Assembly (NCBI RefSeq): GCF_009208075.1
Contig: NZ_WFKJ01000030.1
Coordinates: 1-38,708, forward strand
DNA from: Poseidonibacter ostreae
GTDB lineage: Bacteria; Campylobacterota; Campylobacteria; Campylobacterales; Arcobacteraceae
DNA length: 38,708 nucleotides
Direction of reading: 5' to 3'
A program made the translations under genes and the position numbers. Position 1 is the stretch's first letter. Every line of letters begins with the position of its first letter. Of the stretch, positions 1-38,708 are shown in pieces. The notes under the pieces are model-generated. The model did not search any database, was not told the DNA's origin, and saw nothing but the letters and a program-made list of their open reading frames with translations.

Positions 1-557
1 ATATAATAAAAAAGCATTGATACTTCTTTACTAGACCATATTATATCATGTGACAATTCATCTCTACTTTTACTTATATTAACATTGTTATTGTACTTAT
101 TAATAATTTTTTGAGTTGCTTGAACTATTGAATCTTTATTTGTATTCAAAATTAGTTCATGAAACAAAGCATCATTATTTGGAACAAAATAGCCTTTTTG
201 TGATTTAATTATAGCAATTAAAAGTGAAACTTGCCAAGAGTGCCACTCAATTTTATCTAATTTTGAAGATGGTTTATTTACATAATCTAAAGCTTTAAAA
301 GATTCAAATACATTTTTTGCAGCCTTTGATAAAGATAAGGAGTCCATTTGCTTAATCTTTTTTGGTAATGCAATATTATTAATATCTAATGATATTTTTT
401 CATTATTAGGTGTATTTTCTTTTTGAACAACACTGTTATTAATACTTTTGTTGTTTTTACTACTATTAGCATTATTATTCATATTAAATAAAATCACTAG
501 AAGAGAAATAGCTATAATTAATATTATAATTATACCTACTATTAAAAGTGTACTCAT
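1..557 (-). CDS. Membrane-anchored protein of unknown function (C-terminus beyond window)
   Basis: I do not recognise this protein. The frame is open from an ATG at 557 to the left edge, about 185 codons, so the C-terminus is missing. Residues about 4-25 form one strongly hydrophobic segment right at the N-terminus (a signal anchor), followed by an Asn/Lys-rich linker of about 30 residues and then a soluble, mostly helical region containing the motif WHSWQVSLLIAIIKSQKGYF. The predicted topology is one membrane anchor with a cytoplasmic or periplasmic domain. The start is supported by AGGA about 8 bases upstream, and its ATG overlaps the stop of the metallophosphoesterase gene as ATGA, which suggests translational coupling in a greA-argC operon. 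The reading frame is clear; the function is unknown. Confidence 0.75.
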   Translation of the reverse strand, partial: MSTLLIVGIIIILIIAISLLVILFNMNNNANSSKNNKSINNSVVQKENTPNNEKISLDINNIALPKKIKQMDSLSLSKAAKNVFESFKALDYVNKPSSKLDKIEWHSWQVSLLIAIIKSQKGYFVPNNDALFHELILNTNKDSIVQATQKIINKYNNNVNISKSRDELSHDIIWSSKEVSMLFYY

Positions 558-1252
558 ATATTTTTTCCTATAAATTCATAATTATTTAGTATCATATATT
601 TGTCATCACAGCAAAGAGATGGAATATTTATATACTCTTTATTTTCAATTTTAAAACTTGACCCTTGATGATAATGACCTTCTATAATTATATCAGTTTT
701 ATAATTATTAATCCTTTTAGTAACTAAGCTTTTAAAGTTTTCAATCTTATGACAAATATTTTTTCCTAAAAGAGATGCTTCAATTTTTCTTGAAATAAAA
801 TTATTAAAATCTATACTATTTAAAAATTTCAATAAAATAGGATTTCTAATTATTGAGCAATATAAGTCATATTGCCAATTTATAAAGTTATCTCCGTGTG
901 AAAGAGCAATTGTTTTATCTTTATATTTTCCAAATAGTGGCTGATTTTCTCTTTTTATAACTTTTATATTTGGAAAAAGTTTTTGTAAATTGTAGTCATG
1001 ATTTCCCTCTAAATAAACTATTTCTATGCTCTTAGATAATTTATTTAGAAGTTCTATTACAGATTTATTTTGTCTTATAAAGTATTTACTTTCCCCTGAT
1101 AAAAAATCAAAGTTATCACCCATCAAAATAAGTTGAGACGTTTCAAGCTCTTTACTTTCTATCTTAAGTAAAAAGCTTGAAAATTGAGTATTTTTTAAAT
1201 TGTAGTGAGAATCAGCTATAAAAATAGCATTCTCTTGAAGATTAAGGAACAT
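554..1252 (-). CDS. Calcineurin-like metallophosphoesterase, candidate UDP-2,3-diacylglucosamine diphosphatase
   Basis: A 232-residue protein with the complete calcineurin-like metal-binding series: D14-x-H16, GDNFD (45-49), GNHD (83-86), SHGD (118-121) and GHYHQG (192-197). This two-metal site is typical of UDP-2,3-diacylglucosamine hydrolases (LpxH/LpxJ type), which split UDP-2,3-diacylglucosamine to lipid X and UMP at the cytoplasmic face of the inner membrane during lipid A synthesis. Campylobacterota usually lack LpxH proper and use LpxJ, so an LpxJ-like role is possible, but I cannot separate it from other phosphoesterases by eye. The first 11 bases overlap the end of argC, and the stop overlaps the next gene by 4 bases. 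Family assignment is firm; the substrate is inferred. Confidence 0.85.
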   Translation of the reverse strand: MFLNLQENAIFIADSHYNLKNTQFSSFLLKIESKELETSQLILMGDNFDFLSGESKYFIRQNKSVIELLNKLSKSIEIVYLEGNHDYNLQKLFPNIKVIKRENQPLFGKYKDKTIALSHGDNFINWQYDLYCSIIRNPILLKFLNSIDFNNFISRKIEASLLGKNICHKIENFKSLVTKRINNYKTDIIIEGHYHQGSSFKIENKEYINIPSLCCDDKYMILNNYEFIGKNI

Positions 1253-2246
1253 AAGCTATTTTTGGTATTCCCTCATTTTCTTCAAAACCACACATAATAT
1301 TTGCATTTACAACAGCTTGTGAAGAAGCCCCTCTTAGTAAATTATCAATTGATGAGTTAATAAAAAGTGCTTTACCATTTCTTGCCACAAAAATATCACA
1401 AAAATTAGTACCAGCAACCATTTTTAAATCAACTGGTGTTTTTCTAACTCTTACAAACTCATTATTTACATAAGTATCTTCTAAAATCTTTTCAACATCA
1501 ATCTCATCTTTTAGTGTTGCATAAACAGATACTAACATTCCTCTTGTTACTGGAAGTAAATGTGGTACAAAGTTTATTTGAAACTCTTTGTTTTTTACTA
1601 ATTTTATTTTTTCTTGAATCTCAGGCATATGTCTGTGTTTAAATGGATTATAAGCATGAGAATTTTCATTTAAATTTACAAAATGTGCAACTTCACTTAA
1701 CTTTTTACCAGCTCCACTAACACCAGATTTTGCATCAATAAAAATTTGACTCCCCTCTTGGATAAAATCAACAAAAGGTAATAAAGCTAATAATGTTGCT
1801 GTTGGATAACATCCTGGGTTTGCAACAAGTTTAGAGTTTTTTATCTCTTCAGAATAATACTCAGGTAAGCCATAAACTGAATCTTTGATATGTGCTTTAT
1901 CTTCGTGAGGACAATAATGCTCTTCATAAGTATCAAGCTCTAATCTATAATCAGCAGATAAATCAACTACTTTTACATCAAGTTCAAGTAACTCTTTTGC
2001 AAAAAACATTGATGTTTTATGTGGAAGTGCTAAAAATGCTAAATCAGCAACTTTAGCTACTTCTTTTGCATTAGCTTTAGAAACATCAATATTTACAACA
2101 TCTTTTAAACAAGGGTGTAAATCTTGTACATTTTCTTCACCTGTAGAGTTTGCAATATACGTAATATTAAATTTTGGATGAGTCAATAATAGTTTTATTA
2201 GTTCTAAACCAGTGTAACCACTAGCTCCAATAATCGCAACATTCAT
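1242..2246 (-). CDS. argC: N-acetyl-gamma-glutamyl-phosphate reductase
   Basis: ArgC catalyses the NADPH-dependent reduction of N-acetylglutamyl 5-phosphate to the semialdehyde, the third step of arginine synthesis. The 334-residue length fits the family. The N-terminus carries the dinucleotide-binding signature GASGYTG (7-13). The catalytic cysteine is C146 in the motif NPGCYPTA, and the histidine-containing HRHMPEI segment follows later. The start ATG overlaps the greA stop by one base (TAATG), so translation is probably coupled to greA; the 3' end overlaps the metallophosphoesterase by 11 bases. The other arginine gene here, argH, lies elsewhere on the same strand as a separate unit, so the pathway is dispersed. 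Confidence 0.97.
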   Translation of the reverse strand: MNVAIIGASGYTGLELIKLLLTHPKFNITYIANSTGEENVQDLHPCLKDVVNIDVSKANAKEVAKVADLAFLALPHKTSMFFAKELLELDVKVVDLSADYRLELDTYEEHYCPHEDKAHIKDSVYGLPEYYSEEIKNSKLVANPGCYPTATLLALLPFVDFIQEGSQIFIDAKSGVSGAGKKLSEVAHFVNLNENSHAYNPFKHRHMPEIQEKIKLVKNKEFQINFVPHLLPVTRGMLVSVYATLKDEIDVEKILEDTYVNNEFVRVRKTPVDLKMVAGTNFCDIFVARNGKALFINSSIDNLLRGASSQAVVNANIMCGFEENEGIPKIAYVP

Positions 2247-2731
2247 TATATTTTTAACTCCTCATATCCAATAGTTAAGATTTCAAAAGTTTTAACTCCA
2301 CCAGGAAGTGTTGCTTTAATTTCATCACCCTCTTCTTTTCCTAAAAGTTGCTTAGCAAGTGGAGAATTAAAAGAGATTAATCCTTTATCTGCATTAGATT
2401 CAACTCCTCCAACAATTGAATATTTAAACTCTTCATCACTGTTTACATCAACTATTTCAATAGTTGATCCAAAGCTTACTCTTGTGTGTGGAAGTGTTGT
2501 TGGATCTATAATTACAGCTTTTGAGATAATTGCTCCAAGTTCTGCTATTTGTACATCAATTAGTTTTAATTTATCTTTTGCTGCATGATATTCTGCATTT
2601 TCTTTTAAGTCTCCTAATTGTCTAGCTTCATCAAGTTCAATTACCGTTTCTGGTCTCTCTTTTGATTTTAAGAAATCCAATTCACCTGTAATTTTTTCGT
2701 ATCCGACATTTGTCATGGGCTCTTTATCCAT
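2246..2731 (-). CDS. greA: Transcription elongation factor GreA
   Basis: GreA rescues backtracked RNA polymerase by stimulating cleavage of the nascent transcript. The N-terminal coiled coil contains the functional loop motif LGDLKENAEYHAAKDK, including the acidic residues that reach the polymerase active site, and the C-terminal FKBP-like domain ends in the typical PGGVKTFEILTI stretch. I chose the ATG at 2731 (protein MDKEPMTN..., 161 residues) because GGAG at 2738-2741 lies six bases upstream. A longer in-frame TTG start at 2743 would overlap that ribosome-binding site. It is the first gene of a minus-strand run continuing into argC with a one-base overlap. Confidence 0.95.
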   Translation of the reverse strand: MDKEPMTNVGYEKITGELDFLKSKERPETVIELDEARQLGDLKENAEYHAAKDKLKLIDVQIAELGAIISKAVIIDPTTLPHTRVSFGSTIEIVDVNSDEEFKYSIVGGVESNADKGLISFNSPLAKQLLGKEEGDEIKATLPGGVKTFEILTIGYEELKI

Positions 2732-2757
2732 CAACATCTCCAATCATTAATTTATGA

Positions 2758-2763
2758 TATAAT
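2758..2763 (+). promoter_or_regulatory. Candidate -10 box for tcdA
   Basis: A perfect TATAAT lies 28 bases before the tcdA start codon, in the 60-base gap between the divergent greA and tcdA genes. No convincing -35 element is visible. Confidence 0.5.
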
Positions 2764-2791
2764 AGCGAAAATTTTTAAAAGAGTAGTTTAG

Positions 2792-3442
2792 ATGAAATAT
2801 GATAGAACAAAAAAGCTTTTTGGCGATGAAACATTTAATCAATTCCAAGACACAAAACTAATATTATTAGGTGTTGGTGGAGTTGGAAGTTTTGCTTTAG
2901 ATGCACTTTATAACACTGGAATTACAAATATTACAATTGTAGATTTTGACACTTATGAAGATTCGAATATGAATAGACAATTAGGAAGTGTAGGAAATAT
3001 TGGACGTATTAAAGTTGAGGCTTTAAAAGAAAAATATCCAGATGTAATTGCAATTAATGAAAAAATTACACCTCAATGGATTGATGAATTTGATTTTTCA
3101 TCTTATGATTATATCTTAGATGCAATTGATGATATCAAACCAAAAGTTCATTTAATTCAAAGACATTATAAAAAAGTTATCACAACAAGTGGAAGTGCAA
3201 AAAGGATTGATCCTAGTAAGATTGAGTACAAATCAATTTGGGATACTTTTAATGATCCTTTTATTAGAAAAATAAGAACTGAATTAAAACAAAAAGGATT
3301 TAAGAAAAAATTTAAAGTAATTTTTTCATCTGAAAACCCAAATTGTATAGAAAAAGGAAGCTTTGAAGCAGTTACGGGTTCATTTGGTTTAATGATGGCA
3401 TCTGTTACTGTACAAAAAATACTTGCTAAAATGAAAAAATAA
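2792..3442 (+). CDS. tcdA: ThiF/MoeB-family E1-like enzyme, tRNA threonylcarbamoyladenosine dehydratase type
   Basis: The 216-residue protein has the E1-like adenylation fold: nucleotide-binding GVGGVGS near residues 27-33, a following acidic strand end (VDFDTYEDSN) and the N-x-NRQ arginine-finger motif. The order LFG...GVGGVGS...NRQ...DAIDDIKPKV...TSGSAKRIDPSKI matches the TcdA (CsdL) group, which uses ATP to cyclise t6A at position 37 of tRNAs to ct6A. The last part (GSFEAVTGSFGLMMAS) is also typical. At 216 residues it is shorter than the E. coli protein and lacks CxxC zinc motifs, as expected for this group. It stands alone, divergent from greA. A MoeB/ThiF role is less likely because no sulfur-carrier gene is adjacent. 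Confidence 0.85.
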   Translation: MKYDRTKKLFGDETFNQFQDTKLILLGVGGVGSFALDALYNTGITNITIVDFDTYEDSNMNRQLGSVGNIGRIKVEALKEKYPDVIAINEKITPQWIDEFDFSSYDYILDAIDDIKPKVHLIQRHYKKVITTSGSAKRIDPSKIEYKSIWDTFNDPFIRKIRTELKQKGFKKKFKVIFSSENPNCIEKGSFEAVTGSFGLMMASVTVQKILAKMKK

Positions 3443-3470
3443 CTTAAAGTTACTTAAAGAATAAAAGATA

Positions 3471-3476
3471 TATAAT
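3471..3476 (+). promoter_or_regulatory. Candidate -10 box for cheV
   Basis: TATAAT is found 28 bases upstream of the cheV ATG. A strong ribosome-binding site (AAAAAAGGA) lies between. Two ACTTAAAG direct repeats sit just upstream of the box. Confidence 0.45.
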
Positions 3477-3504
3477 AAATAACTTAAGAGAAAAAAGGAT
3501 TAAT

Positions 3505-4410
3505 ATGAGCGGAATTAGTGGTAGTGTTGAGCAAATGACACAAGCTCACTTGAGAAATGTTCAACAATTAGCAGTATTTTACACTGGTCACGATAATATT
3601 TACGCTATTAATATAGCAAAAGTAAAAGCTTTTATAATTACTGAAGAAGTAGCTATAAATGATACTCCTACTGACTCTGATATTATTGCAGGAATTGCAA
3701 CTATTAGAGGTGAACCAGTTACACTAATCAATTTAGATGCATGGTTAGGACGAAAGCCATTAGCTGTAAAAGAATATAAATTAGTTATATTTTGCGAATT
3801 CAATCATAAAAAAATTGGGTTTTTAGTAAAAGATATGCTAGATATTGTTGAAAAAACAACTGATGACTTAAGACATACGGAAGAAACAAACTCTAAAATT
3901 ACATATACTACATATGTAAAGGTTCACGAAAAAGACGAACTATGTACAGTATTTAATGCTGAGCAATTATTAAGAGATATTGGTTGGACTGATGATGGGG
4001 AAGATGATATACAAAAGTATGTAGATGATAAATTACACTCTGATAAAGTAATTCTTGCAGCTGAAGATTCAGGAGTTGCTAGAGAAGTATTAAACAGTTT
4101 CTTCAAAAAAACTGGTGCAAGATTTGAAATTTATACAAATGGTACACTACTTTTAAAAAGAATAGAAGAACTTAATCCAGAATCAATTGGTATGGTAATT
4201 ACAGATATTGAAATGCCAGGAACTGATGGATATCAAGTTGCTTCATTTATAAAAGCGAACTCTAAATATGAACATATTCCAGTTATTGTAAACTCTTCAA
4301 TGACAACAGAAGCAGTAAGAGGGAAAATGGATCAAATTGGAGTTGATGGATTTGTAGGTAAAACTGATATTCCTACACTATTTGAATTAACTAGAAAGTT
4401 TTTATCTTAA
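3505..4410 (+). CDS. cheV: Chemotaxis coupling protein CheV (CheW domain plus receiver)
   Basis: A 301-residue two-domain protein. Residues about 15-165 form a CheW-like coupling domain that links chemoreceptors to the kinase CheA. Residues about 180-301 form a receiver domain with the acidic pair E187/D188, the phospho-acceptor D234 in ITDIEMPGTDG, a conserved Ser-Ser in VIVNSS and the lysine of FVGKTD. This is the standard CheV layout; phosphorylation by CheA is thought to tune adaptation. It is a single-gene unit with its own -10 box upstream and a strong hairpin terminator downstream; the CetA/CetB-like receptor pair at 9259-11066 is a likely partner class. Confidence 0.95.
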   Translation: MSGISGSVEQMTQAHLRNVQQLAVFYTGHDNIYAINIAKVKAFIITEEVAINDTPTDSDIIAGIATIRGEPVTLINLDAWLGRKPLAVKEYKLVIFCEFNHKKIGFLVKDMLDIVEKTTDDLRHTEETNSKITYTTYVKVHEKDELCTVFNAEQLLRDIGWTDDGEDDIQKYVDDKLHSDKVILAAEDSGVAREVLNSFFKKTGARFEIYTNGTLLLKRIEELNPESIGMVITDIEMPGTDGYQVASFIKANSKYEHIPVIVNSSMTTEAVRGKMDQIGVDGFVGKTDIPTLFELTRKFLS

Positions 4411-4423
4411 TACTTAAATATCT

Positions 4424-4457
4424 TAAACTAGAAGAAAATCTTCTAGTTTATTTTTTT
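4424..4457. terminator. Rho-independent terminator between convergent cheV and argH
   Basis: A 12-bp perfect inverted repeat (4424-4435 with 4439-4450, core CTAGAAGA/TCTTCTAG) with a three-base AAA loop is followed on the plus strand by seven T. It terminates cheV and may also act for argH on the other strand, although the T-run there is weaker. Confidence 0.85.
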
Positions 4458-4462
4458 CTAAT

Positions 4463-5854
4463 CTATTTTTCTTCTAACCACTGTTTAAAATTTTCTATTT
4501 GTTTTTGTGTTTGAATTGTTGATGTTCCACCAAGAGAAGTTCTTGCATTCATTGAGTTTCTTAAATCTAAATACATTACAATCTCTTCATCAATATCTTT
4601 AATTTCATCATTAGATTCTCTAATTTCTTCAACAGTTAATTCGCTAATATCTTTATTTAAACTATTAGCCTTTTCAACTACATCTTTTGTAATATAATAT
4701 GCTGTTCTAAAAGGCATATTTTGTTTTTGAACTAAAAAGTCTGCTAAATCAGTTGCACTTAAGTGCCCTATTTTACAAGCATTTTCCATTTTATCTACAT
4801 TTACAATCATTGTTTTAATAACTTCATTTAAAATCTTTAATGAAATTTCAATAGTTTTAACAGAATCAAAAACACCTTCTTTATCTTCTTGAGTATCTTT
4901 ATTATAAGCTAATGGTAAACCTTTCATAACTGTTAAAAGTGAAATTAAGTTTCCATAAACTCTTCCTGTTTTACCACGTAAAAGTTCAGGAACATCAGGG
5001 TTTTTCTTTTGCGGCATAATTGAAGAAGTAGTAGCGTATTCATCACTCATTCTTATAAATTGGAATTCATAAGATGACCATGTTACAAGTTCTTCTGAGA
5101 TTCTTGATATATGCATCATTGAAGTTGCTATATTAAATAAAATCTCTAAAGCAAAATCTCTATCAGAAACTGTATCCATAGCATGAGCAGTAGGAGCTGT
5201 AAACCCTAACTTATCAGAAGTACTTTGACGATCTATATTATGTGGAGTTCCAGCAAGTGCAGCTGAACCTAAAGGTGAATAGTTATTTCTTTCATAAGAG
5301 CTTTCAAATCTTTGTAAATCTCTTTTAAACATATTTGCATAAGCTAATAAATGATATCCAAAGTTAAGTGGTTGAGCATGTTGTAAATGAGTCATACCTG
5401 GAATTAAAGTTTCAGTATGTTTTGATGCAACATTTACAAAAGTATCCACTAATTGTTTTAATAAATCTTTAATACTTAGAGATTTTTCTTGTACATATAA
5501 TCTAAAATCTGTTGCAACTTGGTCATTTCTACTTCTTGCTGTATGAAGTCTTTTTCCTGGTTCACCTATGATTTCTGTAAGTCTATTTTCTACTGCCATA
5601 TGAATATCTTCATATGCAAGTGAAAATTCAAATTTCCCTGATTCGATTTCATCTTTTACTTGTAATAATCCATCTTCTATTAATTTTTGTTCATCAAATG
5701 TAAGAACACCTTGTTCGCATAACATTTGAGAATGAGCAATTGAACCTTTAATATCTTGAGAGTAAAGTTCTTTATCGAACATAATTGAAGCATTAAATTC
5801 ATCTAGAATTTGTGCATTTGTATTTTTTAATATTTGATTATTTTGATTTGACAT
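4463..5854 (-). CDS. argH: Argininosuccinate lyase
   Basis: ArgH cleaves argininosuccinate to arginine and fumarate, the last step of arginine synthesis, as a cytoplasmic homotetramer. The 463-residue length is normal. Family motifs visible are HTARSRNDQ (104-112), THLQHAQP (155-162) and the fumarase/aspartase-superfamily signature [11 protein letters not shown] (277-287), which carries the catalytic serine loop. The usual N-terminal LWGGRF motif is absent: the first 20 residues are Asn/Gln-rich and run straight into [15 protein letters not shown] 14-bp-arm dyad containing a TATAAT sits just upstream (5865-5901). The gene follows the histidine-rich membrane protein gene on the same strand but probably has its own promoter. 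Confidence 0.96.
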
Positions 5855-5864
5855 CTGTTTTCCT

Positions 5865-5901
5865 ATGTTGTAATACGCTTAAATTTCGCGTATTATAACA
5901 T
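5865..5901 (-). promoter_or_regulatory. Long dyad with embedded -10 box upstream of argH
   Basis: Arms 5865-5878 and 5888-5901 (14 bases each) are inverted repeats with one mismatch around a nine-base centre. On the minus strand the upstream arm contains TATAAT, placing a likely transcription start inside the dyad. No T-run follows, so it is not a classical terminator for the preceding gene. It does not match the ArgR box that I know. An operator for argH or an RNA hairpin in its leader is inferred. Confidence 0.55.
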
Positions 5902-5909
5902 AAGTGATA

Positions 5910-7178
5910 TTATTTAAAAGCAGACATATCCATAGGGTCTTTTTTTGCTATCTTTGAATATTTTTTTACTCCAATTAGGCAGTTTGTAAAAAACATTAGA
6001 TTTGAAATAATAAAAAGTATTGAAGCTAAATAAATTAAAGAATTAATAAAATAGCTTAAAACAAAAAATAGTATAGAAGCTGAATGAAAAAAGAAATGAT
6101 ATTTTATATTTTTTTCTTCAATAAACTCTCTTATTGTTGGAATTGAGAAATGTCCTTTTGAACTTAAATGAAACCATGACAAAAATGGAATAATTTTATA
6201 AACCATGCCTTGTAATAGAGAATATAAAAAACCAAATGCAAATACAACTGCCAATATAAAACTTGATTCAAAAATATCAAATAACCATAAAACCATAGAT
6301 AAAATAAACATAATAAGTGAGAGTTTCCAATACCATAAAGTAATATCAAAGACTGGTCTCTTTCTATTATTTAATGACTTTAATCCAAAGTACGAGTAAG
6401 TTATAAATATAAACACAAATAATACTTTTAAAATAAAGAAATTTATTTTAAAAAAGAAAAAGAAAAAGCTTAAGAATAAAAGAAAAAAGATAAATAATGG
6501 CATTTTATTTTGTACAACTTTAGCGAAGTCTTGGGCTACATAAAACATAGGAATAACTTGAAAAGATACTCCAATTATAAGTAAAGCAGCAAAACCAAAA
6601 GATGCAAATAAAATATGAGAATTTAAAAATACAGTATAATTTTCACCCATATTACCACTCATATGCGAAATACCTAAAAACAGTCCAAGAAAAAATGTAA
6701 GTAATCCTGAAACAGAAAATAGTCTCATAGCTTTTACAGTTGATGTTAAAAATTCAACTTTAAAAAGTAGTTTTATTGTAATTGAAAAAAAGAATAAAAA
6801 AGCAATTGATAAAAAAAGTACTCCAAGATGTAAAAGCATCTTTATTTCAAAAAAGAAAGAAGAGCACAAACCTAAAGTTCCAAGTACTAAGCTTGTATGC
6901 ACTACATTTCCAAATAAAAGTGGTCTTTTTATCACTGAACCTGCAAGAACTGGCATCATTTGTTGCATTGCTCCAAATATTATCATTGATAAAATACCTA
7001 GAGTAAATAAATGAACAGCAGCAATTGCAGCATATGAATATTGATTTGAAACTTCAACAAATGGAGTAAAAAGAAAAAGAAGTCCTAAAAGCACTCCAAA
7101 AATAGGAGCACTTAAAAAGAATTTTATAGGAACATTAATAGGTGGAGCTTGCTCTAAACTTAGGCCTTGATTGAACAT
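5910..7178 (-). CDS. Polytopic membrane protein with repeated histidine/QxxP motifs, NnrS- or heme-copper-like
   Basis: A 422-residue integral membrane protein with about 12 hydrophobic segments. Three related blocks recur: H56...GAMQQMMP (69-76), H188...GVSFQVIP (203-210) and LLQGMVYKIIP (321-331) followed by H337. Further histidines near membrane segments are H94, H117 and H172. Such patterns occur in heme-binding NnrS/NorB-like membrane proteins, but I cannot name the family with certainty. Its start lies six bases after the stop of the hemerythrin gene, and both follow an FNR-type box, so a role with the hemerythrin in handling nitric oxide, oxygen or their damage is inferred. The C-terminal part is very Phe-rich. 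Confidence 0.8.
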   Translation of the reverse strand: MFNQGLSLEQAPPINVPIKFFLSAPIFGVLLGLLFLFTPFVEVSNQYSYAAIAAVHLFTLGILSMIIFGAMQQMMPVLAGSVIKRPLLFGNVVHTSLVLGTLGLCSSFFFEIKMLLHLGVLFLSIAFLFFFSITIKLLFKVEFLTSTVKAMRLFSVSGLLTFFLGLFLGISHMSGNMGENYTVFLNSHILFASFGFAALLIIGVSFQVIPMFYVAQDFAKVVQNKMPLFIFFLLFLSFFFFFFKINFFILKVLFVFIFITYSYFGLKSLNNRKRPVFDITLWYWKLSLIMFILSMVLWLFDIFESSFILAVVFAFGFLYSLLQGMVYKIIPFLSWFHLSSKGHFSIPTIREFIEEKNIKYHFFFHSASILFFVLSYFINSLIYLASILFIISNLMFFTNCLIGVKKYSKIAKKDPMDMSAFK

Positions 7179-7184
7179 ATATAT

Positions 7185-7619
7185 CTATATTGCTTTCATG
7201 TTATCTACAACATCACCTACAATATCACCTAAGTGACTGTCTGCCATAGCGTATAACATTTGTTCTTCTTTCATATTATGTTGTTGCATTAACATCATTA
7301 AACTTTCACTTACACCAAAGAAATGATTCTTATTTGTAGCATTTACATCCGCTTTTAAATCTTCTAAAAGACCTCTCATTTGGTCATGTTCCATTCTCAT
7401 CATAGCAGTTGGGCCTTGAGTCATTCCTGTTTTGTTTTCAAAAGCTGAGAACATAACTTTCTCTTCCATATCAAAATGATGTAGTAAATCTTCAGAAAAT
7501 TTAATTAGTTTAGAGTTTGCATCTAGCCAATCTTCAGATGCTACAGCATTTTCCATGCTTGCAAACTCTTCGTCACATGCTCTATGATCTTGTGTTAAAA
7601 ATGATGATATTGTTTCCAT
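7185..7619 (-). CDS. Hemerythrin-domain (HHE) protein
   Basis: A 144-residue four-helix-bundle protein with a complete di-iron ligand set: H12, H48 and E52 (HHFDMEE), H78 (EHD), H114 and E118 (HNMKEE). The protein is a single soluble cytoplasmic HHE domain with no signal peptide or partner domain. Such proteins bind O2 or NO, or act in repair of Fe-S centres (YtfE/DnrN relatives, which are larger and have an extra N-terminal domain absent here). It is the first gene of a two-gene unit with the histidine-rich membrane protein, preceded by a perfect FNR-type box centred 34.5 bases from the end of its -10 box. The domain call is firm; the physiological ligand is inferred. Confidence 0.92.
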   Translation of the reverse strand: METISSFLTQDHRACDEEFASMENAVASEDWLDANSKLIKFSEDLLHHFDMEEKVMFSAFENKTGMTQGPTAMMRMEHDQMRGLLEDLKADVNATNKNHFFGVSESLMMLMQQHNMKEEQMLYAMADSHLGDIVGDVVDNMKAI

Positions 7620-7646
7620 TATAATGCCTTATTTTTGATTTTTTAC

Positions 7647-7688
7647 ATTATATTAAAAACAGTAAGTATATAAATTGATAACAATCAA
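7647..7688 (-). promoter_or_regulatory. FNR/CRP-family box and -10 element for the hemerythrin operon
   Basis: Positions 7675-7688 form a perfect TTGAT-N4-ATCAA dyad, the FNR/DNR-type consensus. On the minus strand 22 bases separate it from a perfect TATAAT (7652-7647). With a start site about seven bases past the -10 box, the dyad centre falls near -41.5, the classical class II activator position. The regulator is not encoded in the window. Confidence 0.8.
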
Positions 7689-7694
7689 TATAAA

Positions 7695-8312
7695 CTATTG
7701 ATTATCTTTGTTATTAAAAACTTTATTTTGAATATTATATTTTTTACAAATAAACATAAAGAAAAAGAAAATGGAAGTATGAAAAACAACTAATAAAAAT
7801 ATAGCTAAAAGAGGAACACCTAAAAGTTGGTAAGACCAAGTATAAGACCAAACCCCAAAGTAAATAGTAATAATTTCACCAAAAGTTGGTAATATTGCAG
7901 ATATAAGAATAAGCATAAGAATTTTACTCTTTAAAGTATCAATTTTTATTAGCCTTAAGATATTTTCTTCAATACGATAAAAGAACATAAAAGTTAAACC
8001 CCAAGCAAGTGGTAACCAATAAGGAAATTGCCTATTACTACTTAAATCATAATAAAGCCAATATCCATTTTCAATTCCCCAAACTTCAGCACAAACTCCT
8101 AAAAAACCACTTATTAAAGTCCCAGAAAATAATATATATGCTTTATTTTTCTCAGGATTTATTCTTGTGTCCTTATAAAATCTATAAATAAAAATACAAA
8201 GTAATAAGACTAAAAGCAAAAAATCATACTTATGAAAATAGCCAATAATAGAACCTATTATAAGTAATGAAATAAAAGGTCTAAAAGAAATTAGTAACAG
8301 TTTTTTTAACAT
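7695..8312 (-). CDS. Six-TM integral membrane protein of unknown function
   Basis: I do not recognise the family. The 205-residue protein has about six hydrophobic segments and a lysine-rich, Asn-rich cytoplasmic tail. A conserved-looking block in the middle, CAEVWGIENGYWLYYD followed by PYWLPLAWG, with acidic and aromatic residues at a membrane boundary, recalls the E...G...G.W.Y pattern of carotenoid-hydratase-like (CruF/DUF422) membrane proteins, but the resemblance is weak. It lies between the TauE/SafE-like exporter gene (21 bases upstream on the same strand) and the hemerythrin promoter, and is probably co-transcribed with the exporter. The frame is well supported. Confidence 0.75.
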   Translation of the reverse strand: MLKKLLLISFRPFISLLIIGSIIGYFHKYDFLLLVLLLCIFIYRFYKDTRINPEKNKAYILFSGTLISGFLGVCAEVWGIENGYWLYYDLSSNRQFPYWLPLAWGLTFMFFYRIEENILRLIKIDTLKSKILMLILISAILPTFGEIITIYFGVWSYTWSYQLLGVPLLAIFLLVVFHTSIFFFFMFICKKYNIQNKVFNNKDNQ

Positions 8313-8333
8313 TTATTAATTTTATCTAAAAAA

Positions 8334-9101
8334 CTATGAAACAATAATTTTAATAATATTTGCAAGAAGCATAAAAACTAAAACAATAACTAATACTTTT
8401 TTAATAAACTTTTCACCACCTTTAATAGCATAATGACTCCCAGTCCATGAACCAGCCATATTTGCTAAGGCCATAGGAAGAGCAATCATCCATAATACTT
8501 TTCCAGCAGCAACAAAAGCAATTGCTGAACCTAGATTTGTAGCTAAGTTTAAAGGTTTTGTTGAAGCTGTTGAAACAATATAGTCTAAATGTAAAAACTT
8601 TTTCATTGAAATTGTCATATAAGTTCCAGTTCCAGGTCCCAATAAGCCATCATAAAAACCAATTGGTGCAGTTGCTAAAACTATATTTTTATTATTTAAT
8701 TCAGTTTTTTCTTCTTTTATATCCTTACTTTTCTTTAATAAAAAGAGTAAAGCTATTGGAATTGATATCAAAATAGCCCAATTAATAATCTCATCTGATA
8801 AAAACATAACTAATTCACTTCCTATATAAGAAGCTATTAAACATGGAACAATAGCAATACTTACAACTTTTAAAGATATTTTTTTACTAAGAAAATATTT
8901 TATAGTAGCCATTGTAACACCAAATAAACTTGCCATTTTATTTGTTGCCAAAACAAAAATAGGAGGAATACCACTTAATAGAAGTACAGGGACTTGAACC
9001 ATTCCCCCACCACCTGCAATTGAATCTATATAACCTGCAATAAAACCTGTAATTATAAAAACTATGATCCATGTAATAGTAATATCTTGTAAAAATTCCA
9101 T
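8334..9101 (-). CDS. TauE/SafE (TSUP) family anion exporter
   Basis: A 255-residue inner-membrane protein of the TSUP family (COG0730). Diagnostic segments are the N-terminal GFIAGYIDSIAGGGGMVQVP, then ATNKMASLFG, and in the second half GFYDGLLGPGTGTYM and TASTKPLNLATNLGSA. These form the two-fold repeated glycine-rich motifs of the family, with eight or so membrane segments. Members export or import sulfite, sulfoacetate, taurine-derived sulfonates or other small anions; the substrate cannot be read from the sequence. It is the first gene of a minus-strand pair with the unknown six-TM protein and is divergent from the cetA-like gene. Confidence 0.92.
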   Translation of the reverse strand: MEFLQDITITWIIVFIITGFIAGYIDSIAGGGGMVQVPVLLLSGIPPIFVLATNKMASLFGVTMATIKYFLSKKISLKVVSIAIVPCLIASYIGSELVMFLSDEIINWAILISIPIALLFLLKKSKDIKEEKTELNNKNIVLATAPIGFYDGLLGPGTGTYMTISMKKFLHLDYIVSTASTKPLNLATNLGSAIAFVAAGKVLWMIALPMALANMAGSWTGSHYAIKGGEKFIKKVLVIVLVFMLLANIIKIIVS

Positions 9102-9185
9102 TTATACTCTTTTAATTTTTTGCAATTATAACTAAAAGTTCAAAATATTCCAAAGAATAAGATATAAAAAATAATATTTAGACTA

Positions 9186-9241
9186 TTGATTTAAAACAAT
9201 ATATTACTATTACTTTTCTAGTATAATTATAGTAACTATAA
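9186..9241 (+). promoter_or_regulatory. Promoter region of the CetA/CetB-like pair, with degenerate FNR-like dyad
   Basis: A perfect TATAAT lies at 9222-9227. Exactly 22 bases upstream is TTGAT-N4-AACAA (9186-9199), one base from the FNR consensus and in the same geometry as the perfect site before the hemerythrin gene. A 15-base palindrome, TTATAGT-A-ACTATAA (9227-9241), begins at the last base of the -10 box and could be an operator. The -10 box is clear; factor binding is inferred. Confidence 0.45.
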
Positions 9242-9258
9242 CTATCAAGGTTCAAATA

Positions 9259-10659
9259 ATGCTTAGAAATATATCAACTAAAAAAAGATTACTAATTAAC
9301 TTAATTTCAAGTCAAATAGGATTCGCTTTAATAAGTATAGTTGCAATATTAAGTGACTATAAAATTATTGCAATTATTACTGTAAATATTTTCTTTGCTA
9401 TTATAACTACATATTTAGCAATACACTCCATGAATAGAATTGTTGGAGGTATTGATAAACTTAAAAAATATATTGATAATCTTATGGATTTTGCTTTTTA
9501 TAAAACAAATCGAATTAAAAAAGCAGAATTTATTAATGATGATGATATTGGATTAATTTTAAAAGAATTAAATTTATATGTAGATAAATTTGATACGATG
9601 AGAAAAAATGACATGCATGTGCTTGGAGAAGTTGTAATTGCATTGAATAAAGTTTCACAAGGAATTTATACTTCTAAAATACATACTAATTCTAACAATT
9701 TTATGATTCATACTCTAAAAATAATAGTAAATAAAATGCTTGAAACAACAAATGAAAACATGCAAGAATTAGTTGATATAATGGATAAGTATACAAATCA
9801 AGATTATCGAGATCAAATGAAAATAAACCCTATATTAAAGGGAAAAATGCTTATTACAATGGAACAAATAAATAAATTAGGAAAAGAATTAAATGATAGT
9901 GCAAAACTTAATTTAAAGAATGGTACTAAATTAGAATCAAATTCTATTAGTATGCATAAGTCAGTTGAAAACCTATCAGTAAGAGCAAATGAACAAGCTG
10001 CGTCTTTAGAAGAAACAGCAGCATCTTTAGAAGAAATTACTTCCATTACACAAAACAATAATGAAAATGCTATAAAAATGGCAGACTTAAGTAAAACAGT
10101 AAAAGAATCTGTTACTTTAGGAGAAAAACTTGCTAGTGATACAGCAAGTGCTATGGATGAAATAAATCAAAAAGTAACTTCAATAAATGAAGCGATAAGT
10201 GTGATTGATCAAATAGCATTCCAAACAAATATCCTTTCATTAAATGCAGCAGTAGAAGCTGCAACTGCAGGTGAAGCTGGAAAAGGCTTTGCAGTTGTTG
10301 CAGGTGAAGTTAGAAACCTTGCAACAAGAAGTACACAAGCGGCAAAAGAGATTAAAATCTTAGTTGAAAATGCAACTTTAAAAACAGATCAAGGTAAAAT
10401 GATATCAGATGAAATGAGTAGAGGATACAATAATTTAAATACACTAATATCTCAAACAATTAATATTATTCAAGACGTAAGTGTTGCTTCAAATGAACAG
10501 TTAACTGGTATTAAACAAATCAATCAAGCAATTACAATACTAGATAAAGTAACACAAGAGAATGCAAGTGAAGCTAGCAAGGTAGCAGACTTTGCAGATG
10601 AAACTCTTTTAATGGCACAAATTTTAGTAGATGATGCAAAAAATAAAAAAGTAAACTAG
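9259..10659 (+). CDS. Methyl-accepting chemotaxis protein without periplasmic domain, CetA-like
   Basis: A 466-residue receptor. Two hydrophobic helices (about 11-31 and 36-56) sit back to back, so no periplasmic ligand domain exists. A HAMP-like linker region follows, then the long signalling coiled coil with its conserved hairpin tip [20 protein letters not shown] and [15 protein letters not shown]. No C-terminal CheR-tether pentapeptide is present. The lack of a sensor domain, together with a stand-alone PAS protein encoded eight bases downstream, matches the Campylobacter CetA/CetB bipartite energy-taxis system, in which CetB senses redox state via FAD and signals through CetA to CheA. 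Receptor identity is certain; CetA equivalence is by context. Confidence 0.9.
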
Positions 10660-10667
10660 GATAAATA

Positions 10668-11066
10668 ATGGGAAAAGAGATAGTTTTAGATGATTTTGCC
10701 TTTTTAGTAAGTGAAACTGATGAAAAAGGAATTATAATATTTGCAAATGATGATTTTTGTAAAATTGCTGAATATGAAGTTGATGAATTAATAGGACAAG
10801 CACATAGTATTGTAAGACATAAAGATATGCCAAAAGCTGCTTTTCAAGACTTATGGGACACTGTAAAAAAAGGTGAAATTTGGAGTGGATATGTAAAGAA
10901 TGCCACAAAATCAGGTAACTATTATTGGGTATTTGCAACAGTTTTTCCAACTACTACATCAGATGGAAGAAAAGGTTACTTATCTTGTAGAAGAAAAGCA
11001 AGTATTGAAGAAATTAATGAACATATAATTCTATACAAAGATTTAAAAGCAAAAGAGAGCATATAA
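10668..11066 (+). CDS. Single PAS-domain redox sensor, Aer/CetB-like
   Basis: A 132-residue soluble protein made of one PAS domain. The pattern is that of the Aer N-terminus and CetB: FLVSETDEKGIIIFANDDFC, then IGQAHSIVRHKDMPKAAFQDLW and WSGYVKNATKSGNYYWVFATVFP; in Aer these segments bind FAD and mediate energy taxis. It has no membrane or signalling domain, so it must act through a partner, most plausibly the CetA-like receptor immediately upstream. The ribosome-binding site AGGATAA lies between the two genes. The gene ends inside the loop of a strong terminator. Other PAS cofactors such as heme cannot be excluded. Confidence 0.9.
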   Translation: MGKEIVLDDFAFLVSETDEKGIIIFANDDFCKIAEYEVDELIGQAHSIVRHKDMPKAAFQDLWDTVKKGEIWSGYVKNATKSGNYYWVFATVFPTTTSDGRKGYLSCRRKASIEEINEHIILYKDLKAKESI

Positions 11067-11090
11067 TTATTCTTTTGCTTTTTAATTTTC
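11045..11090 (+). terminator. Rho-independent terminator after the CetB-like gene
   Basis: A 12-bp perfect stem, AAAAGCAAAAGA (11045-11056) with its complement at 11071-11082, precedes a T-rich tail. The stop codon of the PAS protein gene lies in the loop. Confidence 0.85.
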
Positions 11091-11147
11091 TTATTAAAGC
11101 ACAAGTAAGTCCTACAAAACAACTTCTAAAAATCATAAAATCTTTTT

Positions 11148-12545
11148 ATGAAAATATTTATTTTATACCCTAATCAACTTTTTAAAAATATAGAAAAACT
11201 TAACAATACCAAAGTGCTATTAATAGAAGAGCCACTTTTTTTTAAACAATATGACTTTCATATTCAAAAGCTAGTTCTTCATCGTGCAAGTATGAAATTT
11301 TATGAAGGGTATTTAAAAGAACATAATATTGATATTGAATATTTTGAAGACGAAACTTACCTAAATAAGTATCAAGATGAAGAAATTTATGTTTATGATT
11401 TATTTGATGATTATTTAGAAAATAAAGTCTATAAAAACTTTACTAATATTAAAACAGTTAAAAACCCTAACTTTATAAATCCAAATGATTCAAATAAATT
11501 TATGCATAATTTTTATAAAAATAGAAGAAATGAACTAAATATTTTTATGGAAAATGGTAAGCCACTTCATGGCAAGTATAGTTTTGATAGTGAAAATAGG
11601 AAAAAGCTTCCAAAAGATATAAAAATACCTGCAACATTTAGCTTTGATAATAAATATGTAAAAGAAGCAAAAAATTATTGTAAAAAGTTTAAAACTCTTG
11701 GAGTTGTAAATGAAGATTTTTATTATCCTACTACTTTTGATGAAGCATCAATCCAACTTGAGTATTTTATAAAAGATAAATTTGAAAACTTTGGAGATTA
11801 TCAAGATGCAATAACAAAGCAAAATAAAGAGTACTTTTTATTTCACTCGAATATTTCAAGCTCATTAAATATAGGTCTTATAGATTTAAAAGAATTAATA
11901 GAAAAAATAGTAAGTGCAGATGCTGCATATAATGCAAAAGAAGGTTTTATACGTCAAATAATAGGCTGGAGAGAGTTTATGCTAAAGATTTATCAAAATG
12001 ATGGTGTAGCTTTACGTAATTCTAATTTTTTTGAATTTAAAAATGAAATTCCTCTTAAAATATTAGAAGCTAAAAGTGGGATTACTCCTTTAGATGATTG
12101 TATAAAAAAACTAAATCAAAGTGCATATAATCATCATATAGAAAGACTAATGATTTTAGGAAATTTATTTTTATTACTTGAAATAAAACCAAATAGCGTT
12201 TATAAGTTTTTTATGAAACATTATATTGATGCTTATGATTGGGTAATGGTCGGAAACGTATATGGAATGAGTGGGTTTAGTGATGGAGGAAGTATCACAA
12301 CTAAACCATATATTTGTAGTTCAAATTATATTATAAAAATGAGTGACTATAAAAAAAGTGAAGATTGGAGTCCTATTGTAGATGCTTTATATTGGAGATT
12401 TTTAAATAAATATTCAAATAAGTTTGCGCAAAATCCAAGAATGAAAATGCAAATAGCACTTTTAAATAAAATGAAAGATGAGAAGCTACAAAAGCATTTA
12501 GAAATAGCCAATAATTTTATAGAAAATCTTTTTATTACAAAATGA
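11148..12545 (+). CDS. Photolyase/cryptochrome-related protein (COG3046 family) lacking the Fe-S cysteines
   Basis: The 465-residue protein aligns by motif with the deoxyribodipyrimidine photolyase-related family that includes the bacterial (6-4) photolyase PhrB: HRASMKFY near residue 45, RQIIGWREFM (269-278), AYNHHIERLMILGN (326-339), DAYDWVMVGNVYGMSGFSDGG (361-381, here split as DAYDWVMV and NVYGMSGFSDGG), and TKPYICSSNYI. The double histidine H329-H330 corresponds to the catalytic histidine region of (6-4) enzymes. PhrB-type proteins hold a [4Fe-4S] cluster with four cysteines; this protein has only three in total (C178, C318, C390) and reads SDYKKSEDWSPIVDALYW where I expect the CxxC ligands. 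It probably binds FAD and repairs DNA or senses light without that cluster. It lies upstream of two DNA-metabolism genes. Confidence 0.85.
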   Translation: MKIFILYPNQLFKNIEKLNNTKVLLIEEPLFFKQYDFHIQKLVLHRASMKFYEGYLKEHNIDIEYFEDETYLNKYQDEEIYVYDLFDDYLENKVYKNFTNIKTVKNPNFINPNDSNKFMHNFYKNRRNELNIFMENGKPLHGKYSFDSENRKKLPKDIKIPATFSFDNKYVKEAKNYCKKFKTLGVVNEDFYYPTTFDEASIQLEYFIKDKFENFGDYQDAITKQNKEYFLFHSNISSSLNIGLIDLKELIEKIVSADAAYNAKEGFIRQIIGWREFMLKIYQNDGVALRNSNFFEFKNEIPLKILEAKSGITPLDDCIKKLNQSAYNHHIERLMILGNLFLLLEIKPNSVYKFFMKHYIDAYDWVMVGNVYGMSGFSDGGSITTKPYICSSNYIIKMSDYKKSEDWSPIVDALYWRFLNKYSNKFAQNPRMKMQIALLNKMKDEKLQKHLEIANNFIENLFITK

Positions 12546-12588
12546 TATATTTTTAAGTGTTAGCTATATTTTTTACTAAAATTAGAGT

Positions 12589-13824
12589 ATGAAAAATGAT
12601 ATATATGAAAAAATGGAAATTCTTAGTAATAGTGCAAAATATGATGTATCTTGTTCTTCAAGTGGAGTTGAAACAAATTATAAAAAAGGTGAGTTAGGAG
12701 CAACTCATACAAGTGGAATTTGCCATAGTTTTACACCTGATGGAAGATGTGTATCTTTACTTAAAGTACTTCTTACAAATATATGTATTTATGATTGTGC
12801 CTATTGCATAAATCGTATTTCAAATGATATCCCAAGAGCTGTATTTACTCCAAGAGAACTTGCTGATATCACTATAAACTTTTATAAAAGAAACTATATT
12901 GAGGGACTTTTTTTAAGTTCTGGAATTGTAAAAACTGAAGACCATACCATGACTTTAATTTTAAAAGCTCTAAAAATTTTAAGATATGAATATAAATTTA
13001 ATGGATATATTCATGTAAAACTTATACCTGCTAGTAGCATGGAATTAGTTGAGCAAATAGTAAAACTAGCAAATAGAGTAAGCTCAAATATTGAGCTTCC
13101 AAGTGATAAATCTTTAAAACTTCTTGCTCCAAATAAGACAAAAGAAAAAGTACTTCAACCTCTAAAATTCGCAAGAGATTTAAGTTTAGAAAAGAATCAA
13201 AAACCAATAGGTATGAGTACGCAACTAATTGTAGGTGCTACTCCTGAAAGTGATAGAGATATTTTAAAACTAAGTTCAGCACTTTATGATAAAGCTTTAT
13301 TAAAAAGGGTTTATTATAGCGCTTATATCCCTGTAAATGATGATAGAAATCTTCCATCAATAGTCTCTAAACCCCCAATGTTAAGAGAGCATAGGCTTTA
13401 TCAAGCTGATTGGTTACTAAGATTTTATGATTTTTCTTGGGAAGAGATAGTAACAGATGAATTTCCAAATTTAGATGAAGACTTAGACCCTAAAGCTTTT
13501 TGGGCAATTAACAATCTAAAATACTTTCCAATGGAAATAAATACAGCTTCAAAAGAAGAACTTTTAAGAATTCCAGGAATTGGAGCTAGAGGTGTATTTA
13601 AGATATTAAAAGCAAGAAGATTTAAAAGACTAACTTTTGATGATTTAAAGAAATTAAAAATCTCAATTAAAAAAGCAAAATATTTTATAACTTGTGATAA
13701 AGAGTTTCAAAAACAAGTTCCTTTTTATAGAGAAAATATAAGAACAGCACTAATAAAACCCGAAGTAAAAAAAATAATACAACCCTCATTATTTGATATA
13801 AGTTCAATTACTGGTGAGCTATGA
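12589..13824 (+). CDS. Putative DNA modification/repair radical SAM protein (TIGR03916 type)
   Basis: A 411-residue radical SAM enzyme. The cluster motif is C66-x3-C70-x2-C73 (CIYDCAYC), preceded by further cysteines C22, C45 and C54. The barrel contains FLSSGI, HVKLIPASS and IELPS segments. The C-terminus carries a helix-hairpin-helix DNA-binding motif (INTASKEELLRIPGIGARGV, then FKILKARR). This layout is that of the family annotated as putative DNA modification/repair radical SAM protein, which is nearly always next to a DUF4130 protein often fused to a uracil-DNA glycosylase. That partner overlaps here by four bases (ATGA), but no glycosylase domain is present. The reaction is unknown; action on DNA is inferred. 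Confidence 0.93.
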   Translation: MKNDIYEKMEILSNSAKYDVSCSSSGVETNYKKGELGATHTSGICHSFTPDGRCVSLLKVLLTNICIYDCAYCINRISNDIPRAVFTPRELADITINFYKRNYIEGLFLSSGIVKTEDHTMTLILKALKILRYEYKFNGYIHVKLIPASSMELVEQIVKLANRVSSNIELPSDKSLKLLAPNKTKEKVLQPLKFARDLSLEKNQKPIGMSTQLIVGATPESDRDILKLSSALYDKALLKRVYYSAYIPVNDDRNLPSIVSKPPMLREHRLYQADWLLRFYDFSWEEIVTDEFPNLDEDLDPKAFWAINNLKYFPMEINTASKEELLRIPGIGARGVFKILKARRFKRLTFDDLKKLKISIKKAKYFITCDKEFQKQVPFYRENIRTALIKPEVKKIIQPSLFDISSITGEL

Positions 13825-14549
13825 TTTTAATTTATGATAAGACTTTTGAAGGATTTCTATCTTTAGTTTATGATGTTTATTATCAAAAATTAAGACCTAT
13901 AAAAATCTATAAAGAGATTCCAAATGAAATAGTTTTTGAAGAGATAAAAGATATTCAAACAGAAGAACAAAAATATACAAAAGTTTTAAAAGCAATTAAA
14001 TCCAATTTCTCAAAACAGACAGTACAAAAAATATTAAATATATTTATGTGTGATTCAAAAGATTTTGAAATAGCTTTATTAGAGTATATTATTCTTGGAT
14101 TTAAAGATAATAAACAGCTTTTAAATATCAATAACTCTTGTGTTTTTTATCTTACAAACTTAGAAAAAGAGTTATTTAAAAATGTTCATAAAATGTATGC
14201 GTTTATAAGATTTGAAGAGCTTGAAGATGGTACTTTATATGCCAAATTAGAGTGTAGATTTAATGTATTATATTTTTTAGCTAAACATTTTTTAAAAAGA
14301 TTCAATAATCAAAACTTTATAATTCATGATATAAATAGAAAACTTGCTTTTATAAAAATAGATGAAGAGTTTTCAATTCAAGAAGTATCACACTTCGAAG
14401 AACCAAAACATTCAAAAAGTGAAGAAAAATTTCAAATGCTTTGGAAAAGATTTTTTAAAGGTGTTACGATTGAAGAAAGAATTAATTTAAAACTTCAACA
14501 AAATCTAGTTCCTTTAATCTATAGAACTTATATGAGTGAATTCATATAA
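13821..14549 (+). CDS. DUF4130 protein, partner of the radical SAM enzyme (TIGR03915 type)
   Basis: A 242-residue protein of the DUF4130 family, annotated as probable DNA metabolism protein. It starts with the typical MILIYDKTFEGFLSLVYDVY, has a central FIRFEELEDGTLYAKL segment, and ends with the family pattern MLWKRFFKGVTIEERINLKL followed by QQNLVPLIYRTYMSEFI. Many relatives carry a C-terminal uracil-DNA glycosylase domain; this one stops after DUF4130. The start codon overlaps the radical SAM stop as ATGA, so the two are translationally coupled and almost certainly function together. Biochemical activity is not known for the family. The stop is four bases from the convergent sensor kinase gene and no hairpin terminator is visible between them. 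Confidence 0.92.
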   Translation: MILIYDKTFEGFLSLVYDVYYQKLRPIKIYKEIPNEIVFEEIKDIQTEEQKYTKVLKAIKSNFSKQTVQKILNIFMCDSKDFEIALLEYIILGFKDNKQLLNINNSCVFYLTNLEKELFKNVHKMYAFIRFEELEDGTLYAKLECRFNVLYFLAKHFLKRFNNQNFIIHDINRKLAFIKIDEEFSIQEVSHFEEPKHSKSEEKFQMLWKRFFKGVTIEERINLKLQQNLVPLIYRTYMSEFI

Positions 14550-14553
14550 GTAA

Positions 14554-16983
14554 CTAAGAATCAAGGAAGGAAATAATTTCTTTTATTTTATTTGTATTAG
14601 ATAAATCTTCTTCATTTATAAGTATAGTTTTTTCTTTAAAGATTTCTAATTTAGATAACTTTTCTTCATCAAATTTTGAAGAGTCAAGAAGTATATAATC
14701 AAAAGTAGATTCTTTTAAAATATCTAATAATTCAGTAAAACTACTTGTAGTAGTTAAATTAAATGATTTTTGTAATAAAACAGATAGTGAAATAAATTTT
14801 ATTGGGTTATTATTAAAAAGTACTATTTTTTTCTTATTGCTATTTAAAGAATTACTATTTTTACCTACTTCTTTTTGAATGATTTCTTCTTTATTAGATT
14901 TAATTCTTGCAGTGAAAGTTGAACCAATATTTACTTTACTTTCAACTTTAATATCTCCACCAAGTAATGTTGTAATCTCTTTTATAATAGATAAACCAAG
15001 TCCAGTTCCACCAAACTTTCTAGTTATACTTGAATCAACTTGTTTAAATCTATCAAAAACATCTTCTATTTTATCTTCTGGAATACCAACCCCTGTATCT
15101 TTTACTTCAAATTCAATAAACTCTTTATTTAATCTTACAGTAAGTTTTATTTCACCATGATCTGTGAATTTAAAGGCATTACTTAATAAGTTTTTTAATA
15201 CCTGTTTAACTTTATCTTCATCACTATGAATTAATCCAATCTCTTTACTACATTCATAAGAGAATCCTAAGTTTTTATTTTTCATTTGAAGTTCAAAGTT
15301 ATTATAAGTTTTTTCTAAAAGTTTATATAAGTTAAAGTCTGAATAATGTGCTTCAATTTCACCTGCTTCAAGTTTTGATACATCTAATATATCTTCAACA
15401 AGCTTTAGTAAATCTTTTCCTGAATTATTAATAATACCTAAACTTTTAATATCTTTTTCATCAAAATTACCTTTTTTATTTTTAAGCATAATCGAACTTA
15501 TAAGGTTTACAGAATTTAGTGGAGTTTTTAATTCATGGCTCATATTTGCTAAGAAATCATCTTTAGCTCTTGATGATTCTTCTGCAAGAAGTTTAGCTTC
15601 ATTTAGATTTTGTGTTTTCTTATTTAATTCACTCATCATATTTGAGAAGTTTGTATTTAACTGATAAATTTCTAAAATATCTGTATTTATAGTATTTATT
15701 TTACTGTCTGTTTCTTTTATTTTTGTTGTCTCTTCAGAAAGTTTTACAATTGGTTGAGTAATAACATCTGAGAAAATATTTATTCTTCTTAAAAGAAAAT
15801 AGAAAAATATAATATAAAATAGAAGAAGAAAAGCAATTGCAAAATAACCTATTTTATTAGAAAGTTCTTTTAAATGTACAATAGAATCAAAAATCTCATT
15901 TTTATCTATAAGAATTAAAAGCTCCCAGTCTGTCTCATGAACTTTTTGCTCTAATGCTAAATACTCATTTCCTTGAATAATCAAAGAGTCTGTAGACACC
16001 TTTTCTTGTATTAATTGTTTAAATTGGGAAGCAAAAGGAGTACTGTTTTTTAAAATATTAAACTCTTCAGGTTTTTCTATTGTTTTTAAAATAGCATCTG
16101 TATATAAGTGTTCTTTTAACTCTTTTAAGCCTAAAAGATTCTCTATATATTCAGACATTGCGATAATCATACCATCTTTATCAACCATAAATAAATTTGC
16201 ATTATATGGTAGTTTTCTATTTAAAATATTTTTAACAAAACTATCAATTGTAATATCAATTCCAGTAACACCTTCTAAAATGTCACCATTATAAATAGGA
16301 ACAATACAAGATAGCATCCATCCATTTCCAGCAGGATCTAAATATGCGCCTGTCCAAACAGGTTCTTTTTTAGGATTATGTTTTAAATCAGCTAAGTAAT
16401 AAAAATTATAATCAGCCATATTAATATGTCTTCCATATTGTTGTGCAACATCATCGATAAAAGGATAAAGTCTATTCATATTATCACTTGTATTAAAATA
16501 TGCAGCAACTATATTTTCATTTGTATCTACTATACTTTTAAGGGAGATATCCATAGCTTCAGTAAATTTAGCCTTAGCTAACTCTTTTTCACCAATTTTT
16601 GTTTCTGCAGAGTAATATAAAGAAGATCCAACTTTATTTGCTTTATAAAAAACTCCATTTTTTGCAACTTTAAAACTAGGTTCACCATTTGGAAGCCCAA
16701 AGTTTTTAGAATTTTTCATTATCTCTTGATGTTCATATTGAAGAACTTTCGCAAGTCTTGTAACTTCACTTAGTTTATCACTAATAAATTTTGATTCATT
16801 TTTTAAAACTTCTAAAGTATGCGATTGAGCATTATTTAATAATAAGTTTGTATTTTTTAAAGAAATATATGCATTAATAGAGAAATAAAGCACTAATAGT
16901 GCAATTTCTACAACTAAAATCGGAATTAATGAAAATTTGAAAAAATGTGATATTAATATTTTATGTAGTTTTTTATTTGGCAT
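14554..16983 (-). CDS. Sensor histidine kinase with periplasmic double-Cache domain and degenerate receiver
   Basis: An 809-residue membrane kinase. Transmembrane helices at about 19-38 and 379-398 bracket a large periplasmic region of dCache type (for example VWTGAYLDPAGNGWMLSCIV and GVTGIDITIDSFV). A HAMP-like linker and coiled coil lead to the HisKA domain with phospho-acceptor H483 (MSHELKTPLN), then an ATPase domain with N-box LLSNAFKF, DTGVGIP and GGTGLGLS. The last 92 residues (718-809) look like a shortened receiver, but the acidic pair is replaced by FNNN (723-726) while an aspartate (D767) remains in YILLDSS. Phosphorylation of this domain is therefore doubtful. No response regulator is adjacent. 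The ligand is unknown. Confidence 0.93.
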   Translation of the reverse strand: MPNKKLHKILISHFFKFSLIPILVVEIALLVLYFSINAYISLKNTNLLLNNAQSHTLEVLKNESKFISDKLSEVTRLAKVLQYEHQEIMKNSKNFGLPNGEPSFKVAKNGVFYKANKVGSSLYYSAETKIGEKELAKAKFTEAMDISLKSIVDTNENIVAAYFNTSDNMNRLYPFIDDVAQQYGRHINMADYNFYYLADLKHNPKKEPVWTGAYLDPAGNGWMLSCIVPIYNGDILEGVTGIDITIDSFVKNILNRKLPYNANLFMVDKDGMIIAMSEYIENLLGLKELKEHLYTDAILKTIEKPEEFNILKNSTPFASQFKQLIQEKVSTDSLIIQGNEYLALEQKVHETDWELLILIDKNEIFDSIVHLKELSNKIGYFAIAFLLLFYIIFFYFLLRRINIFSDVITQPIVKLSEETTKIKETDSKINTINTDILEIYQLNTNFSNMMSELNKKTQNLNEAKLLAEESSRAKDDFLANMSHELKTPLNSVNLISSIMLKNKKGNFDEKDIKSLGIINNSGKDLLKLVEDILDVSKLEAGEIEAHYSDFNLYKLLEKTYNNFELQMKNKNLGFSYECSKEIGLIHSDEDKVKQVLKNLLSNAFKFTDHGEIKLTVRLNKEFIEFEVKDTGVGIPEDKIEDVFDRFKQVDSSITRKFGGTGLGLSIIKEITTLLGGDIKVESKVNIGSTFTARIKSNKEEIIQKEVGKNSNSLNSNKKKIVLFNNNPIKFISLSVLLQKSFNLTTTSSFTELLDILKESTFDYILLDSSKFDEEKLSKLEIFKEKTILINEEDLSNTNKIKEIISFLDS

Positions 16984-16989
16984 TAAGTG

Positions 16990-17015
16990 TCATGAGTATA
17001 TAAATTTACTCATGA
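16990..17015. promoter_or_regulatory. Palindrome directly upstream of the sensor kinase gene
   Basis: TCATGAGTA (16990-16998) and TACTCATGA (17007-17015) are perfect inverted repeats around eight AT bases, ending seven bases from the kinase ATG and 27 bases after the MFS stop. No T-run follows on either strand, so an operator or a translation-controlling hairpin is more likely than a terminator. No Shine-Dalgarno sequence is visible for the kinase gene. Confidence 0.5.
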
Positions 17016-17041
17016 TAGCACATAATAGTATTCTAAAAGTA

Positions 17042-18286
17042 TTATTTTAATTCACTTTGAGAGTACTCTTCATCTTGTCTTGGATCTAACTCTGGTAGTT
17101 CAGCTCCAGAAGTAATAGGAATGTTAACAAATACACTTAAATCTTTGTCTTTAACTCTTTCTTGTGTTAAAGCATAAATACTTAAAGCTAAGCATAAAAC
17201 AAAGAAACATACAAATAAGAAATTTGGACTAAAACTAAGACCAACACCTATGATTAAAGGTGAAAAAAAAGATCCTATTCCATAAGTAAAAAGTAAAGTT
17301 CTACTAATTTCAACAATATCTTTATTTTCATCAACAACATCATTTGCTCGTGCAACTGCTAAAGGATATAAAGTAAATACAGTTAAACCTAATGAAAACC
17401 CAAGAATAAGTAAATATAACTCTTCATTTGCATATACAACAAAAAGTAAAGAAGTAAAAGCACTAATAAAAGATACTATTGATATAAGTTTTCTTCTACC
17501 AAATTTATCAGAAAGCATTCCAACAGGCCATTGTGAAATCAAGCCACCTATAATTGAAATTAGCATAAATTTTGATACTAATTCAACAGAATCACTTTGC
17601 ATTAAAATATAAACAGGAAGCATTGAAAAGAAACCACCAATTAAAAAACCACTTATAAAACTTGTAACCGTAGCAAGAGGAACAATTGAAAAAATCTTTG
17701 GAAAACTAAACTTATCAAAAGGTGTTAAAACAGGCTCTTTTATCTTTGTTAGAGATATAAAAATAACAGAAAATAATACAAGTGCAGAACCAATAGTAAA
17801 AATAAACTGTTTAAAATGTTCGTCAATATTTAAAAAAAGTTGTCCAATAGCAGTTGCTAAATAAAAAACTATCGTATAAATAGCTAAGATTTTTCCTCTA
17901 CTTTCTTCTGAACCTTTTTCATTTAGCCAACTTTCTAATATAATTAAAAGAGCATAAAAAGAGAATCCAGATATTAGTCTTAAAACTGCCCATAAAATTT
18001 CATTGAAAAAAACTGCATGTAATAAAAAGGTAATTACCATTAAAGCTGCAAATGCTGCAAAACTTCGAATATGTCCAACACTAGAGATAATCTTTTGACT
18101 AAATATAGAAGATAATACAGCACCTAAAAAGAAACAAGCATTAATAATACCAATAATAGAGTTACTAACTTCTAATTCTTTTAGATAAATACCAATAAAT
18201 GTTAAAATCATTCCATAGCCAATAGCTAAAAATCCTATTGCAAAGAATAAAGAAGATATTGGGAAGATGATTTTTTTTACACTCAT
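17042..18286 (-). CDS. MFS transporter, YcaD-like
   Basis: A 414-residue major facilitator protein with 12 predicted helices. The first half has GFLAIGYGMILTFIGIYLKE and ISGFSFYALLIILESWLNE with RGKILAIYTIVFYLATAIGQ, which closely resembles the E. coli YcaD group of uncharacterised permeases. The conserved loop between helices 8 and 9 reads MLSDKFGRRKLI, the usual D-x-x-GRR/K motif. The soluble C-terminal tail is acidic. The start follows AAGG by about six bases. It is transcribed ahead of the large sensor kinase gene on the same strand, 58 bases apart, with a palindrome between them. The substrate is unknown. Confidence 0.92.
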   Translation of the reverse strand: MSVKKIIFPISSLFFAIGFLAIGYGMILTFIGIYLKELEVSNSIIGIINACFFLGAVLSSIFSQKIISSVGHIRSFAAFAALMVITFLLHAVFFNEILWAVLRLISGFSFYALLIILESWLNEKGSEESRGKILAIYTIVFYLATAIGQLFLNIDEHFKQFIFTIGSALVLFSVIFISLTKIKEPVLTPFDKFSFPKIFSIVPLATVTSFISGFLIGGFFSMLPVYILMQSDSVELVSKFMLISIIGGLISQWPVGMLSDKFGRRKLISIVSFISAFTSLLFVVYANEELYLLILGFSLGLTVFTLYPLAVARANDVVDENKDIVEISRTLLFTYGIGSFFSPLIIGVGLSFSPNFLFVCFFVLCLALSIYALTQERVKDKDLSVFVNIPITSGAELPELDPRQDEEYSQSELK

Positions 18287-18347
18287 TTTTAGCCTTTTTT
18301 AATATTAATTTTTAATAAGACCTATCCTAACAAAAATAGCTTATATT

Positions 18348-19331
18348 TTAATAATATTCTTTAAAATATTCAATTATTCTTCTTTCTAACATATATTTAG
18401 GATTAAAAATACTTCCTTCAATAAAGCCTAAATGTCCTCCATTTTCATAAAGTTCAAAAGTACAATTATTTGATAGTTCTTCTTTTAAAGGAAGAATATC
18501 TTTATTCATAAAAGGATCGTCAAGAGCATAAATTAGCAAAGTATTAATTCTAATATTTTTTAAAAACTGTTTTGATGAATTAAGCTTGTAATAATTCTCT
18601 GCACTTTCAAAATCATTTATTTTAGAAGTATACAAATCATCAAACTCTTTAATTGTAGATATTTTTTCAACTCTTTTTTTAGTTAAATTTAGTAGTTTTT
18701 TATAGTCATGTCTTTCATATTTTTTTATTAGTGTCTTTTTTAAAAGTTGCAATAAGTGTTTTTCATAGAGTTTTGCAAAACCTGAATTAAGAACTTTTGC
18801 ACAAATACTTAAATCAAGGGGTGCACTCACACATACAGATTTTTCAATAAAGTTATCTATGAAATCTTTACCTAAAAGTTTAAGTAACATATTTGCACCA
18901 ATAGAATAACCTATTGTAAAAAATTTTGCATTTTCATATTTTTTATTTAAATACTTTAAATACTCAATAGCATCACTAGTATCTCCACTATGATAAGTTT
19001 TGGCTTTTCTATTTACTTTTGGTCCACAGGACCTAAAATGCATAAGAACAACAGCTTGGTTTTTATCTTTTAAAGCTTTCATAATACCTTGAATATAAGG
19101 AGAAAGAAAAGAGCCTTCAAGACCATGGAAAATTACAAAGATATTTTTATTAGCTTTATTTTTATTTAACCAATAACATTCTACAAAATCTTTATCTTTT
19201 AATGTAAACTCTTCAATCTCATAATCTAAGTTCATATCTTTTCTAAAAAAAGAAGAATAAACAGTTTGTAGATGTCTATTTTTTAAGCCGTATGCAGGAG
19301 TAAAACCTATAGTAGTTTTTATATTGTTCAT
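18348..19331 (-). CDS. Alpha/beta hydrolase of the YheT family
   Basis: A 327-residue hydrolase. Typical YheT (COG0429) segments are TPAYGLKNRHLQTVYSSFFR at the N-terminus, FHGLEGSFLSPYIQ (oxyanion region), MHFRSCGPKVNRKAKTYHSG, the nucleophile elbow GYSIGAN, an acid in ALDDPFM and the catalytic histidine in NGGHLGF. The complete Ser-Asp-His triad is therefore present. No signal peptide is seen. Substrates are probably short esters, but none is established for the bacterial group. It follows the nifSU terminator and precedes the MFS gene by 61 bases on the same strand. Confidence 0.92.
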   Translation of the reverse strand: MNNIKTTIGFTPAYGLKNRHLQTVYSSFFRKDMNLDYEIEEFTLKDKDFVECYWLNKNKANKNIFVIFHGLEGSFLSPYIQGIMKALKDKNQAVVLMHFRSCGPKVNRKAKTYHSGDTSDAIEYLKYLNKKYENAKFFTIGYSIGANMLLKLLGKDFIDNFIEKSVCVSAPLDLSICAKVLNSGFAKLYEKHLLQLLKKTLIKKYERHDYKKLLNLTKKRVEKISTIKEFDDLYTSKINDFESAENYYKLNSSKQFLKNIRINTLLIYALDDPFMNKDILPLKEELSNNCTFELYENGGHLGFIEGSIFNPKYMLERRIIEYFKEYY

Positions 19332-19366
19332 ATAACAATGTAGTAAACAATTACTTATAAGGAAAT

Positions 19367-19399
19367 AAAAAAAGGCCGATTCTGAAGAATGAGCCTTTT
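19367..19399 (-). terminator. Rho-independent terminator of the nifSU operon
   Basis: On the minus strand AAAAGGC (19399-19393) pairs with GCCTTTT (19376-19370), with an inner ATTCT/AGAAT stem, and the T-run continues to 19367. It lies 27 bases after the nifU stop. Confidence 0.85.
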
Positions 19400-19425
19400 A
19401 AATTTTTATAATATATATTTATTTA

Positions 19426-20406
19426 TTAAATTGGTAAAACTCTTAAGTTCTCATCAATTTTTTGTTGTAATACAGATTCGATTGCATATAAAGTTCCAGT
19501 AGACCCAGACGAACATCCTGAACATGAACCTAAGTATCTAATATATAAATCATAATGAGGAATATTTTCTTTAATATCAATAATTTCCATGTTTCCACCA
19601 TCCATTACTAACATAGGTCTAATATCTTCATCTAATACTGAATCAATAGCTTTAATTCTTTGAACTAAAGTCATTTTATCAAATGTTAATTCACCAGATT
19701 CACTAGCATCTGCTGCATTTTTCATTTTAGCTTCTTCCATTTCAGCTCTAGTATCAGCTAAAATATCAACTAAATAGTAGTCCATTTCTTCGTGACCACC
19801 TGGTTTAATACATGATTTACAAAAAGCACCAGCTTTAGTATAATCAGTAATCTCTTCTACTGTTTTTAAGTCATTAATTTTGATAACTTCTTGAATTGTT
19901 CCTAAGCTTACTCTTGCACATTCACAAACAATAATTTCTGTTTCAAAAGATTCCATATCAACACCTTTATACTCAGATGCTGCTTTTTTAATAACATCAT
20001 AAGCCATAACAGAACAGTGCATTTTTTGAGGTGGAACAGCTGGAGTATCTGGATTATCTCTTAATGCTTTTTCAACATCAATATTTGTAATTTTAACAGC
20101 TTCATCAACAGTTTTACCAACACATAATTCAGCCATAACATCAGAAGATGCAATTGCAGTACCACAACCAAAAGATTTGAATTTAGATTCAACAATCTCA
20201 TCAGTTTCTTCATTTACTGCCCAATATAATCTTACAGCATCACCACATGATTCAGCACCAAAGTCAGCAACAATTAATTTTGTTCCTAATTCTTTAGCTC
20301 GCTCTTCAGTAATTTCACCTTGATGTTGTGGGCTATTCATTCTATTTACAACTTGATTTGAATATTCATCCCAAATTGATCCACTAATTAAATCATTTTT
20401 TGCCAT
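19426..20406 (-). CDS. nifU: Fe-S cluster assembly scaffold NifU (three-domain)
   Basis: A 326-residue full-length NifU. The N-terminal IscU-like domain carries the scaffold cysteines C54 (SCGDA), C81 (FGCGTAIASS) and C131 (MHCSVM). The central ferredoxin-like domain holds four cysteines in CECARVS and CKSC, binding a permanent [2Fe-2S] centre. The C-terminal Nfu-like domain has MLVMDGGNMEI and the CxxC of GSCSGCSSG. It assembles clusters from sulfur delivered by NifS, encoded 30 bases upstream in the same operon. In Campylobacterota this NIF pair serves general Fe-S biogenesis rather than nitrogenase alone; no nif structural gene is in the window. Confidence 0.97.
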   Translation of the reverse strand: MAKNDLISGSIWDEYSNQVVNRMNSPQHQGEITEERAKELGTKLIVADFGAESCGDAVRLYWAVNEETDEIVESKFKSFGCGTAIASSDVMAELCVGKTVDEAVKITNIDVEKALRDNPDTPAVPPQKMHCSVMAYDVIKKAASEYKGVDMESFETEIIVCECARVSLGTIQEVIKINDLKTVEEITDYTKAGAFCKSCIKPGGHEEMDYYLVDILADTRAEMEEAKMKNAADASESGELTFDKMTLVQRIKAIDSVLDEDIRPMLVMDGGNMEIIDIKENIPHYDLYIRYLGSCSGCSSGSTGTLYAIESVLQQKIDENLRVLPI

Positions 20407-20436
20407 GTCATTTTCCTTTTTATTATTCTTTTATTT

Positions 20437-21639
<1,203 letters not shown>

Positions 21640-21710
21640 TTATATTCCTATTAGTTTAATTGTTTACTATTTTAATTTTTATATTTTTTAATCGAATTGT
21701 ATTTTAGTGC

Positions 21711-21735
21711 AAATAGGATAAAAATTGTCTTAATT
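21711..21735. promoter_or_regulatory. IscR-type dyad upstream of nifS
   Basis: AAATAGGAT-N7-GTCTTAATT, an imperfect 25-bp dyad sharing architecture and most bases with two sites upstream of sufB (23495-23519 and 23553-23577). On the minus strand possible -10 boxes (TAAAAT, TACAAT) follow within a few bases, so a bound protein would block nifS transcription. Divergence from the sufB sites suggests weaker binding. Confidence 0.65.
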
Positions 21736-21815
21736 AAAATAGTTTGATTCAAAATTCTTAAATTCATCACAAATTTTGGCAGTATTATAGTCAAATTCGT
21801 ATAAAAGCATAGACA

Positions 21816-21821
21816 TATAAT
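21816..21821 (+). promoter_or_regulatory. Candidate -10 box for the amino acid ABC transporter genes
   Basis: TATAAT lies 54 bases before the binding-protein ATG, which has a good ribosome-binding site (AAAAAAGG). The rest of the 239-base divergent gap (21637-21875) is AT-rich and holds the nifS dyad but no other feature I can support. Confidence 0.45.
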
Positions 21822-21875
21822 AAAGTGATGTTAAGTTTACTATGGAATAATATAAAAAAATAAAAAAGGTTTATA

Positions 21876-22670
21876 ATGAAAAAAATATTACTAGCATTAA
21901 TGTTTACATTATTATCTCTTACATTAGTTGCATCTGAAACTAAGAATGAGAAAAAAGTACTAACAGTTGGTATGGAATTAGCATATCCTCCATTTGAAAT
22001 GTCTGATAAGAACGGTACTCCACAAGGTGTATCTGTGGATTTTGCAAAAGCACTTGGAAAATACTTAGGAAGAGAAGTAGTTATTGAAAATACTGCATGG
22101 AGTGGATTAATTCCATCTTTAAAAACAGGAAGAATTGATTTAATTATTTCATCTATGACTATAACTAAAGAGAGACAAAGATCTATTAATTTTTCAATTC
22201 CTTATGCACAATCTTCACTTGCAATCTTAGCAAATAAAAACTCAGGTATTCAAAACATTGATGACTTAGATAAAGCTGGAAAAAAAGTTGCAGTTAAAAA
22301 AGGTTCTACTGGACATGTTTATGTAAGTAAAAACTTTAAAAATGCAGAAGTTTTAGTATTTGATAAAGAGAATGCTTGTGTTCTTGAAGTAGTTCAAGGA
22401 AAAGTAGATGGTTTTTTATATGACCAATTAACTATTTATAAAAACCATGTTCAACATAAAGATACAACTGTTGCACTTTTAAAATCTTTCCAAAAAGATT
22501 TTGAACACTGGGGAGTTGCTATTAATAAAAAAGATGTTGAATTAAAGAAAAAAGTTGATGAGTTTATAAAAAAAGCTAAAGAAGATGGAACATTTGCGAA
22601 GTTTGCAAAAACACATTTAACTGAAGCTAAAGCTACATTTGATGAATTAAATATACCTTTTTTCTTTTAG
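21876..22670 (+). CDS. Amino acid ABC transporter periplasmic binding protein (SBP_bac_3)
   Basis: A 264-residue secreted binding protein. Residues 1-20 form a Sec signal peptide (MKKILLALMFTLLSL..., cleavage likely after VAS). The mature part has the family opening LTVGMELAYPPFEM, GVSVDFAKALG, the ligand-site strand TAWSGLIPSLKTGRIDLIIS, and SMTITKERQRSINFS. This is the polar amino acid type; the exact substrate cannot be read. Position between nifS and the suf operon makes cyst(e)ine, the sulfur source for Fe-S assembly, an attractive guess only. A permease gene follows in the same frame, directly after the TAG stop. No ATPase gene for the transporter is in the window. Confidence 0.93.
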   Translation: MKKILLALMFTLLSLTLVASETKNEKKVLTVGMELAYPPFEMSDKNGTPQGVSVDFAKALGKYLGREVVIENTAWSGLIPSLKTGRIDLIISSMTITKERQRSINFSIPYAQSSLAILANKNSGIQNIDDLDKAGKKVAVKKGSTGHVYVSKNFKNAEVLVFDKENACVLEVVQGKVDGFLYDQLTIYKNHVQHKDTTVALLKSFQKDFEHWGVAINKKDVELKKKVDEFIKKAKEDGTFAKFAKTHLTEAKATFDELNIPFFF

Positions 22671-22679
22671 GAAATAACT

Positions 22680-23471
22680 ATCTTTAAAATTAAAAACTTA
22701 TTTATAAATGAATTAACATATAAAAACAATAACTCCCTATCTTGGGGAGTTTATTTATTTAACTTTTTTTTCTTAAGCATACTAATAACTACTCCTGTTT
22801 ATTTTATGTTTGCAAATATCTCTTATGACTTTAATTGGGCACATGTCTATGAATATAAACAAAAGTTTATCAATGGCTTTTTCATGACAATTACTATTTC
22901 TTTTTTTGCACTTATCTTAAGTTTTATAATTGGTTTATTTTTTACATATGCACAAAACTCTAAACTTATAATTTTAAGATTTTTTGCAAGATTTTATATT
23001 GAAATTATAAGAGGAACTCCTTTACTTGTTCAAATTTTAATATTTTTCTATGTTTTTGCAAATAACTTAGGTTTTGAAAATAGATATATAGTTGGAACTT
23101 TCATACTTGCGATTTTTTCAGGTGCTTATGTTTCTGAAATTATAAGAGCAGCACTTCAATCAATTGATAAAGACCAATATGAAACAAGTATAAGCCTAGG
23201 AATGTCAAACTATCAAACATATAGATATATAATTTTTCCACAAGCATTTAAAAGAATGCTTCCATCATTAACTGGACAGTTTGCTTCGATTATTAAAGAT
23301 TCATCATTATTATCAATTATTGCAATTTCAGAATTTACTATGAATGCACAAGAAGTTGATGCAATTACATACTCTACACTAGAAAGTTATATACCTCTTG
23401 CTATTGGATATTTAGCTCTAACATACCCTATTTCTTACTATACTAATCGATTAGAAAAAGATATAAAATAG
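22680..23471 (+). CDS. Amino acid ABC transporter permease, apparent non-AUG start
   Basis: The HisM/GlnP-type core is unmistakable: FINGFFMTITISFFALILSF, EIIRGTPLLVQILIFFYVFA, FSGAYVSEIIRAALQSI, and the ABC-coupling EAA loop EVDAI preceded by GMSNYQTYRYIIFPQAF. The first ATG is at 22806 and has no Shine-Dalgarno sequence. However, the frame is open all the way back to the TAG of the binding protein (22668-22670), encoding an extra hydrophobic helix (SWGVYLFNFFFLSILITTP). AGGA at 22669-22672 lies seven bases before an ATC at 22680, where an ATG would give MFKIKNLF. I therefore mark 22680 as the likely original start, with ATC possibly used as a rare start or a mutated ATG. A start at 22806 gives 221 residues. 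Confidence 0.8.
   Translation: MFKIKNLFINELTYKNNNSLSWGVYLFNFFFLSILITTPVYFMFANISYDFNWAHVYEYKQKFINGFFMTITISFFALILSFIIGLFFTYAQNSKLIILRFFARFYIEIIRGTPLLVQILIFFYVFANNLGFENRYIVGTFILAIFSGAYVSEIIRAALQSIDKDQYETSISLGMSNYQTYRYIIFPQAFKRMLPSLTGQFASIIKDSSLLSIIAISEFTMNAQEVDAITYSTLESYIPLAIGYLALTYPISYYTNRLEKDIK
22731..22770 (+). terminator. Attenuator-like hairpin after the binding-protein gene
   Basis: AACTCCC (22731-22737) and GGGAGTT (22745-22751) form a GC-rich seven-base stem, followed by a T-rich stretch ending in eight T. It lies in the stretch between the binding-protein stop and the first permease ATG. It would lower permease relative to binding-protein expression, but it also lies inside the extended permease frame. 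Confidence 0.5.
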
Positions 23472-23492
23472 TCTTTTTTATACATCATTTTT

Positions 23493-23521
23493 TTAAATAG
23501 GACTTTATTTGTCCTATTTAA
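23493..23521. promoter_or_regulatory. Upstream IscR-type dyad of the suf operon, possibly also permease terminator
   Basis: A perfect inverted repeat with 11-base arms, TTAAATAGGAC-N7-GTCCTATTTAA. The core AAATAGGAC-N7-GTCCTATTT recurs 58 bases downstream (23553-23577) with nearly the same sequence, arguing for a protein-binding site. A T-rich stretch follows, so it may also terminate the permease transcript. Confidence 0.7.
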
Positions 23522-23541
23522 GTATTTTTTAATTTATTAAG

Positions 23542-23577
23542 TGATATATTTCAAATAGGACAATTATTGTCTTATTT
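23542..23577 (+). promoter_or_regulatory. suf promoter: extended -10 box overlapped by IscR-type dyad
   Basis: An extended -10 element TG-A-TATATT (23542-23550) is followed at once by AAATAGGAC-N7-GTCTTATTT (23553-23577), which would cover the start site expected near 23557. The GAC/GTC core positions and 25-bp length agree with the E. coli IscR type 1 consensus. Repression by a cluster-loaded IscR-like protein is inferred. Confidence 0.7.
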
Positions 23578-23605
23578 AAAAATTTGAATAATTATGGAGT
23601 CAATT

Positions 23606-25051
23606 ATGAGTGATAACAAACACATTCATGACGTTATTAATAGTGAATATAAATTAGGGTTTGAAACTTTAGTACAAAGTGATACTTTTCCTAAAGGATT
23701 AAATGAAAATGTTATAAAAGCAATATCTGCCAAAAAAGAAGAACCTTCTTGGCTTTTAGATTTTAGGCTTAAAGCTTATGCTAAATGGCAAAAAATGGAA
23801 GAACCTTCTTGGGCAAATTTAAAATATCCAAAAATTGATTATCAAGATATTGCATATTTTTCAGCTCCTAAAAAAGCTTTGGATTCTTTAGATGAAGTAG
23901 ATCCAGAAATATTAAAAACATATGAAAAGCTAGGAATTCCCCTAGAAGAACAAAAACAATTAGCAGGTGTTAAAACTGTAGCAGTTGATGCTGTATTTGA
24001 TTCCGTTTCCGTTAAAACGACTTATCAAGAAGAGTTAGAAGAGTTAGGAATTATATTCTGTTCTGTTTCTGAAGCTGCAAACAGATTCCCAGATTTACTA
24101 AAAAAATATTTAGCATCTGTTGTCCCTGTTACTGATAACTATTTTGCCTGTTTAAACTCTGCTGTATTTACAGATGGTTCATTTGTTTATGTTCCACCAA
24201 ATACAGTATGTCCAATGGAGTTGTCAACGTACTTTAGAATAAATGCACTTGATACGGGACAATTTGAGAGAACTATTATTATTTGTGATGAAAACTCTTA
24301 TGTATCTTATAATGAAGGATGTTCAGCTCCTACAAGAGATGAAAGACAACTTCACGCAGCTGTTGTTGAATTAGTAGCTCTTGATAATGCACAAATAAAA
24401 TACTCAACTATTCAAAACTGGTATCCAGGTGATAAAGATGGTAAGGGTGGAATTTTAAACTTTGTAACAAAAAGAGGAGCCTGTAACGGGAAGAATTCAA
24501 AGATTTCTTGGACACAAGTTGAAACGGGTTCTTCGTTAACATGGAAATATCCATCATGTATTTTAAAAGGTGATAATAGCGTTGGAGAGTTTTATTCAGT
24601 TGCAATATCATCAAAATCGCAACAAGCAGATACGGGTACTAAAATGGTTCACTTAGGTAAAAATACTAAATCAACAATTATTTCAAAAGGTATCTCTGCA
24701 ATGAGTGGAGTTAATGCTTATAGAGGATTAGTACGAGTTGGAAAAAGTGCAACAGGAGCACGTAATATTTCAGAGTGTGATTCATTACTTATTGGAAATA
24801 AAGCCAATGCGCATACTTATCCATATCATGAAGTAAGAAATATGGATGCAATTATTGAACATGAAGCAACAACTTCAAAAATTTCTGATGAACAACTTTT
24901 TTACATATCTCAAAGAGGTATTAGTGAAGAAAATGCTATTTCAATGATTGTAAACGGTTTTTGTAAAGAAGTGTTAAAAGAGTTACCAATGGAATTTGCT
25001 GCTGAAGCAAAAGAATTATTAAATATATCATTAGAAGGGAGCGTTGGTTAA
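23606..25051 (+). CDS. sufB: Fe-S cluster assembly scaffold subunit SufB
   Basis: SufB is the core scaffold of the SufBC2D complex, on which new clusters form. The 481-residue protein shows the family's C-terminal beta-helix signature: [76 protein letters not shown] and the late [16 protein letters not shown] chose the ATG at 23606 because GGAG (23596-23599) is six bases upstream; an ATG at 23594 four codons earlier overlaps that site. It is the first gene of sufBCDSE-sufT, behind two IscR-type dyads. A 19-bp palindrome spans its stop codon. Confidence 0.97.
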
Positions 25052-25061
25052 TTTAACCAAC
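25043..25061. repeat. Perfect 19-bp palindrome at the sufB/sufC junction
   Basis: GTTGGTTAA-T-TTAACCAAC covers the sufB stop codon and ends 11 bases before the sufC ATG. As RNA it can fold into a seven-base-pair hairpin. sufC has no clear Shine-Dalgarno sequence, so the hairpin may adjust sufC translation or mRNA processing. Confidence 0.6.
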
Positions 25062-25072
25062 AGACAAAAATT

Positions 25073-25828
25073 ATGTTAGAAATTAAAGATTTAAAAGTAA
25101 ATATAAATGATAAAGAAATTTTAAAAGGTTTAAACTTAAATATTAAAGAGGGTGAAGTTCATGCTTTAATGGGAATTAATGGAGCTGGAAAATCAACTTT
25201 AGTAAAGACTTTAAGTGCTCACTATGACTGTGTAGTAAAAGAGGGTTCCATTACATATAAAAAGAAAGATTTATTAGAACTTGATGTTGCAGAGCGTGCA
25301 AATGAAGGTATTTTTATGAGTTTTCAAAATCCTATTGAAGTTCCAGGTGTTAATAATAGCTATTTTTTAAAAACTGCAATAAATGAAAAAAGAGCATATG
25401 CAGGAGAGAGTGAAATTGATACTATGGATTTTTTAAAGCTTATAAAAGAGCAAACATCTAAATACAACCTTGATAAAAAACTTCTACAAAGAGATTTAAA
25501 TGAAGGCTTTTCTGGTGGAGAGAAAAAAAGAAATGAACTAATTCAATTACTACTTTTAGACCCAGATTTGATTATGTTAGATGAGATAGATTCAGGTCTT
25601 GATGTAGATGCTATTAAAACAGTTGCAAATGTTGTAAATGCAATGTTAGATGGAAAAAAGTCTGTGCTTATGATTACTCATTATGATAGATTATTAGAGC
25701 TTATTAAACCTGATTTTGTTCATATTTTAAATGACGGACAGATTGTAAAAACAGGAGATTACTCTCTTGCTTTAGAGCTAGATGAAAAAGGCTATGAGGG
25801 AATAGGAATTAAAGATGAGACTAAATGA
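25073..25828 (+). CDS. sufC: Fe-S assembly ATPase SufC
   Basis: SufC is the ABC-type ATPase of the SufBC2D scaffold; ATP binding reshapes SufB/SufD to permit cluster assembly. The 251-residue protein has Walker A GINGAGKS (34-41), a Q-loop at FMSFQNPIEVPGV, the ABC signature FSGGEKKRNE (146-155), Walker B LIMLDE (166-171), a D-loop DSGLD and the switch histidine in MITHYDRLL. SGGEKKRNE is the form typical of SufC rather than of transporters. It lies 21 bases after sufB, with a hairpin between, and its last 14 bases overlap sufD. Confidence 0.97.
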   Translation: MLEIKDLKVNINDKEILKGLNLNIKEGEVHALMGINGAGKSTLVKTLSAHYDCVVKEGSITYKKKDLLELDVAERANEGIFMSFQNPIEVPGVNNSYFLKTAINEKRAYAGESEIDTMDFLKLIKEQTSKYNLDKKLLQRDLNEGFSGGEKKRNELIQLLLLDPDLIMLDEIDSGLDVDAIKTVANVVNAMLDGKKSVLMITHYDRLLELIKPDFVHILNDGQIVKTGDYSLALELDEKGYEGIGIKDETK

Positions 25829-26849
25829 TATTAAAGAACTAACTCTTCCTAAAAGAAGAGATGAAGAGTTTATAAAAGTAAATTTTGGTGAACTTTTTTC
25901 ATATGATTTTAAAAATACTCAAAACTATAACCTTGATATTATGGGATTAGAAGTAAAAAAAGATACAAAAGAGTATGCAAATTCATTATTTGAAATTACA
26001 AAAAGTTTAGATAAAAACCAAGTAATCTTAACAATAAACTCAAATATTCCAGAGCCAATTTGTTTAATTCATAAAATTAAAGAAAACGAGACATTTTTTA
26101 CAAATTCATTAAAAATTGAAGTAAAAGAGAATGTAAAAGCATCTGTTATTGAAGTTTTTACAAACACTTCAACAAATAGTGCTTATTGTGTAAACAGATC
26201 TTTTGAAGTAAATGAAAATGCAAATTTAGAGTATGCAAAAATTCAAGACATAAATGACTTAAATTATTTGCTTTTTAATTTAGATGTTAATCAAAAAGAT
26301 AATTCAAAATGCAAAATCACAAATTTTGAGTATGGAACTGGTGTAATTGTAAATAATATTGTAAGTATATTAGATAATAAAAATTGTGATTATGAACTAA
26401 ATGGTTTAGTTAAATCTATTGATTCATCAAGTACAGCAAATGTAATAAAAACTGTACATAATAAAGAGAATTCAATAAGTAATATAAACTATAAACATTC
26501 ATTAAAAGATAATTCACGTGCAGTTTTCAAAGCCTTATCAAGAGTAAATAAAGATGCACTTTTTTCAAAAGCATTTCAAAACTCAAATACTATTTTACTT
26601 TCAAATGATGCGGCAATTTATGCACAACCTCATTTAGAAATTTTAATAGATGAACTTGAAGCAAGTCATGGTGCAACAACAGGAACTTTAGATAAAGATC
26701 AATTATTATATTTACAATCACGGGGAATTAATAAAAACTTAGCTTATGAGATACTTTTAAAAGCTTTTGAAAGTAAAATATATGATAATATTGAAGATAA
26801 ATTAATAAAAGAATTTATAGATTCATATGAAAGGAAAAAATATGTTTAA
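25815..26849 (+). CDS. sufD: Fe-S assembly scaffold subunit SufD
   Basis: SufD pairs with SufB in the scaffold complex. The 344-residue protein is divergent in its N-terminal half but has the shared SufB/SufD C-terminal pattern: SRVNKDALFSKAFQNSNTIL, then SNDAAIYAQPHLEI, and DELEASHGATTGTLDKDQLLY followed by LQSRGI. The histidine in EASHGAT corresponds to the SufD residue implicated in cluster assembly. It starts within the last codons of sufC (14-base overlap) and ends eight bases inside sufS, so the three are tightly coupled. Size is lower than in E. coli (about 420) because of a shorter N-terminal helical region. Confidence 0.95.
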   Translation: MRLNDIKELTLPKRRDEEFIKVNFGELFSYDFKNTQNYNLDIMGLEVKKDTKEYANSLFEITKSLDKNQVILTINSNIPEPICLIHKIKENETFFTNSLKIEVKENVKASVIEVFTNTSTNSAYCVNRSFEVNENANLEYAKIQDINDLNYLLFNLDVNQKDNSKCKITNFEYGTGVIVNNIVSILDNKNCDYELNGLVKSIDSSSTANVIKTVHNKENSISNINYKHSLKDNSRAVFKALSRVNKDALFSKAFQNSNTILLSNDAAIYAQPHLEILIDELEASHGATTGTLDKDQLLYLQSRGINKNLAYEILLKAFESKIYDNIEDKLIKEFIDSYERKKYV

Positions 26850-28026
26850 AAAAGATTTCACATATTTTGAAAATTCAGACATTGTATATTTAGACAATGC
26901 AGCAACTACTCAAAAACCAAAATCAGTAGTTGCCTCGCAAGTTGAATATTATGAAAAATATTGTGCAAATACACATAGAAGTAATTTTGGTGATGCAAAT
27001 AAAGCAACACAAAATTACGAGAATGCAAGAAAAGTATTAAAAGAGTTTATAAATGCAAAAAATAAAGAAGAGATAATATTTACAAAAGGTGTAACAGAGT
27101 CTATTAATTTTATTGCAAGCTCTTATGCAAAAGATTTTAAAACAATAATTATATCTTCATTAGAACACCATTCTAATATTGTTCCTTGGCATCTTCAAGG
27201 AAGAAGTTTAGGAAAAGGACTTGAGGTTGTAAAGTATAATAAAAACCTAGATTTTGATATTGAACATTTTGAAGAACTATTAAAAGAAAATCCAAAATCT
27301 TTTGTAAGTATTACCCATATATCAAATGCTTTTGGAAAAATACATAATATTAAAGAAATAATATCACTTGCTCATAAATATGAAGCTGTTGTAATGATTG
27401 ATGGAGCACAGAGTTTAGCTCATACAAGAGTTGATATGCAAGATTTAGATGTAGACTTTTTCGCAATTTCTGGACATAAAACATTTGCACCAACAGGAGT
27501 TGGAGCTATTTATATAAAAGAAAAATATTTAAAAAGTGTAAAAGCTTATCAAACAGGAGGAGCAACTATAGATCAAGTTGATTTTAATAGTTCAACACTT
27601 TTAGATGCACCGTATAAGTTTGAAGCAGGGACACAAAATATCGCTGGAATAATAGGTTTTGGTGAGGCATTAGAGTATTTAAATCATGTTGGATATGAAA
27701 ATATAGAATTAATAGAAAAAGATGTTTTTAATTACTTAAATCAAGAGTTAGAAAAACTTCCAAATATCATATTTTATAATGATATTAGTGATTCAATTGG
27801 AAGTAGAAGTTTTAACTTTGAGGGTTTAATTCATGATGATATTGGTATTTTAGTTGATAAAATGAAAATAGCTTTAAGAGTAGGTCATCATTGTGCACAA
27901 CCAATTATGAAAGATTTAAATATTAAAGGTACTATACGAGTATCAATAAGCTTTTATAATGATTATAGCGATGTAGATAAACTAATTGTTGCACTAAAAA
28001 GAGCTTTAAAAATGTTAGAGAATTAA
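26842..28026 (+). CDS. sufS: Cysteine desulfurase SufS
   Basis: A class II cysteine desulfurase that supplies sulfur to the Suf scaffold through SufE. Motifs are VYLDNAATTQKP at the N-terminus, the histidine of SLEHHSNIVPW, the PLP lysine in AISGHKTFAPTGVG, and the catalytic cysteine in RVGHHCAQP, in the short-loop form typical of SufS. I chose the ATG at 26842 (394 residues) because AAGGA is about seven bases upstream; an in-frame ATG at 26827 lies before that site. It is distinct from NifS in the same window, so this organism has two desulfurases for two assembly systems. Confidence 0.96.
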   Translation: MFKKDFTYFENSDIVYLDNAATTQKPKSVVASQVEYYEKYCANTHRSNFGDANKATQNYENARKVLKEFINAKNKEEIIFTKGVTESINFIASSYAKDFKTIIISSLEHHSNIVPWHLQGRSLGKGLEVVKYNKNLDFDIEHFEELLKENPKSFVSITHISNAFGKIHNIKEIISLAHKYEAVVMIDGAQSLAHTRVDMQDLDVDFFAISGHKTFAPTGVGAIYIKEKYLKSVKAYQTGGATIDQVDFNSSTLLDAPYKFEAGTQNIAGIIGFGEALEYLNHVGYENIELIEKDVFNYLNQELEKLPNIIFYNDISDSIGSRSFNFEGLIHDDIGILVDKMKIALRVGHHCAQPIMKDLNIKGTIRVSISFYNDYSDVDKLIVALKRALKMLEN

Positions 28027-28039
28027 AATAGGATTACAA

Positions 28040-28447
28040 ATGAGTATTGAAAAAAGAGTTGAAGATATAAAAGAAGATTTAGAATTTTTTGAAGATGAAT
28101 TGCAAAAATATGAATATATTATTGATTTAGGAAAAAAGCTAGAATCTTTAGATGAAAAGCATCAAATTCCAGCAAATTTAGTACATGGTTGTACTTCACA
28201 AGTTTGGTTAATATGTGAGCAAATTGATAATAGACTTATTTTTAAAGGGACTTCAGATGCGATAATTGTAAAAGGTTTAGTTTATATGATTCTGCAAATA
28301 TTTTCTGATTCAACAATTGAAGAGTTAAAAGATGTTGATATGGACATTGTTCATGAACTAAATTTAAGTGAAATAATTACACCAAATAGACAAAGTGGAG
28401 TTATTGGAATGATTAAAAAAATCAAAGAGTATGCACTAAAAGCGTAA
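28040..28447 (+). CDS. sufE: Sulfur acceptor protein SufE
   Basis: SufE accepts persulfide sulfur from SufS and passes it to SufB. The 135-residue protein matches the family in length, and the acceptor cysteine is C51 in VHGCTSQVW. Downstream segments FKGTSDAIIVKGLVYMIL and LSEIITPNRQSGVIGM also fit. It lies 13 bases after sufS with an AGGA site. Its presence with SufS completes a canonical sulfur relay independent of NifS. Confidence 0.96.
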   Translation: MSIEKRVEDIKEDLEFFEDELQKYEYIIDLGKKLESLDEKHQIPANLVHGCTSQVWLICEQIDNRLIFKGTSDAIIVKGLVYMILQIFSDSTIEELKDVDMDIVHELNLSEIITPNRQSGVIGMIKKIKEYALKA

Positions 28448-28456
28448 AGGATTATA

Positions 28457-28801
28457 ATGTCAGATAATTACAATTTTGATGAAATAAGAGAAAGAATAAT
28501 AGAAAATTTAAAAAACGTATTTGATCCAGAGATTCCTGTAAATGTTTATGATTTAGGATTAATATACGAAATAAATTTTGAGCAAAGAGATGCAGGTTTA
28601 TATTGTGTAATTTATATGACTCTAACAAGTCCAGCTTGTCCAGTTGCAGGGACAATAATGGAACAAGTTAGACTTGTAACACAAGCTGTAGAAGAAGTGA
28701 ATGAAGCAAAAGTTCATATTACATTTAAACCAAGATGGACAAATGATATGGTTAGTGAAGAGGGAAAAGAAATTATGGCAGCATCTGGAGCAGTTATATA
28801 A
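28457..28801 (+). CDS. sufT: SufT-like MIP18/DUF59 Fe-S maturation protein
   Basis: A 114-residue MIP18-family (DUF59) protein. It has the signature DPEIPVNVYDLGLIY (23-37) and the TSPACPVAG motif with conserved C61. In bacterial suf operons this member is called SufT or YitW/PaaD-like and helps mature Fe-S proteins. It is nine bases after sufE and is the last gene of the operon on this strand with a clear Fe-S role. The family is certain; the name follows from context. Confidence 0.92.
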   Translation: MSDNYNFDEIRERIIENLKNVFDPEIPVNVYDLGLIYEINFEQRDAGLYCVIYMTLTSPACPVAGTIMEQVRLVTQAVEEVNEAKVHITFKPRWTNDMVSEEGKEIMAASGAVI

Positions 28802-28834
28802 ACCCTTATAAATAATACGGAATTAATTGTAATT

Positions 28835-29086
28835 ATGCAAGAATTTCAAATGAATAAAAATAATCAAAAATTAAAGCCTAGAATGGGTGTTTTAAAGAAA
28901 ATTATAATTTATATATTTTTCTTTACTTTAATATTATTTATGTACTTATTAATTAAAGAGAAAAAAACAAATCATGGATTGAGTACAGCTTTATATACAG
29001 GAGAGGGAAGAGTTAAGGAAAAAGCAATTCCCCAAAAATTAAAATGGTTTGATTCCTTTAGAGGAATAAATAATATGGGAAAATAA
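28835..29086 (+). CDS. Small single-TM protein of unknown function
   Basis: I do not recognise this 83-residue protein. A basic N-terminus is followed by one hydrophobic helix (residues about 24-43, IIIYIFFFTLILFMYLLI) and a soluble tail with LSTALYTGEGRVKEKAIPQK and FDSFRGINNMGK, predicted outside the membrane-embedded part. No signal peptidase site is evident. The start is uncertain: ATGs at 28835 and 28850 are both possible and neither has a good ribosome-binding site. It lies 33 bases after the sufT-like gene on the same strand and is probably co-transcribed, so a link to the suf operon is conceivable. The composition looks like a real small membrane protein. Confidence 0.5.
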   Translation: MQEFQMNKNNQKLKPRMGVLKKIIIYIFFFTLILFMYLLIKEKKTNHGLSTALYTGEGRVKEKAIPQKLKWFDSFRGINNMGK

Positions 29087-29091
29087 AGTTT

Positions 29092-29931
29092 TTATTTCCG
29101 TGAAAGTATAGATAGTAAAACACCAATTGATATAATTACTGTTGAAAGAGCTAAATCAAAAGTAAATAATTCATTTAAGAAAATCACACTAAATACAATT
29201 GAAATAATAGGTACAAATAGCTGTATTACTGAAGCTGTAATAATTTGCATTTGAGGTAATACTTTATACCAAATAACATAACCAATTGCCGAAGTTAAAC
29301 TTCCTGAAATAAGTGCTAATAAAATTCCATTTGAAGAAACTTGTAAATTATCTAAATTAAAAAGTAAATAAAATATTATTGCAAAAAAAGTGGCTTTTAT
29401 AAAATTATCCATTGTATTAGACATAGCATCTATAGATTTCTTTCCTAATATTGAGTAAAAAGCCCAAGCAATACCAGAAAGAATCATCCACAAGACATGA
29501 ATATAAGATAATTCAAAACTCTCTTTAGGATATAGTAAATAGACAAGTCCTGTAAAAGCAATTATCATTCCTATAATTTTTTGTAAACTAATTTTCTCTT
29601 TTAAAAATTGCGAAGATATAAGCATAGTAACTTGAACTACTCCAAACAATAATAAAGTACCAAGTCCAGCATCTAAACTTATATATGAATAAGAAAAGCA
29701 AATAGCATAAACAAAAAGCATAAAAGATGTAAGCCAATTTGTATTAAGAGATATTGTAAGTTTTCTGTTTTTATAATAATAAATTAAAACTAAAGTAAGA
29801 GCTCCAAAAAATAGTCTATAAAAGGTAAAAGAATAAGCATCAATATAATTATTTACAAGTGCGACTTTACATAAAATAGAGTTTAAAGCTAAAAATAGTA
29901 AGGCTAAAATAGTAAGGTTTATTGTTATCAT
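29092..29931 (-). CDS. EamA/DMT-family transporter
   Basis: A 279-residue inner-membrane protein with ten predicted helices in two EamA repeats. The first repeat has FTFYRLFFGALTLVLIYYYK and GLGTLLLFGVVQVTMLISSQ; the second has SGIAWAFYSILGKKSI and SAIGYVIWYKVLPQMQIITA, with VPIISIVFSVIFLNE near the end. This is the drug/metabolite exporter pattern (PF00892 twice). Substrates for such proteins are usually amino acids or small metabolites, and cannot be inferred here. It is convergent with the small one-TM gene, five bases apart, and lies downstream of the efflux operon behind its terminator. Confidence 0.92.
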   Translation of the reverse strand: MITINLTILALLFLALNSILCKVALVNNYIDAYSFTFYRLFFGALTLVLIYYYKNRKLTISLNTNWLTSFMLFVYAICFSYSYISLDAGLGTLLLFGVVQVTMLISSQFLKEKISLQKIIGMIIAFTGLVYLLYPKESFELSYIHVLWMILSGIAWAFYSILGKKSIDAMSNTMDNFIKATFFAIIFYLLFNLDNLQVSSNGILLALISGSLTSAIGYVIWYKVLPQMQIITASVIQLFVPIISIVFSVIFLNELFTFDLALSTVIISIGVLLSILSRK

Positions 29932-29948
29932 AGAAAGTAATATATCAT

Positions 29949-29987
29949 AAAAGAGAAGATTTTAAATAAAATTAAAACTTCTCTTTT
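29949..29987 (-). terminator. Rho-independent terminator of the RND efflux operon
   Basis: AAAAGAGAAG (29949-29958) is complementary to CTTCTCTTTT (29978-29987), with an additional TTTTAA/TTAAAA inner stem. It lies eight bases after the TolC-like stop on the minus strand. Both flanks are A/T runs, so it could work in both directions. Confidence 0.75.
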
Positions 29988-29995
29988 TTTGATAT

Positions 29996-31240
29996 CTATT
30001 TTTCAAATATTCTATCAAGAGTAGAAATTGCTAAAAACTTATCAAAATAGGCTCTATTTAAACCTTGTTTTGCTTGAGTTAATAAATAGTTGGCATCAGT
30101 TAAATCAGTATTTGTAGAAATACCTTCATTAAATCTATTTCTTACAATTTGATAATTTTCTGTTGCTTGTTCTTTTGATAAACTAGCTGTCTTAAAGTTT
30201 TCAATTGCAACTTCTAAATTTGAAATTGCATTTTCATACTGAAGTTTAATATCAAGTTTTGTTTTTTCTAATTGTGTTTTTGCTTTTAAATATCTAGTTC
30301 TATAAATATTACCTTTAGTTTCATCAAAGCCACCATTGTATAAGTTCCAAGAAGCACTTAAACTTGCAATATTTTGATTTTTATAATCACTTATATCTTC
30401 AAAATATTGATTATGAGATAAAGAAGCATCTACTTTTGGATAAAAAGAGCTTTTCACAGATTTCTTTTGTTGTTTTATAGCTTCTAAATTCATATTTAAA
30501 GCTTGGATTTCACTTCTATTATCTAAAAGATTTGTATCATAACTTGATATTTTTAATGTAGTATTATTTAACTTTTCAATCGTTTCAGATGATAAATCCA
30601 TTCCACCTAAAATATTTGATAAACTATTTCTTGCAGTTTTTAAATCACCCTTTGCTCTTGTAATATTTTGCTTAGCAGATGACATATTTACTTGAACTTG
30701 AAGTAAATCATTTTTGGCAATTAATCCTTGCTCATATCTATTTTTTGAATCATCATATTGTTCTACAAAAAGTTTATAAGCACTATTGTAAGTTTCAAGT
30801 GCATTGTGTTTATCTAAATAGTTTATGTAAGCTGTTTTAGTATTTAAAATAATATCTTGTTTTAAAGCACTTAAAGAGTACTTTGAACTTTGAGATAAAA
30901 ACTTTGAAGAGTTTTTATCTGATATATTTTTAAAACCATTAAATAAATTATAAGAAACCTCAGCAGTAAGAGTTGCATCTGTATCAGCTTGAGTTGAATA
31001 AGCTATTTCATCTCTATTATTATATGAAAAGTCTAAGCCTACTTTTGGTAAAAGATCAGAATCACTTAACTTTACATTCTCAACTGTTTCTAAATAATCA
31101 AAGTTTTTAGCTTGAATATCAAGGTTTTTTTCTAGAGCAATATCAACAGCTTGCGATAAATTTAAAGCATTTACATTAACAGCTAAAATTGAAGCTGTTA
31201 AGATACTTATTAGTATTAATTTTGTTTTTATATTTTTCAT
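29996..31240 (-). CDS. TolC-family outer-membrane efflux protein
   Basis: A 414-residue TolC-type protein with a signal peptide (hydrophobic residues about 8-22, cleavage near VNA). Two repeated halves have the family opening LNLSQAVDIALEKNLDI and long coiled-coil helices (YEQGLIAKNDLLQVQVNMSS, NRFNEGISTNTDLTDANYLL). Trimers form the outer-membrane channel of tripartite efflux pumps. It is the last gene of the tetR-adaptor-RND-TolC operon, nine bases after the RND gene, so it is a dedicated channel. Confidence 0.93.
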   Translation of the reverse strand: MKNIKTKLILISILTASILAVNVNALNLSQAVDIALEKNLDIQAKNFDYLETVENVKLSDSDLLPKVGLDFSYNNRDEIAYSTQADTDATLTAEVSYNLFNGFKNISDKNSSKFLSQSSKYSLSALKQDIILNTKTAYINYLDKHNALETYNSAYKLFVEQYDDSKNRYEQGLIAKNDLLQVQVNMSSAKQNITRAKGDLKTARNSLSNILGGMDLSSETIEKLNNTTLKISSYDTNLLDNRSEIQALNMNLEAIKQQKKSVKSSFYPKVDASLSHNQYFEDISDYKNQNIASLSASWNLYNGGFDETKGNIYRTRYLKAKTQLEKTKLDIKLQYENAISNLEVAIENFKTASLSKEQATENYQIVRNRFNEGISTNTDLTDANYLLTQAKQGLNRAYFDKFLAISTLDRIFEK

Positions 31241-31249
31241 TAATCTCTC

Positions 31250-34200
31250 CTATGCTTTACTAACATCAACTGGTTCTTTTACTTTTCCACCAATTCTTTG
31301 CTCTAATTTTATAAAGAACATTAAAAGTGCAGGTGTTACAAAAATAGTAAATACAGTTGAAAGTGCAAGACCACCAGTAATTACTGAACCTAAACCTCTA
31401 TAAAACTCACTTCCAGGTCCTGGTAGTAAAACAAGAGGTAACATTCCAAAAATTGAAGTTAATGAAGACATATAAATAGGTCTAATTCTCGTTCGTGTAG
31501 CTTCAATAACTGCTTTTTTATGTTCGTACCCCTCATTTTTAATAAGGTTTTGACTTTGGTGTACTATTAAAATTGCATTATTAACAACAATACCAACTAG
31601 AATAATAAAGCCTAGCATTGTTAATACATCTAAAGGCTGTGGAGCTATAAATGTATTTGTTAAAGCCAGACCAATAAATCCTCCAGCAGTAGCAAGTGGT
31701 ACAGTGAACATAATAACAATTGGATATAAGAAGTTACCAAATAATGCTGACATTAGTAAGTAAATAATTACAAGTGCAAGTATAAAGTTTAACTCAAGCA
31801 TTGAAATAGTTTGAGTTAGCTTATCAGCCGTTCCAGAAATACCTATTTCAACGTCTTTTGAAATACTCCCCTTATCCTCCATTCCTTTAATAGCACCTTG
31901 TAATATTCCCATAGTTTCTTGAATAGTCATATTTGCTGGCGGTGTTACTTGAAGAGTAATCGTTCTTTTTCCTGCAAGGTGTCTAATTTCTGAAATACCA
32001 GTGATATTTTCAGAACTTGCTAATGATGATATTGGTAACAATGAAGAGTTTGGTAAAGCTATTTGTGTAGCCATAATATCTTCAGGTGTTTGAATTTGTT
32101 CATCATTTGCTTTTAATACTAAATCAATTTTCTTTTTACCATCTTGCTCAAAATCAGATATTTTTCTTCCACTCATTAATACATCAATAGTATTTCCTAA
32201 ATCCAAAGAACTCATACCTAAAGCTTTTAGAGCATCTTGATTAGGTTTAATTCTAAACTCTGGATATAGTAACTCAATTGATGGAACAGGTCTTACTTGT
32301 GCACCTTTAATAGCTCCAGAAGATGCCATAAACAGTTGCATTCCAACTCCTGCAATATCTTCAATCTTTTCACCACTAATATCAATATCTACTGTTTTAC
32401 CCTCACCTATTCCATTTTCAAATACTCCTGATTGAAGCGATACTCCAAAAATAGATGGCATAGAGTTTACAATTGGTCTAAAGAAAGGAATTAACTCTTT
32501 TGCTCTGCTTTCATGCATAGATGTTCCACCAAAAAGATTAAAATCTCCAAATGAAACATAAAAGGCACGACTTAGTCCGGGAACTCCATTTACATCTTTA
32601 TTAATATTTGGTTCAACTTTCTTCATTAAATACGTACCCATATCATATCTTTCTTGATAAGATAATCCAGGTGGTGTAATTAAAATATTAAAAATTAAGT
32701 TTTTATTACCTTGTGGTAAGTAGTCTAATTTTGGGAATAATAAATAAATTGTTGAAGCTGATAAAATCCCTAAAGTTAAAATAGTAACTACTTTTGTTAG
32801 AACTGATTTTAATGACCAATGTACAAAAGACATAAAGAAATCTACAATTTTATTTCCAAATCTTGTAAGCGCACTTTCACTTCTTACTTCTTTACCTGAC
32901 ATACTTGCAAACTTTTTCCATAACATTGGAATAACTGCAATTGATACAAATAATGAAAAAGATACAGAAGATACAACTGCAATTGCAATATCTTTAAATA
33001 GCTGTCCTGCTTCATCTTCTAAGAAAATAATTGGTAAAAATACTGCCATAGTAGTTGATGCTGAGGCAATTAACGCACCCCAAACTTCACTTGCACCTTT
33101 ATATGCAGCATCTGGAATACTCATTCCCTCTTTTCTATGTCTATCAATATTTTCTAATACTACAATTGCACTATCAACTAACATACCTACTGCAAAAGAG
33201 ATACCAGCAAGTGAGATAGTATTTAAACTTCTATCCATTGCTGAAAGGATAATAAAAGTACCAATAACTGAAATAGGAATTGCAATAGAAACAACTGCTG
33301 TTGGAGAAATTGCTCGTAAGAATAGTATTAGCATAAAGATGGCTAAAACACCACCAATAATGATATTTTGTTGTACTAAATCAACAGAACCTACGATATA
33401 ACCTCTTTGATCATAAATCCAAATCATTTTTAGTTTTTCTTTTTCTAAAATTGTTGCATTTAAATCATTTACAACTTCTTCAACATCATTTGTAAGCTTA
33501 ACAGCATTTGCACTTGCAGTTGGCTGAACTCCTAAGAATATACCATCTTTTCCTAAGAACATTGCAACAGATTTAGCTGTTTGATATCCAAAATCTACAT
33601 TTGCTACATCACCTAAAGTTACTCTTTGCTCTCTATTTGAAATAAGAATAATATCTTTGATATCTTGTGCTGTTGCAAATTTATGTACTGTTCTAATTCT
33701 ATATGAACGTCTACCCATATTTTGAACACCTGCAGATACATTTATATTTTCACTTTGTAAAATATTTGTAACTTGTGGAATTGTAAGATTATATGATGCA
33801 AGACGATTTAAATCTAAACTAATTTGCATCTCTTGTTTTCTACCACCAGCTGTCATAGTTCCAGAAACTCCTGAAACTCTTTTTATTGCAGGAACAATTT
33901 CATCATCAAAGAAAGTTTTATATTCATCAATATGTCTATTGTTACTCTCTTGTGTTTGAAGCATCATCCAAATAATTGGACTAGCACTTGCTGTTTCAAT
34001 TATAGGTTCTTCTGCATCTATTGGATAAGAACTTACTTCATTTAACTTATTTGAAACATCTTGTAAAGCAGCTCTAATATCAGTATCAAGTGAAAATGTT
34101 AAAGTAATAACACCCATATTATCTTGTGATGAGGATTCGTACTCAAGTAAGTTATTTAAACTTTTTAAAGCATCTTCTTGGTCTTCTATAATCTCCCGTT

Positions 34201-34378
34201 CAATCTCATAAGGAGTTGCACCTGGCCATACAGTTGTAATTTTAATTTCTGGTTTTGTAACACTTGGTGTTAATTGATAGGGTAATTTATCTAAAGATAT
34301 AAACCCGAATAAAACCACAATTAAAACTGAAACTATAATAGTTACAGGATTTTTAATTGAAAATTTAATTAAATCCAT
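31250..34378 (-). CDS. RND-family multidrug efflux inner-membrane transporter
   Basis: A 1042-residue AcrB-like (HAE-1 type) proton-driven pump. It begins with IKFSIKNPVTIIV, has 12 helices in two repeats, large periplasmic loops after helices 1 and 7, and the first-repeat signature AGISFAVGMLVDSAIVVLEN (391-410). Of the two aspartates that form the AcrB proton relay, D402 is present but the next position is S403. In helix 10 the AcrB lysine is Asn (GIVVNNAILIVH). Both changes are also seen in other HAE-1 subgroups. It works with the adaptor encoded eight bases upstream and the TolC-like gene downstream. Substrates are unknown. Confidence 0.95.
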   Translation of the reverse strand: MDLIKFSIKNPVTIIVSVLIVVLFGFISLDKLPYQLTPSVTKPEIKITTVWPGATPYEIEREIIEDQEDALKSLNNLLEYESSSQDNMGVITLTFSLDTDIRAALQDVSNKLNEVSSYPIDAEEPIIETASASPIIWMMLQTQESNNRHIDEYKTFFDDEIVPAIKRVSGVSGTMTAGGRKQEMQISLDLNRLASYNLTIPQVTNILQSENINVSAGVQNMGRRSYRIRTVHKFATAQDIKDIILISNREQRVTLGDVANVDFGYQTAKSVAMFLGKDGIFLGVQPTASANAVKLTNDVEEVVNDLNATILEKEKLKMIWIYDQRGYIVGSVDLVQQNIIIGGVLAIFMLILFLRAISPTAVVSIAIPISVIGTFIILSAMDRSLNTISLAGISFAVGMLVDSAIVVLENIDRHRKEGMSIPDAAYKGASEVWGALIASASTTMAVFLPIIFLEDEAGQLFKDIAIAVVSSVSFSLFVSIAVIPMLWKKFASMSGKEVRSESALTRFGNKIVDFFMSFVHWSLKSVLTKVVTILTLGILSASTIYLLFPKLDYLPQGNKNLIFNILITPPGLSYQERYDMGTYLMKKVEPNINKDVNGVPGLSRAFYVSFGDFNLFGGTSMHESRAKELIPFFRPIVNSMPSIFGVSLQSGVFENGIGEGKTVDIDISGEKIEDIAGVGMQLFMASSGAIKGAQVRPVPSIELLYPEFRIKPNQDALKALGMSSLDLGNTIDVLMSGRKISDFEQDGKKKIDLVLKANDEQIQTPEDIMATQIALPNSSLLPISSLASSENITGISEIRHLAGKRTITLQVTPPANMTIQETMGILQGAIKGMEDKGSISKDVEIGISGTADKLTQTISMLELNFILALVIIYLLMSALFGNFLYPIVIMFTVPLATAGGFIGLALTNTFIAPQPLDVLTMLGFIILVGIVVNNAILIVHQSQNLIKNEGYEHKKAVIEATRTRIRPIYMSSLTSIFGMLPLVLLPGPGSEFYRGLGSVITGGLALSTVFTIFVTPALLMFFIKLEQRIGGKVKEPVDVSKA

Positions 34379-34386
34379 TATTTACC

Positions 34387-35463
34387 CTATTTCGCTTTTT
34401 CACTATTTTGTGATTTATCTTGCTTATTTAGAACTTTTACATCCATTTTAGGAAATACTCTTTCATTTCCTTTAACAACAATATCCATTCCCTCTACTAA
34501 ACCTTTTCCAGAAATAGCAGCATTAGTTCCAGCAAATCCTATAACTTGAACTGGAATCATTACAGCTTTATTATCTACTACTGCAAAAACAACATCCATA
34601 TTAAATCTATTAATTACAGCATCTCTATTTATCACTAAAGCTTGAGTTTTAGCATTTTTTGCAAAACCAACTTTTGCTTGTGCTCCATCATAAATAAACA
34701 TATCACCTACATTTGCTTTAAACCTAACAGGAAATGTTCTTGTTAATTTATCTCCACTTGGAATTGCTGCATATAGTTTTGCTTTTACAATTTTTCCAGA
34801 AATATTTACATCATACATATCACCAGTTTTTAAGCCATCTATAAAACTAAGTGGTAAATTAAATATAATTTGAACATCTTGCGTATTTACTATTGTTGCA
34901 ACTTGTGAACCTACATTTAGCCATTCATCAGTATTTATATTCTTTTCTACAATTACACCTGAAAAAGGAGCTTTTATCACTTTTTTTGATTTTTGGATTT
35001 TTAGTTCATTAAGTTTTGATTGTGAAGAAATTAAACTTTCATTTGCTACATCATAAGCTAATTTCGAATCATCAAATACTTTTTGAGCAATAGATTTTTG
35101 AGCTATTAAAGCCTTATATCTTAAGTAGTTTTTCTTTGCATTTTTAAGCTGAACCCTATACATATTTACAGATGAAGAAGCTGCTTTAATTTGAGCATTT
35201 AAAATATCTGAATCAATTGATACTAAAACCTCACCTTTCTTTACTTTTTTTCCAACTTCAAAATTTATTTTTTTTGCAATTCCTGAACTTTGACTTGCAA
35301 TTTTAGATTTTTTATCAAAAGATACAGTTCCCACAAACTCTTGAAGAGGATTTACTTCTGATGTTTTTATTACATCAGTATTAACTAAGGCAGTTCCAGC
35401 TGCATTTATACTTGTAAGTGTTACAAAAACTAGTGCAAAACCTACTAAAAACTTTTTATACAT
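34387..35463 (-). CDS. RND efflux periplasmic adaptor (membrane fusion protein)
   Basis: A 358-residue adaptor with an N-terminal signal peptide (to about SINA) and no lipobox cysteine, so it is probably anchored by protein contacts rather than lipid. It has the biotinyl-lipoyl-like halves SSGIAKKINFEVGKKVKKGE and KAPFSGVIVEKNINTDEWLN flanking an alpha-helical hairpin, then beta-barrel and membrane-proximal domains (FPVRFKANVGDMFIYDGAQA). It connects the RND pump to the TolC-like channel. It lies a single base after the tetR-type gene. Confidence 0.93.
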   Translation of the reverse strand: MYKKFLVGFALVFVTLTSINAAGTALVNTDVIKTSEVNPLQEFVGTVSFDKKSKIASQSSGIAKKINFEVGKKVKKGEVLVSIDSDILNAQIKAASSSVNMYRVQLKNAKKNYLRYKALIAQKSIAQKVFDDSKLAYDVANESLISSQSKLNELKIQKSKKVIKAPFSGVIVEKNINTDEWLNVGSQVATIVNTQDVQIIFNLPLSFIDGLKTGDMYDVNISGKIVKAKLYAAIPSGDKLTRTFPVRFKANVGDMFIYDGAQAKVGFAKNAKTQALVINRDAVINRFNMDVVFAVVDNKAVMIPVQVIGFAGTNAAISGKGLVEGMDIVVKGNERVFPKMDVKVLNKQDKSQNSEKAK

Positions 35464-35464
35464 T

Positions 35465-36070
35465 TTATTTTTCCTTTTTTATTTCTATTAAATCAAATAA
35501 ATTATTTATAAACTTCTTTGTTGAGACTTTTGTATCAAAATCATCATTTGTCATTTTCATTAAAGCAAGACCTTTTTCATAAACAAGTAAACCTTCACAA
35601 AAATCAAATGCTTGTGGCATTAACTCTTTATTATCAATTCCTTTTTGTATAATTATTTCTAATTGTGTTTTAAAGAAAGTGTCACAGTTAACATTAAAGC
35701 CTTTCATATTTTCATTATCTTCAGCTAAAACAATAGATAAATACTCTTTGTATCCATTAAAATGTTTCATGTTTTCAGGGCTATCATCTAAAACAAATTG
35801 AAAAAAGTGAAATATTTTTTCTTTTGTTGTTTTTACATCTTTTATACTTCTTTGAAATTCTTCATGATACTCTTCAATATGTAAGTTGATTATTTCAAAA
35901 ATAATATCCTCTTTACTTTCAAAATATTCATATATAGTTCCCTTACCTACTCCTGCTGTTTTAGCACATTGAGCAACTGTAAGTTTTTTAATTCCAACTT
36001 CATGAATTAATTCACTACAAGAAATAGCAATATCTTTTCTTTTTTGTTCTTTATCCACAATTTTAGGCAA
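35465..36070 (-). CDS. TetR-family repressor of the efflux operon, TTG start
   Basis: A 201-residue TetR-type regulator. The N-terminal helix-turn-helix is LTVAQCAKTAGVGKGTIYEY followed by FESKEDII, and the C-terminal ligand-binding half is divergent. The start is a TTG at 36070 preceded by AAGGGG with five-base spacing. It leads the operon with the adaptor, RND pump and TolC-like gene and is probably autoregulated: two dyads of form ACTGAC-N5-GTCAxT lie in its promoter. The inducer is unknown, though a pump substrate is likely. Confidence 0.93.
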   Translation of the reverse strand: MPKIVDKEQKRKDIAISCSELIHEVGIKKLTVAQCAKTAGVGKGTIYEYFESKEDIIFEIINLHIEEYHEEFQRSIKDVKTTKEKIFHFFQFVLDDSPENMKHFNGYKEYLSIVLAEDNENMKGFNVNCDTFFKTQLEIIIQKGIDNKELMPQAFDFCEGLLVYEKGLALMKMTNDDFDTKVSTKKFINNLFDLIEIKKEK

Positions 36071-36104
36071 ATTTACCCCTTAAAAATCATAATTTATTTT
36101 TTTG

Positions 36105-36121
36105 ACTGACCGTCGGTCATT
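36105..36121. promoter_or_regulatory. TetR-type operator 1 overlapping the efflux transcription start
   Basis: Core palindrome TGACCG-T-CGGTCA (36107-36119) within ACTGAC-N5-GTCATT. A minus-strand -10 box TATACT (36131-36126) places the start site inside this dyad, so binding would block initiation. Confidence 0.8.
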
Positions 36122-36156
36122 TGAAAGTATAGTACTTAATAACTTAATTTAATTTT

Positions 36157-36177
36157 AAACTGACTAGTGGTCAGTTT
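36157..36177. promoter_or_regulatory. TetR-type operator 2 upstream of the efflux promoter
   Basis: AAACTGAC-N5-GTCAGTTT, eight-base arms. It shares ACTGAC-N5-GTCA with operator 1, centred 54 bases away, and lies upstream of the likely -35 region. The same repeat might help end the preceding kinase transcript. Confidence 0.75.
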
Positions 36178-36184
36178 AATCATT

Positions 36185-37318
36185 TTACTTTTTTTCTATT
36201 TTCTGTTGATATGTAAACTTAGCACCATTAGTTTTATTTTCAACTTTTAAAATACCGTGATATTTTTCTGCTATTTGAGAACTAAGATATAAACCTATTC
36301 CACTACCTTTATTTTTTTCTTTAGAAGATATATTTGCATCAAAGATACTGTCAAAAATATCTTCTGGTACTCCACCTGCTGTATCAATAACTTCAATATA
36401 GTTATATTCATTATCACTTAAAATATTTATATCTACTACTCTTTTTTTAGAAGGTATTTCTTTATCATTGAAGGCATCTTTTGCATTATTTAAAAGATTT
36501 AGAATTAGATGTTTAAACTCATTTTCAACTCCTGTTAAAGTAAAAGCTCTTGTTTGATTTATATTAATTTTGATTTTATTATTGATGAAATCATCTTTTA
36601 CTAAAAGCAATACTTTTTCAATCATTTCTTTTACATCAAATATTTCTGTTTCTTCATTGGGTCTAAAAAATGTTCTAAATTCATCTAAAGTATTCATCAT
36701 ATGATTTATATTCATAGAAATTTTTTCTTTAAAAGTATCCATAAATTTTTCATCTAACTGTCCATTTGAAAAATTTAGAGATAATAAATCAATTCTAAGC
36801 TTAATTAAACTTATTGGCTGTCTCCACTGATGAGCAATTGCATCTACCATTTCTCCCATAGAAGCTAATTTTGATTTATGCATTAAAACTTTTTCTTTTT
36901 GCATATTTTCTTCAGTTTGTATTTTCACTTCTGATTCTAAATCTTTATTCAATTTTACTAATCTTAAATGAGTTGTAACTCTTGCAGTTAACTCTTGAGG
37001 ATAAAAAGGCTTTGTTATATAATCTACACCTTTGTTTTCAAAAGCTTTAATAATGTTTTTTTTATCATCTAAAGCTGTTACATAAATAATAGGTATTGAA
37101 GTGTCCATTTTTTTAACAGTTTCAAAACCATCTAATTCAGGCATATTTATATCCATTAATATTAAATCAATATCTTGAGTATTAACTATTTGAATTGCTT
37201 TAAAACCACTTGTTGCAAATACTATAGAGATATAATCTATATCACTTAAAGTATCTGCTATGAATTTTATATTTGTAGTATTATCATCTACTATTAAAAC
37301 TTTTTGTTTATTCATCAT
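36185..37318 (-). CDS. Receiver-histidine kinase hybrid without membrane segments
   Basis: A 377-residue soluble protein. An N-terminal receiver domain has the acidic pair D11/D12, phospho-acceptor D56 (LMDINMPELDG), T81 and K103. A coiled coil leads to a HisKA-like region with H163 in IAHQWRQPI, a box common in Campylobacterota kinases, and an ATPase domain with NLLNNAKDAF, DTAGGVP and GSGIGLYLS. The order receiver-then-kinase suggests it takes phosphate from another kinase and controls its own output. Its start overlaps the end of the upstream membrane kinase gene by 11 bases, making that the probable partner. Confidence 0.93.
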   Translation of the reverse strand: MMNKQKVLIVDDNTTNIKFIADTLSDIDYISIVFATSGFKAIQIVNTQDIDLILMDINMPELDGFETVKKMDTSIPIIYVTALDDKKNIIKAFENKGVDYITKPFYPQELTARVTTHLRLVKLNKDLESEVKIQTEENMQKEKVLMHKSKLASMGEMVDAIAHQWRQPISLIKLRIDLLSLNFSNGQLDEKFMDTFKEKISMNINHMMNTLDEFRTFFRPNEETEIFDVKEMIEKVLLLVKDDFINNKIKININQTRAFTLTGVENEFKHLILNLLNNAKDAFNDKEIPSKKRVVDINILSDNEYNYIEVIDTAGGVPEDIFDSIFDANISSKEKNKGSGIGLYLSSQIAEKYHGILKVENKTNGAKFTYQQKIEKK

Positions 37319-38708
37319 TTGTCTCTTTTTCTATCTCATTTAAAAATTTAGAAAACTCTAATATTTGACTCTCTAAAGTTTTTATATCAAAGTTTTCAAT
37401 TGCAATATTCATACTTTTTACAAAATCAAGTAATATAATTTGTTCATATTCTCTTGCAAAAATATTTAAGTTCCGTAAGAACTCTTGGATATCTTCTACT
37501 GAACAACCTTGAGATGCTTTTTTCCAACTTCTTTGTATACTTTCTTCAAAGTTTTTGTTAAATATATCTTTTATTTTTTCATCTATATAAATAGTTGGTT
37601 TCTTTAAAAATACTTCATCTTTTTTTATGTTTTCTATGACTTTTTGACTATCAACAATTTCTAAATCTTTTAAAATAATTGAAAAAGTAGAACCAATACC
37701 CTCTTCACTTTTTACTTTAATATTTCCATTCATCATCTTTATAAGCTTTAGATAAATAGAAAGTCCAAGACCTGTACCACCATATTGTCTATTACTTTGT
37801 CCATCTTTTTGTACAAAACTTTCAAATATTTTACTCTGCTGTTCTTTTGGAATTCCAATACCTGTATCTTCTATATCTATTTGAAGATCAAATCTATTAT
37901 TCTTAAAATTTGAACTAAGAAGATTGATTTTAATACTTCCTTTATTTGTAAACTTTATAGCATTTCCTAGAATATTTAAAAGTATTTGCCTTAATCTAAT
38001 ATCATCAATAAAGATATTCAAAGGAATATTTGAATCGAAATCTATCTTTAAATCTAACTCTTTATCTTTTAATTTTTGTAAAAAAATTTTCTCAATATCT
38101 TTTAATATAAGATTTAAAGAGACTTCTTCATATTGTATTTCTAATTTTCCTGCTTCAATTTTTGATATGTCTAAAATATCACTTATAATTGCAAATAAGG
38201 TATCTCCTCCTGTTTTAATAGACTCTAAGTAACTCTTTTGTTTTAATGTAACTTCTGTTTTATTTAGAAGTTCAGAGAAACCTATGATTGCGTTTAAAGG
38301 TGTTCTTATTTCATGAGAGATGTTTGCTACAAATTCACTTTTAATCTTATTTGCTGTTTCTGCATCAGCTTTTGCAAGAGCTAATTCTTCATAATCTCCT
38401 TGTAGTTTTTTTGTAAAAGAATTAAACTCACTAACAAGTTCTCCAAGCTCATCATCACTAGATTTTTTAATTCTTTTTGTAAAATCAGGATTTCCTCTAG
38501 CTATATTTTTAACGGAATCTAGAAGTTCTTTTAAAGAGTTTTTAGTGGAAAAAGACAAAAACATTGTAATAATTATAATAAGTGCTAATGAAAGTACTCC
38601 AAGTATAATTCCAAGATAAACAATCTTTTCTCCATATTTATTTGTAGTATCAATTGTATCTTGCAATCTCAAATTTTGCTCTTCTTGAAAACTTTGAAAA
38701 ATAGTTCT
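37308..38708 (-). CDS. Membrane sensor histidine kinase, N-terminus beyond window
   Basis: The frame is open to the right edge, so the N-terminal sensor part is missing; a TTG at 38672 is not a real start. Visible parts are one membrane helix (IVYLGIILGVLSLALIIII), a HAMP domain, HisKA with the phospho-acceptor in FVANISHEIRTPLNAIIGFS, and an ATPase domain with NILGNAIKF, DTGIGIP and YGGTGLGLS. After the ATPase comes a roughly 110-residue helical tail (ending LLDFVKSMNIAIENFDIKTL...) of the kind found at the C-termini of other hybrid kinases. No receiver domain is present in the visible part. It overlaps the receiver-kinase gene, its probable partner. Confidence 0.92.
   Translation of the reverse strand, partial: RTIFQSFQEEQNLRLQDTIDTTNKYGEKIVYLGIILGVLSLALIIIITMFLSFSTKNSLKELLDSVKNIARGNPDFTKRIKKSSDDELGELVSEFNSFTKKLQGDYEELALAKADAETANKIKSEFVANISHEIRTPLNAIIGFSELLNKTEVTLKQKSYLESIKTGGDTLFAIISDILDISKIEAGKLEIQYEEVSLNLILKDIEKIFLQKLKDKELDLKIDFDSNIPLNIFIDDIRLRQILLNILGNAIKFTNKGSIKINLLSSNFKNNRFDLQIDIEDTGIGIPKEQQSKIFESFVQKDGQSNRQYGGTGLGLSIYLKLIKMMNGNIKVKSEEGIGSTFSIILKDLEIVDSQKVIENIKKDEVFLKKPTIYIDEKIKDIFNKNFEESIQRSWKKASQGCSVEDIQEFLRNLNIFAREYEQIILLDFVKSMNIAIENFDIKTLESQILEFSKFLNEIEKETNDE

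Follow-up and report, generated by a model that had tools for sequence, protein, structure and literature searches.

Two Fe-S assembly systems of Poseidonibacter ostreae, NIF and SUF, together with part of the oxidant defence, would be coordinated by one repressor of the Rrf2 superfamily, similar to RisR and IscR and acting in its cluster-loaded (holo) form, the gene of which adjoins rpsO; to this reading we give a probability of roughly 0.78. The 38,708-nucleotide stretch of DNA analysed here (the window) carries both gene clusters, and the original prediction, made from its letters, had proposed that nif and suf would share a single cluster-sensing repressor, a proposal that is supported by a three-cysteine Rrf2 gene in the genome and by the conservation of the motif.

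Three dyads at nifSU and suf

The pattern AAATAGGAC-N7-GTCCTATTT has three matches in the window, at 23495-23519 (no mismatches), 23553-23577 (one) and 21711-21735 (three), when 0.06 would be expected in dinucleotide shuffles and none of 100 shuffles reaches three, so that the three copies first reported are confirmed in their places. Within the 25-bp frame of the site, GAC occupies positions 7-9 and GTC positions 17-19, also as reported, and the same frame fits the E. coli iscR promoter (ATACCCGACTAAATCAGTCAAGTAA), which bears out the likeness to the type-1 geometry of E. coli IscR. A scan of the whole genome (2.96 Mb, 156 contigs) at up to three mismatches gives 12 places, versus none for a backwards control pattern; the sites on contigs C120 and C80 (two and three mismatches) lie inside genes and are probably there by chance. 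When the pattern is relaxed, the count at two mismatches stays at background level (35 versus 41), and the weak members of the genome-wide set are therefore uncertain.

Both suf sites are of the symmetric form, which we call class A, and are read on the + strand. The distal one (23495-23519), evident in the sequence and in the pattern scan, is the perfect dyad AAATAGGACTTTATTTGTCCTATTT, while the proximal one (23553-23577), backed by the pattern scan, by conservation and by promoter alignment, lies over the predicted transcription start. The predicted extended -10 box of the sufB promoter, TG-A-TATATT (TGATATATT; 23542-23550, + strand, read from the sequence), has as its counterpart TGTTATAT(T) at the same position in several sufB promoters of relatives, and since it ends 2 bp before the proximal operator, this operator would cover the expected start, in agreement with the original prediction. 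The 58 bp given there for the distance between the paired sites are correct when measured from start to start, and this spacing is seen again in other genera.

The genes that follow, all on the + strand, are sufB (23594-25051; NF008773, 849 bits, cutoff 717; alternative ATG start at 23606), sufC (25073-25828; TIGR01978, 335 bits, cutoff 212.8), a divergent sufD (25815-26849; TIGR01981, E 5.6e-55, below cutoff), sufS (26827-28026; TIGR01979, E 6.8e-131, somewhat below cutoff), sufE (28040-28447; PF02657, 131 bits) and a gene for a SufT-like, SUF-associated protein (28457-28801; PF01883; TIGR02945, E 4.5e-31).

With regard to gene order, the genes for the binding protein and the permease of an amino-acid-type ABC transporter occupy 21876-23471 of the window, between nifSU and suf; in several relatives sufB and nifS adjoin directly and are divergent. 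Several genomes of one genus, g2 (G005, G014, G027), are without a close nifS match, and at four loci of that genus (L029, L030, L037, L038) a divergent NifU-like gene stands opposite sufB, in which the cysteines of the window's NifU (ESCGD, FGCGT) are replaced, as if, to judge from these residues, the scaffold role had been lost.

Two operator arrangements

On the opposite strand, nifS (20437-21636, - strand; an epsilon-type cysteine desulfurase, TIGR03403, 650 bits, cutoff 587.7) and nifU (19426-20406, - strand; a three-domain scaffold, PF01592, PF04324 and PF01106) are preceded by the third site (21711-21735), which on the - strand reads AATTAAGACAATTTTTATCCTATTT and is recognised by the pattern scan and the family alignment. 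The predicted -10 box of nifS, TAAAAT (21701-21706, - strand), lies 4 bp downstream of it, at a conserved offset of 3-4 bp. That this copy stands upstream of nifS was rightly seen; that it is degenerate does not hold, for in the family promoter alignment the block AATTAAGACA-N5-TATCCTATTT is the most conserved one upstream of nifS, with a TARAAT box 4 bp downstream. The form, AATTAAGAC-N7-ATCCTATTT, which lies 3-4 bp ahead of the -10 box, is asymmetric (class B) and is also found before mrp/apbC and tpx; it is a conserved class, and the nifS copy is not the product of decay but, as judged from the alignments, a maintained and different arrangement.

At up to four mismatches the asymmetric form precedes mrp in 22 of 30 cases and tpx in 15 of 30, with about 0.1 expected in each. 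A -10-like hexamer starts 3-4 bp past the site in 15 of 66 cases at nifS, 17 of 23 at mrp and 20 of 24 at tpx, and the asymmetry follows the orientation of the gene by 17 to 4 (mrp) and 20 to 3 (tpx). For nifS overall the orientation is mixed (27 versus 20), because outside the window's family the site lies nearer the start codon and is more symmetric. The sites of sufB are symmetric and mostly downstream of the -10 box.

A candidate regulator beside rpsO

The genome contains two Rrf2 genes. One of them (L002:1495-1893) adjoins rpsO and encodes a protein of 132 aa with the cysteines C91-X6-C98-X7-C106, situated in the loop after the wing, as is characteristic of Fe-S-binding Rrf2 proteins; an Rrf2/IscR gene with three cysteines, anticipated by the original prediction, is thus present. 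None of the 46 readable phylum orthologs departs from the three cysteines or from Glu8 (of 47 rows, one at a contig end was left out). The protein belongs to the Rrf2 superfamily (PF02082, 97.5 bits, cutoff 30; TIGR00738, 108.5, cutoff 73.3), and it is not an IscR equivalog, as its scores are far below the cutoffs of the IscR models (TIGR02010, 74.2 bits versus 207.55; NF008110, 50 versus 275). Compared with E. coli IscR it has Glu8 for Arg8, Ala41 for Glu43 and Lys42 for Gln44, and the orthologs have W, M, S or L at the position of His107, the fourth ligand of IscR. Nor is the gene placed as iscR is, first in an isc or suf operon and autoregulated: it lies by rpsO, and a site of its own, upstream and at up to four mismatches, is present at only one of the 46 readable loci (L062), so that most genomes lack the autoregulation by which IscR and RisR are typically governed.

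The same protein could act in another mode, with the apo form binding, or with activation at the class B sites, as is the case for apo-IscR at E. coli suf, rather than as a holo-repressor only. The fixed orientation and -10 spacing of the class B sites would suit such a mode, and so would the fact that Glu43, which stops apo-IscR from binding type-1 DNA, is Ala in all the orthologs compared, given that the E43A variant of IscR allows the apo protein to bind at type-1 sites (PMC5411485). However, the places where these sites lie, class A on the start and class B in the -35/spacer region, are those of a repressor, and repression by RisR requires its cysteines (PMC9973013), so that we consider this mode unlikely and continue to favour the holo-repressor.

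Conservation and joint absence

Within Campylobacterota, sites at up to three mismatches are found upstream of nifS in 22 of 45 regions (0.05 in shuffles) and upstream of sufB in 19 of 24 (none in shuffles), a recurrence in relatives that the original prediction had looked to for its support; in the window's own family, a match at up to two mismatches exists in 71 of 104 genomes. The three-cysteine Rrf2 protein has a homologue in 180 of 249 genomes of the phylum. It is absent or only weakly matched in one family (f2), identified as Helicobacteraceae by the named nifS genes of H. cinaedi and H. baculiformis (best matches, up to 86% identity), and in that family the site is absent from all 25 regions upstream of nifS, each of which is at six or more mismatches. 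A Campylobacteraceae-like family (f3), closest to the named Campylobacter nifS, has a site at up to five mismatches in 17 of 25 such regions; its consensus is AAAAARGATAAAAATTATCCTAATT, and its distance to nifS is mostly 34-54 bp. The coupling of regulator and site is not universal, since in a family with a diverged Rrf2 (f5) the five readable genomes are without a site at nifS, though one has a site at tpx, and a few lineages, such as some Sulfuricurvum, lack a clear nifS site while their family generally has the regulator. From these comparisons, it looks like a control circuit that most Campylobacterota kept and that disappeared in Helicobacter along with the gene of the regulator.

These distributions bear on who reads the site. 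Were it another regulator, such as Fur, PerR, CosR/CemR or a CRP/FNR protein, the correlation with Rrf2 would be incidental; Fur regulation of nifS is reported in H. pylori, and FNR-like boxes stand beside some sites, for example in the pair at L015:3052-3108. However, the Helicobacteraceae, which lack site and Rrf2 jointly, keep Fur, the 25-bp GAC-N7-GTC frame fits Rrf2 operators and the targets are Fe-S biogenesis genes, all of which makes this explanation quite improbable. The second Rrf2 protein of the genome (L001) has no cysteines, is encoded among cysteine-synthesis genes and has CymR as its best NCBIfam match; being of the same superfamily, it might tie cysteine supply to Fe-S assembly, which consumes cysteine. 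Yet most sampled f3 genomes show a single Rrf2 match, the three-cysteine one, and have the nifS site nonetheless, for which reason the CymR-like protein is a most improbable reader of it, and the rpsO-linked Rrf2 remains our candidate.

Further predicted targets and other elements

The further sites of this genome precede mrp/apbC, selO, napA, a desulfoferrodoxin-type superoxide reductase gene, tpx and a YgbA-like gene, and in other genomes independently found sites precede the same suf, superoxide reductase, napA, selO and ygbA genes, as well as genes for a cytochrome c peroxidase and a peroxiredoxin (judged by eye). The theme of these predicted targets is Fe-S supply together with oxidant and nitrosative defence. 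Two provisional assignments were discarded after family searches: the L018 gene is napA and not a formate dehydrogenase gene, and the L019 gene encodes a desulfoferrodoxin/superoxide reductase and is not soxZ.

A putative gene for a small RNA, about 105 nt in length, lies at L016:3095-3195 (G000:C89, about 19694-19794). Its conserved promoter contains the dyad TTAACCTTT...AAAGGTTAA, and it is followed by a stem-loop, the unpaired sequence UUCUCCU(C)CUA and a terminator whose loop is rich in C and U; a class A-like operator is found upstream of it in much of the window's genus. DNA matches at the search threshold occur in 60 of 104 genomes of the family, some of them to the operator alone, and Rfam gives no match. 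The pair at L015:3052-3108, two sites 32 bp apart with the perfect FNR-type box TTGATTTAAATCAA between them, stands upstream of a gene for a short secreted protein, and a similar pair is found in G001 near C1:473637. A weak site (L176:2595-2619), seen again in three other genomes (L027, L031, L040), is flanked by a gene for a HAD hydrolase and by a small NosL-like gene, next to which stands a sulfite-exporter-like gene; the small protein has no match in Pfam.

Proposed mechanism

When clusters are plentiful, a cluster-loaded Rrf2 dimer would sit on the GAC-N7-GTC cores and RNA polymerase would be blocked, at suf by the proximal site on the transcription start and a second site upstream, and at nifS, mrp and tpx by a class B site over the -35/spacer region. 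Loss of the clusters, or damage to them, would release the repressor, and Fe-S assembly would rise together with peroxide and superoxide defence. If a holo-repressor holds suf through two strong operators and nif through one asymmetric operator, nif would be released first and suf later, so that different thresholds for the two systems, arising from the two operator classes, are plausible, in line with the original prediction.

A more ambitious version of this scheme would have an Rrf2 Fe-S sensor throughout the phylum, with two operator classes (symmetric on the suf start; asymmetric and fixed to the -10 box at nif, mrp and tpx) through which cluster loss would call up, in a fixed sequence, Fe-S assembly and the defence against peroxide and superoxide, and which in Arcobacteraceae would also control the conserved small RNA with its unpaired CUCCUCCU as a RyhB-like, Fe-S-sparing arm; taken as a whole, we hold this to be rather doubtful.

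Significance

A literature search found no paper in which a regulator is named for the assembly of Fe-S clusters in Campylobacterota. Campylobacter jejuni relies on NifU-IscS and has no SUF (PMC4257069), and its iscS and nifU are up to about 15-fold higher in biofilms (PMC12056249); both papers are silent on any Rrf2 protein. What is offered here is a specific candidate regulator, the rpsO-linked Rrf2, with specific operators and clear predictions. In C. jejuni it would correspond to Cj0883c, which we take to be placed by rpsO and which by synteny and name is the probable ortholog. This gene is annotated only as Rrf2 family (PMC11202532), and its number adjoins that of flhA (Cj0882c). The phylum would be a second lineage with two Fe-S machineries, one of them NIF in this case, probably under the control of a single Rrf2 protein, and the Helicobacteraceae provide a natural loss experiment for regulator and site.

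Comparison with known systems

With E. coli IscR the candidate shares the Rrf2 fold and the three cysteines, and its presumed operator is a 25-bp type-1 site with GAC-N7-GTC in frame; in E. coli, however, suf has a type-2 site, whereas here it carries the type-1-like form. An acidic residue at position 8, the invariant Glu8 of our orthologs, is found likewise in RsrR and in the NsrR of S. coelicolor, where Asp8 is a cluster ligand contributed by the partner subunit (PMC5411485), although NsrR senses NO, controls hmp and has a 23-bp operator unlike the site described here. The Xanthomonas-type SUF regulator (TIGR02944) and RirA are also Rrf2 regulators of suf or iron genes, and the candidate scores 62 bits with the former model and 53 bits with that of RirA, both below cutoffs.

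RisR of M. xanthus, an Rrf2 protein of group IS6 that probably carries a [4Fe-4S] cluster, represses both isc and suf, with footprints of the form T(t/g)GAC-N7-GTCC(t/a) (PMC9973013). As would be the case here, one three-cysteine Rrf2 protein serves two Fe-S machineries, through a GAC-N7-GTC(C) core with AT-rich flanks and sites over promoter elements; the core is present at both suf and nif, while the bases outside it vary, and at nif ATC takes the place of GTC. There are differences, in that risR lies in the suf operon and controls ISC and SUF, whereas here the Rrf2 gene is unlinked, by rpsO, and the second system is NIF, and in that the cysteines are arranged as C-X6-C-X7-C here and as C92/C102/C108 in RisR. 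Likened by its operator and targets, the system described here would thus find in RisR a precedent equally good as, or better than, IscR.
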